A stretch of 64,000 nt of DNA from Rhodovulum adriaticum. GTDB taxonomy: Bacteria > Pseudomonadota > Alphaproteobacteria > Rhodobacterales > Rhodobacteraceae. The notes below the pieces were generated by a model, which made no database searches, was not told the DNA's origin, and saw nothing but the letters and a program-made list of their open reading frames with translations. Shown here piece after piece: positions 1-64,000 of the stretch (position 1 is its first letter; each line of letters opens with the position of its first letter). The position numbers and the translations under genes are program-made. The stretch covers positions 124,001 through 188,000 of the forward strand of contig NZ_SLXL01000003.1 of NCBI RefSeq assembly GCF_004345735.1. The letters are read 5' to 3'.

Positions 1-1569
1 TTCCCGCTGCTGCCCGGCAACGGTTACACCTGGATCGCGACCTATGTGGAACAGCCTTTCCTGCGGCAGCGGGCGTTCAACTATCTTTTCGGCACCTCGA
101 AAAAGATTGTCGAGCGCCTGCCGCCGCCAACCCCGCGCGAGAAGATGGCCTTTGCGCTGTATGCCCTGGGATCGGTCCTGACGATCGGGGTGCTGGCCAG
201 CCTTTTCGCGCTGCACTTTACCTCGGCCCTTGAGGGCCGGTTCGGCGGTACCGGGCTGCTTATGTTCCTGGGTCTGCTGGTCGCCCTTGTCCTGTGGATG
301 TCGGTCATGAAGCGGGCCTATCGCAAGGCCGGGGCACAGACGATCCGGCGTGCGGTGGTCAAGGGAATGCGCGACGGCAACACCAACCTGCCGGTCCCCC
401 TGGGCGGCAAGGCCAAGACCGGCACCACCCTGCCCGTGCCCGCCGGACGCGGCGGCGCCCTGGTCAAGCAGGGCCAGCGCCTGCCCGGACCGCCCCGGCG
501 GGTGCCGCTGGCCGGTGTCTATACCACCCCGGCCAAGACGCGCTGGCGGTGGGTGCGCCGCGGCGTGCTGGTACTGGGGCTGGCGGCGCTGATCTACGGG
601 GCCTTTCAGCCCTACACCTACGAAACCGGCGGGGATTTCGTGATCCTGCCCGATCAGCGCAGCAAGGTCAGCCCCCGGGTCGAGGGTGAGCTGGTCGAAA
701 TCTATGTCGACGAGGGCGATATCGTCGAGGCCGGGCAGCCGCTTGCCCGCCTGTCCGATCTGGCGCCGCGCCACGCCGTCGCCTCGATCGCGGCGGAACT
801 GGAAAAGGCGCGCGCTGTCCTGTCCCGGCTGGAGGCCGGCGCCAGTTCCGAGGAGATCCAGGTCGCCCGCGAACAGGTCGAACTGGCCAAGGCCGACCTG
901 CCCTACAAGGAGGGCCAGATGGCCCGCGCCGAGGCGCTGTTCGAACGCGGCACCATTTCCCAGGCCGAACTGGACAGCTATCGCACGGCCTATGCGGTGG
1001 CGCTGCAGAAACTGCGCACCGCCGAGGCCAACCTGGCCGAGGTTCAGGCCCCGGCCAGCGATGCCGATATCCGCATCGCACGCGCCGACGTGAACCGGCT
1101 GGAGGCCGAGCTAGCCTATCAGCAGAACCGCCTGGACGAGGTCGTGATCCGCGCCCCGGTGACCGGTCAGATCGTGACCGAGAATGTCCGCCTTCTGCAT
1201 GGCAAGCACATGTCCGAGGGCGAGCTTTTCGTCGAGATCGAGGACCATAGGGTGGCCCGTGCCGAGGTCCGCGTGCCCGAGGCCGATATCGGCCTGGTCA
1301 CGGCCGGTGATGCGGTGCGCCTGAAGGCCTGGGCCAGCGCCTCCAGCGAATTGGTCGGCGAGGTTGTGGGCATCGCCCCCCAGGCCGAAGAGGCCGAATT
1401 CGGCAATACCGTGCGGGTCAAGACGCAGCTGGACAACAGCAGCGGCTTTTTCCGGCCGGGCATGACCGGCTATGCCAAGATCGACGGCGCCGAGATGAAA
1501 AGCTGGCAGGCCTTCTCTCGCCTGGTCGATCGGTTTTTCCGGATCGAGGTCTGGGGCTGGATCCCATAA
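1..1569 (+). CDS. M50-like / HlyD fusion membrane protein (5' end outside window)
   Basis: The frame is open from base 1, so the gene starts upstream; 522 residues are visible. The first ~130 residues look like the C-terminal membrane part of the peptide-zinc-metalloprotease (M50) type: the stretch PLLPGNGYTWIATYVEQPFL resembles the NPL..DGY..L.D..E.PNLR pattern of that family, followed by two hydrophobic segments (about residues 50-75 and 85-108). A third membrane segment near residues 185-200 leads into a HlyD/membrane-fusion module: a split lipoyl/beta-barrel region (VSPRVEGELVEIYVDEGDIV) around a long helical hairpin rich in Ala, Glu and Leu. The aspartate of the DGY motif, a zinc ligand in active M50 enzymes, is Asn here, so protease activity is doubtful. 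Probably an export or envelope-assembly protein; substrate unknown. Confidence 0.75.
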   Translation, partial: FPLLPGNGYTWIATYVEQPFLRQRAFNYLFGTSKKIVERLPPPTPREKMAFALYALGSVLTIGVLASLFALHFTSALEGRFGGTGLLMFLGLLVALVLWMSVMKRAYRKAGAQTIRRAVVKGMRDGNTNLPVPLGGKAKTGTTLPVPAGRGGALVKQGQRLPGPPRRVPLAGVYTTPAKTRWRWVRRGVLVLGLAALIYGAFQPYTYETGGDFVILPDQRSKVSPRVEGELVEIYVDEGDIVEAGQPLARLSDLAPRHAVASIAAELEKARAVLSRLEAGASSEEIQVAREQVELAKADLPYKEGQMARAEALFERGTISQAELDSYRTAYAVALQKLRTAEANLAEVQAPASDADIRIARADVNRLEAELAYQQNRLDEVVIRAPVTGQIVTENVRLLHGKHMSEGELFVEIEDHRVARAEVRVPEADIGLVTAGDAVRLKAWASASSELVGEVVGIAPQAEEAEFGNTVRVKTQLDNSSGFFRPGMTGYAKIDGAEMKSWQAFSRLVDRFFRIEVWGWIP

Positions 1570-1629
1570 CGGTTTGAAACCAGCCATCGGCCGCGTCTTA
1601 CCCTGCCCGCAGCCGTTCGGGCGGGATGC

Positions 1630-2201
1630 CTAGGCCCGGTTGCGGTAAAGCGTGCTTTCCACCGCGCCGGCCATCGCCCCCCGATCCAGACCGCCGCCCA
1701 GGAATTCGTCCAGAGCCTGGGCCGCCTGCGCGGGGTCGGCGACCACCTGCCCGTAGTCCAGGCGCAGCAATGCAATGTTGCGCTGCGCCTCGGCCCAGCG
1801 AAGAAAGCGGATCACCTCTTCTTGAAACAGCCGGTGCAAGACGTCCCGGCCGATCGCATCGGGATCCAGCCCGTCGCGGCGCATCATCACCTCTTGCGAG
1901 GCGAGAACCTCGTCCAGGTCGCGCTGCATGAACACCAGACGGTACTCTACGTCCGGGGGCAATTCATAGGCCAGCTTGTAGATGACCTTGACCGCCTGGC
2001 CCCGGCGACCCAGCCCTTGTCATGGGGCAGATCCTTGACCGGCTCGAACTCGAAATACCCGCGCGGATTGTCCTCGTTCGCGGTGCGCAACTCATCGGTC
2101 AGCGGCGGAACCCCGCCCGCAGCCAGCATGCCCATCATCATCGAGGTGCCCGAACGCGGCAGCCCCGAGACAATAGTGACGAAATCGGCCCTGTCGGTCA
2201 T
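1630..2201 (-). pseudogene. Sulfotransferase family protein, frameshifted
   Basis: Two minus-strand frames together make one protein. The N-terminal part has the PAPS-binding loop typical of sulfotransferases (VTIVSGLPRSGTSMMMGML) and runs to about position 2000; the C-terminal part (PPDVEYRLVFMQRDLDEVLA to the stop at 1630) continues in another frame. Adding one G in the run near 2000 restores a continuous reading, VAGARAVKVIYKLAYELPPD, giving about 190 residues, the size of short bacterial P-loop sulfotransferases. The start at 2201 is preferred to an ATG at 2231 because AAGGG precedes it. Either the gene is inactivated or there is a one-base sequencing error in a G run. It sits between an M50/HlyD protein and a Gly-rich protein, so sulfation of an exported polymer is possible but unproven. 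Confidence 0.7.
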
Positions 2202-2352
2202 CTCTGCCCTTGCCCCTGTCCCGTTTTCCATGACTTAGCGGGTTTTTGCCCCCATTGCCTAGCCCTTGGCGCAGGCGCCGTCGCGCAGATGCTTGCCGCA
2301 TGCCCGACCGTCTGCTTAACTCGGATCGATACGACGAGCGGAGGATCGTTTC

Positions 2353-3216
2353 ATGGCTGACGAAAAGGGCACCCCGACACCCCCGGCCGGGTCTGCCCGG
2401 TCACGCTTTTCCAACGATCACAGTTTCCAGCCCGCGCAGCAGCCCGCCACGGGCCGCGCGTTCGGCCCGGCCCGCAGCGTACCCGCGGCCGCCGGCCCGG
2501 ATATTGGCGCAGGGCCTGCCCCTGCCGGCGGCGCCGGATTTGGCGGTGCCCCCGCAAGCGGGGCCGGCGGACAGGCCCCCTTGGGCGGTCAGGGGGCGTT
2601 CGGCGGTCTTCAAGGCGGCTTTGGCGGGGGCCAGGGTCGATTCGCGGCAGGGCGTCCGGGGGGCGGCTTTGGTGCGGCAGCGGCCGGTGCGCGTTTTGGC
2701 GCGGGCCAGACGCCCCCGCAGGGCGGGTTCGGCGGTGGACAGGCCGGGCAAGCCGGTTTCGGTGCCGCCCGTGCTGGGGGCCAGGGGCGCTTTGGCGCGG
2801 GGCAAATGGGCGCGCAGGGCGGCTTTGGCGCCGGTGGCGCGGGGGGGCAAATGGCAGGCAATGGCGGCGGGCTGTTGATGCTGCTCCTGCTGGCGCTTGC
2901 CGGTCGGGCGCTGTCGAACCAGCAAGGCGGACAGGGCGCCGGGGCGTTCGGCGGGGGCGCAGGTGCGGGGTTTGGCGCCGCGCAAGGGGGATTCGGCGGG
3001 ATGCACGGCGGTTTCGCGCCCGCCCAGGGCGGTTTCGGTGCGGCCCAGCCGGGCACGGCCCAGCCCGCGCCCGCCGCCGCCCCGCAGGATCCGGGCACGC
3101 CCCCCGCAGCACCGGCCACCACGCCCACGGCCCCCGAAGGCGGATGGGCCAACTGGCGCGAGGATGCCAAGCGGCTTAAGGCCGAGGCCGGAGAATCCCC
3201 CGATCCAAAGGACTGA
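2353..3216 (+). CDS. FG/Gly-Ala-rich low-complexity protein with one hydrophobic segment
   Basis: This 287-residue protein has no recognised enzyme fold. A polar N-terminus (about 40 residues) leads into many short repeats of the form QGGFGA, GGGFGA, AGFGA. A single hydrophobic stretch, LLMLLLLALAGRAL (about residues 175-190), interrupts the repeats, and the C-terminus ends in a charged tail (NWREDAKRLKAEAGESPD). A clear GGAGG eight bases before the ATG supports the start and real translation. There is no N-terminal signal peptide. The repeats resemble self-associating FG or glycine-rich low-complexity sequence; a structural or membrane-tethered scaffold role is inference only. Long open frames on the opposite strand are by-products of the repetitive GC-rich sequence. 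Confidence 0.65.
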   Translation: MADEKGTPTPPAGSARSRFSNDHSFQPAQQPATGRAFGPARSVPAAAGPDIGAGPAPAGGAGFGGAPASGAGGQAPLGGQGAFGGLQGGFGGGQGRFAAGRPGGGFGAAAAGARFGAGQTPPQGGFGGGQAGQAGFGAARAGGQGRFGAGQMGAQGGFGAGGAGGQMAGNGGGLLMLLLLALAGRALSNQQGGQGAGAFGGGAGAGFGAAQGGFGGMHGGFAPAQGGFGAAQPGTAQPAPAAAPQDPGTPPAAPATTPTAPEGGWANWREDAKRLKAEAGESPDPKD

Positions 3217-3233
3217 CGGCGCAGACCGCGCGG

Positions 3234-3998
3234 TCAGGCGCTGCAACCCTCCAGCTGCAGCATCGCATAGCCCAGATCCAGCGGCGCAAAACCACCCGCC
3301 CTGCGTTGATCGGCCGGGCGCTCGATCACCGGCGCGTTGATGCGGGCGGCGATATCGGGGTCGCGCCGCAACGCAAAGGCCGGCACGCGGAAATGGTCGC
3401 CCTGATAATAGACCGTGCTGCGCACATGGGGCAGATCGGCGATATTGGCGGCCTGCGCCACATCGACCGGATCGTTCTGCCCGTAATAGATGTCGATGCT
3501 TGCCACCCGGTCGGAATGCGCCTCCATCATCGGGCGCAGGTTGGAATAGGGATACCCCGCGTCGATCTGCTGCTTACCTTGCTCGAACAAACCGGTGAAT
3601 TGCGGATGCGTGGCCCGGTCCGTTTGCAGGACCGCGGCCATATCCGTCACCGGTCCGACCAGATACATGTCGTCGATGCCGATCCAGTGCCCCCATAGCA
3701 CCGCCGGATGGGTCCCGACCGACCCTGAAACGATGGTCACCCGCTTTGCGCCAATCTTGGCGATCATGTAGCGCAGGAACTCGACGTTTTCTTCCTCGCT
3801 CTCGGTCACGCCGGGGATGCCGTGCCGGAACTGGTGGGGGGAATCGTCACGCAGGAACAGCTTGGTCTGCTGAAAGGGGGCGGCGAATTTCAGAAAGTGG
3901 AATTCCTTGAAATTCGGGTAAAGGTAACCCGAGACGAACACGATCAGGTGCTCCGGATCCCCGGCCTCCAGCCCTGCGCCCCAACCGATCATCTCCAT
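3234..3998 (-). CDS. Alpha/beta-hydrolase-fold protein (paralog A)
   Basis: 254 residues with an alpha/beta-hydrolase layout: a first strand HLIVFVSGYLY, a nucleophile elbow VTIVSGSVGTHPA with Ser93, an acidic strand IDIYYGQNDPVDV and a late His in YYQGDHFRVP. It aligns along its length with the divergent neighbour at 4206-4940 (VEFLRYMIAKIGA against VEFLNYFAQSIGA), so the two are paralogs. The elbow reads S-G-S-V-G rather than G-x-S-x-G, but the serine, acid and histidine are all kept, so an esterase or thioesterase activity remains likely. No signal peptide or membrane segment. It is transcribed away from its paralog, with a shared 207-base control region. Substrate unknown; the FkbH-ACP protein nearby suggests an acyl or glyceryl thioester. 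Confidence 0.65.
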   Translation of the reverse strand: MEMIGWGAGLEAGDPEHLIVFVSGYLYPNFKEFHFLKFAAPFQQTKLFLRDDSPHQFRHGIPGVTESEEENVEFLRYMIAKIGAKRVTIVSGSVGTHPAVLWGHWIGIDDMYLVGPVTDMAAVLQTDRATHPQFTGLFEQGKQQIDAGYPYSNLRPMMEAHSDRVASIDIYYGQNDPVDVAQAANIADLPHVRSTVYYQGDHFRVPAFALRRDPDIAARINAPVIERPADQRRAGGFAPLDLGYAMLQLEGCSA

Positions 3999-4129
3999 CG
4001 CGAACCTCTCCGTACTCCGGCGCCACCCCGCCGGGCTGGGCGGGCTGCGTCATTTCATATCCCGCCGTCCCCCGCCTGCAAAGCCGCGCCTGCGCCGGGC
4101 CGGACCAGCTGTCACAGCTTCAGCTTGGT

Positions 4130-4152
4130 TCTTTTCCGGTGCCGGGAAAAGA
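4130..4152. promoter_or_regulatory. Inverted repeat between the two hydrolase paralogs
   Basis: Perfect eight-base arms TCTTTTCC and GGAAAAGA flank a seven-base centre, lying between two divergently transcribed paralogs and just before an AT-rich TATTTT (4155-4160). The position fits an operator shared by both genes, or a hairpin in the leader of the rightward gene. No matching regulator gene is nearby. Confidence 0.35.
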
Positions 4153-4205
4153 CGTATTTTGAATCCGCGGGGTGCACAGCCCCGAAGTCAGGTCAAGGTG
4201 ATCGA

Positions 4206-4940
4206 ATGCTTGAAACCATCGGACCGGATGCGGTGTTCCAAAGGGGGCAGAACGATCACCTGGTTGTCGTGTTCAGTTCCCTGGCCACGATCTTCACCGG
4301 CCAGTACGAGGGCATGGCCCTGCTGCGAAATCGCCCCGAGCATGTGCTGTATCTGCGCGAACCGGTGGCGCTGGCCTTTCACACGGGCCTGACCGGGCTG
4401 ACCACGACGATCCCCGAAACAGTGGAATTCCTGAACTATTTTGCCCAAAGCATCGGGGCGACGCGGCGCAGCCACATGGGGGCCTCCAGCGGCGGATACG
4501 CGGCAATCCTCTACGGGCTTTTGTGCAGGGTGGATGACGTTTTCGCGGTGAACCCGGCGACCTTCGTGTCCGAAGGGGTGCAAACGCGGCTGTCCTGTCC
4601 CCCGCGCGAGCATTTCCCGCTATCGGCCTTCCGCGACCATTACGACCGGACGGGCCAACCGCTGGCCCATGGCGACCTGTCCGACGAGCTGCGCGAACGT
4701 GCCGGCGCGGTCAAGGTGATCGGGGTGCATTACGCGGCCAACGATGAGACGGACCGGATCAACGCCTGCCACCTGACCGGTTGTCCCGACACCTTCACCA
4801 TTGCGCACAACTCGGACCAGCATGTGCTGCTGACCTTCGCGCTGGCCGAACAGGGGGTACTGAACCACCACCTGGTGACACCGCTGGATCAGCTGCGCAG
4901 CGATTACCGGGCGCTGGCCGATCAACAGGCCCCTGCCTGA
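4206..4940 (+). CDS. Alpha/beta-hydrolase-fold protein (paralog B)
   Basis: 244 residues counted from the ATG at 4206, chosen because an AAGG motif lies about six bases upstream and because homology to the paralog starts there; the frame is open further left but without protein-like sequence. It has a canonical elbow MGASSGGYAA (G-A-S-S-G, Ser94), an acidic position in VHYAANDETD and a late His in HNSDQHVLLTF, so the Ser-Asp-His triad appears intact. It is a paralog of the minus-strand neighbour at 3234-3998. Its 3' end overlaps the 3' end of the FkbH-like gene by 19 bases. Likely a cytoplasmic hydrolase or transferase; no precise substrate can be given. Confidence 0.65.
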   Translation: MLETIGPDAVFQRGQNDHLVVVFSSLATIFTGQYEGMALLRNRPEHVLYLREPVALAFHTGLTGLTTTIPETVEFLNYFAQSIGATRRSHMGASSGGYAAILYGLLCRVDDVFAVNPATFVSEGVQTRLSCPPREHFPLSAFRDHYDRTGQPLAHGDLSDELRERAGAVKVIGVHYAANDETDRINACHLTGCPDTFTIAHNSDQHVLLTFALAEQGVLNHHLVTPLDQLRSDYRALADQQAPA

Positions 4941-7159
4941 TCTGCCAGCGCCCGGCGCAGGTCCGCGTAGCTGTGGATCGAAAACAACACCTCCATCGGC
5001 AGGCGAACCTGCATGGTTTGCTCGATCTCCATCGCCAGCGCGACATGTTTCAGGGAATCCCAGGCGGGGGTGTTCTCCATCGTGACCGTGGACAGGTCCG
5101 TGGACGCGTCCAACCCCAGCTTGTGCCGGAACAAGGCATCCAGCGTCTTGTTCAACGCTGCGGGATCGCCCGCGGCGCACGCGGCAGATCCGGGCGCAGG
5201 GGCCGTGGTCGACAGGGGTGAAGTCGCCAAGGGCGAGGCCGGAGTCGTCGCCAAGGGCGAACGCGGCGCCGACGCGACCGTTGCAAGCGGCGAACGGGGC
5301 GGTTCTGCCACCGGGGGCCTTGTCCGGGCGGACACCACCCTCAGATGCGCGGGCAGCAACGACGCCCTGTCATCGCCAGGCTCCAGGTCCAGCGCCCAGA
5401 TGTCGCCCGGTCCGGCGCCGCAAAGCGGCGCGAAACCCGCGCCCTGATAGATCTGCCTGACCGGGGTGTTGCGTTCGGTCGGAATGATCTGCCCCATCAG
5501 GCAACCGGCCCCCTGCCCCCGCGCGCTTTGCACGGCCTGCCAAAGCATGGCCCGCTCCACATCCCGGCCGAGGATCCGGCAACTCAGCATCAGGCTGTCG
5601 ATGACCCAGGCGCCATCCGCAGGCCCAGAAACGGCCGACAGATCCAGCCCGACCCCCATATCACGGGCCGCCCGCAGGATCAGAACCCCCATGATTTCAT
5701 AGGGGGTGTGGCGATCCTCGACCCCAACCCCCAGGATCAGCCCCCCTTGCGCCGCGATATGCGCAAGCGTGGCCGCATCGTGCCGTCGGGTGGTGGCGTT
5801 GAACTGGTTGGTCTTGACGATCAGCTGTTCGATCCGCTGCCGGTTGGAGGGGCCGTACGGTTCGAACGTGATGCGGATGTCCAACCCGCGCAGGAAGGCC
5901 TGCAGATCCTCTGCGGCGGCCTCGGCGCGGCGCAACTGCGCGCGCGCGCGGTACTGCGCGCCGCGGGTCACATCAGATCCGGTCAGGGACAGACAATCCA
6001 GGTAGGGATGGCGGTCCAGCATCGCGATCCGATCCTCCACCCGCTCGGGCAGGTCCGGCACCTGGCACTGCGGCAACCGCTGGCGCACCTTGGCCCGTTC
6101 CAGCGGATTGTCGTCCAGGAACATGCAATGGGCCTGCCCCAGCGACAGCTCTTCCAGCATCGCGGCGATGCCGTCGGCCTTTTCGGACCAGCCGATCCGA
6201 TGGGCGGCCAGATCATCGGGCCGGATCAGCATGTCGGGATGGTCTGCCATCGCGCCCAAGGCCAGATCCGTATCGTTCTTGGAGGCCACGGCCAGCACGA
6301 TGCCCCTGTCGGCCAAGCCTTTGATGCGGGATTGAAACTCTCGGAACGCGCCGCCGGGATAGCCGCCGCCCAGGCGTAGGCCACCCATCCCGTCCTCGCC
6401 CAGCACACCGCCCCACAGGGTGTTGTCCAGATCAAGGACCAGCAACCGGGTGCTGCGCCCGGTCAGAAACAGCAGCGCAGCGATCACCCGCCGCGACAGC
6501 GCGGCTGCGAACCCGGCCGAGAACGGCGCACGCGCGGCATGCCAATACATTCCGGGGGCTGCGGCCTGCCGGCCGACCTCGGCGATCAGAGCATCGGTAT
6601 CGATCCAGTGCACCCCGGCCATTCCGGCGGTTTCCTCGCGAAGATGCGCGTTGGCCGATTTCAGCGCGGCGGCCAAACCTTGTTCGGCTGCCGGATCGAC
6701 CATGCCAAGGGTCGAGGCGGAAAAACTCGCCAAGGAGAAGACCAGGATCGGCCCCGTTCCCCGCGCCCGCGCCTGGCGCACCGTGTCCAGCATCGGCGCC
6801 ACCGCGGCGGCGATCCCGTCCTGCCCCCGGTCGTACAGGCGCAGGGGGCGATGCACCGCCTCGCCCAGCAGATCCTCGGCGCGTTCGAACACCACAGCGG
6901 CCGCCCCGGCCGCCAGCGACCGGCACAGCCCCGAGGTGTTGTCGCGCAGGTCGATCCCGGCCCGGCCATAGGTGGCAACCCGGCATTGCAGCGCCGCGTT
7001 CCACTGGGCGGCCTCGCTTGCCAAAGCCTCGGCCAGGATATCCAGATTCGCGCTGCCCAGCAGCGCCAGCGTCCCAAGGTCGGCCATGACGGCCCCCTCT
7101 GCCCCCAAAGACCCTTGCGCAAGGGCCTGACCCTCTGCGCGTGCATCATCGCCGTTCAT
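4922..7159 (-). CDS. FkbH-like HAD-IIIC protein with GNAT-like region and C-terminal acyl carrier domain
   Basis: 745 residues from the ATG at 7159; a longer TTG-type extension upstream looks non-coding. An N-terminal region of ~235 residues, like that of long FkbH proteins, is followed by the HAD phosphatase core (LLVLDLDNTLWGGVLGEDG, residues 239-257; later VASKNDTDL and FLDDNPLERAKV). A GNAT-like region follows (IMGVLILRAARDMGV, IIPTERNTPVRQIYQGAGF). Then comes a Pro/Ala/Ser linker with repeated SPLAT units, and an acyl carrier domain whose last 60 residues hold the phosphopantetheine serine in PAWDSLKHVAL (about Ser702). FkbH enzymes load a glyceryl unit from 1,3-bisphosphoglycerate on to a carrier protein; here enzyme and carrier are one chain. 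Probably makes a glyceryl- or hydroxyacyl-thioester for modifying a glycan or lipid; the acceptor is unknown. Confidence 0.8.
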   Translation of the reverse strand: MNGDDARAEGQALAQGSLGAEGAVMADLGTLALLGSANLDILAEALASEAAQWNAALQCRVATYGRAGIDLRDNTSGLCRSLAAGAAAVVFERAEDLLGEAVHRPLRLYDRGQDGIAAAVAPMLDTVRQARARGTGPILVFSLASFSASTLGMVDPAAEQGLAAALKSANAHLREETAGMAGVHWIDTDALIAEVGRQAAAPGMYWHAARAPFSAGFAAALSRRVIAALLFLTGRSTRLLVLDLDNTLWGGVLGEDGMGGLRLGGGYPGGAFREFQSRIKGLADRGIVLAVASKNDTDLALGAMADHPDMLIRPDDLAAHRIGWSEKADGIAAMLEELSLGQAHCMFLDDNPLERAKVRQRLPQCQVPDLPERVEDRIAMLDRHPYLDCLSLTGSDVTRGAQYRARAQLRRAEAAAEDLQAFLRGLDIRITFEPYGPSNRQRIEQLIVKTNQFNATTRRHDAATLAHIAAQGGLILGVGVEDRHTPYEIMGVLILRAARDMGVGLDLSAVSGPADGAWVIDSLMLSCRILGRDVERAMLWQAVQSARGQGAGCLMGQIIPTERNTPVRQIYQGAGFAPLCGAGPGDIWALDLEPGDDRASLLPAHLRVVSARTRPPVAEPPRSPLATVASAPRSPLATTPASPLATSPLSTTAPAPGSAACAAGDPAALNKTLDALFRHKLGLDASTDLSTVTMENTPAWDSLKHVALAMEIEQTMQVRLPMEVLFSIHSYADLRRALADQAGAC

Positions 7160-7478
7160 GCCTGTCACCCCATCTGCGCCGCAACGCACACTGATCGCAC
7201 CTGTCGAGGGTGACGGAAAACCCGCCGTCAAGGCAAGCGCGCTTTCACGACATGATATGCGGACCGATGCGTATCGCCTGGCCGGAAATGCCCCACGTGC
7301 GGCCGACGATGTCAAAGCCGGTCACAAGGATGTTGCACAAGCCTTTTAAGAGCAGGGTCTATCCAGCCGTTCCGCAACGGAAATCGCCCGCCAGGCCCAT
7401 CGGAGATTGATCCAAGGGACGTGGGGGCATTACGTTTCGCGGAAAGGCGATAACTGATATGTCCAGTGGGGAATGACC
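7160..7478. other. Divergent control region between the FkbH-like gene and ugpB
   Basis: 319 bases with no credible gene. It must hold promoters for the leftward FkbH-like gene and the rightward ugp operon. Two short inverted repeats are visible: TTCCGCAACGGAA (7370-7382) and TTTCGCGGAAA (7435-7445), whose similar arms could be operator sites. I found no convincing Pho box (paired CTGTCAT) despite the ugp genes downstream, and no -35/-10 pair good enough to call. Confidence 0.5.
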
Positions 7479-8789
7479 ATGAAAACCTGCATCTCGTCGC
7501 TTGCCGTCGTGTCCGCAACGCTTGCCGCCGGACAGGCCGCCGCGCAAACGGAAATCGAATTCTGGCACGCCTTTACCGGGCGGCTGGGCGAACTGGTGGC
7601 CGAGCAGGTCGAAACCTTCAACGCCACCCAGACCGACTATGTCGTGACCGCCACCCACAAGGGGAACTACTCTGAAACCCTGAACGCCGGCATCGCCGCT
7701 TTCCGCGCCGGGGAACAGCCCGACATCCTGATGGTGTTCGAGGTCGGCACCGCCACGATGATGGCCGCCGAGGGCGCGATCAAGCCGGTCTACCAACTGA
7801 TGGAAGAGGCCGGGGCGGATTTCGATCCCGATGCCTTCATCGGCTCGGTCAAGGGCTACTACACCACCACCGACGGCGAGATGCTGTCGATGCCCTTCAA
7901 CTCGTCCACGCCGGTGCTGTGGGTCAACCGCGATGCGCTGGAGGGGGCGGGAATCGACCCCGACACCGACCTGTCCACCTGGCAGCAGGTCGGCACGGTT
8001 CTGGACGAACTGAAAGCGGCCGGGCACAGCTGCCCTCTGACCACCGCGTGGCAAAGCTGGATCCACCTGGAAAACCTGTCGGCCTATCACGACGTGCCCT
8101 TCGCCACGCAGGACAACGGCTTTGCCGGGCTGGACACGGAACTGGCGTTCAACGGCCCCGTTCAGGTCAAGCACATCCAGACGATGGGCGACTGGGCGCG
8201 TGACGGCAAGTTCATCTATGCCGGCCGCCGCAACGAAGGTGGGGCGAATTTCCGCGCCGGGGAATGCGCGCTGTTCACCGAAAGCTCGGCCGGGTACGCG
8301 GGTATCAGTTCCGAGGCCGAATTCGATTTCGAGGTCCGCCCCCTGCCCTATTGGGACGGTGTCGAGGGCGCGCCCCAGAACACCATCATCGGCGGTGCGT
8401 CGCTGTGGGTGATGGCGGGGCAGTCGGACGAGGAATACCAGGGCGTCGCGGCCTTCCTCAACTTCCTGTCCTCGCCCGAGATTCAGGCCAAGTGGCACCA
8501 GGACACGGGCTATCTGCCGATCACCTCGGCCGCTGGCGAGCTGACCCGCGCCCAAGGCTTCTACGAGGAAAACCCCGGCACCGACATCGCGGTGCAGCAG
8601 ATGACCGCCAACGAACCGACCGCCAATTCGAAGGGTCTGCGCCTGGGATCCTTCGACCAGATCCGCGGCATCATCGACGAAGAGCTTGAGGCCGTCTGGG
8701 CCGGCGACAAGGACGCGCAGGCCGCGCTGGACAACGCGGTTGAACGCGGCAACCAGTTGCTGCGCCGCTTCGAACAGGCCAACCGCTAA
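7479..8789 (+). CDS. ugpB: sn-glycerol-3-phosphate ABC transporter, periplasmic binding protein UgpB
   Basis: 436 residues from the ATG at 7479, preferred to the in-frame ATG at 7473 because GGGGA then lies six bases upstream. A typical signal peptide (ISSLAVVSATLAAGQAAAQ) precedes a mature start near TEIEFWHAF, the family's opening strand. UgpB-like stretches include FEVGTATMMAAEGAIKPVY, MPFNSSTPVLWVNRDAL and IIGGASLWVMAG. It binds sn-glycerol-3-phosphate or glycerophosphodiesters in the periplasm and delivers them to the UgpA/UgpE channel. First gene of ugpBAEC. A strong stem-loop follows its stop, consistent with the binding protein being made in excess. Confidence 0.93.
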   Translation: MKTCISSLAVVSATLAAGQAAAQTEIEFWHAFTGRLGELVAEQVETFNATQTDYVVTATHKGNYSETLNAGIAAFRAGEQPDILMVFEVGTATMMAAEGAIKPVYQLMEEAGADFDPDAFIGSVKGYYTTTDGEMLSMPFNSSTPVLWVNRDALEGAGIDPDTDLSTWQQVGTVLDELKAAGHSCPLTTAWQSWIHLENLSAYHDVPFATQDNGFAGLDTELAFNGPVQVKHIQTMGDWARDGKFIYAGRRNEGGANFRAGECALFTESSAGYAGISSEAEFDFEVRPLPYWDGVEGAPQNTIIGGASLWVMAGQSDEEYQGVAAFLNFLSSPEIQAKWHQDTGYLPITSAAGELTRAQGFYEENPGTDIAVQQMTANEPTANSKGLRLGSFDQIRGIIDEELEAVWAGDKDAQAALDNAVERGNQLLRRFEQANR

Positions 8790-8827
8790 GGCACGCGCGC
8801 GCCCCGGCCCCCGCGCCGGGGCGTGCC
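8790..8827 (+). other. Intercistronic stem-loop between ugpB and ugpA
   Basis: Immediately after the ugpB stop, GCCCCGGC (8801-8808) pairs exactly with GCCGGGGC (8815-8822), and outside it GGCAC (8790-8794) pairs with GTGCC (8823-8827). There is no T tract, so it is more likely an mRNA-stabilising or attenuating hairpin than a full terminator. Such hairpins after binding-protein genes raise the level of the periplasmic component over the membrane subunits. Confidence 0.6.
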
Positions 8828-8837
8828 CTTTCCCCCC

Positions 8838-9719
8838 ATGGAAAAGCGCGTCCTCTTCAAGGGCATCTGGCTGCCGCTTCTGCTGGTCCTGCCCCAGATC
8901 CTGATTACCGCCGTGTTCTTCTTTTACCCGGCCGGGCAAGCGGTCTGGCAGTCGCTTTTCATCCCCGATCCGTTCGGGCTGTCCTCGCAATTCGTGGGCC
9001 TGGGCAATTTCGAGTATCTGCTGTCGGACCGCTACTACCGCGCCTCTTTCGTCACCACCGCGATCTTTTCAACCCTGGTCACGCTGGTTTCGATGGGTGT
9101 TGCGCTGTACCTCGCGGTGCTGGCCGACCGGCTGATAAAGGGGTCGGGCGCCTATCGCACCCTGCTGATCTGGCCCTATGCGGTCGCCCCCGCCGTGGCG
9201 GGTGTCCTTTGGATGTTCATGTTCAACACCCGCGTCGGCGTGGTCACATGGTATCTGGGCCTGCTGGGATATGACTGGAACCACGTCCTGAACGAGGGCG
9301 AGGCGATGAGCCTTGTCGTGATCGCCTCTTCCTGGGGGCGGATCAGCTATAATTTCCTGTTTTTCCTGGCCGGGCTGCAAGCGATCCCCAGATCCGTGAT
9401 CGAGGCCGCCGCCATCGACGGCGCCCGGTTCTGGACCCGCTTTCGGACCATCGTCTTTCCGCTGCTTTCGCCGACCACCTTCTTTCTGCTGGTTGTGAAC
9501 ATCGTCTACGCGTTCTTCGAAACCTTTGGCGTGATCCACACGATCACCAGCGGCGGACCGCAACAGGCGACCACCATCCTTGTCTACAAGGTCTATGCCG
9601 ACGGCTTTGTCGGACAGGATCTGGGCTCTTCCGCCGCGCAATCGGTGATCCTGCTGGTCGTTGTCTCGATCCTGACGATCATCCAGTTCAAGTATATCGA
9701 ACGGAGGGTCCATTATTGA
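8838..9719 (+). CDS. ugpA: sn-glycerol-3-phosphate ABC transporter permease UgpA
   Basis: 293 residues from the ATG at 8838; a GTG at 8823 would lie inside the intercistronic hairpin and is less likely. About six membrane helices are visible, starting with [20 protein letters not shown]. The cytoplasmic EAA loop that docks on the ATPase reads [20 protein letters not shown]. Length matches E. coli UgpA (295). It forms the heterodimeric channel with UgpE. The ugpE gene follows directly, with its likely start 20 bases after this stop. Confidence 0.92.
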
Positions 9720-9739
9720 GCCGTTCCCCCCGTTCCGGC

Positions 9740-10576
9740 ATGGTTGAAAATCGTGGACTCGGCCTGTGGTTGACCCATGCCGGGTTGATCCTGGGCGTCG
9801 CCTTCATCTTCTTTCCGATCTGGCTGGCCTTCGTGGCCTCTACCGTTAGCCAGCCCGAGATCGTGCACCCGCCCATGCCGCTGGTCCCCGGCGACCAGTT
9901 CTTTGAAAACTACCGCAAGGCACTGGTTGCAGGCGTAAACGCGCCCGTGGCGCTGATGCTGCTGAATTCGGGCGTCATGGCCATCGGCATCGCGGTGGGC
10001 AAGATCATCATTTCGCTACTGTCGGCCTTCGCCATCGTCTATTTCCGGTTCCCGTTCCGGCGGGTGTTCTTCTGGCTGATCTTCCTGACGCTGATGCTGC
10101 CCGTAGAGGTGCGTATCGTGCCCACCTACGAGGTCGTGGCCGGTTTCGGCATGCTGAACAGTTATTCGGGGCTGATCCTGCCGCTGATCGCGTCTGCCAC
10201 CGCCACCTTCCTGTTTCGCCAGTTCTTCATGACCGTCCCGGACGAACTGGCCGAGGCCGCCCGCGTCGATGGCGCGCGGCCCATGCAGTTCTTCTGGGAC
10301 ATCCTGCTGCCGATGAGCCGGACCAACATCGCCGCGCTCTTCGTGATCCTGTTCATCTATGGGTGGAACCAGTATCTGTGGCCGCTGCTGATCACGACCG
10401 ACCCGTCGATGAACACCATCGTCATGGGCATCAAGCAGATGTTCCCGTCGGGCGACGACATCGCCGACTGGCCGGTCATCATGGCAACCTCGATCCTGGC
10501 GATGCTGCCGCCGGTGGTGGTGGTCATCGGGATGCAGCGGCTGTTCATCCGCGGACTTGTGGAAAGCGAGAAATAA
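9740..10576 (+). CDS. ugpE: sn-glycerol-3-phosphate ABC transporter permease UgpE
   Basis: 278 residues from the ATG at 9740. A TTG overlapping the ugpA stop (9716) would add eight residues, but the ATG gives [19 protein letters not shown], which closely matches the start of known UgpE proteins. Several membrane helices are clear, and the EAA loop reads [20 protein letters not shown]. Partner of UgpA in the import channel. The gene ends in TAA directly followed by the ugpC ATG, so translation is probably coupled. Confidence 0.92.
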
Positions 10577-11578
10577 ATGGCGACGGTAACGCTGAATGAC
10601 GTGCGCAAGCGCTTTGGCACGACACAGGTGATCCACGGCGTCGATATCGACATCGCCGAGGGCGAGTTCATCGTGATCGTCGGCCCCTCGGGCTGCGGGA
10701 AATCCACGCTCTTGCGTATGGTGGCCGGCCTGGAAACCGTGACAGAGGGAGAGGTCCGCATCAACGGCGAACGGGTGAACGACAAGGAACCCATGGACCG
10801 TGACATCGCCATGGTGTTCCAGAACTACGCGCTTTACCCGCATATGTCGGTGTTCGACAACATGGCCTACGGGCTGAAGATCGCCAAGACACCCAGGACC
10901 GAAATCGCCGAGCGTGTGCAGGTGGCGGCAAAGCTCTTGCAGTTGGAACCCTACCTGCAACGCAAACCGCGCGAGTTGTCCGGCGGGCAGCGGCAGCGTG
11001 TCGCCATGGGCCGTGCTATCGTGCGCAAACCGGCCGTGTTCCTGTTCGACGAACCGCTGTCCAACCTCGACGCCAAGCTGCGCGTGCAGATGCGGCTGGA
11101 AATCAAGCAATTGCAGCGGGAACTGGGTGTCACGGCGCTGTACGTCACCCATGACCAGGTAGAGGCGATGACCCTGGCCGACCGCATGGTGGTGATGAAT
11201 GCGGGCCGCGCCGACCAGATCGGCGCGCCGCTGGATGTCTATGCCCATCCGCAGACCGAGTTCGTGGCAGGCTTCATCGGCTCGCCGCCCACGAATTTCC
11301 TGGACGCCGCTGTGCTGGGCGGTCAGGGCGCGCGCCTGGGCATCCGGCCCGAACACGTGCATCCTGGCCCGGCCGGGTCGGGCCGGATCACCGCCCGCGT
11401 GCTGGATGCCGAGGCACTGGGCGCGGAAACCCTGATCCACACGCGCCTGCCCTCGGGCGAATTGCTGACCGTCCGCCAGAACGGAACGACCGGCTGTCCC
11501 GGCGAGGGCGAAGAGATCGGCCTGGACTGGGCCGACGCCGACGAGATGCGCTTTGGCCCGGACGGCCGCCGGATCTGA
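10577..11578 (+). CDS. ugpC: sn-glycerol-3-phosphate ABC transporter ATP-binding protein UgpC
   Basis: 333 residues. ATPase motifs are intact: Walker [10 protein letters not shown] (36-44), the Q loop in [11 protein letters not shown], signature LSGGQRQRV (about 134-142), and Walker B VFLFDEP (154-160) followed by the D loop SNLD. The C-terminal third is the MalK-like regulatory OB domain ([11 protein letters not shown]). It powers uptake through UgpAE and abuts ugpE with no gap. No ugpQ phosphodiesterase follows; the operon ends here, convergent with nrdJ. MalK-type ATPases serving other sugar importers look similar, but the operon context makes UgpC the best call. Confidence 0.92.
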
Positions 11579-11628
11579 GCCACGGTTTCCCCGCCCCTTG
11601 GCGGATTGCCCATCCGGACGCCAAAGAT

Positions 11629-11661
11629 GAAAAACCCCACCGCGACAGCGCCGCGATGGGG
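11629..11661 (-). terminator. Rho-independent terminator of nrdJ
   Basis: Read on the minus strand, CCCC-at-CGCG and CGCG-gt-GGGG arms (11635-11661) form a GC-rich hairpin followed by a TTTT run, just past the nrdJ stop codon at 11706. A stem plus U tract of this kind is a standard intrinsic terminator. It lies in the 127-base gap between the convergent ugpC and nrdJ. Confidence 0.75.
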
Positions 11662-11705
11662 ACGGTCATTCAGCGTTCCGCGCCGGAGCGCCGGAAAAAC
11701 AAGGC

Positions 11706-14700
11706 TCAGCTACAGCCGCTCGTCGCCCCGCACGTGTTGCACTTCATGCAGGTGCCGTTGCGCACCAGCGTGTAGTTGCCGCATTCGCCGCACGGATCGC
11801 CCTCGTAGCCCTGCATCCGGGCCTTGGTGCGGGCGTCAATCTCGACCGTGCCGGTGCTCAGCGCGGTCACGCTTTCGCTGGCAATTGCTGTCGCCGCGCC
11901 GTCCTGGGCCACCGCCTGCACACCGCCTTGCAGCACAACCAGTTCCTGGGGCAACCGCTTGCGCAGGTAGCCAGTGGAACTGATCTGTTTCAGCACCTCC
12001 AGCGATTTGGAGGCCGCGCTGTCAGAAACCGGCGCCACGTTGGGTTTGCCCTCCTGATCGCCGCCGCCCAGTTCATCGAAGGCCGCGCCCTGGGGTTTGA
12101 CATGGGCCAGATCGGTGCGATCCAGATAGCTGACCGCCAGTTCCCGGAAGATGTAATCCAGGATCGAGGTGGCGTTCTTGATGCTGTCATTGCCCTGCAC
12201 CATCCCCGCCGGTTCGAACCGGGTAAAGGTGAACGCCTCGACGAATTCCTCCAGCGGCACGCCGTATTGCAGGCCGACCGACACCGCGATGGCAAAGTTG
12301 TTCATCATCGCGCGGAAACCGGCGCCTTCCTTGTGCATGTCGATGAAGATTTCGCCCAAGGTGCCGTCGCGGTATTCGCCGGTGCGCAGATAAACCTTGT
12401 GCCCGCCGACGATGGCCTTTTGCGTATAGCCCTTGCGCCGCTCGGGCAGCTTTTCGCGGTGGCTGCGGACGATCTCCTTGACCACGACCTTCTCGATGAT
12501 CTTTTCGGCGATGACCTGGGCCTTTTCCGGCACGCTGCCGCTGGCCAGGATTTCCTCGGCCTCTTCGTCGTCCTCCACCAGGCTGGCGGCCAGCGGCTGC
12601 GACAGCTTGGACCCGTCGCGATACAGCGCGTTGGCCTTCACCCCCAGCGACCAGGACAGTTCATAGGCGTTCAGGCAGTCCTCGATGGTCGCGTCGTTGG
12701 GCATGTTGATGGTTTTGGAAATCGCCCCCGAGATAAAGCTCTGTGCCGCGGCCATCATCTTGATGTGGCTGTCCACGGACAGGAACCGCTTGCCCTTCTT
12801 GCCGCAGGGATTGGCGCAGTCGAAGACATGGTAATGGGCCGGGTCCAGATGCGGCGCAGCTTCCAGGGTCATGGTCCCGCAGACATGGTCGTTGGCGGCC
12901 TCGATCTCGGCCCGGCTGAAGCCCAGGTGCCGCAGCATGTCGAAGGACGGATCGTTCAGTTTCGACGCCGGGATGCCCAGGGTCTTGGTGCAGAACTCCT
13001 CGCCCAAGGTCCATTGGTTGAACACGAACCGGATGTCGAAGGCCGAAGGCAGCGCGGCCTCGATTTTCTCCAGCTCTGCCGGACCAAAGCCGTGCCCGAT
13101 CAGCGAGGTCGGGTTGATGCCCGGGCAGTTGCCGATGGTGCCGTGGCCCACCGCATAGGCGATGATTTCCTCGATCTGCGCCGGGCCGTAGCCCAGGGTT
13201 TCCAGCGCCGCCGGAACCGACCGGTTGATGATCTTGAAGTAGCCGCCACCGGCCAGCTTCTTGAACTTGACCAGCGCGAAATCGGGTTCGATCCCGGTGG
13301 TGTCGCAATCCATGACCAGGCCGATCGTGCCGGTGGGCGCGATCACCGAGACCTGCGCGTTGCGGAAGCCGTGCTGTTCACCCAGGGCCAGCGCCTCGTC
13401 CCAGGCGCCCTTTGCCAGTTCGACCAGCCGCCCGTCGGGGCAATTGGCGTGATCCAGCGGCACCGGCTTGACCGCCAGACCCTCGTAGCCTTCGGCCTCG
13501 CCATGCGCCGCGCGGCGATGGTTGCGGATGACGCGCAGCATGTGGTCGGCATTGCGGGCATGGCCCGGGAAGGCGCCCAGTTCACCTGCAATCTCGGCCG
13601 AGGTGGCATAGGCGACACCTGTCAGGATCGCGCTCAGCGCGCCGCCGATCGCCCGGCCCTCGTCGCTGTCATAGCCCAGCCCCATATTCATCAGCAGGCC
13701 GCCGATATTGGCATAGCCTAGGCCCAGGGTGCGGAAATCGTAGGACAGTTGCGCGATTTCGCGGGACGGGAATTGCGCCATCAGCACGCTGATTTCCAGC
13801 GTCAGGGTCCACAGCCGCGTGGCGTGGATGTAATCCTCGGCCTGGAATTCGCCGTCCTGATAGAAAGTCAGCAGGTTCATCGACGCCAGGTTGCAGGCCG
13901 TGTCGTCCAGGAACATGTATTCCGAGCACGGGTTGGACGCACGGATTTCGCCATCCGTCGGGCAGGTGTGCCAGGCGTTGATCGTGTCGTGGAACTGGAT
14001 GCCCGGATCGGCACAGGACCACGCGGCGTGGCCGACCTGATCCCACAGTTCGCGCGCCTTCACGGTCTTGGCGACCGTGCCATCGGTGCGGCGCACCAGT
14101 TCCCAATCGGCATCGTCCTTGACCGCCTGCAGGAACGCGTCCGTCACCCGGACCGAGTTGTTGGAGTTCTGCCCCGCCACCGTCGAATAGGCCTCGGAGT
14201 CCCAATCGGTGTCGTAGGTCGGAAACTCGATGCTGTCATAGCCCTGGCGCGCGTAATCCAGCACGCGCTTGACATAGGCCTCGGGGATCATGGCCTTTTT
14301 GCTGGCGCGGATCGCATCTTTCAGGCTCGCGTTGGCCTTGGGGTCATAGGCGTCCTCGGCCTGGCCGTCCCAGGCACGGATCGCGGCGAAGATCGCGTTG
14401 AGGTGCTGTTCATGCAGCTTGGAGCCGGCCACCAGGCTGGCGACCTTCTGTTCCTCGATGACCTTCCAGTTGACGAATTCCTCGATATCGGGGTGATCCA
14501 TGTCGCAGATCACCATCTTGGCCGCGCGCCGGGTCGTCCCCCCCGACTTGATCGCGCCCGCAGCGCGGTCACCGATCCGCAGGAAGCCCATCAAGCCGCT
14601 GGACTTGCCGCCACCCGACAGCGCCTCGCCCTCGGCGCGCAGCGACGAGAAGTTGGTGCCGGTGCCCGAGCCGTATTTGAACAGCCGCGCCTCGCGCACC

Positions 14701-15353
14701 CACAGGTCCATGATGCCGCCTTCGTTCACCAGATCGTCCTGGATCGACTGGATGAAACAGGCATGCGGCTGGGGATGCTCGTAGGCGGATTGCGACTTGG
14801 TCAGCTTGCCGGTCTTGTAGTCGACATAGAAATGGCCCTGCCCCGGCCCGTCGATCCCGTAGGCCCAGTGCAGGCCGGTGTTGAACCATTGCGGGCTGTT
14901 CGGCGCGGCACGCTGGGTCGCCAGCATGTAGCGCATTTCGTCGTAATAGGCGCGGGCGTCGGCCTCGGTCGTGAAATAGCCGCCCTTCCAGCCCCAATAG
15001 GCCCAGGCGCCGGCCAGCCGGTCAAAGACCTGGGTGGCCTTGGTTTCACCGCCGAAACGTTCGCCCTCGGGCAGTTCTGCCAGGGCCGCCTCATCGGGCA
15101 CAGAGCGCCACAGGAATTCGGGCACGCCCTTTTCGCGGACCTTCTTCAGGCGCGCGGGCACACCGGCCTTGCGGAAATACTTCTGTGCAATCACGTCGCT
15201 GGCGACCTGGCTCCAGCCGGCGGGCACCTCCACCGCGGCGAGACGGAACACCACCGTCCCGTCGGGATTACGGATTTCCGACGTCGTGGTGATGAACTCG
15301 ATGGCGCCGTAAGCGCCCGTTTCCTCGGTGGTGAACTTGCGTTCGATCTTCAT
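11706..15353 (-). CDS. nrdJ: Vitamin B12-dependent (class II) ribonucleoside-diphosphate reductase NrdJ
   Basis: 1,215 residues from the ATG at 15353 ([16 protein letters not shown]); the 15-residue extension upstream is not family-like. It reduces ribonucleotides to deoxyribonucleotides using adenosylcobalamin, so no oxygen or tyrosyl radical is needed. The active-site region [20 protein letters not shown] places the NPCSE cysteine at residue 476. The C-terminal tail carries a zinc-finger-like set of cysteines ([25 protein letters not shown]), as in the long proteobacterial NrdJ. It is a single-gene unit with its own terminator and a candidate NrdR operator upstream, so control by the NrdR repressor is likely. 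Confidence 0.95.
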
Positions 15354-15802
15354 TTTGCCTGCCTCATCCGCATCCGGTGTTCCTGCAAAGGGGCGCACAC
15401 AACGCGCGATACCCCCGCTCCCTGTCCGTCGGACAAACGCCTCCCGCTCTGGCCTCGGTTTCTGAGGTCAGCTGCCCGGCACGGCTGCCGGGGTCCCCGT
15501 CGCGGTGATCGTATGCCCTACGCTGCCACTACATCTAGTGTTGTCGCGCCCGGCCCGCACAAGGTGGCGTATTTTCGGCCAGAGCGTCAACGCAAAATTC
15601 ACCCGCGCGGACCAGATTTTTTGGTTGACTGGACCTGCCCCCACCAGATGTTGATTCACGCGCCCGGAAACCGCCCTCGCGCACCCGGTCGAAAGCGAAG
15701 GCCGCACAGCCGGTTAGACCTGCGAGCTGAAACCAAAGTTGAAGAAGCAGAAAGAGGGCGCCGGGGAATCGAACGGGTTGCCGCCAGGTCACAGGCAATC
15801 AC
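15354..15802. other. Intergenic region upstream of nrdJ; no gene seen
   Basis: 449 bases between nrdJ and tRNA-Pro, both on the minus strand. Besides the NrdR-like site it contains a perfect seven-base stem, CCCGGCA/TGCCGGG with a CGGC loop (15475-15492), in the likely nrdJ leader. A TTGACG on the minus strand near 15590 could be a -35 element. No start-coded frame here looks like protein, and I found no B12-box of a cobalamin riboswitch. Confidence 0.55.
15526..15541. promoter_or_regulatory. Candidate NrdR box
   Basis: CCACTACATCTAGTGT has perfect CACTA/TAGTG arms around a four-base centre and differs little from the NrdR consensus ACACTATATATAGTGT. NrdR represses ribonucleotide reductase genes, and this site lies about 175 bases upstream of nrdJ. 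NrdR usually binds two boxes about three helical turns apart; I do not see a convincing second box, which lowers confidence. Confidence 0.6.
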
Positions 15803-15879
15803 TGGTCGGGGCGGCGGGATTCGAACCCACGACCTACGGCACCCAAAGCCGTCGCGCTACCAGGCTGCGCTACGCCCCG
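15803..15879 (-). tRNA. tRNA-Pro(TGG)
   Basis: 77 bases on the minus strand including an encoded CCA. The acceptor arms CGGGGCG and CGCCCCG pair fully, the T-arm reads GTGGGTTCGAATCCCGC, and the anticodon stem ACGGC/GCCGT frames a TTTGGGT loop with anticodon TGG. It reads CCA and, with modification, other proline codons. It lies 53 bases past the stop of the DUF192 gene. Confidence 0.95.
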
Positions 15880-15932
15880 TCGCCGCCTGCATAGCGCCCA
15901 CACGCGGAATAGGAAAGGCCCAAGACAAGCGC

Positions 15933-16418
15933 TTACGGACAGGGCCAGGCGGCCCCTTGCCCCAGGGCGGGATGGCGCAACACCGTTCCCGGGCCGATCC
16001 CCAGGCGCGCGGCCAGACCACCGTTGATCTCAAGGACGGCCTTCACGCCAGGGCCGCCGTCGATGGGGGTTTCATCCAGCGGGCGGGCGTTTTCATGCAG
16101 CCGGACCACACGGCCCTGCGCATCAAGAAACAGCATGTCCAACGGGATCAGCGTATTCTTCATCCAGAACGCGACACGTTGGGGCGTGGGATAGATGAAC
16201 AGCATTCCCGCGGCGCGGGGCAGCGAGTCGCGGTGCATCAGGCCGCGGGAGCGTTCCTCGGGCGCATCGGCCAGTTCGACCGTGAAACGGGCCTGCCCCC
16301 AGTCCCCACGCAGGTCGACCCGGTCATCTGCGCAGACGACATCGGCGCCCGCCGCCCCGGCTGACAGGACCAGCGCGACGCTCAGCGCCGCGAAGGATCC
16401 GAAGATGCGTTTTCCCAT
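15933..16418 (-). CDS. DUF192 family exported protein
   Basis: 161 residues. An N-terminal signal peptide (FGSFAALSVALVLSAGAAG) is followed by the compact DUF192 fold, with the family's hallmark ERSRGLMHRDSL, GMLFIYP and FWMKNTLIPLDMLFLD. The fold is common in proteobacteria, but its biochemical role is not established. The gene starts inside the 3' end of the double cold-shock gene (37-base overlap, different frame), so the two are almost surely co-transcribed. Confidence 0.85.
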   Translation of the reverse strand: MGKRIFGSFAALSVALVLSAGAAGADVVCADDRVDLRGDWGQARFTVELADAPEERSRGLMHRDSLPRAAGMLFIYPTPQRVAFWMKNTLIPLDMLFLDAQGRVVRLHENARPLDETPIDGGPGVKAVLEINGGLAARLGIGPGTVLRHPALGQGAAWPCP

Positions 16419-16930
16419 GGTTCCACCGCAATTGCCATGCGTCCCCGGTCACCCTCGATCGCGCGCAGCGCGACGGCCTCACCAGGTTGCAGGTCCGCCA
16501 GTCCCGATCTTCTCAGGACTTCGATATGAATGAAGATGTCGGCAGGGTTGCCGAACGCATTGGCAAAACCGAACCCCTTGCCCTTGTCGAACCATTTGAC
16601 CCGCGCCGGTTCCAGCGGCGTTTCGGCCAGGGTTGCCGCATCGACCTGAAAGCTGTCCCCCGCCTCGGGCAGGCCCGGCGCGGCGTCCTCGGGCGGCTCG
16701 ATCTCCAGCACCTGGACGGCCTGCAGGCCCCGCGCGGTGCGCTGCACGACAAGCCGGATCGCGGACCCATCCGCGACAGACCCCTGGCCAAAATTCCGTA
16801 ACACGTTGGCATGCAACAGGATATCCGGCCCGCCCTCATCGGCGATGACGAAACCGAACCCCTTGCCGGGGTCGAACCATTTGACCCGGCCCTGTACCGG
16901 GACAGCCTCTTCCTGGCGATCTTCGGTCAT
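16382..16930 (-). CDS. Cold-shock protein with two cold-shock domains
   Basis: 182 residues from the ATG at 16930. It carries two cold-shock (OB-fold) domains, each marked by the RNP1-like motif: GRVKWFDPGKGFGFV near residue 14 and ARVKWFDKGKGFGFA near residue 110, joined by an acidic, Pro-rich linker. Single-domain Csp proteins are about 70 residues; the tandem form is frequent in alphaproteobacteria. It probably binds single-stranded RNA or DNA and melts secondary structure. Its 3' end overlaps the DUF192 gene start by 37 bases. Confidence 0.88.
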   Translation of the reverse strand: MTEDRQEEAVPVQGRVKWFDPGKGFGFVIADEGGPDILLHANVLRNFGQGSVADGSAIRLVVQRTARGLQAVQVLEIEPPEDAAPGLPEAGDSFQVDAATLAETPLEPARVKWFDKGKGFGFANAFGNPADIFIHIEVLRRSGLADLQPGEAVALRAIEGDRGRMAIAVEPWENASSDPSRR

Positions 16931-17101
16931 TGGTCCCCGACACGCATCTTCGCCCACACGCTCCCATTGGTCCTCGGACTGTGACAGCGCGCTGCATGTC
17001 ACCGTTACTGACCCATTCTCACACCCATGCGGCCAAAGGCAAGCCCCAAGCGCCTTGCCGCGACGCAGCGTCCACAACGACGCCCGAAAGCTTACGCTAC
17101 G

Positions 17102-17707
17102 TCAAGGATAAAGGCGGGCAATCTGCCACGGCGCGCCGATTTCGTCGCGGCGCCAACGGAATCGGTCATGCAGCCGAAAGGCCCCGTCGGCCCAGAACTC
17201 GATCTCCAGCGGGCGCAGGCGCACACCGCCCCAAAAGGGCGGGCGCGGTGGGGCAACGCCCTTTTGCGCGGTCACCTTGGCGACCTCGGCCATCAACTGG
17301 GTTCGGCTGGCCAGCGGCCGCGATTGCTGCGAAGCCCAGGCGCCCAGCCGACTTTGCAATGCGCGCGAGGCATAATAGGCATCGGCCTTTTCGTCCTCCA
17401 CCCGCTCGGTCAACCCGCGCACCCGCACCTGCCGGCGCAGCGATTTCCAATGCATGACGAAGGCGGCCTTGCCGGCACTCTCGATTTCCTGGCCCTTTGC
17501 GCTGTCGAAATTGGTGTAGATGACAAAGGCGTCGGCCTCGATCTCCTTCAGCAGAACCATGCGCACATTGGGCAGGCCCTGGGGATCCACGCTGGCCAGG
17601 GCGATCGCGTTGGGATCGTTCACCTCTGTCTTTTCGGCCTCGGCCAGCCAGGCCCGCGCCAGTGCGAACGGGTCATCGCCCGCGAAAATCCCGTTGCGGT
17701 CGGCCAT
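17102..17707 (-). CDS. pdxH: Pyridoxine/pyridoxamine 5'-phosphate oxidase PdxH
   Basis: 201 residues from the ATG at 17707. It oxidises pyridoxine or pyridoxamine 5'-phosphate to pyridoxal phosphate with FMN in the cytoplasm. FMN-binding features are the [20 protein letters not shown] segment and the C-terminal block [20 protein letters not shown] ending in ARLYP, the usual C-terminus. It is transcribed divergently from fabI across 98 bases. Downstream lies the cold-shock gene on the same strand after about 170 bases. Confidence 0.93.
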
Positions 17708-17738
17708 GCCTGCGCTCTCCTGCCCTGTCCTGTCGCAC

Positions 17739-17767
17739 TTGATGGGGTGGGGCAATTGCCCTACACC
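17739..17767 (+). promoter_or_regulatory. Candidate sigma-70-type promoter of fabI
   Basis: TTGATG (17739-17744) and TACACC (17762-17767) are separated by 17 bases, about 40 bases before the fabI ATG. The -35 is good and the -10 is poor, as is common in high-GC alphaproteobacteria. Confidence 0.35.
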
Positions 17768-17805
17768 GGCTGCAATTTTCTGAATAGGTGGTCGAGGACA
17801 CCCGG

Positions 17806-18624
17806 ATGTCAATGAAACTGATGGAAGGCAAGCGCGGGCTTATCATGGGCCTTGCCAATGACAAGTCGATTGCCTGGGGCATCGCGCAGAAATGCGCGGA
17901 ACAGGGCGCGGAACTGGCCTTCTCCTACCAGGGCGATGCGCTGAAGAAACGTGTCGCGCCCCTGGCCGAACGGTTGGGTAGCAACATCGTGATCGAATGC
18001 GACGTGGCCGAGGAGAACTCGCTCGACCGTCTGTTCGAGGAACTGGGCCAGCACTGGGACAAGCTGGATTTCATCGTCCACGCCATCGGCTTTTCCGACA
18101 AGGAACAGCTGCGCGGTCGCTATGTCGATACGACCCGCGACAATTTCGCGATGACGATGGACATCTCGGTCTATTCCTTCACCGCTGTCGTGCAGCGCGC
18201 GGCCAGGATGATGGGTCCGGGCGGGGCGGCACTGACGCTGACCTATTACGGCGCCGAACGGGTGATGCCCCACTACAACGTCATGGGCGTGGCCAAGGCC
18301 GCGCTGGAGGCAAGCGTGCGCTACATGGCCGAGGATCTGGGCAAGGACGGCATCCGGGTCAACGCGATTTCCGCAGGCCCGATCAAGACGCTGGCGGCCT
18401 CTGGCATCGGCGACTTCCGCTATATCCTGAAATGGAACGAGCTGAACTCGCCCCTGCGGCGTAACGTGACCCAGGAAGAGGTCGGCAAGGCGGCCGTCTA
18501 TCTGCTGTCCGATCTGGGCAGCGGCGTGACCGGCGAGACGCACCATGTCGACGCGGGCTATCACCTTGTCGGCATGAAGGCCGTGGACGCCCCGGACATC
18601 GACGCGGTCACCGGCCGGAAATAG
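17806..18624 (+). CDS. fabI: Enoyl-[acyl-carrier-protein] reductase (NADH) FabI
   Basis: 272 residues from the ATG at 17806, with GAGGA eight bases upstream; a GTG at 17788 is less likely. It performs the last reduction of each fatty-acid elongation cycle. The short-chain dehydrogenase fold begins with [20 protein letters not shown], the FabI form of the cofactor loop, and the catalytic pair Tyr157 and Lys164 sits in [13 protein letters not shown] (Y-x6-K). The substrate loop [13 protein letters not shown] follows. This is the enzyme class targeted by triclosan. A LysE-type exporter gene starts four bases after its stop. Confidence 0.95.
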
Positions 18625-18628
18625 GCAG

Positions 18629-19231
18629 GTGGACCCCGCCCACCTGATCGCGTTCAACCTGACGCTGCTGGCGGCGATGGCCGCGCCCGGCCCGGCGCTG
18701 CTGTATGCTCTGCGTATGTCCGTGGCGCACGGGTTTACGGCGGGCGCTGCGACCGGGGCCGGATTGGGCCTGGTCGCAGCGGCCTGGACCGGGGCGGCCC
18801 TGCTGGGGCTGGAGGCGGTGTTCACGCTGTTTCCCTGGGCCTTTGCCGCGCTGAAGGTCGGCGGTGCGATTTACCTGCTGTATATCGCGGTCGGGCTGTG
18901 GCGCGACGCGCGCCGCCCCCTTGGCGACAGCCCGCATCCCGAGCGGCGCGCCTTTTGGGGCGGGGCCGCCGTGAACGCGGCCAACCCCAAGGCGGTTCTG
19001 TTCGCGGCCTCGGTGCTGATCGTGATCTTTCCGCCCGACCTGACGCTCGCCCAGAAGGGGCTGATCGTGGGCAACCACCTTGTCGTCGAACTGATCGTCT
19101 ACGCGCTGTTTGCCGCTGCGCTGTCCACGTCTGCCGCACGCAACGGCTACCTGGCGGCCAAACCGCATCTGGATCGCCTTGCCGCGGCGGTGCTGGGGGC
19201 GCTTGGCCTGAAACTGATCCTGTCGCGCTGA
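18629..19231 (+). CDS. LysE/RhtB family amino-acid exporter (first of two)
   Basis: 200 residues starting at GTG 18629, four bases after the fabI stop, so co-transcription with fabI is likely. Six hydrophobic segments are visible and the N-terminal MAAPGPALLYALRMS matches the LysE family motif (PGP near the end of helix 1), as does NAANPKAVLFAAS in mid-protein. These inner-membrane carriers export amino acids or related metabolites; the substrate cannot be read from sequence. A second, related exporter follows seven bases later. Confidence 0.85.
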   Translation: MDPAHLIAFNLTLLAAMAAPGPALLYALRMSVAHGFTAGAATGAGLGLVAAAWTGAALLGLEAVFTLFPWAFAALKVGGAIYLLYIAVGLWRDARRPLGDSPHPERRAFWGGAAVNAANPKAVLFAASVLIVIFPPDLTLAQKGLIVGNHLVVELIVYALFAAALSTSAARNGYLAAKPHLDRLAAAVLGALGLKLILSR

Positions 19232-19238
19232 GGCCCAC

Positions 19239-19850
19239 ATGACCCTGGCCGCCTTTCTGTCCGTCTGCCTGATCCACCTGCTGGCCGCGATGAGTCCGGG
19301 CCCCTCTTTCGTGGTCAGCGCGCGCACCGCCGCGACCGAGGGCTTCCGCACCGCCGCCGCGCTGGCCGTCGGGTTCGGTCTGGGCGCGGCGCTGTGGGCA
19401 ACGGCGGCGATGGCGGGGCTGGCGCTGCTGTTCGAACTGGTGCCCGCGCTGTTCGTCGCGATGAAGCTGGGCGGCGCGGCCTTTCTGCTGTTCATCGCGG
19501 TGATGATGTGGCGCCACGCCCGCACCCCCCTGCCCGAGGCGGGCGACCTGAACCCGCGCGGCCCGCTTGCCGCGATCCGGCTGGGGTTTCTGACCTTTGC
19601 CAGCAATCCGAAAACGGCGATCTTTTTCGGCGCGGTCTTCGTCGGGCTGGTCCCGGCCGAGGCGCCGCTGGCCGTGCGCGCCGCGCTGATCGCGGTGATC
19701 TTTTGCAACGAAACGCTATGGTATCTTGCGGTGGCCCGGCTTTTTTCGCTACCGCGTGCGCGCAACGCCTATGGCCGGTTCAAGGCCCTGCTCGACCGGG
19801 CCTTCGGAACACTGATCGCCGCCTTCGGCCTCAAGATCGCATTCAGCTAG
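19239..19850 (+). CDS. LysE/RhtB family amino-acid exporter (second of two)
   Basis: 203 residues, six predicted membrane segments and the family motif AAMSPGPSFVVSARTA plus LTFASNPKTAIFFGAVF. It is a diverged paralog of the preceding gene, from which it is separated by seven bases. The substrate is unknown. The gene for xanthine phosphoribosyltransferase follows after 15 bases in the same direction. Confidence 0.87.
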   Translation: MTLAAFLSVCLIHLLAAMSPGPSFVVSARTAATEGFRTAAALAVGFGLGAALWATAAMAGLALLFELVPALFVAMKLGGAAFLLFIAVMMWRHARTPLPEAGDLNPRGPLAAIRLGFLTFASNPKTAIFFGAVFVGLVPAEAPLAVRAALIAVIFCNETLWYLAVARLFSLPRARNAYGRFKALLDRAFGTLIAAFGLKIAFS

Positions 19851-19865
19851 GGAACAAGAAAGAAG

Positions 19866-20369
19866 ATGACAAACCGCCTGCCCCACGAAAAAGGCTTTCA
19901 CGTCAGCTGGGACCAGTTGCACCGCGACGCCCGCGCGCTGGCCTGGCGGCTGGACGGGCATGGGCCCGACGATGGCGCCTGGCGCGCGGTGGTGGCGATC
20001 ACCCGCGGCGGCATGGCCCCGGCGATGATCGTGGCCCGCGAACTGGACATCCGCATGGTCGATACGATCAGCGTGAAATCCTACAACCACCAGACCCAGA
20101 GCGAACCGCGCGTCATCAAATCCCCCGACATGGACCTGATCGGCGACGGCAGCGGGGTACTGGTCGTGGACGACCTGGTGGATACCGGCCGCACGCTGGA
20201 GGTGGTCCGCGCCCACATGCCCAAGGCCCATGTTGCCACGGTCTATGCCAAGCCCAAGGGCAAGCCGATGGTCGATACCTATATCACCGAGGTCAGCCAG
20301 GACACCTGGATCTTCTTCCCCTGGGACATGGCATTGCAATACGTCGAACCCTATCGCGGCACCGACTGA
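19866..20369 (+). CDS. gpt: Xanthine-guanine phosphoribosyltransferase Gpt
   Basis: 167 residues. It salvages xanthine and guanine with PRPP to give XMP and GMP. The PRPP-binding motif of type I phosphoribosyltransferases is [17 protein letters not shown], and [20 protein letters not shown] is the usual first loop. Length fits the family (about 150-170). It lies in a tight row of plus-strand genes, ten bases before an aminotransferase gene. Confidence 0.9.
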
Positions 20370-20379
20370 GGCATCCGAA

Positions 20380-21558
20380 ATGGCGCTCCCCCTCAATCCC
20401 CGCATGGCCGCCACCTTTCCGCCCCCGGTGATGGAGGCGCGGCGCTGGCTGGAGGGGGTGGAGTTTCCCGCCGATCGCCCGCTGATCAATGTCAGCCAGG
20501 CCGCCCCGATGCAGCCCCCGCCAGAGGGCCTGCGCCAGGCCATCGCCGAGGCCGCATTGACCGACACCGCCGCGCATCTTTACGGCCCCGTTCTGGGCCT
20601 GCCAGAGTTGCGGGCCGAGATCGCGACGCAATGGTCGGCGGCCTATGACGGCCAGATCGCCGAGGATCAGGTCGCCATCACCCAAGGCTGCAACCAGGCA
20701 TTCTGCGCGGCAATGGCCACCCTGGCCGGCGACGGGGACGAGATTATCGTGCCCACGCCATGGTATTTCAACCACGCGATGTGGTTGCAGATGCAGGGCA
20801 TCCGCACCGTTCCGCTGACCACCGGCGCGGACCTGCTGCCCGAGGCGCAGCGCGCCGGCCAACTGATTACCGAACGCACCCGCGCCATCGTCCTGGTCAC
20901 GCCCAACAACCCGGCCGGCGTGGAATACCCCGCCCGCATCGTCGCCGATTTCATGGAACTCTGCCGCCGCCATGGCATCGCGTTGATCGTCGATGAAACC
21001 TACCGCGATTTCGACTCGCGCAGCGGCGCCCCCCATGACCTGTTCGCCGATCCCGACTGGGACGACACGCTGATCCACCTTTATTCCTTTTCCAAGGCCT
21101 ACCGGCTGACCGGCCATCGTGTGGGCGCGATCGTCGCCGGGCGTGACCGGCTGGCCGAGGTGGAGAAGTTCCTGGACACCGTTGCCATCTGCCCCAACCA
21201 ATTGGGCCAGCGCGCCGCCCTTTGGGGGATGCGCAACCTGGGCCAATGGCTGGCCGGCGAACGGGACGAGATCCTGGCCCGCCGCGCGGCGGTGCAAACC
21301 GGCCTGACCGCCCTGCCCGGCTGGGATCTGCTGGGCGTCGGGGCCTATTTCGCCTATCTGCGCCACCCCTACGCCATCGCGTCGGACGCGTTGGCCCGGC
21401 GGCTGGTGGCAGAGGCCGGGGTGCTGCTGCTGCCCGGCACCATGTTCCGCCCCGAGGCCGACACCCAGGCCCGTGGCGAACTGCGCATCGCCTTTGCCAA
21501 TGCCGACCGCGCCGGGCTGGCCGCGCTGTTCGGGCGGCTGGCCGCCTTTGCCCCCTGA
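20380..21558 (+). CDS. Class I/II pyridoxal-phosphate aminotransferase
   Basis: 392 residues from the ATG at 20380. The fold-type I features are clear: the Schiff-base lysine Lys239 in LYSFSKAYRLTGHRVG, VTPNNPAGVEYP for the NPxG motif, ALIVDETYRDF for the PLP-contacting Asp/Tyr, and a C-terminal ELRIAFANAD with the carboxylate-binding Arg. Substrate specificity is not evident; annotation as a general aminotransferase is safest. It follows gpt after ten bases and precedes the ppiD-like gene by 68 bases. Confidence 0.88.
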   Translation: MALPLNPRMAATFPPPVMEARRWLEGVEFPADRPLINVSQAAPMQPPPEGLRQAIAEAALTDTAAHLYGPVLGLPELRAEIATQWSAAYDGQIAEDQVAITQGCNQAFCAAMATLAGDGDEIIVPTPWYFNHAMWLQMQGIRTVPLTTGADLLPEAQRAGQLITERTRAIVLVTPNNPAGVEYPARIVADFMELCRRHGIALIVDETYRDFDSRSGAPHDLFADPDWDDTLIHLYSFSKAYRLTGHRVGAIVAGRDRLAEVEKFLDTVAICPNQLGQRAALWGMRNLGQWLAGERDEILARRAAVQTGLTALPGWDLLGVGAYFAYLRHPYAIASDALARRLVAEAGVLLLPGTMFRPEADTQARGELRIAFANADRAGLAALFGRLAAFAP

Positions 21559-21626
21559 CGCTTGCGACCGGCCCGGCAAAGACCTACACAAGGCCGGACC
21601 ACGCATCGCCACGCAAGAGGGGCCCC

Positions 21627-23474
21627 ATGTCCAAGTCCATCGCCAAGCAGACCTCCAAGACGCTGGTCTGGATCCTGCTGCTGTTGCTGATCGTCGGGCT
21701 TGGGGGCTTTGGCGTGGCGAATTTCGGCGGCAGCGTCCGCACCATCGGCAGCGTTGGCGAAACCGAGATTTCTGCCGACGCCTATGCCCGCGCGCTGCAA
21801 CGGGAACTGAACGCGCAACAGGCCGCCAGCGGCGCGCCAATGAGCATGGCCCAGGCCCAACAGATCGGGCTGACCGACGCGGTACGCGGCGAACTGATCA
21901 CCGAGGCTGCCCTTGACAACGAGCTGGCCCGGCTGGGCGTGTCCGTCGGCGACGCGCGCGTCGCGCGCGAGGTGATGGCCGTGCCCGCCTTTCAGGGGGC
22001 GAGCGGCGATTTCGACCGTGAGGCCTACCGCTTTACGCTGGAACAGAATGGCCTGACCGAGGCCGAGTTCGAGGCGATGATCCGCGCCGACACCGCACGT
22101 TCGCTGTTGCAGGCGGCGATTGTCTCGGGGCTGCGGGCGCCTGAAACCTACACGGACACGCTGTATGCCTTCATCGCGGAACGCCGCAGCGCCAGCCTGC
22201 TGCGCCTGACGGCGGACGACCTGGCCGACCCGGTCCCTACCCCGACCGCGGCGCAGGTGCAGGCCCAGTACGAGGCCACCCCCGACGCCTACACCGCCCC
22301 CCGCACGCGCCAGATCACCTATGCCTGGCTGACGCCGAACATGATGGCCGACCGCATCGAACCGGATGAACAAATGCTGCGCGAGCTTTACGAGGAACGC
22401 CTGGACGAATTCGTCCAGCCCGAACGGCGCCTTGTCGAACGCCTGGCCTTCCCCAGCGAGGCCGAGGCCGCAGAGGCGCTGGCCGCGATCGAGGCCGGAG
22501 AGAGCGATTTCGACACGCTGGTCGACGCGCGCGGGCTACAGCTTTCGGATGTGGACCTGGGCGATGTGACCCAGGCCGATATCGGGGGCGCGGCAGGGAC
22601 CGCCGTGTTCGCCCTGGATGCCCCGGGCATCGCCGGGCCGGTGATGTCGGACCTTGGCCCGGCGCTGTTCCGCGTCAACGCCATTCTGGCCGCGCAGGAA
22701 ACCCCCTTTGAAGAGGCGCGCGAAACCCTGGCGACCGAGGCCTTCGGCGACCGCGCCGCGCGCATGATCGCCGACCGCATCACCGACATGGACGACCGGC
22801 TGGCCGCCGGCGCGACGCTGGAAGAGCTGGCCGCCGAAACCGACATGGAACTGGGGCAGATCGCCTATACCTCGACCAGCGAAGAGGGCATTGCCGCCTA
22901 TGCCGCCTTCCGCGAGGCCGCAGAGGCGGTGGCTGAGGGCGACTTCCCCGAGATCCTGGAACTGGAGGATGGCGGCATCTTTGCCCTGCGCCTGGATGCC
23001 GAGGTGCCCCCCACCCTGCGCCCGCTGGACGAGGTTCGCGAACAGGTCACAGCCGACTGGCAGGCCGCCGAGAGCCGCCGCCGGCTGGCCGAACTGGCCG
23101 AGGCCTTGCAGGCACAGATGGACGGCGGCACCGAACTGGATGGCCTGGGCTACCCGGTCACCCGCGAAGAGGGCCTGTCGCGCGGCGGCCTGACCCCGCC
23201 CGCCCTGGCAGAGGCGCTGTTCACCCTCGCCGCACCGGGCGAGACTGCCGTGGTTGCGCGGGACCAGGCCGCATGGCTGATCCGGCTGGACGCGGTGCTG
23301 CCGCCGGATGAAACCGACCCGACCGCGGGGCTGTTGCGCGACACGCTGGCCCGGCAGGCCGGACAGGGCATCGCGCAGGATCTCTATACCCTTTTTGCGC
23401 AAACCCTGCTGAACACGTCGCAACTGCGGCTGGATCAGGCGGCGATCAACGCCGTTCACGCGCAATTCCGCTGA
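21627..23474 (+). CDS. PpiD/SurA-type periplasmic peptidyl-prolyl isomerase family chaperone
   Basis: 615 residues from the ATG at 21627. One N-terminal membrane anchor (TLVWILLLLLIVGLGGFGVA) holds a large periplasmic part: a SurA N-terminal-like helical chaperone region, then parvulin-like segments, as in PpiD. It probably assists folding of outer-membrane and secreted proteins at the inner-membrane exit. The isomerase core is diverged, so catalytic activity is uncertain. It precedes trpE by ten bases, an arrangement often seen in Rhodobacterales. Confidence 0.85.
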   Translation: MSKSIAKQTSKTLVWILLLLLIVGLGGFGVANFGGSVRTIGSVGETEISADAYARALQRELNAQQAASGAPMSMAQAQQIGLTDAVRGELITEAALDNELARLGVSVGDARVAREVMAVPAFQGASGDFDREAYRFTLEQNGLTEAEFEAMIRADTARSLLQAAIVSGLRAPETYTDTLYAFIAERRSASLLRLTADDLADPVPTPTAAQVQAQYEATPDAYTAPRTRQITYAWLTPNMMADRIEPDEQMLRELYEERLDEFVQPERRLVERLAFPSEAEAAEALAAIEAGESDFDTLVDARGLQLSDVDLGDVTQADIGGAAGTAVFALDAPGIAGPVMSDLGPALFRVNAILAAQETPFEEARETLATEAFGDRAARMIADRITDMDDRLAAGATLEELAAETDMELGQIAYTSTSEEGIAAYAAFREAAEAVAEGDFPEILELEDGGIFALRLDAEVPPTLRPLDEVREQVTADWQAAESRRRLAELAEALQAQMDGGTELDGLGYPVTREEGLSRGGLTPPALAEALFTLAAPGETAVVARDQAAWLIRLDAVLPPDETDPTAGLLRDTLARQAGQGIAQDLYTLFAQTLLNTSQLRLDQAAINAVHAQFR

Positions 23475-23484
23475 GGCAGGCACG

Positions 23485-24999
23485 ATGGCAAAGCTGAACC
23501 CCGATTTCGAAAGCTTCGAACGCGGCTACGAGGCGGGCCGCGCGCAAGTTGTTCACGCCCGCCTGGCCGCAGATCTGGACACGCCCGTTTCGCTGATGCT
23601 GAAACTGGCAGGGGCCCGGCGCGACAGCTTCATGCTGGAATCGGTCACCGGGGGCGAGGTGCGCGGCCGCTATTCCGTCGTGGGGTTCAAGCCCGACCTT
23701 GTCTGGGAATGCCGGGGCACGGCCAGCCGGGTGAACCGGCATGCCCGCTTCGATGCCGACGCGTGGGAGGATCTGCCGGGCGATCCGCTGGACAGCCTGC
23801 GCGCCGTTCTGGCCGAAAGCGAAATCGATATGCCCGAGGATCTGCCCGCGATCGCGGCCGGTCTTTACGGCTATCTGGGCTATGACATGATCCGGCTGGT
23901 CGAACACCTGCCCAACGTCAATCCCGATCCCCTGGGCCTGCCCGACGCGGTGATGCTGCGCCCCTCGGTCGTCGCGGTTCTGGACGGCGTCAAGGGCGAG
24001 GTCATCGTCGTGTCCCCGGCCCGCCCGCAACCGGGCCTGTCGGCGCGCGCCGCCTATGCCCAGGCGGCGGAACGGGTGATGGATGCGCTGCGCGATCTGG
24101 ACCGCGCGGTCCCTGCCGAAACCCGCGATTTCGGCGAGGCCGTGGACACCGGCGCGCCGGTGTCGAACTTCACCAAGGACGGCTACATGGCCGCGGTGGA
24201 GCGGGCCAAGGACTACATCCGCGCGGGCGACATCTTTCAGGTGGTCCCGGCGCAGCGCTGGACACAGGATTTCCCGCTGCCGCCGTTTTCGCTGTATCGC
24301 AGCCTGCGGCGCACGAACCCCTCGCCCTTCATGTTCTACTTCAATTTCGGCGGCTTTCAGGTGATCGGCGCCAGCCCCGAGATCCTGGTGCGCCTGCGCC
24401 AGGGCGAGGTCACGATACGCCCCATCGCGGGCACCCGGCCGCGCGGCGCCACCCCCGAAGAGGACCGCGCGCTGGAGGCCGATCTGCTGGCCGACCAGAA
24501 GGAACGCGCCGAACACCTGATGCTGCTGGACCTGGGCCGCAACGACGTGGGCCGGGTCGCCAAGATCGGCACCGTCCACCCGACCGAACAATTCGTGATC
24601 GAGCGCTATTCCCACGTCATGCATATCGTGTCCAACGTGGTGGGCGAGATTTCCGAGGATCACGACGCCCTGTCGGCCCTGCTGGCCGGGTTGCCCGCGG
24701 GCACGGTCAGCGGCGCCCCCAAGGTTCGCGCGATGGAAATCATCGACGAGCTGGAACCCGAAAAGCGCGGCGTCTATGGCGGCGGCGTGGGCTATTTCGC
24801 AGCCGGCGGCGACATGGACATGTGCATCGCGCTGCGTACCGCCGTGGTGCAGGATGAAAAGCTGTATATCCAGGCCGGGGGCGGCGTCGTCTATGACAGC
24901 GACCCCGAGGCCGAATGGCAGGAAACGGTGAACAAATCCAACGCCCTTCGCGCCGCCGCGGCAGAGGCCGCCCGCTTCGTCCGGCGCGGCAACGGATAG
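23485..24999 (+). CDS. trpE: Anthranilate synthase component I TrpE
   Basis: 504 residues. It converts chorismate plus ammonia or glutamine to anthranilate, the first committed step to tryptophan. The N-terminal regulatory region has DSFMLESVTGGEVRGRYSVV, holding the LLES-like element that binds inhibitory tryptophan, and the C-terminal chorismate-binding core has IRPIAGTRPRGATPEEDR and AGLPAGTVSGAPKVRAMEII. The partner TrpG gene lies 1.8 kb downstream, separated by a reverse-strand gene. The start codon follows a weak GAGG about nine bases upstream. Confidence 0.95.
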   Translation: MAKLNPDFESFERGYEAGRAQVVHARLAADLDTPVSLMLKLAGARRDSFMLESVTGGEVRGRYSVVGFKPDLVWECRGTASRVNRHARFDADAWEDLPGDPLDSLRAVLAESEIDMPEDLPAIAAGLYGYLGYDMIRLVEHLPNVNPDPLGLPDAVMLRPSVVAVLDGVKGEVIVVSPARPQPGLSARAAYAQAAERVMDALRDLDRAVPAETRDFGEAVDTGAPVSNFTKDGYMAAVERAKDYIRAGDIFQVVPAQRWTQDFPLPPFSLYRSLRRTNPSPFMFYFNFGGFQVIGASPEILVRLRQGEVTIRPIAGTRPRGATPEEDRALEADLLADQKERAEHLMLLDLGRNDVGRVAKIGTVHPTEQFVIERYSHVMHIVSNVVGEISEDHDALSALLAGLPAGTVSGAPKVRAMEIIDELEPEKRGVYGGGVGYFAAGGDMDMCIALRTAVVQDEKLYIQAGGGVVYDSDPEAEWQETVNKSNALRAAAAEAARFVRRGNG

Positions 25000-25006
25000 G
25001 CGCGGA

Positions 25007-26695
25007 TCACTCGCGCGTCAGGATCGCCGAAACCGGGACAAGCTGCACCTCGTCCGCTGCCGCCTCCAGCGCCCATTCGTAAAAGGCGCTGACCGTATCG
25101 CGGTAGCTGTGGCCGACGACGATGACATGCCCGTCCTGGCGGGCCTTGAACAGCGCCCGGTCCAGCTTGCGCCGGATCACGAAGGGGTTGTCGCGCGCGC
25201 CGTCCAGCAGGCGGAACACCGTGGCCGCGGGCACCCCCACCTGCCCCGCCATCCGCGCCGCGCCGTTCAAACCGCGATCATAGGTCAGCAGTCCGTGCCC
25301 ACTGGCATCGGCCAACGAAACCATCTGCGCGCTGAGCGCACGGTCGTCCTGAAAACCGCCCGTCGCCGCATCCAGAACCGCGACACTGCCGTCCGTCGCG
25401 GCCAGCAGCGCGGTCATCGTTTCCTCCAGATCGCTGGGGGTGGCGCCCGGCGGCAGACCACGGGCCAGGGTGACGACCTCGTGGCCGGCGTCGCGGTAGC
25501 CGCGCACGATATCCCCGGCATCGGACAGGGTCGGGTCCACCGCAAAGGTCACCGGCACGCTGAGTTCGTGCAGGGCGGCGCGGGCCACGCCCTCTTCGCC
25601 CGCATCAATCAGGATCACCGACATCAGCGGCACGCCCGCACGCAGTTCCACCGCGCGGGCGTTTCGCGCCAGGGCCCCGGCCTCGGGTTCCGCTGCTGAG
25701 GCGGGGGCCGCCGCATCGGTGGGCGGCGCAGGCGGCGGGGCGTCGCCCTCGGGCGCCGGGGCCGCTGCGGGCGGGGGCGCGCTTGCAGTCGGGGCTTGCT
25801 CTGGCGCGGCGGCCTCTTCCGTCGGGGGGGGCTGCACAGACGCTGTCGGCAAACGGTCGGTGCGCACGCCGGGCACACCGCTTTCAAAGCCGGTGGGCGG
25901 CAGCCCCAGGGGCTGGGCCGGGTCCGGCACCGCATCGGCACCGGCGCCAATAGCCGCGCCCGGGTCGCTGGGCCCCCGCACACCGGGGCTGGGCAGAACC
26001 GGCTCCTCGTCGGTCATCTGCCGGGTCGGCGCTTCGGTTCCTTCGGGCGCGATCATCGCTGCGGGACCATCGACGACCGGGGACGGGGCGCTGGCCGGCG
26101 CGGTTTCATCCAGGGCCGGGGTGTCCGCGGCGGGCAGCGGTGGGGCCGGGATCGCGGCACCGGGGGCTGCGCGGGGGGCCGGGGCCTCGCCCGGCAGGTC
26201 GTTGCGTTCCAACCCCTCGGGCCTGCCGAAGGCCGACCCTTCGGGCAAAACGATGTCGACAGCGGGCGATGTCGCGGGGGCGGCAACGGGCGCATCCGCC
26301 GCAGGGTCGGCAACCGGCGGCGCCTCGGGAACAGAGGTGGTCGGCGCCGTCGGCGCGACCCCGCGCCCCGCGGCCGTGTTTTCCATTACCGGCTCTTGCA
26401 GCGGCCCATCCTGCGCCTGTTCCGGCACCGCAGCGGGCGCGCCTTGCTCGCGGCTTGGGGCCGCTTCATCAGTTTCACCAGCAGGCGTTTCGCCGGTGGC
26501 CGCTGCACCTTGCGTTACCTCATCCGCATCGGGCGTCTGCGCCCCGGACGGCAGGCCGCTGGCGGGCGCCTCGGCCGGTCGGGCCAGGCCGGTCCCGCCT
26601 CGCTGTGGCACGGGCGTCGTCAACGCCAACAGCACCAGTACCAGCACCGACACGATCACGCCCCAGATAATTCCGCTGACAAGACCTTTGCCCAT
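25007..26695 (-). CDS. Divergent polysaccharide deacetylase (YibQ-type) with long Pro/Ala linker
   Basis: 562 residues. An N-terminal membrane anchor (GLVSGIIWGVIVSVLVLVLL) is followed by about 310 residues of Pro/Ala-rich low complexity. The C-terminal ~220 residues form the divergent polysaccharide deacetylase domain (MSVILIDAGEEGVARAALHE, HEVVTLARGLPPGATPSDLE, VIVVGHSYRDTVSAFYEWA). The domain is periplasmic and probably trims or remodels an envelope glycan. The linker is long enough to reach across the periplasm. It lies in reverse between trpE and trpG. Confidence 0.8.
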   Translation of the reverse strand: MGKGLVSGIIWGVIVSVLVLVLLALTTPVPQRGGTGLARPAEAPASGLPSGAQTPDADEVTQGAAATGETPAGETDEAAPSREQGAPAAVPEQAQDGPLQEPVMENTAAGRGVAPTAPTTSVPEAPPVADPAADAPVAAPATSPAVDIVLPEGSAFGRPEGLERNDLPGEAPAPRAAPGAAIPAPPLPAADTPALDETAPASAPSPVVDGPAAMIAPEGTEAPTRQMTDEEPVLPSPGVRGPSDPGAAIGAGADAVPDPAQPLGLPPTGFESGVPGVRTDRLPTASVQPPPTEEAAAPEQAPTASAPPPAAAPAPEGDAPPPAPPTDAAAPASAAEPEAGALARNARAVELRAGVPLMSVILIDAGEEGVARAALHELSVPVTFAVDPTLSDAGDIVRGYRDAGHEVVTLARGLPPGATPSDLEETMTALLAATDGSVAVLDAATGGFQDDRALSAQMVSLADASGHGLLTYDRGLNGAARMAGQVGVPAATVFRLLDGARDNPFVIRRKLDRALFKARQDGHVIVVGHSYRDTVSAFYEWALEAAADEVQLVPVSAILTRE

Positions 26696-26807
26696 GCCTC
26701 GTCCCTTTTCCTTTGCCCGCGGGGCCTGACGCCCCGAATGGCGCCCCCCTTGACCGGGGCGCTAGCCTCTGGGCATGTATAGCCCGACCTTCCACGGGGT
26801 TCATCCC

Positions 26808-26819
26808 CTTTCGCGAAAG
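26808..26819. promoter_or_regulatory. Perfect palindrome just before trpG
   Basis: CTTTCGCGAAAG is a perfect 12-base palindrome ending nine bases before the trpG ATG, in the 132-base divergent region shared with the deacetylase gene. It could be an operator or chance; GC-rich inverted repeats at 26741-26761 are also present. No trp leader peptide or attenuator is seen. Confidence 0.3.
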
Positions 26820-26827
26820 CGTGGCGC

Positions 26828-27409
26828 ATGCTGCTCCTGATCGACAACTACGACAGCTTTACCTACAACCTCGTCCATTACCTGGGAGAGCTGGGAACCG
26901 AGACCCGCGTCGTGCGCAACGATGCACTGGATGTGGCCGGGGCCATGGCGCTGCGCCCCTCGGCGATCCTGTTGTCGCCCGGCCCCTGCGACCCGGCACA
27001 GGCGGGCATCTGCCTGGACCTGACCCGCGCGGCGGCAGAGGCCGAAATTCCCCTGATGGGCGTGTGCCTGGGCCACCAGACCATCGGGCAGGCCTTTGGC
27101 GGTCGCGTGGTGCGCGCGGGCGACATCGTGCACGGCAAGATGGGCACGATCGCGCATGACGGTAGCGGCGTCTTTGCCGGGCTGCCCAGCCCGTTCCAGG
27201 CGACGCGCTATCACTCGCTCATCGTCGAACGCGACAGCCTGCCCGACGATCTGATGGCGAATGCCCGGCTGGAGGATGGCACGATCATGGGCCTGCGCCA
27301 CCGCGAAAAACCCATCCACGGGGTGCAATTCCACCCCGAAAGCATCGCATCCGAACACGGCCACGCGCTGCTGAAGAACTTCCTCGACACCGTGAAGGAG
27401 CCCGCATGA
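26828..27409 (+). CDS. trpG: Anthranilate synthase component II (glutamine amidotransferase) TrpG
   Basis: 193 residues. It hydrolyses glutamine and passes ammonia to TrpE. The class I amidotransferase triad is intact: Cys80 in [16 protein letters not shown], and His169 and Glu171 in QFHPESIAS. The N-terminal [20 protein letters not shown] is the usual TrpG opening. It begins the operon trpGDC-moaC-moeA; its stop overlaps the trpD start by four bases (ATGA). Confidence 0.96.
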
Positions 27410-28425
27410 GCGACGATCTGAAACCGCTGATCGGCATCGCCGCCGACCGGCCGCTGAGCCGGGCCGAGGCGGAAAGCGCCTTCGAGGCCCTGTTCGAGGG
27501 CCAGGCCACCCCCAGCCAGATCGGCGGCCTGCTGATGGCGCTGCGCACCCGCGGTGAAACAGTGGACGAATTCGCCGCCGCCGCCGCCGTCATGCGGGCC
27601 AAGTGTAAACCCGTCGCCGCCCCCGAGGGCGCGATGGACATCGTGGGCACCGGGGGCGATGGCAAGGGCACGCTGAACATTTCCACCGCGACGGCCTTTG
27701 TCGTGGCCGGCGCGGGCGTGCCGGTCGCCAAGCACGGCAACCGCAACCTGTCGTCCAAGTCCGGCGCGGCGGATGCGATGGGGGAAATGGGCATCAACGT
27801 GATGGTCGGCCCGGATGTCGTTGAAAAGGCGCTGAAAGAGGTCGGGATCGGCTTCATGATGGCGCCGATGCACCACCCGGCCATGGCCCATGTGATGCCC
27901 ACCCGGATGGAACTGGGCACGCGCACGATCTTCAACATCCTCGGCCCGCTTACCAACCCCGCGGGGGTGAAACGGCAACTGACCGGCGCCTTTACCCGCG
28001 ACCTGATCCGCCCCATGGCCGAAACCCTGGGCGCGCTCGGGTCCGAGCGCGCCTGGCTGGTCCATGGCGGCGACGGCACGGATGAGCTGTCCATCGCGGG
28101 CGTGTCCTGGGTCGCGGTGCTGGACGGCGGCACGGTCAGCGAACGCGAAGTCCACCCCGAAGAGGCGGGCCTGCCGGTCCATCCCTTCGAGGCGATCCTG
28201 GGCGGCACGCCCGAACACAACGCGCGCGCCTTTGCCGCGCTGCTGGATGGCGAGGCGTCCGCCTATCGCGACGCGGTGCTGTTGAACGCAGCGGCCGCGC
28301 TGGTCGTTGCGGGCCAGGCCAGTGATCTGGCGCAGGGCGTGGCAATTGCCGCCGAGAGCATCGACAGCGGCGCGGCCAAGGCCAAGGTCGAGGGCCTGGC
28401 CAAGATCACCTCGGGGGCGGCATGA
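27406..28425 (+). CDS. trpD: Anthranilate phosphoribosyltransferase TrpD
   Basis: 339 residues. It joins anthranilate to PRPP, the second step to tryptophan. The PRPP-binding motif is [20 protein letters not shown] and the phosphate loop continues as [20 protein letters not shown]. Length fits the family. It overlaps trpG and trpC by four bases at each end, so translation of the three is coupled. Confidence 0.96.
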
Positions 28426-29222
28426 GCGATACCATCCTTGACCGCATCAAGGCCTACAAGCTGGAAGAGGTCGCCGCCGACAAATCCGCCAAACCGCTTG
28501 CGGATGTAGAGTCAGAGGCCAAGGCCGCGCCCCCCGTACGGGGCTTTGGCGCCGCGCTGAGTACCAAGGCCGAAACCGGCCACGGCCTGATCGCCGAGGT
28601 CAAGAAGGCCAGCCCCTCCAAGGGGCTGATCCGCCCCGATTTCGACCCGCCCGCGCTGGCGAAGGCCTACGAGGACGGCGGCGCGGCCTGTCTGTCGGTG
28701 CTGACCGATACACCGTCCTTTCAGGGGGCCAAGGACTATCTGGTGCAGGCCCATGATGCCACCGCCCTGCCCTGCCTGCGCAAGGATTTCATGTACGACA
28801 CCTACCAGGTGGCCGAGGCCCGCGCCCTGGGCGCCGATTGCATTCTGATCATCATGGCCAGCGTGTCCGACGCGCAGGCCGCGGAACTGGAGGATGCGGC
28901 CTTTGGCTGGGGCATGGACGTGCTGATCGAGGTGCACGACGCCGCCGAACTGGACCGGGCCCTGGCGCTGAAATCGCCGCTGATCGGCATCAACAACCGA
29001 AACCTGAAAACCTTTGAAACCACGCTGGACACCACCCGTACACTGGCCGGGCGCGTGCCTGCCGACCGCCACGTGGTCAGCGAATCCGGCCTCTACACGC
29101 CCGCCGATCTGGCCGACATGGCAGGCCACGGCGTGCGCCGCTTCCTGATCGGGGAGAGCCTGATGCGGCAGGACGACGTGACCGCGGCCACCCGCGCCCT
29201 GCTGGCCGACCCGGTGGCGTGA
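28422..29222 (+). CDS. trpC: Indole-3-glycerol phosphate synthase TrpC
   Basis: 266 residues, a TIM barrel that closes the indole ring of carboxyanilino-deoxyribulose phosphate. Family blocks: [75 protein letters not shown] and [14 protein letters not shown] stand-alone TrpC without the TrpF domain, so trpF must lie elsewhere. Its TGA overlaps the moaC ATG by one base (TGATG). Confidence 0.96.
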
Positions 29223-29701
29223 TGGCGGACCTGACCCATTTCGACGCCGAGGGACACGCCCACATGGTCGATGTCTCGGACAAGCCCGCCACCGCGCGGG
29301 TCGCCGTGGCCGAAGGGTGGGTCAAGATGACGTCGGAAACGCTGGCGCTGGTCACCGAGCAGCGCGCGAAAAAGGGCGACGTGCTGGGCGTGGCGCGACT
29401 GGCGGGGATCATGGGCGCCAAGAAAACGGCCGAGCTGATCCCGCTGTGCCACCCCCTGCCCGTGACCAAGGTTACACTGGGGTTGACGCCAGACCCCGAC
29501 CTGCCCGGTATCCGCATCGCTGCCACGGTCAAGACCACCGGCCAGACCGGCGTCGAGATGGAGGCGTTAACCGCGGCCTCAACCGCCGCGCTGACGGTCT
29601 ATGACATGCTGAAGGCCGCCGAAAAGGGAATGGAAATCGGCGGCATCCGCCTGACCCTGAAAGAGGGCGGGAAATCGGGCCGCTACGAGGCGCCGAAATG
29701 A
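29222..29701 (+). CDS. moaC: Cyclic pyranopterin monophosphate synthase MoaC
   Basis: 159 residues from the ATG at 29222. It acts with MoaA in the first step of molybdenum cofactor synthesis. Hallmarks: [39 protein letters not shown] and [20 protein letters not shown]. It is translationally coupled to trpC (TGATG) and to moeA (four-base overlap). MoaA is not in this operon. Confidence 0.95.
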
Positions 29702-30870
29702 TCTCGGTCGCCGAGGCGCTGGCCCATATCTTCGATCTGGTCGCCCCCCTGCCGACCGAAGAGGTCGCGCTCGAGGATGCGGCAGGCCGGGTGCTGGCCG
29801 CCCCGGTGATCGCCCGGCGGGACCAGCCGCCCTTTGCGGCCTCTGCCATGGATGGCTACGCGGTGACGGCCGCCGATGCCCGACCCGGCGCCAGCCTCGG
29901 CGTGATCGGCACGTCGGCCGCCGGGCATGGATTTGACGGAACGCTCGCCCCCGGACAGGCGGTACGCATCTTCACCGGCGCGCCGGTCCCGCCCGGCGCG
30001 GATCGCGTCATCATCCAAGAGGACGTGATGCGGGACGGCGACCGCATCACCCTTGGTGACCGGCTGGACAGCGCGGCCCATATCCGCCCCGCCGGGGCCG
30101 ATTTCGCCTGTGGCGACACCCTGTCTGCGCCCCGGCGCCTGCGGCCCGCCGACCTGGCATTGGCCGCGGCCATGAACGTGCCCCGCGTCACCGCCCACCG
30201 CCGCCCGCGCGTGGCAATCATCGCCACCGGGGACGAGTTGGTGATGCCCGGCGAAACCCCCGGCCCCGACCAGATCATCGCCGCCAACGGCTTTGCCCTG
30301 ACAGCGATGGCCGAGGCCGAAGGCGCCCGTGCGCAGATGCTACCCATCGCGCGCGATACCGAGGCGTCCCTGCGGGCCGTCTTTGCCCAGGCCCGCGATG
30401 CTGACCTGATCCTGACCATCGGAGGGGCCTCTGTCGGCGATCACGACCTGGTGGGCAAGGTGGCCGCCGATCTGGGACTGAACCAGAGCTTTTACAAGGT
30501 GGCGATGCGCCCGGGCAAACCGTTGATGGCGGGGCGGCTGGGCGATGCCACGATGATTGGTCTGCCCGGCAACCCGGTGTCCGCGCTGGTCTGCGCCCAT
30601 GTCTTCGTTCTGCCGGCGATCCGGGTGATGCAAGGCCTGCCCGCTGAACCGGCCCCTGCGTCCCGTGCGCCGGTGGCCTGCGATCTGCCAGCAAACGGCC
30701 CGCGCGCCCATTACATGCGCGCCCGGATCATCGACGGGCGGCTTGTCCCCTTCGACAGTCAGGACAGCGCCCTGCTGACCATCCTGTCCGAGGCCCGCGC
30801 GCTGATCGTGCGGGCGCCCCATGAGGGGCCACGGCAAGCGGGCGAGCGGGTGGATTACCTGCCGCTTTAG
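29698..30870 (+). CDS. moeA: Molybdopterin molybdenumtransferase MoeA
   Basis: 390 residues. It inserts molybdate into adenylylated molybdopterin. Domain order is standard: [19 protein letters not shown] at the N-terminus, the MoCF domain with [13 protein letters not shown] and [19 protein letters not shown], then [19 protein letters not shown] and [14 protein letters not shown]. It ends 70 bases before the lexA start, which has its own promoter, so lexA is not only an operon member. Confidence 0.95.
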
Positions 30871-30878
30871 CGCCACGC

Positions 30879-30907
30879 TTGACACAAAACGGGAACATGC
30901 GTAGAAC
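30879..30907 (+). promoter_or_regulatory. lexA promoter with overlapping SOS box
   Basis: TTGACA (30879-30884) and TAGAAC (30902-30907) are separated by exactly 17 bases. The alphaproteobacterial SOS box GAACN7GAAC lies at 30893-30907, so its second half-site is part of the -10 element. LexA bound there would block RNA polymerase, giving tight self-repression that is relieved on DNA damage. Confidence 0.88.
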
Positions 30908-30940
30908 ATGGACGAACACCCCGGCGGTGACGGAGGTTCC

Positions 30941-31642
30941 ATGCTCACGCGCAAACAACTCGACCTGTTGGAATTCATTCACAAGCGGACCCAGGCCGAT
31001 GGCGTCCCCCCCTCTTTCGACGAGATGCGGGATGCGCTGGACCTGCGGTCCAAATCGGGCATTCACCGCCTGATCACGGCGCTGGAGGAGCGCGGCTTCA
31101 TCCGCCGCCTGGCCCACCGCGCCCGCGCGATCGAGATCGTCAAACTGCCCGAAGCGCTGGAAACCAAGCTGGGTAAGACCGGCTTTACCCCCAAGGTGAT
31201 CGAGGGGGATGCGCCCCCGCCGCCGCCCGCGGGCGCGATGAACGTGGAATCGGTCGGCGCGCTGGAACTGCCGGTGATGGGCCGGATCGCCGCAGGCACC
31301 CCGATCGAGGCGATTTCCGAGGTCGCCTCTCACGTTGCCGTGCCCGGCACGATGCTGTCCGGCCAGGGCAGGCACTACGCGCTGGAGGTCAAGGGCGACT
31401 CGATGATCGAGGCCGGGATCAACGATGGGGACATCGTGGTGATCCGCGAACAGGATACCGCCCAGAACGGGGAAATCGTCGTCGCCCTGGTAGAGGGGCA
31501 CGAAGCCACGCTGAAACGGTTCCGCCGCAAGGGCGACATGATCGCGCTGGAGGCCGCCAACCCCGCCTATGAAACCCGCCTGCTGCACAGCCATCAGGTC
31601 CACGTTCAGGGCCGGCTGGTCGGGCTGATCCGCAGCTACTGA
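30941..31642 (+). CDS. lexA: SOS-response repressor and self-cleaving protease LexA
   Basis: 233 residues from the ATG at 30941, with GGAGG just upstream; an earlier ATG at 30908 lies inside the likely untranslated leader. The N-terminal winged helix ([32 protein letters not shown]) binds the SOS box. The C-terminal peptidase has the cleavage site Ala118-Gly119 in [11 protein letters not shown], Ser154 in [14 protein letters not shown] and Lys192 in EATLKRF. It is self-regulated through the SOS box upstream. Its last seven bases overlap the end of the convergent comEC gene. Confidence 0.97.
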
Positions 31643-33654
31643 GTCCAAGGGCGATTGCCGGCCAGACGGCGCGCCCCGATCCGCCTGACCCCATCCCCAT
31701 CGGGATACAGCGCCAAGGCGCCGGTCGTCCGCAGCATCGTGCGATCAAACAGCGTACAGCCCGGCGGCGGTCGATCCACGCGCTGCGGCACCACCACCCA
31801 GCCCGCAGCACAGGCCGGTGCAATACGCTCGGCCCAGCCCCGGCCGCTTAGCAAGGTGATGCGTTGCGCACCGACCATGGCCACCTGCGCCTGGCGCGGC
31901 CCGAACAGCCCCGGCCGGGCAAAGGCCGCATCCTGTTCCGCCCGGTCGCCATCGTTTTCCAACCAGCTTCGCGCGACGAACCCGTCGCCTGCGGGCTTGC
32001 TCAACGCCCTGCCCTCGGCCGTCATCAGGCCCATCAGCCCGCCGCTTTCGGCGATCAGCAGGACCGGCCGCTGGGCCTGTGCCCACAGCAGCAGGGCCAT
32101 CGCCATCGGCACCAGCCCCAGTGCCCGCGCCCGCCCCTGCCAGACCACTCCGAAAAGCGCCCCAAGGGTCAGCAGCGGCAGCACCCATGGTCCCGGTGCA
32201 ACGACCGGCCAGACCGCACCCTCCATCCCCGCGACATGGTCGGACACCGCCAGGATCCAGGCAATGCCCCAACGCATCGGCTCCAGCCCCAGCCCGGCCA
32301 GCCCAAAGGGCGCAAGGCACGCGGCCAGCACCGCCGCGGGCATCACCAGCGCGCCCATCAGCGGTACGCTCAGCAGGTTGGCCAATAGACCATACTGCGC
32401 CACCTGGTTGAAATGCGCCGCCCCGAATGGCGCGGTCGCGGCCCCGGCCACCGCCGAGGACAGCACCACCGCCAACGGCCCGCGCAGCCAGGCGGGCGGG
32501 CGTGGAACCGACTCGGGCAGATCACGCAGCGCGGCAAAGGCGGCCACCAACGCTGTCGTCGCCGCAAAGGACATCTGGAATCCCGCGCCGGTCAGGCTTT
32601 CAGGTGTCAGCAGCAAAACGATCAACGCCGCAACCGCGACGGCACGCAGGGTCAAGGCACGGCGGTCGGCCAGGACCGCCCCCAACACCACCGCCACCAT
32701 GATGAATGCGCGTTCGGTCGCCACGTTGCCCCCCGACAGCGCCAGGTAGACCGCCCCGGCCAGCAGCGCACCGATGGCGGCGATCTTCTTGATGGGCAGG
32801 CGCAGGGCCACCGGCGGGATCAGTGCCAGGCCATAGCGCAAGGCACCGAATACGACGGCGGTCAGCAGCCCCATATGCAAGCCGGAGATTGCCAGCAGAT
32901 GCGCCAGATTGGCATCGCGCAAATCCTGCAACGTGTCGCGTGAAATCGCCGAGCGATCCCCGGTCAAGATCGCTGCGGCAAACGCCCCCTGGTCGCCCGG
33001 CATCCGTGCACGCAACGCCCGCGACAGATGCATCCGCGCCCGATGCACCGCCAGCGCAACGCCACGCTCTGGCGGCGCCAGCATCACGGGCGGGCTGCGC
33101 GCATAGCCAACCGCCCCCAGGCGCTGAAACCAGGCATGGCGGCGGAAATCGAACCCGCCCGGCTCTGCCGGGGCGGCGGGCGGGGACAGATGCGCGGTCA
33201 CTGCCAGCCATGTGCCCGGCACCGGGTCCGTCAACCCGCTGGCCCCGTGCAACGAGATGCGGACGCGGGCAGGTGTTTCAGCGGGGTCCAGCCCGGAAAT
33301 CCAGACGCGATCCAGCGTCAGGCGCGGCACATCGGACTGGGACCGATCCAGCGCGATCACCCGCCCCTCGACCGGGCCGTAAACGCGATAGGGCAGCACC
33401 GGCGCGGCGACCTGCTGGCTGCGAAGGGCCGCCACCAGAACCCCTGCCCCGATCAGCGCCGGGATCAGCAACACAGGGGCCAGCCGGGGCAGGCGCCAGG
33501 CCAGCACGGCCAGCCCGCCAATCATGGCGCCCGTCACTGCCAGCACGGGGCCGACCGGTTCGACCGGCAGCGCGAAATACAACCCGATCCCCAGGCCCAG
33601 CATCACCGCGCTCCACGGGAAGAGATGCCCGCGCTGATGCTCGATCACGGCCAT
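31636..33654 (-). CDS. comEC: ComEC/Rec2 family DNA-internalisation protein
   Basis: 672 residues from the ATG at 33654; a GTG at 33663 is possible. It is a polytopic inner-membrane protein. The N-terminal part is DUF4131-like, then the competence domain follows with [20 protein letters not shown] and [20 protein letters not shown], the ComEC hallmark. It should conduct single-stranded DNA into the cytoplasm in natural transformation. The C-terminal part is short and lacks the metallo-beta-lactamase domain found in many firmicute ComEC proteins. No other competence gene lies in the window. Confidence 0.88.
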
Positions 33655-33740
33655 GGGCGGCACGGCTTGTCCTCTCGGCGGCGATCCCCTAGACAGGTCG
33701 CAACGCTATCCCCAACATGGTTTCCAAAAGGTTAAGGCGC

Positions 33741-35144
33741 ATGTCCGAGGCCCCTGTCGTCACTCGTTTCGCCCCCTCGCCCACCGGCTTTCTGCATATC
33801 GGCGGTGCGCGCACGGCGCTGTTCAACTGGCTGTACGCGCGCGGTCGCGGCGGGAAATTCCTGCTGCGGATCGAGGATACCGACCGCGCACGTTCCACCC
33901 CCGAGGCCACGCAGGCGATCCTGGACGGGCTGACCTGGCTGGGCCTGGACTGGGACGGCGAGCCGGTCAGCCAGTTCGCGCGCGCCGATCGCCACCACGA
34001 GGTGGCCGAGGCGATGCTGGCAAGCGGCAATGCCTACAAATGTTTCGCTACACAGGACGAAATCGCCGTCTTCCGCGAGGCGGCCAAGGCCGAGGGGCGG
34101 TCAACCCTTTACCAAAGCCCCTGGCGCGATGCCGACCCGGCAACACACCCCGATGCGCCCTATGTCGTCCGCCTCAAGGCGCCCCGCGACGGCGCGACGG
34201 TGATTGCAGACCAGGTGCAGGGCGACGTGACCGTAAAGAACGCACAGCTGGACGACATGGTTTTGCTGCGCTCTGACGGGACGCCGACCTATATGCTGGC
34301 CGTGGTGGTCGACGATCACGATATGGGCGTGACCCATGTGATCCGGGGCGACGACCACCTGAACAACGCCGCGCGGCAAATGCAGATATATCGCGCGATG
34401 GGCTGGGACGTGCCGGTATGGGCGCATATCCCGCTGATCCACGGCCCCGACGGCAAGAAGCTGTCGAAACGCCACGGCGCCCTGGGGGTCGAGGAATACC
34501 GCGACATGGGCTATCCGGCGGCGGGCATGCGCAACTATCTGGCGCGGCTTGGCTGGTCCCATGGCGATGACGAGTTTTTCACCGACGCGCAGGCGCAAGC
34601 GTGGTTCGACCTGGGCGGAATCGGCAAATCGCCCGCGCGGTTCGACTTCAAGAAGCTGGAAAACCTGTGCGGCCAGCACTTCGCCGGAATGGACGATGCT
34701 GCGCTGCTGCGTGAATTCGAGGGTTTCCTGAAGGCGACGCAACGTTCCCCCCTTGGGGAGGCGCAAAAAGAAGGTCTTGCACAGGCGCTGCTCCTACTGA
34801 AAGGTGGCATCAAGACCTTCCCGCAACTCATTGAAAAAGCGAACTTCGTCTTGGCCTCTCGCCCTATCGAACCGGACGAGAAGGCCGCGAAGGCGCTGGA
34901 TGATGTATCCCGTCGTATACTGGCAGAATTGACGCCGCATCTGCAAAATGCTAGCTGGACGCGAGATGCGCTGGAGGCGGCAGTCGGCACGGTGGCAGAG
35001 GCCCATGGGCTGAAGCTGGGCAAGCTGGCAGGCCCCCTGCGCGCGGCGCTGGCGGGCCGCTCGGTTTCGCCCAGCGTGTTTGACATGATGCTCGTCATCG
35101 GCCGGTACGAAACGCTCGCCCGGCTCGCTGACGCCCAGGGCTGA
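33741..35144 (+). CDS. gltX: Glutamyl-tRNA synthetase GltX
   Basis: 467 residues from the ATG at 33741, preceded by AAGG; an in-frame ATG at 33717 is an alternative. It charges tRNA-Glu, and possibly tRNA-Gln as substrate for GatCAB. Class I signatures: [20 protein letters not shown] (HIGH) and [16 protein letters not shown] (KMSKS variant KLSKR). Alphaproteobacteria often carry two GltX proteins; only one is seen here. A stretch of the C-terminal tRNA-binding region (34740-34985) uses codons unlike the rest of the gene. Confidence 0.94.
34740..34985 (+). other. Compositionally atypical patch inside gltX
   Basis: Within gltX, codons rare elsewhere in the window cluster here: CTA, GTA, ATA, CGA, TTG, several GCA, AAA, CAA, ATT and CCT, in a stretch such as AAAGAAGGTCTTGCACAGGC. 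The GC content is visibly lower than on either side, where third positions are almost all G or C. The frame is intact. A recombined segment from a related strain or relaxed codon selection could explain it. Confidence 0.5.
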
Positions 35145-35233
35145 CGGCCTCGGCCGATGTGCCCGCACGCCACGGACCGGCGCCGCAACAGGGAGAGCGG
35201 CGCAGGTCGCCCGTAACACGGAAAGGGACATTC

Positions 35234-36529
35234 ATGGCCGACAGCACCAAAACCGCGACGCTGACCCTGGGAGACAAATCGGTCGAGCTTCCGGTGCTCA
35301 GCCCCACAGCCGGCCCCGACGTGGTCGATATCCGCAAGCTGTATTCGCAGATGGGGGTGTTCACCCACGACCCGGGCTTTACCTCCACCTCGTCCTGCGA
35401 GTCCGCGATCACCTTCATCGATGGCGACGAAGGCGAACTGCTGCACCGCGGCTACCCGATCGACCAGCTGGCCGAGAAATCGCACTTCCTGGAAGTCTGC
35501 TACCTGCTGCTGTACGGCAATCTGCCGACCGCCGCGCAGCTGGAGGATTTCGAGAACCGCGTGACGCGCCATACGATGGTGCACGAGCAGATGCACCGCT
35601 TCTTCTCGGGGTTCCGGCGCGACGCGCACCCGATGGCGATCATGGTGGGCGTGGTCGGCGCGATGTCGGCCTTCTACCACGACTCCACCGACATCAACGA
35701 TCCCTGGCAGCGCGAGGTCGCCTCGATCCGGCTGATCGCCAAGGTGCCGACGATCGCGGCGATGGCCTACAAGTATTCGGTGGGCCAGCCCTTCGTCTAT
35801 CCGCGCAACGATCTGGACTACGCGTCCAACTTCCTGCGGATGTGCTTTGCCGTCCCGGCCGAGGAATACGAGGTCGACCCGATCCTGACGCGCGCGATGG
35901 ACCGCATCTTTACCCTGCACGCGGACCACGAGCAGAACGCATCGACCTCGACCGTGCGCCTGGCCTCGTCCTCGGGGGCTAACCCGTTCGCCTGTATCGC
36001 GGCCGGCATTGCGTGCCTGTGGGGGCCGGCCCATGGCGGCGCCAACCAGGCCTGCCTGGAAATGCTGCGTGAAATCGGCACCGTGGACAAGATTCCGGAA
36101 TACGTCGCGCGCGCCAAGGACAAGAACGACCCGTTCCGCCTGATGGGCTTCGGCCACCGGGTCTACAAGAACTTCGACCCGCGCGCCAAGGTGATGAAAC
36201 AGTCTGCGCACGAGGTGCTGGACCTGCTGGGTGTCGAAGACAACGAGACGCTGAAAGTCGCGATGGAGCTGGAAAAGATCGCGCTGGAAGATCCCTATTT
36301 CGTCGAGAAGAAGCTGTATCCCAACGTGGATTTCTATTCCGGCATCATCCTGGATGCGATGGGCTTCCCGACCTCGATGTTCACGCCGATCTTTGCGGTC
36401 AGCCGCACGGTGGGCTGGATTTCCCAGTGGAAGGAAATGATCTCGGACCCGACGATGAAGATCGGCCGCCCGCGCCAGCTGTACACCGGCCCGACCCATC
36501 GCGATTACACGGATGTCGAGGATCGTTGA
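35234..36529 (+). CDS. gltA: Citrate synthase GltA (type II)
   Basis: 431 residues from the ATG at 35234, with AAAGGGA upstream. It condenses acetyl-CoA and oxaloacetate. Catalytic regions: [38 protein letters not shown] (catalytic His) and [19 protein letters not shown], plus the active-site Asp in [20 protein letters not shown]. The N-terminal beta domain marks the hexameric Gram-negative type. It is followed by two hairpins, one a bidirectional terminator shared with sodB. Confidence 0.95.
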
Positions 36530-36535
36530 TCGACA

Positions 36536-36559
36536 GGGCGCGCGCCCTTCGGCGCGCCC
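36536..36559 (+). other. Hairpin after gltA
   Basis: GGGCGCGC and GCGCGCCC form a perfect eight-base stem around an eight-base loop, eight bases after the gltA stop. Without a T tract it is probably an mRNA 3'-end protecting hairpin ahead of the true terminator. Confidence 0.5.
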
Positions 36560-36574
36560 ACAGCCCGCAACGAA

Positions 36575-36603
36575 AAACGGCCGCCCCGAGGGGCGGCCGT
36601 TTC
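36575..36603. terminator. Bidirectional terminator between gltA and sodB
   Basis: ACGGCCGCCCC and GGGGCGGCCGT form an 11-base stem with A-rich sequence on one side and TTT on the other, so it can end transcription from both convergent genes. Confidence 0.8.
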
Positions 36604-36622
36604 GCGTTTACCGTGCGTGATC

Positions 36623-37231
36623 TCAGGCCTTGGACAGACGCTCGGCCACGTTTTCCCAGTTGACCAGGTTATCCACGAAGTTGGTCAGGTAGGCCGGGCG
36701 CTTGTTGCGGAAATCGATGTAGTAGGAGTGCTCCCACACATCGCAGCCCAACAGCGCGGTCTGGCCAAAGCACAGCGGGTTCACACCGTTTTCCGTCTTG
36801 GTGATCTTCAGCGTGCCGTCGGTATCGACCACCAGCCAGCACCAGCCAGAGCCGAATTGCCCCACGCCCGCGGCGGTGAACTGTTCCTTGAAGCTGTCGA
36901 ACGATCCGAAGCCATCCGTAATGCGGCTTTCCACCTCGGACGGCATCGCGGGCTTGCCCGGACCCATCATCTCCCAGAACTGGGTGTGGTTCCAGTGCTG
37001 CGAGGCGTTGTTGAAGATGCCGTTCTGCGCAACGGCGCCGGCCTCGTAGGTGCCCTTGACGATCTCTTCGAGGGACTTGCCCTCCCACTCGGTCCCGGCG
37101 ATCAGCTTGTTGCCGTTGTCGACATAGGCCTTGTGGTGCAGGTCGTGGTGGTATTCCAGCGTTTCCTTGGACATGCCCAGGTCAGCCAGCGCGTCATGGG
37201 CGTAAGGAAGGTCGGGAAGTTCGAAAGCCAT
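36623..37231 (-). CDS. sodB: Iron/manganese superoxide dismutase SodB
   Basis: 202 residues from the ATG at 37231. It dismutates superoxide in the cytoplasm. Metal ligands are in LEYHHDLHHKAYVDNGN, NNASQHWNHTQFWEMM and LLGCDVWEHSYYIDFRNKRP (His, His, Asp, His), and GSGWCWLVV is the usual core. Sequence details slightly favour iron (the NNASQHWNHTQFW form with Gln/His positioning), but metal use cannot be settled. It lies 62 bases downstream of soxG on the same strand. Confidence 0.93.
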   Translation of the reverse strand: MAFELPDLPYAHDALADLGMSKETLEYHHDLHHKAYVDNGNKLIAGTEWEGKSLEEIVKGTYEAGAVAQNGIFNNASQHWNHTQFWEMMGPGKPAMPSEVESRITDGFGSFDSFKEQFTAAGVGQFGSGWCWLVVDTDGTLKITKTENGVNPLCFGQTALLGCDVWEHSYYIDFRNKRPAYLTNFVDNLVNWENVAERLSKA

Positions 37232-37293
37232 ATTGGGCCCCTCTCTGTTGACTGCGTCACTTTGCCGTAGATGGAGGCCCGGGCGGGGGAAGG

Positions 37294-37854
37294 TCAACCC
37301 CCGGATGCGAAATACCCGACACCCGATCCGGGCGCGGCGGCATTGACCAGCAACCCGGCAACGTAATCCGCCACGGAACGGAAACAGACCAGCCCGAACA
37401 CGTCCTCCTCCTTTTGCCAGACTGCGACGGGCACCTGCGCCAGCCGGGTCCGGCGGAACGTACCGGGGGCAAAGCGGGCAGGCGCGAAATCGACCGGCGA
37501 CAGCTTGGCCAGCACCTCGCGCGCGCCCGGCCCGGTCAGACGGAACTGGGCGCGGGCATCCGACACATCGACGGCGGTGATGTGGTGATCGCCGATCTTG
37601 TTGCGCAGTCTTGCCAGCGCCTCGGGCACCTCTTCGCCGGGGACCAAGATCAACACCTCGTCGGGTGCCATCCAACCGACGCCCCGGGCCCCGTTGAAGG
37701 CGCAGGACAACGGCCCCGGCAACGGCAGGTCCAGCGCCTTGGCCAGCACGTTCCTGAAGCGGCGGCTTTCCAGCTCGCCCTTCAGCGTGATCATGCCGCG
37801 GCCGGACACGGTTTCGATGCGGGCCAGGCCCTCGGTGCAGAGCAGTTCAGACAT
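37294..37854 (-). CDS. soxG: Sarcosine oxidase gamma subunit SoxG
   Basis: 186 residues from the ATG at 37854. Small subunit of heterotetrameric sarcosine oxidase, related to the folate-binding GcvT/YgfZ fold (GVGWMAPDEVLILVPGEE, FRLTGPGAREVLAKLSPVD). It likely helps pass methylene groups to tetrahydrofolate. It overlaps soxA by eight bases and is the last gene of the sox operon. The family is poorly conserved, but context makes the call firm. Confidence 0.9.
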   Translation of the reverse strand: MSELLCTEGLARIETVSGRGMITLKGELESRRFRNVLAKALDLPLPGPLSCAFNGARGVGWMAPDEVLILVPGEEVPEALARLRNKIGDHHITAVDVSDARAQFRLTGPGAREVLAKLSPVDFAPARFAPGTFRRTRLAQVPVAVWQKEEDVFGLVCFRSVADYVAGLLVNAAAPGSGVGYFASGG

Positions 37855-40800
37855 TCTGCTTCTCCCCTTCGGGGTCGTAGAACACGGGGCTGACGATCCG
37901 CGCGGGCTGCGTGCGCCCATCGGTGCGCATGAAGTTCAGCACCTCGCCCATCCGGTCCGGTCCGTGCCGCACCAGCCCCATCGCGATGCCGCGCCCCAGC
38001 GTCGGCGAATGGTAGGTCGAGGTCACCCGCCCCTGGGTGTTGCACTGGCCGTTCGCGTTCAGCCCGTCATCCACCGCGTAGGCACCGTCAGGCAACACGC
38101 TGCCGTCCAGGGTTTCCAGGCCCACCAGTTTCCAACGGTCGGGGTCGGTCATGTGCACCCGCTCTTGCGCGCGCTTGCCGATGAAATCGGCCTTCTTCTT
38201 GGACACGGCCCAGTCCAGCCCCAGATCCTGCGGGATCACCGTGCCGTCGGTTTCGTCCCCAATCATGATAAAGCCCTTTTCGGCCCGCATGATATGCAGC
38301 GCCTCGGTGCCGTAGGGCGCGACACCCAGATCGGCCCCGGCGTCCAGGCAGGCGTCCCAGAACGCCCGCCCCTGCCCCGCGGGCACGGCCACCTCAAAGC
38401 TGAGTTCGCCCGAGAAGGAGATGCGGTAGACCCGCGCCGGGATGCCCGCCAGTTCGCCCTCAACCCAGCCCATGAAGGACAGCGCCTCGCGCGACAAATC
38501 CATACCGCCCAGCCGGTCCAGCAGCACCCGCGCCTTGGGGCCGACAACGGCCACCTGCGCGAACTGCTCGGTCAGGTTGATGACATGCACCTTCAGGTCC
38601 CACCACTCGGTCTGCAGCCATTCCTCAAGGTGCGCGTGCACATGCTCGGCCCCGCCAGAGGTGGTGTGACACAGAAAGCTGTCCTCGGACAGCCGCGCCA
38701 CCACGCCGTCATCCATCAGAAAGCCGTTTTCGCTGCACATCAGCCCATAGCGGCAGCGGCCCGGTTTCAGGGTGGACATCATGTTGGTGTAGACGCGATC
38801 CAGGAATTCGGCCGCGTCCGGCCCCGTCACCAGCAGCTTGCCCAGGGTGGAGGCATCCAGCAGACCCACGTTTTCACGGGTGTTGCTCACCTCGCGCTGG
38901 ACGGCCTGCGCCCGGCTTTCGCCCTTGCGCGGATAGGCATAGGGGCGGCGCCACTGGCCCACGGGTTCGAACACCGCGCCCTGCTCCGTGTGCCAGTCGT
39001 GCATTGGCGTCTTGCGCACGGGCTGGAACAGATCGCCGCGCGCCTCGCCTGCGATGGCACCGAAGGTCAGCGGCGTATAGGGCGGGCGGAAGGTGGTGGT
39101 GCCCACCTGCGGGATCTCTGCGCCCAGGCTGTCGGCAAGGATGGCAAGCCCGTTGATATTGGACAGCTTCCCCTGGTCGGTCGCCATGCCGAGCGTGGTG
39201 TAACGCTTGGTATGCTCGACGCTTTCATAGCCCTCGCGCGCGGCCAGCTGGACATCCGACACCTTCACGTCGTTCTGGTAGTCCAGGAACATCTTCATCC
39301 GCTGGGCCGGGCTGGCCCGGCCCGGCATCACCCAGACCGGCTGCATCGGCGCCTCTGCCGGGGCGTCGGCGCGGGGTGGTTGTGCGGTGATCTGGTGCCC
39401 AAGCGCCGCAGCAGCCGCCACCGCTGCGCGGGCCGCGTCGTCCAGACAGTCCGTCGCATGCAGCGCGCCGTTGGCGCTGCCTGCCACATGCACGAAGGGC
39501 TGGCCATCGGCCCCCGTCGGCGCACGGTCGGGATCGGGCCGGAACATCGCATGGGTGTTGTCCCAAGTCAGCTTGCCCCCGCAATGGGACCACAGGTGCA
39601 CCACCGGCGACCAGCCGCCCGACATCGCCACCGCGTCGCAGGCGATGGTGTCGGTGGCCAGTCCGATGCCGCCCGCGTTGCCGATGCCCACACCCTTGAC
39701 CCGCGTGGTGCCCTTGACCTTGACCACCGCCCTGCCGGTACGCACGGGAATGCCGCGCGCGCGGGCCTGTTGCGGCAGCGGGCCGTCGGCCGCATCGCGC
39801 GCATCCAGGATGGCAGGCACCTCCAGCCCCGCGTCAAGCAGCGCCAAAGCGGTTCGGTAAGCGTCGTCATTGTTGGTCACGACCACCGTGCGCCGGCCCG
39901 GGGCCACCGCCCAGTTCACCACGTAGTCGCGCATGGCCGAGGCCAGCATGACCCCCGGCACGTCATTTCCCGGGAAGGCCAGGGGACGTTCGATCGCGCC
40001 GGTCGCGGTGACGATCTGTTGCGCGCGGATCTTCCACAGGCGATGCCGGGGGCCGGGCGCATCCGGCGCATGATCGGTCAGCCGCTCATGCGCCAGAACA
40101 TAGCCATGGTCAAAGACGCCCGTGCCCTGCATCCGCAGCCGCAGGTGGACATTGTCCATCGCCTGCAACGCGGCGACCGTTTGCGCCACCCACGCGCCCG
40201 CGGGCATCCCGTCCACGATCACGCCATCCACGGGCGCGCGCCCACCCCAATGGGCGGTCTGCTCGATCAGCAGCACCTGGGCACCGGATTGCGCCGCGCT
40301 CAGCGCCGCCTGCAAACCGGCGATACCCCCGCCGATCACCAGCAGATCGACATGGGCATGGAAATGTTCATAGGCGTCAGGGTCGGTTTCGGTCGGCGCT
40401 TGACCCAGGCCCGCCGACTGACGGATCACGGGTTCGTAAACATGCTTCCAGAAGGCGCGCGGCCACAGGAACGTCTTGTAATAGAACCCCGCGGGCAGAA
40501 AGCGCGCCAGCCGCGCATTGACCGCGCCGACATCGAAGGCGAGCGAGGGGAACCGGTTCTGGCTTTCTGCCACCAGCCCGTCGAACAGCTCGGTCATCGT
40601 GGCGCGCTGGTTCGGCTCGAACCGGCCGCCGATGCCGAGGCCCACCAGCGCGTTCGGTTCCTCTACCCCCGAAGCGACCAGCCCGCGCGGGCGGTGATAC
40701 TTGAAGGACCGGCCGACCATCATATGGTCGTTGGCCAGCAACGCCGCGGCCAGCGTGTCGCCGGCAAACCCCGTGCATTCCACCCCGTCGAAGGCAAAGC

Positions 40801-40855
40801 GGCGCGGCGCGCCCCGGTCGATCAGGCGCCCGCCGGTTTCCAGCCGAAAGCTCAT
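37847..40855 (-). CDS. soxA: Sarcosine oxidase alpha subunit SoxA
   Basis: 1,002 residues. It binds NAD+ and tetrahydrofolate in the four-subunit enzyme that converts sarcosine to glycine and methylene-tetrahydrofolate. An N-terminal ferredoxin-like region (SFRLETGGRLIDRGAPRRFA) precedes the pyridine-nucleotide fold (LLVIGGGIAGLQAALSAAQS) and a C-terminal GcvT-like folate-binding domain (VGLLDASTLGKLLVTGPDAA, EWLQTEWWDLKVHVINLTEQ). It overlaps soxD by four bases and soxG by eight. Confidence 0.95.
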   Translation of the reverse strand: MSFRLETGGRLIDRGAPRRFAFDGVECTGFAGDTLAAALLANDHMMVGRSFKYHRPRGLVASGVEEPNALVGLGIGGRFEPNQRATMTELFDGLVAESQNRFPSLAFDVGAVNARLARFLPAGFYYKTFLWPRAFWKHVYEPVIRQSAGLGQAPTETDPDAYEHFHAHVDLLVIGGGIAGLQAALSAAQSGAQVLLIEQTAHWGGRAPVDGVIVDGMPAGAWVAQTVAALQAMDNVHLRLRMQGTGVFDHGYVLAHERLTDHAPDAPGPRHRLWKIRAQQIVTATGAIERPLAFPGNDVPGVMLASAMRDYVVNWAVAPGRRTVVVTNNDDAYRTALALLDAGLEVPAILDARDAADGPLPQQARARGIPVRTGRAVVKVKGTTRVKGVGIGNAGGIGLATDTIACDAVAMSGGWSPVVHLWSHCGGKLTWDNTHAMFRPDPDRAPTGADGQPFVHVAGSANGALHATDCLDDAARAAVAAAAALGHQITAQPPRADAPAEAPMQPVWVMPGRASPAQRMKMFLDYQNDVKVSDVQLAAREGYESVEHTKRYTTLGMATDQGKLSNINGLAILADSLGAEIPQVGTTTFRPPYTPLTFGAIAGEARGDLFQPVRKTPMHDWHTEQGAVFEPVGQWRRPYAYPRKGESRAQAVQREVSNTRENVGLLDASTLGKLLVTGPDAAEFLDRVYTNMMSTLKPGRCRYGLMCSENGFLMDDGVVARLSEDSFLCHTTSGGAEHVHAHLEEWLQTEWWDLKVHVINLTEQFAQVAVVGPKARVLLDRLGGMDLSREALSFMGWVEGELAGIPARVYRISFSGELSFEVAVPAGQGRAFWDACLDAGADLGVAPYGTEALHIMRAEKGFIMIGDETDGTVIPQDLGLDWAVSKKKADFIGKRAQERVHMTDPDRWKLVGLETLDGSVLPDGAYAVDDGLNANGQCNTQGRVTSTYHSPTLGRGIAMGLVRHGPDRMGEVLNFMRTDGRTQPARIVSPVFYDPEGEKQNV

Positions 40856-41181
40856 TGCCCCGCCTCCCAGTCAAAGCCGGGATGTGTCGCGGCGATCCGG
40901 TCGATGATGTCCTGCGGCGGGCGGGTGACCTGCGCGGAATAGGTGCCAAAGACCTGCAAACTGCGGGTGTCACGCGCGGCATGGAACCACTTGCCGCAGC
41001 CATGGGCGTGGCGCCAGCGTTCGAAATGAACGCCATAGGGATTCTTGCGCAGGAAAAGGTAGCCTTCGAAGGCTTCGTCTGAGGACCCGGGGCCGTGGCG
41101 CGTCAGATGCGCCTCGCCGCCCGGGGTCAGTTCGGTCTCGTCTGCGGCCGCGCCGCAATACGGGCAGGTCAAGCGAAGCAT
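40852..41181 (-). CDS. soxD: Sarcosine oxidase delta subunit SoxD
   Basis: 109 residues. Small zinc-binding subunit: CPYCGAAADETELTPGGEAH near the N-terminus and HAHGCGKWFHAARDTRS give the cysteine and histidine ligands. It stabilises the complex. Its stop overlaps the soxA start (ATGA). Upstream, across 54 bases, lies a small membrane-protein gene rather than soxB itself. Confidence 0.93.
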   Translation of the reverse strand: MLRLTCPYCGAAADETELTPGGEAHLTRHGPGSSDEAFEGYLFLRKNPYGVHFERWRHAHGCGKWFHAARDTRSLQVFGTYSAQVTRPPQDIIDRIAATHPGFDWEAGQ

Positions 41182-41235
41182 CGCGCCCCCCTGGTCTGGA
41201 ATTGCATCAGACGGGGGGCGGCGATGGTGCCCCCC

Positions 41236-41400
41236 TTATTCCTCGGGCAGGGGATAAACCTGCACGGAGGCCTCGCCGCGCGGCGTGTAGATCTGGTTCG
41301 CGACCACGGCAAGGAAAAGCGGCACAAGCAGGCCGCCGACAAGGCCGATCCACTTGGCAGCGGACGGGGGCACGAGCACGGCATATTGATCGTCAGACAT
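41236..41400 (-). CDS. Small single-pass membrane protein in the sarcosine oxidase operon
   Basis: 54 residues, easily missed by length. A short polar start (MSDDQYAVLVPPSAAKWIGL) leads into one hydrophobic segment, VGGLLVPLFLAVVANQIYTP, then a short tail ending in LPEE. A purine-rich GAGAGG sits upstream of the ATG, codon use matches neighbours, and the gene lies in the same direction between soxB and soxD. No known family comes to mind. It could anchor the oxidase at the membrane, aid substrate entry, or act independently; all of this is inference. Confidence 0.7.
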   Translation of the reverse strand: MSDDQYAVLVPPSAAKWIGLVGGLLVPLFLAVVANQIYTPRGEASVQVYPLPEE

Positions 41401-41490
41401 GGGCGCCTCTCACTGTTGCGTTTGGGGCAACTTATTGAAACACGGCGCCCGGTCAAGGCGACCAAACGCCCGAAAGGCCCATCTGCGACA

Positions 41491-41515
41491 GTGCGGCCCA
41501 GATCGTTGGCCGCAC
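41491..41515 (-). other. Intercistronic hairpin after soxB
   Basis: GTGCGGCC and GGCCGCAC form a perfect eight-base stem with a nine-base loop, 40 bases past the soxB stop and before the small membrane-protein gene. It may set relative transcript levels within the operon. There is no T tract. Confidence 0.5.
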
Positions 41516-41554
41516 CATGGACAGGCAAGCGCCACAGGCGCAGCGCCACGCCCA

Positions 41555-42808
41555 TCAATGCGCCACCCCCGCGGCGACGCTTTCGTCAATGAACCGCCCC
41601 TCGCGGAAACGGTCCAGTCCGAATTCGGCACTCAGCGGCCCAGGTTCGCCCTTGGCGACCAGTTCCGCCATGGCCCAGCCGGATCCGGGAATCGCCTTGA
41701 ACCCGCCGGTGCCCCAACCGCAGTTGATGAAACAGTTTCCCAGGGGCGTTTTCGACAGGATGGGCGAGCGGTCGCCGGTCATGTCCACGATACCGCCCCA
41801 CTGGCGCAGCATCTTCAGCCGGGTGATGATCGGGAAGGTTTCGCACAGGGCACGCACGGTTTCCTCGACATGGTGGAAACTGCCCCGCTGGGTAAAGTTG
41901 TTGAAACTGTCCGCGCCGCCGCCGATCACCATCTCGCCCTTGTCGGACTGGCTCATGTAGCCGTGCACGGTGTTGGCCATCACGACGACATCCATGCAGG
42001 GCTTGATCGGTTCCGACACCAGCGCCTGCAACGCCACCGATTCAACCGGCAGCCGGAAACCGGCCATATCGGCCAGCCGCCCGGAATGCCCCGCCACCAC
42101 GATGGCGAGTTTTCCGCAACCGATGGCGCCTTTCGTGGTCTCGATGCCGGTGACCTGCCCGCCGGACTGGCGCACGCCGGTCACCTCGCAATTCTGAATG
42201 ATGTCCATGCCCATCGCCGAACAGGCCCGCGCATAGCCCCAGGCCACCGCATCGTGCCGCGCGGTGCCGCCGCGGGCCTGCCAAAGCGCCCCCAGAACCG
42301 GATAGCGCGGCCCGTCGATATTCATGATCGGGACGATCTCCTTGACGCGCTTCGGCCCGATGAACTCGGTCGGGATGCCCTGCAACACGTTGGCATGCGC
42401 GGTCCGCTTCCAGCCGCGCACCTCGTGTTCGGTCTGGGCCAGCATCAGCACGCCGCGCGGGCTGAACATGACGTTCATGTTCAGATCTTGGCTCAGGTTT
42501 TCATACAGCGACCGCGCCTTTTCGTAGATCGCGGCCGAGGCATCCTGCAGGTAGTTGGAGCGGATGATCGTGGTGTTGCGGCCCGTGTTGCCGCCGCCCA
42601 GCCAGCCCTTTTCCACCACCGCGACGTTGCGGATGCCGTGGTTGCGGCCCAGGTAATAGGCGGTGGCCAGCCCGTGGCCGCCTGCCCCCACGACAATCAC
42701 ATCGTATTTCGCCTTCGGCGCGGGCGAGGCCCAGGCCCGCTCCCATCCGCTGTGGTAACGGGTGGCCTCGCGGGCGACGGCGAAGGCGGAATAACGTCTG
42801 GTGGCCAA
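41555..42808 (-). CDS. soxB: Sarcosine oxidase beta subunit SoxB
   Basis: 417 residues counted from a TTG at 42808, which is preceded by a strong GAGGGAG and gives LATRRYSAFAVAREATRYHS, the normal SoxB opening and length; a TTG at 42853 would add 15 unlikely residues. It oxidises sarcosine with FAD and covalent FMN. The dinucleotide fold is YDVIVVGAGGHGLATAYYLG. It starts the operon soxB-small protein-soxD-soxA-soxG for glycine betaine/sarcosine breakdown. Other glycine betaine demethylation genes are not in view. Confidence 0.93.
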   Translation of the reverse strand: MATRRYSAFAVAREATRYHSGWERAWASPAPKAKYDVIVVGAGGHGLATAYYLGRNHGIRNVAVVEKGWLGGGNTGRNTTIIRSNYLQDASAAIYEKARSLYENLSQDLNMNVMFSPRGVLMLAQTEHEVRGWKRTAHANVLQGIPTEFIGPKRVKEIVPIMNIDGPRYPVLGALWQARGGTARHDAVAWGYARACSAMGMDIIQNCEVTGVRQSGGQVTGIETTKGAIGCGKLAIVVAGHSGRLADMAGFRLPVESVALQALVSEPIKPCMDVVVMANTVHGYMSQSDKGEMVIGGGADSFNNFTQRGSFHHVEETVRALCETFPIITRLKMLRQWGGIVDMTGDRSPILSKTPLGNCFINCGWGTGGFKAIPGSGWAMAELVAKGEPGPLSAEFGLDRFREGRFIDESVAAGVAH

Positions 42809-43003
42809 CGGGCGACTCCCTCTTGCGGCGGGCGTGTACCGCCCTTCTAGCAACGTTGCGCCGACTAGGCCCGACCCGCCAGCGGCATCGCATCACAAGA
42901 ACGCGACATGGGGCCGGGTGCAAGGGGGGCATGGCCTTTCCCCCTTTCGGGGCGCCGCCCGGCAGTCTAGACCGGGGGCGAAGACGACAAAGGATAAGGC
43001 CCC

Positions 43004-44245
43004 ATGCTGTTCACGGCTCTCGCCATTGCCCTTGCCGCGATCGTCGCGGCGTTCATGCTGGTCACAATGCTGCGCGGGCGGCGCGGCGACGGGCCCGCCG
43101 CGGCCTATGACCTGCAGGTCTACCGCGAACAGCTGGAAGAGGTGGACCGCGACCTGGCCCGCGGCATCATCACCGAGGACGAGGCCGCCCGCATCCGCAC
43201 CGAGGTTTCCCGCCGCGTGCTGGAGGCCGACCGCAAGCTTGCCGCGCAAAAGGCGGCCGGACAGGCGCCGCAGGGGATCAGCGCCGCCGCCGGCGGCCTG
43301 GTCATGGCCGCGCTGCTGGGCGGGGGCTGGTTCATCTACAGCCAGATCGGCGCGCCGGGCTATCCCGACCTGCCGCTGCAGGAACGCGTGACCGCCGCCG
43401 AGGAGGCACGCGAAAACCGCCCCTCGCAAGCCCAGGCCGAGGCCAATGCCGGCCCGCTGCCCGCGCTGGAGGCGCCCGAGCCGGACCATCTGAAGCTGGT
43501 CGAGCAATTGCGCGAGGTCGTGGCCGAACGGCAGAACGACCTGCGCGGCTTTCTGCTGCTGGCCCGCAACGAGGCCGCCCTGGGCAATTTCGACGCCGCG
43601 CACAAGGCGCAGGCCCGCGCGATCGAGCTGAAACAGGGCCGGGCGACCGCCGAGGATTACGGCACGCTGGCCGACATGATGGTGATCGCCGCCGGTGGCT
43701 ATGTCTCGCCCGAGGCCGAAGAGGCCCTGCGCCAGGCCCTGGGCCGCGATCCCGACAATGGCATCGGGCTGTATTACTGGGGCCTGATGCACCTGCAAAC
43801 CGGACGCCCCGACATCGCGTTCAACGTCTGGCGCAAGCTGCTGACCGTGTCCGAACGCGGCGATCCCTGGCTGACGCCCGTGCGCAGCCGGATGGAAGAA
43901 CTGGCCTGGCAGGCGGGGGTGCAGAACTACCAGCTGCCGCCCCTGCCCCAGGCCAACGCCCCCCTGCGCGGCCCCAGTGCCGAGGACATGGAAGCCGCCG
44001 CCGACATGACCCCGGAACAGCGTCAGCAGATGATCCAGGGCATGGTCGCCAATCTGTCCGAGCGGCTGGCGACCCAGGGCGGCACCCCGCAGGAATGGGC
44101 CCAGCTGATCCGCGCCCTGGGCATCCTGGGCGACACCCAGCAGGCCGGGGCAATCTGGACAGAGGCGCAGCAGGTCTTTGCCCAGCACCCGGACGCGCTG
44201 GAACTGGTGCGCGGGGCGGCCGTGGATGCCGGTGTCGCGCAGTGA
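43004..44245 (+). CDS. ccmI: Cytochrome c biogenesis protein CcmI
   Basis: 413 residues. Two membrane segments (FTALAIALAAIVAAFMLV and GLVMAALLGGGWFIYSQIG) flank a cytoplasmic coiled region (YREQLEEVDRDLARGIITED), and a large periplasmic TPR domain follows. It holds apocytochrome c for haem ligation in the Ccm system I. The stop overlaps the ruvX GTG start. Cytochrome c genes near the right end need this machinery. Confidence 0.92.
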   Translation: MLFTALAIALAAIVAAFMLVTMLRGRRGDGPAAAYDLQVYREQLEEVDRDLARGIITEDEAARIRTEVSRRVLEADRKLAAQKAAGQAPQGISAAAGGLVMAALLGGGWFIYSQIGAPGYPDLPLQERVTAAEEARENRPSQAQAEANAGPLPALEAPEPDHLKLVEQLREVVAERQNDLRGFLLLARNEAALGNFDAAHKAQARAIELKQGRATAEDYGTLADMMVIAAGGYVSPEAEEALRQALGRDPDNGIGLYYWGLMHLQTGRPDIAFNVWRKLLTVSERGDPWLTPVRSRMEELAWQAGVQNYQLPPLPQANAPLRGPSAEDMEAAADMTPEQRQQMIQGMVANLSERLATQGGTPQEWAQLIRALGILGDTQQAGAIWTEAQQVFAQHPDALELVRGAAVDAGVAQ

Positions 44246-44721
44246 GCGTTCACGACACCCCCGAGGCGCTGGCCGCCGCCCTGCCCCGTGGCCGCGCGCT
44301 GCTGGGCCTGGACCTGGGTGACAAGACCATCGGCGTGGCGGTGTCCGACGGGCTGTGGTCGGTGGCCACGCCCCTGGAAACCATCCGCAGGCGCAAGTTC
44401 GGGCTGGACGCCGCGCGCGTTCTGGAAATCGCCACCGGCCGCGATGCGGGCGGCCTGCTGCTGGGCCTGCCGCGCAACATGGACGGAACCGAGGGACCGC
44501 GCTGCCAGTCCACCCGCGCCTTTGCCCGCAACCTGTCGCGCCTGACCGATCTGCCGATCGGGTTCTGGGATGAACGGCTGTCCACCGTCGCCGCCGAACG
44601 CGCCCTGCTGGAGGCCGACACATCGCGCCGCCGCCGAGCCGAGGTCATTGACCATGTGGCCGCCGGATATATCTTGCAGGGCTTCCTGGACCGGCTGTCC
44701 CATATGGAGCGCGACGGATGA
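44242..44721 (+). CDS. ruvX: Putative pre-16S rRNA nuclease RuvX/YqgF
   Basis: 159 residues starting with GTG, overlapping the ccmI stop by four bases. RNase H-like fold with the family motifs LLGLDLGDKTIGVAVSD, GLLLGLPRNMDGTEGP and FWDERLSTVAAE; the acidic residues of the active centre are present. It is involved in 16S rRNA 5'-end maturation. Its 3' end overlaps the DUF1289 gene by four bases. Confidence 0.92.
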   Translation: MSVHDTPEALAAALPRGRALLGLDLGDKTIGVAVSDGLWSVATPLETIRRRKFGLDAARVLEIATGRDAGGLLLGLPRNMDGTEGPRCQSTRAFARNLSRLTDLPIGFWDERLSTVAAERALLEADTSRRRRAEVIDHVAAGYILQGFLDRLSHMERDG

Positions 44722-44909
44722 CCAAAGCCACCCCCATCGAAACCCCCTGCACCCAGGTCTGCCGGGTCGATCCCGAAACGCGGCTGTGCATCGGTTGTGC
44801 GCGCTCTATCGACGAAATCGGCGGCTGGCTGCGGATGAGCCCCGACGAAAGGCGCCGCGTCATGGCGGAACTGCCGGGCCGACAGCCGCGACGCGCCCGC
44901 ACCGCATAA
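44718..44909 (+). CDS. DUF1289 small cysteine-rich protein
   Basis: 63 residues. Four cysteines in TPCTQVCRVDPETRLCIGCA define the DUF1289 family, which probably binds a metal or an iron-sulfur cluster. The tail WLRMSPDERRRVMAELP is the other conserved block. Function is not established. It overlaps the ruvX stop by four bases and is the last gene of this run. Confidence 0.88.
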   Translation: MTKATPIETPCTQVCRVDPETRLCIGCARSIDEIGGWLRMSPDERRRVMAELPGRQPRRARTA

Positions 44910-44925
44910 GGGCCGCTGGCGTGGT

Positions 44926-45363
44926 CTAGCGCGGCGTCGGCGGTGTGGACCATTCCGGCAGCGGGAACAGCCTGTCATAGGCCCAGTTGAACGCCAGCGC
45001 ATAGGTCATGTAAAAGGCCGCCAGCGACACATCCATCACCAAGGCCTGCCACAGCGTCACGCCCAGATACCACGCGAACAGCGGCATCAGGACGACCAGC
45101 AGACCCAGCTCGAACAGCACCGCGTGAACAATCCGCGCCAGCGGCCGCTTCAGTGTGGTGCCGGTCAGCCGCCGCAGCCCCAGATCGAAGGCGTGGTTGT
45201 AGACCATGTTCCACAGCACGGCGATCACGGCGCTGGCCGCGCTGACCACCCCGATATCCTGCATGGGCATGTCGAACAACGCCGCCCCCAGGGGCACGAC
45301 GATCAACAGCGCCAGAACCTCAAAGCTGAGGGCATGACGAATCCGGTCAAGTGGCGTGCGCAT
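44926..45363 (-). CDS. PACE-family multidrug/biocide efflux transporter
   Basis: 145 residues from the ATG at 45363. Two tandem bacterial transmembrane pairs (four helices): LSFEVLALLIVVPLGAALFD, GVVSAASAVIAVLWNMVYNH, then HAVLFELGLLVVLMPLFAWY and MDVSLAAFYMTYALAFNWAY. The NHAFD and conserved Glu/Asn residues fit the AceI/PACE family, which exports chlorhexidine, acriflavine or short-chain diamines. The native substrate is unknown. It is convergent with DUF1289. Confidence 0.87.
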   Translation of the reverse strand: MRTPLDRIRHALSFEVLALLIVVPLGAALFDMPMQDIGVVSAASAVIAVLWNMVYNHAFDLGLRRLTGTTLKRPLARIVHAVLFELGLLVVLMPLFAWYLGVTLWQALVMDVSLAAFYMTYALAFNWAYDRLFPLPEWSTPPTPR

Positions 45364-45498
45364 CGCAACCTCGGGTCTGGTGCCGGGCATCCCGGCCTAC
45401 ACGGCGCGCCGGGCCGTGGGCCGACGCCCACGGGACATGGCATGCGCCAGGCAGGTCGGCAAGGGCCTGTCTGGCCCGGTGCGGGGGCGCGCTGTCCC

Positions 45499-46245
45499 CT
45501 ACCCCGCCGCGGCGCGCAGCAGCCGCTTGCGCGAGGGCGGGATCGCGCGGATTTCCAGCCCGGTGAACACATGCAGCGTGTTCAGGTCGCGATCCACCAC
45601 CGCGTGGTCGCTGACCCAGCCCCCCATCACCAGGTAGGACCGCAGGAGCGGCGGCATCCCCAGCATCGCGCGCTTGGCGTCCGGCTTGCGCAGCCGCAGG
45701 TTCTGGGCAAAGCGAAACACGTTCGGCGCCTTGACCCGCGGCAGCCAGCGCTTGGGGCCAAGGTGGCGTTCCTTGAGCAGGGCAAAGGCGTCCATATAGG
45801 CCTCGGCCTCGGTCCCCTTGAAGGAGGAACAGCCGAACAGCATTTCGACCCCTTCCTCGTCCACGAAACGGGTCATCGCGCCCCAGGCCACGCGCAGGAT
45901 GTCGGGATCGCGCCAGTCGGGATGGATGCAAAAGCGGCCCATCTCGACCATCGGGCCGTCGAATTCGGCCAGGGCCGACAGCTCGTAATACTGGGCCGAA
46001 TAGCTTTGACCGATCTCGGCGCCGCAATGCAGGGGCAGCAGGCGGAAACAGCAGACCAGCTCGCCCGTGCGCGCCTCTTCGACCAGCACATGCCGGCAGG
46101 CGGCATCGAAATCGTCGGCGTCCACGCCGTCGGGGATCTGGGGCGTGGCGCGGAACGTCTGGTAGCGCAGGCGCTGCGCGGCCTCGACATCGGCAGGACC
46201 ATTGGCCAGGCGGGCCGTGTAACGACCCTTGCGAAGTGACAGCAT
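45499..46245 (-). CDS. olsB: L-ornithine N(alpha)-acyltransferase OlsB
   Basis: 248 residues from the ATG at 46245. It transfers a 3-hydroxyacyl chain from acyl carrier protein to ornithine, the first step to ornithine lipids. Family blocks are LANGPADVEAAQRLRYQTF, VEMGRFCIHPDWRDPDILRV and SSFKGTEAEAYMDAFALLKE, and PPLLRSYLVMGGWVSDHAV. The partner OlsA is not adjacent, which is usual in Rhodobacterales. Ornithine lipids are a phosphate-free membrane component. Confidence 0.88.
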   Translation of the reverse strand: MLSLRKGRYTARLANGPADVEAAQRLRYQTFRATPQIPDGVDADDFDAACRHVLVEEARTGELVCCFRLLPLHCGAEIGQSYSAQYYELSALAEFDGPMVEMGRFCIHPDWRDPDILRVAWGAMTRFVDEEGVEMLFGCSSFKGTEAEAYMDAFALLKERHLGPKRWLPRVKAPNVFRFAQNLRLRKPDAKRAMLGMPPLLRSYLVMGGWVSDHAVVDRDLNTLHVFTGLEIRAIPPSRKRLLRAAAG

Positions 46246-46295
46246 CGTGACGGCTCCACGGGACTGGCGGGCGTTGTCCGCGCGCCTAACTATGA

Positions 46296-46316
46296 TTGCG
46301 TGGCGATAGCACGCAA
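46296..46316. promoter_or_regulatory. Inverted repeat between olsB and msrB
   Basis: TTGCGTG and CACGCAA are perfect seven-base arms around a seven-base centre, in the 107-base region between the divergent olsB and msrB. The site lies 36 bases before the msrB ATG and 51 before olsB, where a shared operator could act on both. Confidence 0.4.
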
Positions 46317-46352
46317 GATGTGACAGCAATTTGACAGGAGGAAAGTGACCGA

Positions 46353-46760
46353 ATGCCTCAGAAGATTTCCAGGACCGATGCCGAGTGGCGCGCCCAGCTT
46401 TCCGACCTGGCCTACAAGGTGACCCGCAAGCACGGCACCGAGCGCGCCTTTACCCATGACGATTTCCCCAAGGCGCCGGGTGTGTTCCGCTGCATCTGCT
46501 GCGGGGCGCCGCTCTTTGAGCAGGGGGACAAGTTCGACAGCGGCACAGGGTGGCCCAGCTTTACCCGGCCGATCGACGGCGACGCCGTGGGCGAACAGGT
46601 CGACCGCAGCCTGTTCATGAAACGGACAGAGGTGCATTGCGCCGCCTGTGACGCGCATCTGGGCCATGTCTTTCCCGACGGGCCGGCCCCCACGGGGTTA
46701 CGGTATTGCATCAACGGCGTGGCGCTGGATTTCGCCCCCGAGGGGGAAACGCAATCCTGA
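46353..46760 (+). CDS. msrB: Peptide-methionine (R)-S-oxide reductase MsrB
   Basis: 135 residues. It repairs methionine R-sulfoxide in proteins. Zinc cysteines are in [17 protein letters not shown] and [13 protein letters not shown], and the catalytic Cys119 is in [12 protein letters not shown]; the substrate motif [12 protein letters not shown] is complete. The start is supported by a purine-rich GGAGGAAAG upstream. It is transcribed away from olsB. Confidence 0.94.
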
Positions 46761-46833
46761 CGGCTACGGAAAAGTCACGATACGCGGGCTGCACAGGGGG
46801 GCGCAGAATACCGCGCAAAGATCCGCCTGGCCC

Positions 46834-46855
46834 GCATCCCGCCGGGGCGGGGTGC
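46834..46855. terminator. Hairpin between convergent msrB and bamE
   Basis: GCATCCCGCC and GGCGGGGTGC form a ten-base stem with one G-T pair in the 181-base convergent gap. There is no T tract, so intrinsic termination is uncertain. No gene is seen in the gap. Confidence 0.35.
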
Positions 46856-46941
46856 GCGGCCCGGTGAACGCAACAGACGCAACCGGAACGGAAGGTGTTC
46901 TTTTCCAGCCCCAGCCCCGGGGGCAGGCCATCGGCCGCCTG

Positions 46942-47391
46942 TCAGTCGATCACGTCGTCGGCGCGGAAGTTGCCCAGGTTCCCCATCAACTGACGGATGA
47001 AGGAGACACCCTTGACGTTGTCATCCGTAACGCGGCGGTTCAGGGTGACGACGCGACCCTCTTCCAGTCCGAAACGCTCGATGTTGCGGACGGTCCCGTC
47101 CGGGGCGAAGGAAATCGCGACAACTTGCCGGTCGACCACCTCGGGCGCGCGGTATCCCACCGTCTTTTGGGTGCTGGCGACATAGTACCACGCGTCGCCA
47201 CGGATCACGCCGCTGGCCTGGGGGGAACCGATCACCTCGCCCACCGTGGCGCGGGTGTCGACGCCGACCACGATCTGTTCCAGGTCGCGGTCGAGGGGAA
47301 CATAGCCATAGTTGCGGATGATCGGACTGCACGCGGCCAATGCACCCGAAAGCAGCGCCACGGCCATCCATCTTGCCCATCTTGCCTGCAT
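46942..47391 (-). CDS. bamE: Outer-membrane assembly lipoprotein BamE
   Basis: 149 residues from the ATG at 47391; a GTG six bases earlier is an alternative. A lipobox, LLSGALAACS, marks cleavage before Cys22 or nearby and outer-membrane anchoring. The SmpA/OmlA fold follows (VGVDTRATVGEVIGSPQASG, DAWYYVASTQKT). It is an accessory member of the BAM complex. It is divergent from the DUF177 gene across about 80 bases. Confidence 0.88.
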   Translation of the reverse strand: MQARWARWMAVALLSGALAACSPIIRNYGYVPLDRDLEQIVVGVDTRATVGEVIGSPQASGVIRGDAWYYVASTQKTVGYRAPEVVDRQVVAISFAPDGTVRNIERFGLEEGRVVTLNRRVTDDNVKGVSFIRQLMGNLGNFRADDVID

Positions 47392-47469
47392 CGTCACCCT
47401 TCCACCCTCTTGTCACGGGGCCGTTCCCTGCCTATCGACGCTTACAGAAGGACGACCGCCTGTTCAAGA

Positions 47470-48027
47470 ATGGAACATGTCATGCCCGACCGCCCGGATA
47501 CAAACAGCACGATCCAAATGCGCCGCTTGGGCGGACGCTTGCCGGTGGACATCCTGCTGCGCCCCGACGCCGAGGCACGCGCCGCCATGGCCGACCGGCT
47601 GGGCCTGATCGGCCTGCGCAAGCTGCGGTTCGAGGGACGGCTGGTGCCCGAGGATCGGCGCGACTGGCGGCTGGAGGCCCGGCTGGGCGCAACCGTGGTA
47701 CAGCCCTGCGTGGTGACGCTGGCGCCGGTGACCACGCGGATCGACACCGATGTCATCCGGCACTACCGCGCGGAAATGCCCCCGCTGCCCGAGAGTGAAG
47801 AAATCGAGATGCCCGAGGACGACACCCAAGAGCCGCTGCCCGAGACCCTGAACCTGACCCGCGTCCTGGAAGAGGCGCTGGCGCTGGCGCTGCCGCTCTA
47901 TCCCCGCGCCGAAGGCGCAGAACTGGGCGAAACCGTCGTCGCCCCGCCGGGGGCCGCCCCCCTGACCGAAGAGGCCACGCGCCCATTTGCCGGGCTGGCC
48001 GCGCTGAAGAAAAAGCTGGACGGCTGA
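47470..48027 (+). CDS. DUF177 (YceD) family protein
   Basis: 185 residues from the ATG at 47470; the ATG at 47482, with GGAA upstream, would give 181. The conserved block is RDWRLEARLGATVVQPCVVT, with a later acidic segment and the C-terminal RPFAGLAALKKKLDG typical of the family. YceD genes nearly always precede rpmF, as here, and have been linked with 23S rRNA levels, though their exact function is unclear. Confidence 0.85.
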   Translation: MEHVMPDRPDTNSTIQMRRLGGRLPVDILLRPDAEARAAMADRLGLIGLRKLRFEGRLVPEDRRDWRLEARLGATVVQPCVVTLAPVTTRIDTDVIRHYRAEMPPLPESEEIEMPEDDTQEPLPETLNLTRVLEEALALALPLYPRAEGAELGETVVAPPGAAPLTEEATRPFAGLAALKKKLDG

Positions 48028-48044
48028 CGCGTCCAGAAAAACAC

Positions 48045-48072
48045 TTGCGCACAGCCAGAATCGCAGTATGTT
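48045..48072 (+). promoter_or_regulatory. Candidate promoter of rpmF-plsX
   Basis: TTGCGC and TATGTT are spaced by 16 bases just past the yceD stop, 112 bases before the rpmF ATG. It is a reasonable sigma-70-type match for a ribosomal-protein gene. Confidence 0.4.
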
Positions 48073-48183
48073 CCCGGCCTCGCTTGCATGATGGGTAGGA
48101 CGCCGCGCCGAGGGCGCCACGAGCCGCGCTTCCCCAAGAGAAATACCACCGGGCAAACCGCCCCGAAGGATCGAGGTTGAGAC

Positions 48184-48393
48184 ATGGCTGTCCCTCGGAA
48201 TAAAGTTACGCGCTCGCGCCGCAACAACCGCCGTTCGCACGATGCTCTGGTTCCGGGCAACCCGGCCGAGTGCGCCAACTGCGGCGAACTGAAGCGCCCG
48301 CACCACGTCTGTTCGGCCTGCGGGCATTACGACGACCGCGAGGTCGTTGCCCTGGCCGACGAGATCGACCTGGACGAAGACGACGCCGCCTGA
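48184..48393 (+). CDS. rpmF: 50S ribosomal protein L32
   Basis: 69 residues. [20 protein letters not shown] is the strongly conserved basic start, and [20 protein letters not shown] supplies the four zinc cysteines of the C+ form. It is part of the large ribosomal subunit. It lies between yceD and plsX, in the usual bacterial order. Confidence 0.97.
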
Positions 48394-48420
48394 GCCGGCC
48401 GGCACGGCTGAGCGTCGCAA

Positions 48421-49521
48421 ATGACCGAAGAGCAACGTGAGCAATTGCGCGCCGCACCGCGGACGGTGATCTCGGTCGACGCGATGGGTGGGGACCGGGG
48501 ACCGTCCGCCGTAGTGTCGGGCCTGGCCCGGTCTGCCGCCAAGAACCCGGATATCCGCTTTATCCTGCACGGCAACGCCGCCGTCCTGGAAAAGCTGGTG
48601 GGCAAACGCCGGGCTCTGGAGGGGCGGGTCGAGATCCGCCACGCCGACGAAGTCGTCACGATGGAGGCCAAGCCCAGCCACGTCATGCGGCATGGCCAGG
48701 GCACCTCTATGTGGTCGGCCATCGACAGCGTGCGCAAGGGTGAGGCCCCCGTCTGCGTGTCCTGCGGCAATACCGGCGCGCTGATGCTGCTGTCCATCGT
48801 CCGGCTGCGCAAGCTGCCCGGCGTCAACCGCCCTGCCATCGCCTGTCTGTGGCCCTCGCGCAGCCCGCAGGGGTTCAACGTGATGCTGGACGTGGGCGCC
48901 GACGTGCGCGCCGACGAACACGACCTGCTGCAATACGCGCTGATGGGGACCTCTTACGCCCGCAACGGCTTGGGGCTGGAACGGCCTCGCGTCGGCCTGC
49001 TGAATGTCGGCACCGAGGAAAACAAGGGCCGGGCCGAGTTGAAGGCCGCCCATGACATGATCGAGACCTGCGCCGCGCAAGCGAATTACGACTTCGTCGG
49101 GTTTGTCGAGGGCGGCGATATCCCGTCCGACAAGGTCGACGTGATCGTTACCGACGGGTTCACCGGCAACGTCGCGCTGAAAACCGGCGAAGGCACCGCA
49201 CGCCTGATCGGCGATTTCATGCGCGAGGCGTTCAAGGCCACGCCGCTGTCGCGGGTCGCCGCCCTGCTGGCCTACACATCGCTGCGCCGCCTGAAAAAAC
49301 GCATCGATCCGCGTCGGGTGAATGGCGGCGTGTTCCTGGGCCTGAACGGGACGGTCGTGAAATCGCACGGCTCGTCCGACGCAACCGGCGTTTCGGCGGC
49401 GGTCAAGCTGGCCTTCGAACTGGCCCAGTCCGGTTTCTCGGAACGGCTGGCGCAACGGGTGGCCACGGCTGCCTGCACCGAGGACGACCCCAAGACAGCC
49501 ATCGCCAGGAGCGCGCAGTGA
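48421..49521 (+). CDS. plsX: Phosphate acyltransferase PlsX
   Basis: 366 residues. It makes acyl-phosphate from acyl-ACP for phospholipid synthesis. Family motifs are VISVDAMGGDRGPSAVVSGL, CVSCGNTGALMLLSIVRL and IVTDGFTGNVALKTGEGTA. The stop overlaps the GTG start of fabH by four bases, so lipid genes are coupled. Confidence 0.95.
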   Translation: MTEEQREQLRAAPRTVISVDAMGGDRGPSAVVSGLARSAAKNPDIRFILHGNAAVLEKLVGKRRALEGRVEIRHADEVVTMEAKPSHVMRHGQGTSMWSAIDSVRKGEAPVCVSCGNTGALMLLSIVRLRKLPGVNRPAIACLWPSRSPQGFNVMLDVGADVRADEHDLLQYALMGTSYARNGLGLERPRVGLLNVGTEENKGRAELKAAHDMIETCAAQANYDFVGFVEGGDIPSDKVDVIVTDGFTGNVALKTGEGTARLIGDFMREAFKATPLSRVAALLAYTSLRRLKKRIDPRRVNGGVFLGLNGTVVKSHGSSDATGVSAAVKLAFELAQSGFSERLAQRVATAACTEDDPKTAIARSAQ

Positions 49522-50495
49522 CCAAGCAGATACGGGCCATCGTCAAGGGGGTCGGGCATTGCCTGCCCGAGCGCGTCGTCGAGAATGCCGAATTCGAAAA
49601 GACGCTGGACACCTCTGACGAATGGATCCGCACCCGGTCCGGGATCGAACGGCGCCATTTCGCCAGCGAGGGGGAAAAGACCTCTGACCTGGCGCTGGCC
49701 GCCGCCCGCGCCGCGCTGGCGGATGCGGGGCTGGACGCTGCGGATCTGGACGCGATCATCCTGGCCACCACCACGCCGGACCTGACCTTCCCCTCGACCG
49801 CGACGACGGTTCAGGCGGGGCTGGGCATGACCGCCGGCTTTGCCTTTGACATTCAGGCGGTCTGTGCGGGCTTTGTCTACGCGCTGTCCAACGCCAACGC
49901 GCTGATCCTTTCGGGCATGGCGAAACGGGTGCTGGTCATCGGCGCCGAAACCTTCAGCCGCATCCTGGACTGGGAAGATCGCGGCACCTGCGTCCTGTTC
50001 GGCGACGGCGCGGGCGCGCTGCTGCTGGAGGCCGCAGAGGCCGAGGGCACCCCAGACGATCGCGGTATCCTGTCGGTCGATCTGCATTCGGACGGGCGCC
50101 ACCGTGACATCCTGTATGTCGATGGCGGCGTGGCCACCGGCGATACGGGCCATGTGCGCATGCAGGGCCGCGAGGTGTTCCGCCACGCCGTCGAAAAGCT
50201 GTCGGACACCGCGCATACGGCGCTGGATCGGGCCGGCCTGTCGGGGGCGGATGTGGACTGGCTGGTGCCCCACCAGGCGAACCTGCGCATCATCAAGGCC
50301 ACCGCGCAGCGGCTGGACCTGCCGATGGAGCGCGTCGTCGTCACCGTGCAGGACCATGGCAACACCTCGGCGGCCTCTATCCCGCTGGCGCTGTCAGTGG
50401 GCAAGGCGCGTGGCCAGATCAAACCCGGCGACCTGCTGGTGACCGAGGCCATCGGCGGCGGGCTGGCCTGGGGCGCGGTCGTTCTGCGCTGGTAG
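49518..50495 (+). CDS. fabH: Beta-ketoacyl-ACP synthase III FabH
   Basis: 325 residues with a GTG start inside the plsX stop. It starts fatty-acid synthesis by condensing acyl-CoA with malonyl-ACP. Active-site residues are Cys116 in [13 protein letters not shown], His252 in [13 protein letters not shown] and Asn282 in [15 protein letters not shown]. It is followed after about 100 bases by ihfA. Confidence 0.96.
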
Positions 50496-50530
50496 ACCGG
50501 GCTGCAACGTCGGGTTACAAGGCGTTGTTA

Positions 50531-50559
50531 TTGACTCCGAAATCGGTTTTTCCCTACCC
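50531..50559 (+). promoter_or_regulatory. Candidate promoter of ihfA
   Basis: TTGACT (50531-50536) and CTACCC (50554-50559) are 17 bases apart, 34 bases before the ihfA ATG. The -35 is strong; the -10 is weak. Confidence 0.45.
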
Positions 50560-50592
50560 TTGGGAAGCGATTTTCACGGAAAGGGCGTTGGT

Positions 50593-50895
50593 ATGGCGGG
50601 CAAGACCCTGACACGGATGGACCTGACCGAGGCGGTTTTCCGCGCCGTCGGCCTGTCGCGCAACGAGTCCGCCGATCTGGTGGAAAGCGTTCTGCAGCAC
50701 ATGTCCGATGCGCTGGTGGACGGCGAAACGGTCAAGATTTCCTCTTTCGGGACATTCTCTGTCCGGGAAAAGGCAGCACGGGTCGGGCGCAACCCCAAGA
50801 CCGGCGAGGAGGTTCCGATTCTCCCGCGCCGTGTGCTGACCTTCCGGCCCTCTCACCTGATGAAAGAGCGGGTCGCCGCCGGCAACAAGTCCTGA
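50593..50895 (+). CDS. ihfA: Integration host factor alpha subunit IhfA
   Basis: 100 residues from the ATG at 50593 ([20 protein letters not shown]). DNA-bending protein with the conserved arm region [20 protein letters not shown] and the HU/IHF core SFGTF. It works as a heterodimer with IhfB. The adjacent merR-type gene follows seven bases later, as in other Rhodobacterales. Confidence 0.95.
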
Positions 50896-50902
50896 CGCCC
50901 GG

Positions 50903-51997
50903 ATGGAAAAATCCCCTGACGCGTTCCGCACGATCAGCGAGGTGTCCGACTGGCTGGACACCCCGCCGCACGTCCTGCGCTTCTGGGAAAGCCGGTTCAC
51001 CCAGGTCAAACCCGTGAAACGGGCCGGCGGGCGGCGTTATTACCGCCCCGCCGATATGCAATTGCTGGGTGGAATCAAGCGGTTGTTGCACGAAGAGGGC
51101 ATGACGATCCGCGGGGTTCAGAAGATCCTGCGCGAAGAGGGTGTGCGCCTGGTGGCCGATCTGTCGCCGCCGCTGCCGGGCGAGCAACGCCCCGAGGGCA
51201 GCGAAGACATCCCCATGCCCCCGCTGCCCGCCACCCGCCGCGCCAAGTCACGCAAAGCACCGGCCAAGCCGGTGGCCGAACCTGCCGAACCCGACGCCGA
51301 AGAGGCGCCGATGTTGGAAAACGCGGAACCGGAAAAGGCAGAGGACAACGTCGTATCCTTTACCGCCCCGCCCATCGCCGCGACGCCGGGTGCGCCTGAA
51401 TTGCCGGGCCTCTTCGACGCGGCAGCCAAGGCGGAGAGTTCCGACCAGGGGGAAACGGACACGCCCCCCGCCGCACCCAAAGATGCCGCGCCCGCAACGT
51501 CGCAGGATGGGGCAGAACCACCCACGACCGAAGGGACCGACACAACGGGCGAGGATCGTGCGACTCGCCCAATCCTAGAATCAGCGCAAGCTGCCCCGCC
51601 CGCCGAAGCGGCCACCGCGCCGGTGCCAAACGAAGATCCGTCCAAGGACGCCGCCGCGCCCCCCCCCACGGACGCACCGGCGGAAATCCCGCAGGATCAG
51701 GCGGCCCCCGAAACTGCCGAAACCACCACCGCCCCGCAGGACGACGCCCCGGCGGCCGACACGGGCGATGCCGCGACAGGCGCAGCGGCGCAGCGGCGCC
51801 CCCTGGGCGCGGACCTGCCTGTCGATGATCCGGCGGACGACGATCCGGCCTATGCCCCCGACGCCCCGCCCCTGCGCGTGCGCCTGCACGAGCCGCGTTT
51901 GCGCCAGGCAATCCAGGCCGATCCGGCCCGCGTTTCCGCCGCGCTGGAGCGCTTGAACGCCCTTGCCGCGCGGATGGATGAAAACCGCGGAAATTGA
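50903..51997 (+). CDS. MerR-family regulator with long Pro/Ala/Glu-rich tail
   Basis: 364 residues. The first ~90 form a MerR winged helix ([60 protein letters not shown]). The remaining ~270 residues are low complexity, rich in Ala, Pro, Glu and Asp, and end in a short helical block ([20 protein letters not shown]). No effector-binding domain or metal cysteines are visible, so it is not a classical metal-sensing MerR. Target genes are unknown; the location after ihfA is conserved. Confidence 0.85.
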
Positions 51998-52060
51998 CGC
52001 TTTGGGAATGGGATTTGCGTCTTGCCCCCGCTGCCAGACATGGTATGACACCCCCCACAT

Positions 52061-52137
52061 CGGGCTATGGCGCAGTCTGGTAGCGCGTCCGTCTGGGGGA
52101 CGGAAGGTCGCAGGTTCAAGTCCTGCTAGCCCGACCA
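52061..52137 (+). tRNA. tRNA-Pro(GGG)
   Basis: 77 bases with encoded CCA. Acceptor arms CGGGCTA and TAGCCCG pair; the T-arm contains GGTTCAAGTCC; anticodon stem TCCGT/ACGGA frames CTGGGGG, giving anticodon GGG. It reads CCC and CCT proline codons. Confidence 0.95.
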
Positions 52138-52142
52138 TCACA

Positions 52143-52183
52143 ACCACCGCCCGCACCCGCACGGGGTTGCGGGCGGTGGTCGT
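52143..52183 (+). terminator. Strong hairpin terminator after tRNA-Pro(GGG)
   Basis: ACCACCGCCCGCA and TGCGGGCGGTGGT form a perfect 13-base stem with a 12-base loop, followed by CGTTT. It starts six bases after the tRNA and should end its transcript and release the 3' end for processing. Confidence 0.75.
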
Positions 52184-52210
52184 TTCAGCCTGCTGCGCAC
52201 GAGGTTCGCG

Positions 52211-53296
52211 ATGACCGGAACCGGCGTTCTGCCCGCGGAACAGATTTCCCAGCTTGTCGATACCGGCGCGATCCGCGTCAGCGCCCCCTTGGCCCCGGGT
52301 CAGGTCCAGCCCGCCTCGCTGGATCTGCGGCTGGGCGACGTGGCCTATCGGGTGCGCGCCTCGTTCCTGGCGGGGGGCGGGCGCAGCGTGGCTGATCGCC
52401 TGGCCGATTTCGAGATGCACCGGATCGACCTGTCGGGCGGCGCCGTGCTGGAAAAGGGATGCGTCTATGTGGTGCCGCTGATGGAACGGCTGGCCCTGCC
52501 CGACGACATCCAGGCCGTGGCCAATGCCAAAAGCTCGACCGGGCGGCTGGACCTGCTGACCCGCGCGATCACCGACGGCGGCGAAGAATTCGATCGTATC
52601 CGCGCAGGCTATGACGGGCCGCTTTACGCTGAGATCTGCCCGCGGTCCTTTTCCGTGCTGGTCCGGCCCGGCCAGCGCCTGAACCAGATCCGGTTCCGCC
52701 GCGGGCAGGCGATGCTGAACGATGCACAGCTAACACAGTTGCACGCGACCCACCGGCTGGTGGCGGGGGGGCCTGCGGTGATTTCGGATGGGCTGGGCTT
52801 TTCCGTCGATCTGCGGCCGCAGTCGGGCGATCTGGTCGGCTATCGCGCAAAACCCCATGCGGGCGTGATCGATCTGGACCGTATCGGCGCCTATGACCCG
52901 GCCGAGTTCTGGGAAGAGCTGCGAACCGACGCGGGACGGATCATCCTGGATCCCGGCGCTTTCTACATCCTGGTCAGCCGCGAATCGGTGCACATCCCGC
53001 CCGATTACGCCGCCGAGATGGCCCCCTACCTGGCCATGGTCGGCGAATTCCGGGTGCATTACGCGGGCTTTTTCGATCCCGGCTTCGGGCATGACGCGGC
53101 TGGCGGCACCGGGTCGCGCGGCGTGCTGGAGGTGCGTTGCCACGAGGCGCCCTTCGTGCTGGAACACGGACAGGTCGTGGGGCGGCTGGTCTATGAACGC
53201 ATGGCCGCGCGGCCAGGCACGCTCTATGGCGCTGGCATCGCATCGAACTATCAGGGGCAAGGGCTGAAGCTGTCCAAGCATTTCAGGACCACCTGA
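52211..53296 (+). CDS. dcd: 2'-deoxycytidine 5'-triphosphate deaminase (two-domain Dcd)
   Basis: 361 residues, about twice the length of E. coli Dcd (193). The dUTPase-like fold occurs twice: the first half carries ANAKSSTGRLDLLTRAITDG and YAEICPRSFSVLVRPGQRLN, the second RESVHIPPDYAAEMAPYLAM, EFRVHYAGFFDPGFGHDAAG. It converts dCTP to dUTP for thymidylate synthesis. The doubled form is known in alphaproteobacteria. It is a single gene between the tRNA terminator and a convergent small gene. Confidence 0.9.
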   Translation: MTGTGVLPAEQISQLVDTGAIRVSAPLAPGQVQPASLDLRLGDVAYRVRASFLAGGGRSVADRLADFEMHRIDLSGGAVLEKGCVYVVPLMERLALPDDIQAVANAKSSTGRLDLLTRAITDGGEEFDRIRAGYDGPLYAEICPRSFSVLVRPGQRLNQIRFRRGQAMLNDAQLTQLHATHRLVAGGPAVISDGLGFSVDLRPQSGDLVGYRAKPHAGVIDLDRIGAYDPAEFWEELRTDAGRIILDPGAFYILVSRESVHIPPDYAAEMAPYLAMVGEFRVHYAGFFDPGFGHDAAGGTGSRGVLEVRCHEAPFVLEHGQVVGRLVYERMAARPGTLYGAGIASNYQGQGLKLSKHFRTT

Positions 53297-53327
53297 CGCC
53301 CCGAACGCGGACGGCCCTACTGCCGGA

Positions 53328-53543
53328 TCAGAACCGCCCCATGCGCCGTGCGATGCGCATGGATTGCTGCAGGCGCTTGCGGGTTTCGCGGGTCTGGGCC
53401 TGGGATTGCGGGTCGGGCTCTGCCCCGGCATCGTGTCCCTGACCGCGCCGGCTGGCCATGTCGATCCCGGCATCGATCCCCTTGTGCAGCACCTTCCGCA
53501 TGACGATGCGGACGGCCATGTTGATCAGTTGGTTCGCGTTCAT
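53328..53543 (-). CDS. Small conserved-type hypothetical protein
   Basis: 71 residues, Arg- and Lys-rich. It begins NANQLINMAVRIVMRKVLHK, an amphipathic stretch, and ends in a basic helix RKRLQQSMRIARRMGRF; the middle is polar (GAEPDPQSQAQTRETR). No known domain. It lies 24 bases downstream of scpB on the same strand, so probably belongs to that operon. An SD-like GGAGAG precedes the start. Confidence 0.6.
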   Translation of the reverse strand: MNANQLINMAVRIVMRKVLHKGIDAGIDMASRRGQGHDAGAEPDPQSQAQTRETRKRLQQSMRIARRMGRF

Positions 53544-53567
53544 CGCTCGCTCTCCTGTCGCCCCCGC

Positions 53568-54206
53568 TCAGCTTTCGTCCTCGAACATGTCGCCCTGTGT
53601 GGACGCGTCTGTTTCGTCCTCTTCCGCGCCGGGCATCGGGCGGCTGTCCAGCAGCCCCGCGGCGCGCAATTCCTTCAGCCCCGGCAGGTCGCGGGCGCTT
53701 TCCAGCCCGAAATGGTCAAGGAACCCTTCGGTTACAACATAGGTCACCGGACGGCCCGGTGTCATCCGCCGCCGCCCGAAACGGATCCATTCCAGTTCCA
53801 GCAACTGATCGATCGTGCCCCGGCTTAGCGAAACGCCGCGGATTTCCTCGATCTCGGCACGGGTGACCGGCTGATGATAGGCGATGATCGCAAGCGTTTC
53901 GATCGCGGCGCGCGACAGCTTGCGGATTTCGACGGTTTCCTTCTGCATCAGGAAACCGAGGTCGGGCGCCGTGCGGAACGACCAGGCCTCGCCCACGCGC
54001 ACCAGGTTCACGCCGCGCCCCTCGTAGCGGCGGGCCAGGTGGGCCAGCGCAGCGGCCGCGTCGCAGCCATGGGGCATGCGCGCGTTCAGTTCCGCCACGC
54101 GGACCGGGTCGGCGCTGGCAAAAAGGATCGCCTCGACCATGCGCTCTTGCTCGGCCATGGGCGGGGCCTCGAAAAGGCTTTCCTCCGGTTCCGTGTCCTG
54201 CGCCAT
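53568..54206 (-). CDS. scpB: Segregation and condensation protein ScpB
   Basis: 212 residues from the ATG at 54206. Winged-helix partner of ScpA in the SMC complex. Blocks: MVEAILFASADPVRVAELNA, AAIETLAIIAYHQPVTRAEI, EEIRGVSLSRGTIDQLLELE and GRPVTYVVTEGFLDHFGL. Its start overlaps the scpA stop by one base (TGATG). Confidence 0.95.
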   Translation of the reverse strand: MAQDTEPEESLFEAPPMAEQERMVEAILFASADPVRVAELNARMPHGCDAAAALAHLARRYEGRGVNLVRVGEAWSFRTAPDLGFLMQKETVEIRKLSRAAIETLAIIAYHQPVTRAEIEEIRGVSLSRGTIDQLLELEWIRFGRRRMTPGRPVTYVVTEGFLDHFGLESARDLPGLKELRAAGLLDSRPMPGAEEDETDASTQGDMFEDES

Positions 54207-54994
54207 CACGGCACCCTCTTGCGAATATGGATGGGCGCAAAGGTATCGCCCTGCCGGATTTCCAGCGCGCCCTGTTTCACCAGTTCCAGCGAAGCCGCGA
54301 AATGCGCCGCTGTCGCGGCCCGGCGGCGCGCGGGGTCCAGTTGCCAGCCCTCGGGCAACCAAGAGGACAGGTCCACCCAATCGCCCGCATACCCGATCAT
54401 CCCGCGCATCCGTTCCAGCGCCTCTTCCATCGTGTAGACGCTTTCGCGGTCCAGCGCGTAGGGGCGAAACTCATCCTTGGTGCGGATGCGGGCATAGGCC
54501 TGCATCAGGTCCAGCAGCGTCGCGGTATAGCTGACCCGGCGAATGCGGGTGACGTCCTCTGTCAGGCCACGCACGAAAAAATCGCGGCCCTTCTGATCGC
54601 GCGCCATCAGCCGGGCGGCGGCCCCGCGCATCGCCTCCAGCCGCTCCAACTGAAAGGCAAGATGCGCGGCCAGATCCTCGCCCGAGGGGCCGGCCTCTGA
54701 CGGGTCGGGCGGCAGCAGCAGGCGCGATTTCAAAAAGGCCAGCCACGCCGCCATGACCAGGTAATCGGCGGCCAGTTCGATCCGTAACGCCTTGGCGCTG
54801 GCGATAAAGGCCAGGTATTGTTCCGCCAGGTGCAGAACGGAAATCCGGCGCAGGTCCACCTTTTGCCCCCGCGCCAGTGACAGCAGCATGTCCAGCGGCC
54901 CTTCATAGCCGTCCACGTCGACGATCAGCGCCTCGGCGGCGCGGCGCGCGGCGACGGGATCGTCGGCCTGATCGAACGCGGCATCCTCATCCAT
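54206..54994 (-). CDS. scpA: Segregation and condensation protein ScpA
   Basis: 262 residues from the ATG at 54994. Kleisin subunit that bridges SMC heads. N-terminal VDGYEGPLDMLLSLARGQKV and AEQYLAFIASAKALRIELAA are typical, as is the C-terminal winged helix (TAAHFAASLELVKQGALEIR). It overlaps nagZ by eight bases and scpB by one. Confidence 0.95.
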   Translation of the reverse strand: MDEDAAFDQADDPVAARRAAEALIVDVDGYEGPLDMLLSLARGQKVDLRRISVLHLAEQYLAFIASAKALRIELAADYLVMAAWLAFLKSRLLLPPDPSEAGPSGEDLAAHLAFQLERLEAMRGAAARLMARDQKGRDFFVRGLTEDVTRIRRVSYTATLLDLMQAYARIRTKDEFRPYALDRESVYTMEEALERMRGMIGYAGDWVDLSSWLPEGWQLDPARRRAATAAHFAASLELVKQGALEIRQGDTFAPIHIRKRVP

Positions 54995-56003
54995 GCCCTG
55001 CCCCTTGCGGCATCGCCTCCAGCTCGGCCGCCAGCGCGGCAATATCGGCGGCATCGGGCGGCTGGCGCCGAGCCAGCGCCCGCGCGGCGCGGGCGGCACT
55101 CTCCGCGCCCAGCACGCCGCTTGCAGTGACGACCTCTTCCATTTCCGTCAGATCGCCGTTGCAATGCAAGACCACATCGCACCCTGCCGCCAGCGCCGCG
55201 GCAGAGCGCGCGCCGATCGAACCGTGCAAGGCCTGCATGGAAATGTCGTCCGACATCAGCACCCCGTCAAACCCCAGATCCCGCCGGATCAGCGCGATCC
55301 CCTCGGGCGATGTGGTGACGGGCAGGTCCGGGTCAATGGCATCGAAAACGATATGGGCCGTCATGCCCAAGGGCAGGTCGGCCAGCGCGCGGAAAGGGGC
55401 GAAATCCGCAGCCTCCAGCGTGGCGCGGTCGGCGGTGACGCGGGGCAGGTCCAGATGGCTGTCCACCGTCGCCCGCCCATGGCCGGGGATGTGTTTCAGC
55501 ACGGGCAGAACGCCCCCGTCCAGCAACCCCTGCGCGGTGGCACGCGCCACATTGATCACGGTGGCTGGATCGTGCCCGTAGCAGCGGTTTTTCAGGATCG
55601 GGTGGGTTTCCGACCGGGCCAGATCGCCCAGGGGGGCGCAATTCGTGTCGATACCGACCGCAGCCAGGTCCGCCGCGATCAGGCGGGACCGCAGATACAT
55701 CGCGCGTGCTGCCTGCCCCGGCCCCACCGCCGCGATCTGATCCAGTGCGGGCATCCATTGCCGCCAATGGGGCGGCCCCATGCGCTGGACGCGCCCCCCC
55801 TCTTGGTCGATCAGGACGGGCGCGTCGCGGCCCACCGCGTCGCGCAGCGCGCCGGTCAACCGGCGCAGTTGGTCGGGGGTTTCGACATTCCGGGCAAAGA
55901 GGATGAACCCCAGCGGGTTCGCCTCGGCGAAAAACGCGCGCTCCGCTTCGGCCAGGGATGGGCCGGCACAGCCCAGGATAAAGGCGCCGGCGCCCAGGCT
56001 CAC
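54987..56003 (-). CDS. nagZ: Beta-N-acetylhexosaminidase NagZ
   Basis: 338 residues, GTG start overlapping the SPOR gene stop by four bases. GH3 enzyme of cytoplasmic peptidoglycan recycling that removes GlcNAc from muropeptides. The catalytic dyad loop is LKHIPGHGRATVDSHLDLP and the nucleophile is in GFDGVLMSDDISMQAL. Part of the run argS-SPOR-nagZ-scpA-scpB. Confidence 0.94.
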   Translation of the reverse strand: MSLGAGAFILGCAGPSLAEAERAFFAEANPLGFILFARNVETPDQLRRLTGALRDAVGRDAPVLIDQEGGRVQRMGPPHWRQWMPALDQIAAVGPGQAARAMYLRSRLIAADLAAVGIDTNCAPLGDLARSETHPILKNRCYGHDPATVINVARATAQGLLDGGVLPVLKHIPGHGRATVDSHLDLPRVTADRATLEAADFAPFRALADLPLGMTAHIVFDAIDPDLPVTTSPEGIALIRRDLGFDGVLMSDDISMQALHGSIGARSAAALAAGCDVVLHCNGDLTEMEEVVTASGVLGAESAARAARALARRQPPDAADIAALAAELEAMPQGAGHG

Positions 56004-56920
56004 CGTGCGACCACCGGGATGCAGTCCGCGCCCTCAGCCATCAGCGCCGCGCAAAAACGGCGCGCCTCTGCCAGGTCGCCAAAGCCCGCCGCGCGCAGGC
56101 GGTAGAACAACCGCCCGCCGCTTTCGGCCTCTTGCACGACGCGCAGTTTTTCATCGAAGAAATCGCCATAGCGGTCCGATCCGGTCAACCGCCCCCAGAC
56201 CTGCCGGGCATCCGCCTGCGTATCAAAGGCGCCAAGCTGCACCAGAACGGTGCCCGGGACGATATCCTCGGGGACCAGGTCCGTGATGGGCGCAGGTCCG
56301 ACAGCCGCCGACGCCGCGGCAATTGCCGCGCGGGCGACCAGGTCGGTTTCCGGGCGCGCGATCGGACGGGGCGAGCGGGCAAGCGCACCCTCTGGCAACT
56401 CGCGCATCGCCACGGAAACCGTTGCCGTTTCAGGCGCCGTGATCTCGGCCCCGGCCGGTACCTTGGTGGAGGGGATTTCGCCCCCCGCGTCAAAGGCCAG
56501 CGGCGTGGGCGCCGCGATGCCCGGCAAATCCTCGGCAAGGGCGGCCGGTCGCACCGGCGGCACAAGCGCCCCACGGGTGCGGTCCTCGGCGACCAGCCCG
56601 ACCGAACGGGGGGCAAGCTGCAACTCGTCAGGGGGCGGCGCGACGCCACCCGCGGCGGCAACGTGATTGACCGCCAGCCCCTGGTGCGCGGCCAGTTGAC
56701 CGCCCGGATCGTCCGGCGCCACACGCATCGGCCCGGCCAGCGCCTGCACGACCGGAACGCCGGTCATGTCGCGCACCGTGATCCGATAGCCCCAGGTCGC
56801 CAGCCCGGCGACCAACGCCAGCGACATCACGCCCCCGGCCCACATTGCGAGAACGCCCAGAATGGGCGGTACGCCCTCCGCGTCGTCGTCCACGACCGCG
56901 TCGAAGTCGATATCTGCCAT
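56000..56920 (-). CDS. SPOR-domain membrane protein
   Basis: 306 residues. One N-terminal membrane segment (ILGVLAMWAGGVMSLALVAG), a Pro/Ala-rich middle, and a C-terminal SPOR domain (TVLVQLGAFDTQADARQVWG, RVVQEAESGGRLFYRLRAAG) that binds denuded peptidoglycan at division sites. It lies between argS and nagZ as in relatives. A role in septal wall processing is probable. Confidence 0.87.
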   Translation of the reverse strand: MADIDFDAVVDDDAEGVPPILGVLAMWAGGVMSLALVAGLATWGYRITVRDMTGVPVVQALAGPMRVAPDDPGGQLAAHQGLAVNHVAAAGGVAPPPDELQLAPRSVGLVAEDRTRGALVPPVRPAALAEDLPGIAAPTPLAFDAGGEIPSTKVPAGAEITAPETATVSVAMRELPEGALARSPRPIARPETDLVARAAIAAASAAVGPAPITDLVPEDIVPGTVLVQLGAFDTQADARQVWGRLTGSDRYGDFFDEKLRVVQEAESGGRLFYRLRAAGFGDLAEARRFCAALMAEGADCIPVVAR

Positions 56921-57003
56921 CTATGCCTCGCCCTCCGGCGCCGCCTTGGCGACCCGGATGTCTCTTGCCTGCTACGACACCGGCGGGCTGCGCTTTGTTC
57001 AGA

Positions 57004-58749
57004 TCAGCGCATTTCCTCTACCGGTTCGACCCCTAGGATACCAAGACCGGCAGAAATAACAACGGCAACGGCGCGGGCAAGGGCGATTTTGGCGGTGCTG
57101 GCGGCCGCGTCGCCCTCTTGCAGAAAGCGCAGGGCGGGCGTGTCGTTGCCCCGGTTCCACAATGCGTGGAACTCGGACGCCAGATCGTAGAGGTAGAAGG
57201 CAATGCGATGCGGTTCGTGGCTGCGCGCCGCGATTTCGACCAGCCGGGGCCACTCGGCCAGCTTTTTCGCAACCGCCAGTTCGGCCTCATGCGTCGTGTC
57301 ACCCAGATCGGCGCCCGCCAGCGTTGCATCATCGACCGCGATCCCCGCCTCGCGCGCCTTGCGCAGGACGGAACAGACCCGCGCATGGGCATACTGCACG
57401 TAAAAGACCGGGTTATCCTTGGACTGCTCCAGCACCTTGTCGAAATCGAAATCCAGCGGTGCGTCGTTCTTGCGCGTCAGCATAACAAAGCGGGTCACAT
57501 CCGCGCCCACCTCGTCCACCACGTCGCGCAGGGTCACGAAGGTGCCCGCCCGTTTGGACATCTTGAAGGGTTCGCCGTTTTTGTAGAGCTTGACCAGCTG
57601 GGTCAGCTTGATGTCCAGCGGCACGCGGCCATCGGAGAGGGCGGCAACGGCGGCCTTCATCCGCTTGACGTAACCGCCGTGATCGGCGCCGAATACGTCG
57701 ATCAACTGGTCATAGCCGCGTTCCACCTTGTCGAAGTGATAGGCGATGTCGGGGGCGAAATAGGTCCACGACCCATCCGATTTCATGATCGGCCGGTCCA
57801 CGTCGTCGCCATGTTCGGTGGATTTGAACAGGGTCTGTTCGCGCGGCTCCCAATCCTCGGGGGTCTTGCCCTTGGGCGGTTCCAGCACGCCGACATAGAT
57901 CAGGCCCTTGCCCCGCAGCGCATCAATGGCAGCCTCGATCCGGCCGGTGCCGTACAGCGATTTCTCGCTGAAGAAGCGATCCATGCTGACGCCCAACGCC
58001 GCAAGGTCATCGCGGATCAGGTCCATCATCCGTTCGGTGGCGAATTCGCGGACATCCTCCAGCCAGACGTCCTCGGGCTGGTCGACATAGGCGTCGCCCA
58101 CCTTGTCCTTCAGCGCCTCGCCGACCTCGATCAGGTAGTCGCCGGGATAGGTGCCGTCTTCGAAGGCGACCTCTTGCCCGTGCGCCTCCAGATACCGCAG
58201 ATAGACAGAGCGGGCCAGCACATCGACCTGCGCGCCGCCGTCGTTGATATAGTATTCGCGGGTCACCTCGTAGCCTGCGTAATCCAGCAGGCTGGCCAGG
58301 GCATCGCCGAAGACCGCGCCGCGGGTATGGCCCACATGCAGCGGCCCGGTGGGGTTGGCCGACACATACTCGACATTGACCTTTTCGCCCTGCCCCATCG
58401 CGGACCGGCCAAAGCCGGTGCCATCGGACAGCACGCGCGCGATTACCCCCTGCCAGACGCTCGGCGCTAGGCGCAGGTTGATGAAACCGGGACCAGCCAC
58501 ATCGGCCAGGGCCACGCGCGGGTCGGCGGACAGGCGCGCGGCCAGATCGGTGGCGATATCGCGGGGTTTCATCCCGGCCGGTTTCGCCAACACCATCGCG
58601 GCATTGGTGGCCATGTCGCCATGGGCGGGGTCGCGGGGCGGCTCGACCGCGACGTTGCGGGTGTCCAGCCCTTCGGGCAGCGCGCCCTCGGCGGCCATGG
58701 CGGCAAGACTGTCGATCACCAGCGAGCGCAGATCGTCAAAGAGGTTCAT
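57004..58749 (-). CDS. argS: Arginyl-tRNA synthetase ArgS
   Basis: 581 residues. Class I enzyme: [20 protein letters not shown] contains the HIGH motif and [20 protein letters not shown] the KMSK motif. The N-terminal Arg-S additional domain and C-terminal DALR anticodon-binding domain ([20 protein letters not shown]) are both present. First gene of a minus-strand run reaching scpB. Confidence 0.96.
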
Positions 58750-58873
58750 ATCCCATCCTTTCGGCTTGCCGCGGGGTTTACCACGGGCGCGGGCGGGGTC
58801 AACGGTGGGCAGCGGTTTCGCCTTTCGGGCCGGTGCGGCGCGATGCTACGCTCATCCGCGACAGGAGGCAGGT

Positions 58874-59746
58874 TTGCGCAGGCTCTGGCCAATACTCGGG
58901 TTGGGCATGGTCGCGGTGGCCCTGGTGCTGGCCGCGCCCTGGCTTTTGCTTGCGCCGTCCCATGATCGCGACTGGCAGCCGGTCTATGGCCGGGTGGCGC
59001 AGGTCACGCCCCTGCCCGACGGGCGCGTCCGCCTGTCCAACATCCGCGACTGGTCCTACGCGCCCGACGGGCAACCCACCGCGCAGACATGGATTGCCCG
59101 CGATCTGGACCCCGCGCAACTGCGCCGTGTCTGGTTCGTGATGGAGCCGTTTTCGAAAAACCCCGCCATCGCCCATACCATGCTGTCCTTCGAGTTTGCC
59201 GATGGCGCGGCCTATGTCGCCTCGGTCGAGGCCCGGCGCGAGATCGGCGAACCCTACAGCGCCCTGCGCGCGGCGTTGCTGCCGACCCACGAATACCTGT
59301 GGGTCTGGACGACCGAGCGTGATGCCTACGGCAATTCGACCTGGTTTACCGAGGATGCGCTTTACCTGTACGCGCTTGCGCTGACCCCGGCAGAGGCACG
59401 GGCGATCCTGCGCGAAGTGCTGGCCGATACTGCGGATGTGGCCGCAAACCCGCGCTGGTATCACACGCTGGCGGCGAACTGCACGAACGTTCTGGCGCGC
59501 ACCGTCAACAAAACGCGACCGGACGCGGTGCCGCTGGACGTGGCCTGGCTGTTGCCGGGCTATGCCGACAGTTTCCTGCATCGGCTGGGCTATATCGCGC
59601 CGGGGCGGGATTTCACCACCGCAGAGACCGCAGCCCATATCACCCCGCTGATCCCCGCGGCCTATACCGCACCCGATCCCACCGCGTTTTCCCGGCGCTT
59701 GCGCGCGGCAATGGCGGCTCAGGACACCTCGGCCACCAGCCGTTGA
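58874..59746 (+). CDS. DUF4105 membrane-anchored protein
   Basis: 290 residues from a TTG at 58874, supported by GGAGG five bases upstream. An N-terminal hydrophobic anchor (LGMVAVALVLAAPWLLLA) is followed by a DUF4105 domain with the typical PFSKNPAIAHTMLSFEFADG, and a Cys-containing core LAANCTNVLARTVNK that looks papain/NlpC-like. It may be a periplasmic amidase or protease. Its last 28 bases overlap the end of dgt on the other strand. Confidence 0.8.
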   Translation: MRRLWPILGLGMVAVALVLAAPWLLLAPSHDRDWQPVYGRVAQVTPLPDGRVRLSNIRDWSYAPDGQPTAQTWIARDLDPAQLRRVWFVMEPFSKNPAIAHTMLSFEFADGAAYVASVEARREIGEPYSALRAALLPTHEYLWVWTTERDAYGNSTWFTEDALYLYALALTPAEARAILREVLADTADVAANPRWYHTLAANCTNVLARTVNKTRPDAVPLDVAWLLPGYADSFLHRLGYIAPGRDFTTAETAAHITPLIPAAYTAPDPTAFSRRLRAAMAAQDTSATSR

Positions 59747-60864
59747 TGTTCGTGCATCGCAAAACGGTCGGTCATCCCCGCGATGTAATCGGCCACGATC
59801 CGCGCCAGGGCGGTTTCGTCCGCCGCCGCCTTCACGTCCTCGCGCCACTTCTCGGGCAGCAGGGACGGATCGGCCAGAAACAGCGGGAACAGATCCTCTA
59901 CGATCTTGGTCACCTCGGCGCGGACGGCCATGACCGAGGGCGCGCGATACATCCGCCGGAACAGGAAGGCGCGGATGTCCCGCAGATCGGACCACAGCGC
60001 ATCGGAAAACCGGATCACGGGCCGACCCAGGTTGCGCACCGCGGCCGCGTCCTGCGGCGCCGCCTGTTGCAGGATGTCGCGCGAGCGGTCGATAACGTCG
60101 CCCACCATCACGCCAAAGACGCGGCGCAGCGCCTCGTACCGGCGGCGTTTCCAGTCCAGGCCGGGCCAAAGCCTGTCCACCTCGGCGAAACAATCGCCGA
60201 CGATCGGCAGGGTCGCGATTTCGTCCTCGGTGAACAGGCCTGCGCGCAGCCCGTCATGCAGGTCGTGATTGTTATAGGCGATGTCGTCGGCAAGGGCCGC
60301 GACCTGCGCCTCGGCGCTGGCATGGGTCGCCAGTTCCAGGTCATGGAGCGCGTCATACTCGGCCAGCGCATAGGGCAGCGGGCCGGTGACGGGACCGTTA
60401 TGCTTGGCGATGCCCTCCAGCGCCTCCCATGTCAGGTTCAGGCCGTCGAATTCCGCGTAATGCCGTTCCAGCCGGGTGACGATGCGGATCGCCTGGGCGT
60501 TGTGGTCAAAACCCCCATAAGGCGCCATCAGGGCGGCCAGCGCGTCCTCTCCGGTATGGCCGAACGGAGTGTGGCCCAGATCGTGCGCAAGCGCCACCGC
60601 CTCGGTCAGTTCGACATTCAGCCCAAGCGCGCCGGAAATCGTACGCGCGACCTGCGCCACCTCGATGGAATGGGTCAGCCGGGTGCGGAAACTGTCGCCC
60701 TCGTGCACGACGAAGACCTGCGTCTTGTTCATCAGCCGCCGAAAGGCCGAGGAATGGATAATCCGGTCCCGGTCGCGCTGAAAACATGAGCGAAAGGCGC
60801 TTTCCTGCTCGGGGAAACGCCGTCCGCGGCTTTGACCGGGATCACAGGCATGGGGCGCAAGCAT
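59719..60864 (-). CDS. dgt: Deoxyguanosinetriphosphate triphosphohydrolase-like protein
   Basis: 381 residues from the ATG at 60864; another ATG lies 12 bases earlier. HD-domain metal enzyme: RTRLTHSIEVAQVARTIS and AVALAHDLGHTPFGHTGEDA give the H...HD...D ligands, with CDPGQSRGRRFPEQESAFRS the usual start. It cleaves dNTPs to deoxynucleoside and tripolyphosphate, so controls dNTP pools together with nrdJ and dcd. It is divergent from erpA. Confidence 0.93.
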   Translation of the reverse strand: MLAPHACDPGQSRGRRFPEQESAFRSCFQRDRDRIIHSSAFRRLMNKTQVFVVHEGDSFRTRLTHSIEVAQVARTISGALGLNVELTEAVALAHDLGHTPFGHTGEDALAALMAPYGGFDHNAQAIRIVTRLERHYAEFDGLNLTWEALEGIAKHNGPVTGPLPYALAEYDALHDLELATHASAEAQVAALADDIAYNNHDLHDGLRAGLFTEDEIATLPIVGDCFAEVDRLWPGLDWKRRRYEALRRVFGVMVGDVIDRSRDILQQAAPQDAAAVRNLGRPVIRFSDALWSDLRDIRAFLFRRMYRAPSVMAVRAEVTKIVEDLFPLFLADPSLLPEKWREDVKAAADETALARIVADYIAGMTDRFAMHEHQRLVAEVS

Positions 60865-60947
60865 GGGCGGTCTCATTGCTTGTTCTGGGGTGGTTCAGGG
60901 CCATATATTGGAAAGACAATGCTTTTGACACAGGGAAACGCCGCGCG

Positions 60948-61277
60948 ATGGACCTGACACTTCCCCCCAAGGTAACCGACCGCGCCTTCGCCCGCCTGGC
61001 CGAGATCGGGGCGGCACGCGAGGGCAAGGCCCTGCGCATCGCCGTTGAGGGCGGCGGCTGCTCGGGCTTTCAATACGAAATCCGGCTGGACGATGTGGCA
61101 GAGGACGACATGGTGCTGGAAGGCGCCGGCGAGAAGGTGGTGATCGACCCGGTTTCGCTGCCCTTCCTGTCGGACGCGACCATCGATTTCACCGAGGAAC
61201 TGATCGGTGCGCGGTTCGCCATCGACAACCCCAATGCCAGCAGTTCCTGCGGCTGCGGCACCTCGTTCGCGATGTAA
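60948..61277 (+). CDS. erpA: A-type iron-sulfur carrier protein ErpA/IscA
   Basis: 109 residues from the ATG at 60948; earlier in-frame starts give unlike sequence. The three cluster-binding cysteines are present (EGGGCSGFQYEIRL and SSSCGCGTSFAM). It passes 2Fe-2S or 4Fe-4S clusters to target enzymes. The gene is divergent from dgt, and three bases separate it from the amidoligase gene. Confidence 0.92.
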   Translation: MDLTLPPKVTDRAFARLAEIGAAREGKALRIAVEGGGCSGFQYEIRLDDVAEDDMVLEGAGEKVVIDPVSLPFLSDATIDFTEELIGARFAIDNPNASSSCGCGTSFAM

Positions 61278-61280
61278 GCC

Positions 61281-62288
61281 ATGGATGGTGTCACCGCCCT
61301 TGTCCCCCGGGACCGGTTCCTGCCGCCGGTGCCCGCCAACACCGCTGCCGGCACACCCCGCCGCGTGGGCGTGGAGATCGAGTTCGGCGGCCTGACCGAG
61401 GCGGAGGCCGCCGCGCTGGTGACCGACACCATCGGGGGCGATGTCGAAACGAAGACGGCCCACGACCTGACGGTCGAACAGACCGCCTGGGGCAAGGTCA
61501 AGGTCTGCCTGGATACCGCCTGGCGCGATCAGGCGGGGCACGCACTGGCCGATCTGGGCCTGGACCTCAGCCGCGCCGTCGTGCCGGTGGAAATCGTCAC
61601 GCCCCCGCTGCCCCCCGACGCCCTGCCCGCGCTGGACGATCTGCGCGGGCGCCTGCGCCGCGCCGGGGCCACGGGCAGCCGCAACGGGGTTTTGCTGGGC
61701 TTTGGCCTGCACCTGAACCCCGAGATTGCCAGCGAGGGAACAGACGCCATCGTGCCGGTCGCGCGCGCCTTTGCCCTGCTGGAGGATTGGTTGCGCAAGG
61801 CGGACCCTATTGACCCCTCGCGCCGGGTTCTGCCGTTCATTGAACCTTACCCGCGCCCCTTCGTGGACCGCCTTGCCGCAGAGGCGCGCGACTGGTCGCT
61901 GGACACGTTCATCACCGCCTATCTGACCGACACGCCGACGCGCAATCGCGGGCTGGACATGCTGCCCTGCCTGCGTCACCTGGCAGAGGATCGTGTCGTG
62001 CGTGCCCTGGGCGCCGATGCGCGGCAGATCTCGGCCCGGCCTGCCTTTCACTATCGGCTACCCGATTGCCGGATTGATGAGATCGGCTGGCGCATCGCCT
62101 ATGAGTGGAACCGCTGGGCGATGGTCGAGGCGTTGGCCGCCAACACCGTGGAATTGAACCGGCTGGCCGATGACTGGCTGGACTATCGCGCGCAACTCAC
62201 CACCACCCGGCCCGACTGGCTGGCCCTGGTCGAGGCGCGTCTGGACGAGCTGGAACTGTGGAAAGGCACATGCCCGACCGACCGCTGA
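61281..62288 (+). CDS. Putative amidoligase (glutamine-synthetase-like COOH-NH2 ligase)
   Basis: 335 residues. The amidoligase family is marked by RVGVEIEFGGLT with Glu32 and Glu34 as likely magnesium ligands, VPVEIVTPPLPPDALPALDD, and LLGFGLHLNPEIA. Such enzymes are predicted to join a carboxylate to an amine with ATP. It overlaps the downstream class I amidotransferase gene by 19 bases, a pairing noted in comparative genomics for making and cutting amide-linked tags or metabolites. Product and substrate are unknown. It follows erpA by three bases. Confidence 0.82.
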   Translation: MDGVTALVPRDRFLPPVPANTAAGTPRRVGVEIEFGGLTEAEAAALVTDTIGGDVETKTAHDLTVEQTAWGKVKVCLDTAWRDQAGHALADLGLDLSRAVVPVEIVTPPLPPDALPALDDLRGRLRRAGATGSRNGVLLGFGLHLNPEIASEGTDAIVPVARAFALLEDWLRKADPIDPSRRVLPFIEPYPRPFVDRLAAEARDWSLDTFITAYLTDTPTRNRGLDMLPCLRHLAEDRVVRALGADARQISARPAFHYRLPDCRIDEIGWRIAYEWNRWAMVEALAANTVELNRLADDWLDYRAQLTTTRPDWLALVEARLDELELWKGTCPTDR

Positions 62289-62998
62289 TCGCCGTCACCA
62301 CCTCGGCCCGCTCGGGCTGGCGCATTTTTCCGCTGGTGGCGCTGAACCTGTGGCTGGCCGGCGGGCGCGGGGTGCGTTGGGGCACCGGCCGACCCGCTGA
62401 TCTGGACGCGGTGGACGGGCTGATCATCGGGGGCGGCGACGACATCTCGCCCGACCTGTACGACATGCAGATCGTCACATCGGCACGGCTGGACCCGGCC
62501 CGCGACGCACTGGAACGCGATCTGGTCGAGGCCGCCATTGCCCGCAACAAGCCGGTACTGGGCATTTGCCGCGGCGCACAGATGATAAATGTCGCGCTTG
62601 GCGGCAGCCTGCATCAGGACGCCTACGGCACCTACACCGCCTCTGACCGGCACTGGACGGTCCTGCCGAAAAAACAGGTCCAGGTCTGTCACGACACCCG
62701 GCTGGCGGGGATTGCGGGCACCGCCCCGATGCGCGTCAACGCCCTGCATTCCCAGGCCGTGGACCGCCTTGGCCGTGATCTGCGCGTTGCCGCCCATGAC
62801 CGGGGCGGCATGGTCCAGGCGGTCGAACGCACCAGCGATCCCTTCGCCCTGGGCGTGCAGTGGCACCCCGAACACCTGTTCTATGCCCGCCGCCAACGCG
62901 CCATCTTCGCCGCCCTTGTTGCCGCCGCCCGCGCCTGCCGCACGGACACTGTGCAACTGCGCGCGGTCGATGCGCTTGCCGATGAGCAAGGCCTGTGA
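62270..62998 (+). CDS. Class I glutamine amidotransferase-like hydrolase (PuuD/peptidase C26 type)
   Basis: 242 residues from the ATG at 62270, with AAGG upstream; a GTG 12 bases earlier is possible. The triad is intact: Cys100 in LGICRGAQMINVALGGSLHQ, and His199 and Glu201 in GVQWHPEHLF. GLIIGGGDDISPDLY is the usual oxyanion segment. It resembles gamma-glutamyl-gamma-aminobutyrate hydrolases. The paired amidoligase suggests it cleaves that enzyme's gamma-glutamyl-type product or supplies ammonia; either is inference. Confidence 0.85.
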   Translation: MPDRPLIAVTTSARSGWRIFPLVALNLWLAGGRGVRWGTGRPADLDAVDGLIIGGGDDISPDLYDMQIVTSARLDPARDALERDLVEAAIARNKPVLGICRGAQMINVALGGSLHQDAYGTYTASDRHWTVLPKKQVQVCHDTRLAGIAGTAPMRVNALHSQAVDRLGRDLRVAAHDRGGMVQAVERTSDPFALGVQWHPEHLFYARRQRAIFAALVAAARACRTDTVQLRAVDALADEQGL

Positions 62999-63006
62999 CA
63001 TCCCAT

Positions 63007-63019
63007 GTGACAAGGTCAC
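63007..63019. promoter_or_regulatory. Palindrome and direct repeats before the cytochrome c gene
   Basis: GTGACAAGGTCAC is palindromic, and TGTGACA occurs twice, at 62994 and 63006, one helical turn apart; a second palindrome CACGAAATCGTG lies at 63073-63084. They occupy the 176-base region before the cytochrome c' gene, a likely place for a redox or nitric-oxide regulator. Neither matches the FNR consensus. Confidence 0.35.
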
Positions 63020-63174
63020 CGAACGACGCAAAAAATTGCCGTATCTTTCCGGTGCGTCCCTGAACCCCATGGCACGAAATCGTGATATGGGCGACGGAAA
63101 ACTGTAACGTGACCGTTTCAAGGGTCGCGTGCTATCGCAAACGCGATTTCAACACCGCAATGAAGGAGACATTC

Positions 63175-63630
63175 ATGCGCAAGGTTCTTCTGACTGCCCT
63201 GGTTGCCGCCATCCCGGCCACCGGCTTCGCCGCCGGCCTGGAAGATCTGGTCGAGGCCCGCCGCGGCTATTACAAGCTGCTGGGCGCCAACATGGGCACC
63301 CTGTCCGCCATGGCCAAAGGCGATGTCGCCTATGACGGCGCCGCTGCCCAGACCGCGGCCGACAACCTCAAGACCCTGACCCAGTACAACGTGGGCCACC
63401 TCTACGCCCCCGGCACCTCGAAGGCCGACATGCCCGGCAAGACCCGCGCCCTGCCCGCCATCTGGGAAGATCAGGCCGGCGTCGCCGAAAAAGGCATGGC
63501 CTATGTCGAGGCCGTGAACGCCCTGGCCGAAGTGGCCGGTCTGGACCGTGCCGACATGGGCAAGGCCCTGCAAAAGGTCGGCGGCACCTGCAAAGGCTGC
63601 CATGACGACTACCGCGCCAAGGATTTCTGA
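63175..63630 (+). CDS. Cytochrome c' -type periplasmic haem protein
   Basis: 151 residues from the ATG at 63175, with GAAGGAG upstream. A signal peptide (VLLTALVAAIPATGFAAG) precedes a four-helix-bundle-like mature chain, and the only haem motif is the C-terminal CKGCH (Cys139, Cys142, His143), as in cytochrome c'. Such proteins bind nitric oxide or pass electrons. The gene is followed after three bases by a cytochrome b561 gene, suggesting a small membrane electron chain. Maturation needs the Ccm system, one member of which is in this window. Confidence 0.88.
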   Translation: MRKVLLTALVAAIPATGFAAGLEDLVEARRGYYKLLGANMGTLSAMAKGDVAYDGAAAQTAADNLKTLTQYNVGHLYAPGTSKADMPGKTRALPAIWEDQAGVAEKGMAYVEAVNALAEVAGLDRADMGKALQKVGGTCKGCHDDYRAKDF

Positions 63631-63633
63631 TCC

Positions 63634-64000
63634 ATGACCAAGAGCTCGAGCACCGATACCGCCAACCTGGAAACCGTCCGCGTCTGGGACCCGCTGCTGC
63701 GTGTCTTTCACTGGGCCCTGACCATCTGCGTGGTCGCCGCCTGGGGATTGGGCCAGTTCGGCCCTGACGTGATGACGCTGCATTTCTATTTCGGCTACGC
63801 GGTGCTCGGGCTGCTTGCCTTCCGCGTGCTTTGGGGCTTTGTCGGCCCCAAACACGCGCGCTTCCGCAGCTTTGCCTACGGTCCCTTTTCGATCCTGAAA
63901 TACGTCTTCGGGATGTTCCGACGCCGCCCCTCCTACTGGCGCGGGCACAACCCACTGGGGGGCTTTTTCGTCTTCGTCCTGCTGGCCGTGCTGCTGGGTC
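63634..64000 (+). CDS. Cytochrome b561 family membrane protein (3' end outside window)
   Basis: 122 codons are visible. The start RVWDPLLRVFHWALTICVVA is the di-haem cytochrome b561 opening, with a helix-1 His; further membrane helices are LHFYFGYAVLGLLAFRVLWG and GFFVFVLLAVLLG. A stretch FVGPKHARFRSFAYGP follows the second helix as in YceJ-like and Ni/Fe-hydrogenase b-type relatives. It probably hands electrons between quinol and the adjacent cytochrome c'. Confidence 0.87.
   Translation, partial: MTKSSSTDTANLETVRVWDPLLRVFHWALTICVVAAWGLGQFGPDVMTLHFYFGYAVLGLLAFRVLWGFVGPKHARFRSFAYGPFSILKYVFGMFRRRPSYWRGHNPLGGFFVFVLLAVLLG

Follow-up and report, generated by a model that had tools for sequence, protein, structure and literature searches.

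Characterised FkbH enzymes take 1,3-bisphosphoglycerate as their substrate, and a conserved cysteine, that of the SCR motif, relays the acyl group to a carrier. FkbH-like glyceryl transferase/phosphatase chemistry with an ACP is described, in the passages of PMC7489565 that we consulted, for Mad7/Mad8, Mad14/Mad12 and the tetronate and methoxymalonyl-ACP pathways, and FkbH-PCP loading modules occur in the aeruginosin and suomilide NRPS pathways (passages of PMC13122637 and PMC10143770). The flagellar glycan locus of Campylobacter jejuni contains an fkbH-domain gene, cj1302, together with DUF2920 genes (passages of PMC7099621). Carrier proteins, but no FkbH, appear in the O-antigen and flagellin glycan loci in the passages of PMC6519341 and PMC4875605, and FkbH modules as polysaccharide donors are not described in the passages of PMC7099621, PMC13122637 and PMC10143770. 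Type O secondary lipid synthases include that of Dinoroseobacter shibae (passages of PMC3098273).

The gene considered here lies in the window, a 64,000-nucleotide stretch of the Rhodovulum adriaticum genome (Table 1). Like the FkbH proteins of tetronate and methoxymalonyl-ACP systems in the PMC7489565 passages, its product scores above the FkbH cut-off (TIGR01686, 227.8 bits against a curated cut-off of 146.65), retains the HAD motifs and has a carrier protein partner. It differs from them in that the carrier is fused in-chain by a PLAT-repeat linker (where the ortholog in a second genus, genome G112, has a long NPLATKP array), in having a hydrolase partner, and in that Pfam matched no FabH-like or O-methyltransferase family in the genes scanned here. 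The aeruginosin and suomilide modules, according to the passages of PMC13122637 and PMC10143770, similarly join FkbH and carrier in one chain and have sulfotransferases in the pathway, but they are parts of an assembly line, whereas the window protein is free-standing.

Table 1. Features of the FkbH-ACP locus; positions are those of the window unless a contig is given.
Feature	Position	Strand	Remarks
HlyD-type membrane-fusion part	1..1569	+	975-aa protein starting 1359 bases left of window
Sulfotransferase (PF13469)	1630..2231	-	Two frames in this assembly (1947-2231, 1630-1962)
FG/GQ-rich low-complexity protein	2353..3216	+	Recurs in synthase cluster
hydA, alpha/beta-hydrolase-like	3234..3998	-	53-56% to G282 and G330 cluster members; clade 100/100
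hydB, alpha/beta-hydrolase-like	4206..4940	+	Ser94, Asp183, His206; G112 ortholog 44%, same layout
FkbH-ACP gene	4922..7159	-	TIGR01686 match; orthologs G112 48%, G378 45%
Carrier domain, portion matched by PF00550 (below cut-off)	4952..5059	-	WDSL serine is codon 5054-5056
Linker with SPLAT repeats	5190..5326	-	Alignment with G112
FkbH domain, HAD-IIIC core and GNAT-like part	5429..6448	-	TIGR01686; DLDNT, SKN, LDDN and SCR motifs intact
FkbH N-terminal domain	6482..7069	-	PF21211 E=0.0032, below its cut-off; 3slr in fold search
hydC, third paralogue, Cys replacing Ser	C3:119941-120684		Outside window

Alignment of 12 FkbH sequences demonstrated that the motif-I Asp pair (Asp219 and Asp221), Lys270 and Cys503 are kept in all of them, and the second Asp of LDDN in 11. 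A fold search with a moderate predicted model (mean pLDDT 65) matched BF1531 (3slr) at 2e-19 and, over the GNAT-like region, GNAT proteins at E ~1e-3. PF00550 fell below its gathering cut-off on the carrier domain (E=0.007-0.008, 17.0 against 20.8 bits), and the carrier is recognised by its WDSL site; a WDS[L/M] site is common to the window protein, its G112 and G378 orthologs and a VOC-ACP protein of genome G455, and the region is helical at residues 632-720 in the moderate model. Together these features support the identification of the product as a self-contained FkbH-ACP with its own C-terminal carrier domain, in agreement with the first-pass annotation, which had read a HAD-IIIC core, a GNAT-like region and a carrier in one protein. 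The reading frame is open over 4922-7315, with ATG candidates at 7159, the start chosen in that annotation, and 7087, which the start of the G112 ortholog matches better.

The neighbouring hydA and hydB encode remote alpha/beta-hydrolase-like paralogues (26% identity to each other) with divergent starts, and the end of hydB lies tail to tail with the FkbH gene, overlapping it by 19 nt. Within an 11-member alignment of the family, the canonical triad columns hold Asp in 11/11, His in 11/11 and Ser in 10/11 sequences, Cys being found in hydC. The divergent arrangement and Ser-Asp-His sets that had been noted earlier therefore stand, although the two genes are not the whole family here, hydC having lain out of view. 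No Pfam or NCBIfam family was above cut-off for hydA or hydB, nor any Pfam family for any of the 11 members, the best being UPF0227 (E=0.0015, in three of the 11). Comparison of the family with the cluster's abhydrolases gave an hhalign probability of 44%, and the hydB model predicted with the two window sequences as input was poor (pLDDT 46.6). A family profile, whose rows came from G000 and G112, matched 17 of 198 family genomes at E<=0.001 and exceeded 60 bits only in G000, G035, G112 and G197, the last being weaker and without the lipid cluster described below. Searches with hydB gave no match in the plasmid collection and no relative among viral contigs. The locus resembles that of C. jejuni (passages of PMC7099621) in that an FkbH-domain gene lies near several genes of one family, in a glycan-decoration setting in that organism; the two families were compared through Pfam, in which none of the 11 members drew a DUF2920 match at E<=5.

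Directly left of the window is a PUFA/secondary-lipid-type synthase, consisting of two synthase proteins (ER-KS-AT-ACP-KR and KS-AT-DH-PPTase) and a free ACP. Pfam matches to KS, AT, ACP, KR, DH, ER and PPTase domains are all present in the synthase pair, the PPTase domain (PF01648, E=3e-12) forming the end of the second protein, and one PS-DH match was obtained in the scanned part. This architecture is like that of the fused PfaDA and PfaBC-PPTase proteins of Aquimarina, Flavobacterium and Renibacterium (passages of PMC13291983), and the VSISH of the PPTase fits the hShxH form of Shulse and Allen types M-T, Q excepted (passages of PMC3098273). Unlike the Pfa-type synthases in the passages of these two papers, the cluster has its own epimerases, phosphodiesterase, HlyD protein, FG-rich protein and hydrolases. 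The first-pass annotation had found no described system with such a layout; this seeming novelty is mostly an effect of the window edge, which hid the synthase just outside.

The cluster is present in seven of 394 family genomes, a count of carriers that excludes six genomes with 39-48% matches confined to the N-terminal half. The HlyD protein, the sulfotransferase, the FG-rich protein and the hydrolases all have relatives that recur in it; six of the seven carriers have a hydrolase-family member inside or beside the cluster, and a hydA-type paralogue sits inside that of G282 and G330. The open reading frames of the FG-rich protein and of a sulfotransferase broken in two were confirmed; sulfotransferase relatives in G112, G282, G330 and G035 matched as one piece, and FG-rich frames adjoin the sulfotransferase in the same four genomes. 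The 975-aa protein had been taken for an M50/HlyD fusion. Its HlyD-type part held up, and the M50 metalloprotease part was rejected, with HExxH in none of the four proteins examined and no M50 Pfam match; the HlyD half had no match in G282. The Ugp transporter (7473-11578) was likewise rejected as part of the same system, since it is divergent to FkbH and a search for ugpB around the six other cluster loci gave nothing at E<1e-4 in the regions taken. A LysR/TOBE gene and ugpB, considered as the flanks of an empty island site, were not found side by side in the genus, and the G+C of the cluster (0.67-0.675) and of its flanks (0.66-0.67) is alike.

FkbH-ACP is absent from five of the seven cluster carriers, indicating that the lipid does not need it. 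The FkbH-ACP of G378 also stands apart, with no hydrolase or cluster-gene match within 28 kb, and the proposal that the five gene families form one linked system therefore fails. What persists is the tail-to-tail pair of FkbH-ACP and hydB, which is kept in G112 at 44-45% identity, on a different contig from the cluster of that genome; the grouping of hydB with the G112 copy received tree support of only 86/82. Linkage of hydrolase and FkbH-ACP in relatives, put forward earlier as a check, was found in G112, the single further genome in which both turned up, and not in G378. The comparison supports a conserved link of FkbH-ACP with hydB, and not with the rest of the cluster. The cluster is present in each of the two genomes that have the pair, and the link between pair and cluster rests on these two, one being the window's own genome.

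Two other explanations bear on this arrangement. The hydrolases may be editing or resistance enzymes (a type II thioesterase or detoxifying esterase) with FkbH-ACP as an unrelated neighbour, as the alpha/beta-hydrolase-like triad and weak superfamily matches, mostly centred on the nucleophile region, would allow; we consider this very improbable, because the pairing is kept in a second genus. Alternatively, the synthase could receive a glyceryl (or lactyl) unit from FkbH-ACP as its starter or end group, as in tetronates and glycerate-started lines. Published proposals in the passages of PMC7489565 and PMC13122637 have FkbH and a carrier feeding PKS or NRPS lines, and G035 has a different FkbH-like protein directly beside its synthase, but the five carriers without FkbH-ACP and the lack of FabH-like and O-methyltransferase families among the scanned genes make such supply improbable.

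Neighbourhoods of FkbH genes elsewhere bear on the type of molecule that is decorated. FkbH occurred in 14 of 198 genomes, and eight weaker cases (G006, G007, G008, G031, G035, G054, G084 and G089), the actinobacterial loci L019 and L020 and 101 of 104 plasmid records were left out of the count, the three plasmids retained being hand-picked and not random. Glycan-type acyltransferase or nonulosonic-acid genes were near FkbH in nine of 11 further neighbourhoods, the exceptions being G112 and Paroceanicella, and a VOC protein in seven of 11, with no background rate to compare in either case. These neighbourhoods partly support the acyl-decoration role suggested in the first-pass annotation, without a background control, and not its single shared system.

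The same evidence raises the possibility that FkbH-ACP and hydB form an independent unit for the acylation of surface glycans that merely came to lie next to the lipid cluster, with an exopolysaccharide, O-antigen or nonulosonic acid as target. The FkbH-ACP of G378, in one clade with the window protein (support 97/99), is fused to a hexapeptide acyltransferase among polysaccharide-type genes that include two AT3-SGNH acyltransferases; the FkbH genes of G455 and Maritalea are within NeuB-type clusters; and plasmid pSC52_6 of SC52 has an ACP-FkbH-MBOAT-VOC-acyltransferase set with a sulfotransferase near. The pSC52_6 set and that of G101 are like the window locus in having FkbH plus a carrier, and differ in that the carrier is in a separate gene, an MBOAT acyltransferase takes the place of the hydrolase and VOC is present. 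The cluster carriers without FkbH-ACP are also consistent with a separate unit. However, no such acyltransferase was among the Pfam matches of genes scanned beside the window pair, and none was recognised by eye beside the G112 pair (of those neighbours only the VOC protein was scanned). Moreover, hydB is a member of the lipid cluster's own hydrolase family, and the pair has been found only in genomes with the cluster. We regard the glycan unit as somewhat unlikely.

Our preferred explanation, held tentatively and with a little less than even confidence, is that an acyl-donor module for a hydroxyacyl, probably glyceryl, group was recruited to the lipid cluster, with hydB unloading or transferring the group. 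The FkbH part would take a small phosphorylated hydroxy acid and strip its phosphate, and the glyceryl-type acyl group would pass via the conserved cysteine to the carrier domain at the protein's own tail, whose serine could also be primed by the PPTase domain of the second synthase protein. HydB would then free the acyl group or move it to an acceptor, most likely the product of the adjacent secondary-lipid cluster, with its PfaDA-like and PfaBC-PPTase-like fusions, sulfotransferases and HlyD protein.

More broadly, FkbH-ACP, often with VOC, may be a general and interchangeable ACP-hydroxyacyl donor for cell-surface molecules, into which transferases of the MBOAT, AT3-SGNH, hexapeptide and GNAT types are plugged, hydB being an unclassified alpha/beta-hydrolase-type transferase that acts on a Pfa-type secondary lipid. 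This generalisation, which covers the bacterial family and the named Rhodobacterales plasmids, is speculative and on balance rather unlikely. A donor-module role, if right, would tie glycerate-type acyl-ACP chemistry, familiar mainly from antibiotic assembly lines, to the surface glycans and lipids of one family of environmental bacteria, and would give a testable role to a hydrolase family unclaimed by Pfam.

The FkbH-ACP gene reported in the first-pass annotation is real, with a TIGR01686 score of 227.8 bits (cut-off 146.65) and orthologs in the related genomes G112 (48% identity) and G378 (45%), but the observation needed corrections, and its interpretation holds up only in part. The window (C3:124001-188000 of a 3.35-Mb draft genome) offers two ATG start candidates, at 7159 and 7087, and the G112 alignment agrees with the latter. 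A weak FkbH_N match is followed by the HAD-IIIC core, a GNAT-like part, a SPLAT-repeat linker and the carrier domain. In an alignment of 12 FkbH sequences, the two catalytic aspartates of motif I, the lysine of SKN and the cysteine of SCR were invariant. In FkbH chemistry, the acyl group transits via a cysteine. An AlphaFold model from a three-sequence input (mean pLDDT 65) matched, among other PDB entries, BF1531 (3slr, E=2e-19), as well as GNAT proteins and MDP-1-type HAD phosphatases, both at E near 1e-3. The carrier domain scored 17.0 bits, under the Pfam cut-off of 20.8, and its WDS site is retained in its relatives. The linker motif is conserved between the window and G112 (L023:9779-12091, G112 C5; about a dozen NPLATKP-type repeats), and the linker length is not.

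The synthase cluster just left of the window is of an already known kind. Passages of PMC13291983 present similar fused PfaDA and PfaBC-PPTase proteins from Aquimarina, Flavobacterium and Renibacterium, and parts of PMC3098273 include the alphaproteobacterium Dinoroseobacter shibae in one type of Pfa-type 'secondary lipid' cluster, and assign the hShxH PPTase motif, which a VSISH stretch here matches, to types M, N, O, P, R, S and T. The ACP domain count of the large synthase protein seems variable, with one in the source genome and two to four in relatives, as judged from tblastn pieces. The sulfotransferase fused to a PQQ/BamB-like domain, located between the synthase and hydC, has a 42% match across nearly its full length in G380.

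Features of the window, the adjoining cluster and related loci (G, related genomes; L, extracted loci)
Feature	Location	Strand	Description
FkbH-ACP reading frame	window 4922-7315	-	
Linker repeats	window 5190-5326		SPLAT
hydA	window 3234-3998	-	hydrolase-like
hydB	window 4206-4940	+	hydrolase-like
Small sulfotransferase	window 1630-2231		broken across two frames
hydC	C3:119941-120684 (L002:13941-14684)	- in L002	third paralogue, outside window
Large synthase protein	C3:110034-117320		2428 aa; NMO/ER, KS, AT, ACP, KR domains
Second synthase protein	C3, left of window		KS, AT, DH domains, terminal PPTase (PF01648 E=3e-12)
Free ACP	C3, left of window		PF00550 34.7 bits
Phosphodiesterase, abhydrolase, epimerases, TPR protein	C3, left of window		
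Sulfotransferase-PQQ protein	C3, left of window (L002:11420-13951)	+	intact
SDR; beginning of HlyD protein	C3, left of window		
LpqC-like esterase	C3, left of window		named by eye, no Pfam match
FkbH-ACP, G378	C30:368178-371081 (L096-L097)		967 aa, fused to hexapeptide domain
HlyD relative, G282	L079-L078, about 1400-4605		
VOC, G455	L098:11969-12685		glyoxalase-like, fused to carrier protein
VOC, G101	L027:19584-19997		
VOC, G112	L023:12943-13347		
VOC, SC52	L127		

Using the 835-aa propeller-epimerase as marker (at least 74% identity, source genome counted), we found the cluster in 7 of 394 genomes of the family. The ACP and both synthase proteins were found in six of these carriers, and the contig of the seventh, G239, stops before them. 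A hydrolase-family member lies in or beside the cluster in six of the seven, and none was present in the 49-kb cluster contig of G380. The HlyD protein was matched across its length in four carriers (the source genome, G112, G330 and G035); in the G282 relative, the N-terminal and membrane parts match and the HlyD half is unmatched. The small sulfotransferase was matched in one piece in four of the six other carriers, and FG-rich frames adjoin it in G330, G112, G035 and G282, where they are truncated by the contig end. Because they recur in carriers, the hydA, sulfotransferase, FG-rich and HlyD genes of the window, or their near paralogues, belong to the cluster. Pseudogenisation or an assembly error may account for the split sulfotransferase copy in the window.

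The hydrolases had been described as a pair with intact catalytic sets. Their residues bear this out, with Asp and His invariant in an 11-member alignment and Ser present in ten, but no family model scored hydA or hydB (26% identical) above its cut-off, and the third paralogue lies outside the window. In hydC, the nucleophile place is taken by a cysteine within GICTGG, an arrangement that also occurs in some acyltransferases. The best weak Pfam match was UPF0227 (E=0.0015, in 3 of 11 members); solved alpha/beta hydrolases gave weak profile matches (E 0.05 or worse), most of them centred on the nucleophile, and a designed repeat protein with no relation to the family ranked first in that search. 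When the family profile was compared with that of the ordinary abhydrolases of the cluster, the probability was 44%, and confidence in the hydB model was low (pLDDT 46.6). The hydrolases are named alpha/beta-hydrolase-like here, for a putative fold. The hydA clade contains one cluster copy each from G282 and G330 (support 100/100), and the cluster hydrolases of G112, G035 and G239 and the second G330 copy are of a different type.

FkbH-ACP and hydB form a pair separate from the cluster. A single pathway uniting all these genes had been proposed; hydB does accompany FkbH-ACP in G112, but FkbH-ACP is present in only two of the seven carriers, the source genome and G112. In G112 the two genes also run tail to tail, as they do in the window, but on a contig other than that of the cluster; the hydB ortholog there shares 44% identity and groups with hydB at moderate support (86/82). 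Both pair-bearing genomes carry the cluster (n=2), and the G035 synthase is adjoined by a different FkbH-like protein. G378 falls in the same FkbH clade (support 97/99); neither a hydrolase nor a cluster gene was matched within 28 kb of its FkbH-ACP, and this genome was not among the cluster-marker matches of the 394 family genomes, in which we infer it to be included. Among 244 genomes sampled from the order, six matched a two-row FkbH-ACP profile at a strict E<=1e-60. A search of the source genus found an FkbH relative in none of 15 other species.

We compared 11 other FkbH neighbourhoods, from G112, G130, G101, G051, G083, G378, G455, G274 and three plasmids chosen from 104 records. Acyltransferase or nonulosonic-acid genes were close to FkbH in nine, a count that carries no background rate: MBOAT in G101, G051, G083, G274 and SC52, hexapeptide in G130 and, together with AT3-SGNH, in G378, GNAT and NeuB in G455, and NeuB-family and pseB in Maritalea. 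Those of G112 and Paroceanicella were without either. MBOAT substrates are not limited to glycans. The G378 fusion is surrounded by polysaccharide-type genes, including two AT3-SGNH proteins. A VOC (glyoxalase-like) protein was near FkbH in 7 of 11, likewise with no background rate (G112, G101, G083, G274, G455, SC52 and Paroceanicella), and tblastn detected no VOC relative in 102 kb of the source contig.

Considering the anatomy and neighbours of these proteins, FkbH-ACP could load a small hydroxyacyl group on to itself and act as its donor, with hydB as the enzyme that would remove the group or pass it on. Hydrolase kinship and shared occurrence favour the cluster lipid as the possible acceptor, and the neighbourhoods of FkbH relatives favour a surface glycan. 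FkbH-carrier fusions are already described for NRPS loading modules in portions of PMC13122637 and PMC10143770, whereas here FkbH-ACP is a free-standing protein. The new elements are the pairing of this free-standing FkbH-ACP with hydrolases of an unclassified family and, on a wider scale, the recurrent linkage of FkbH, ACP and VOC with acyltransferases.
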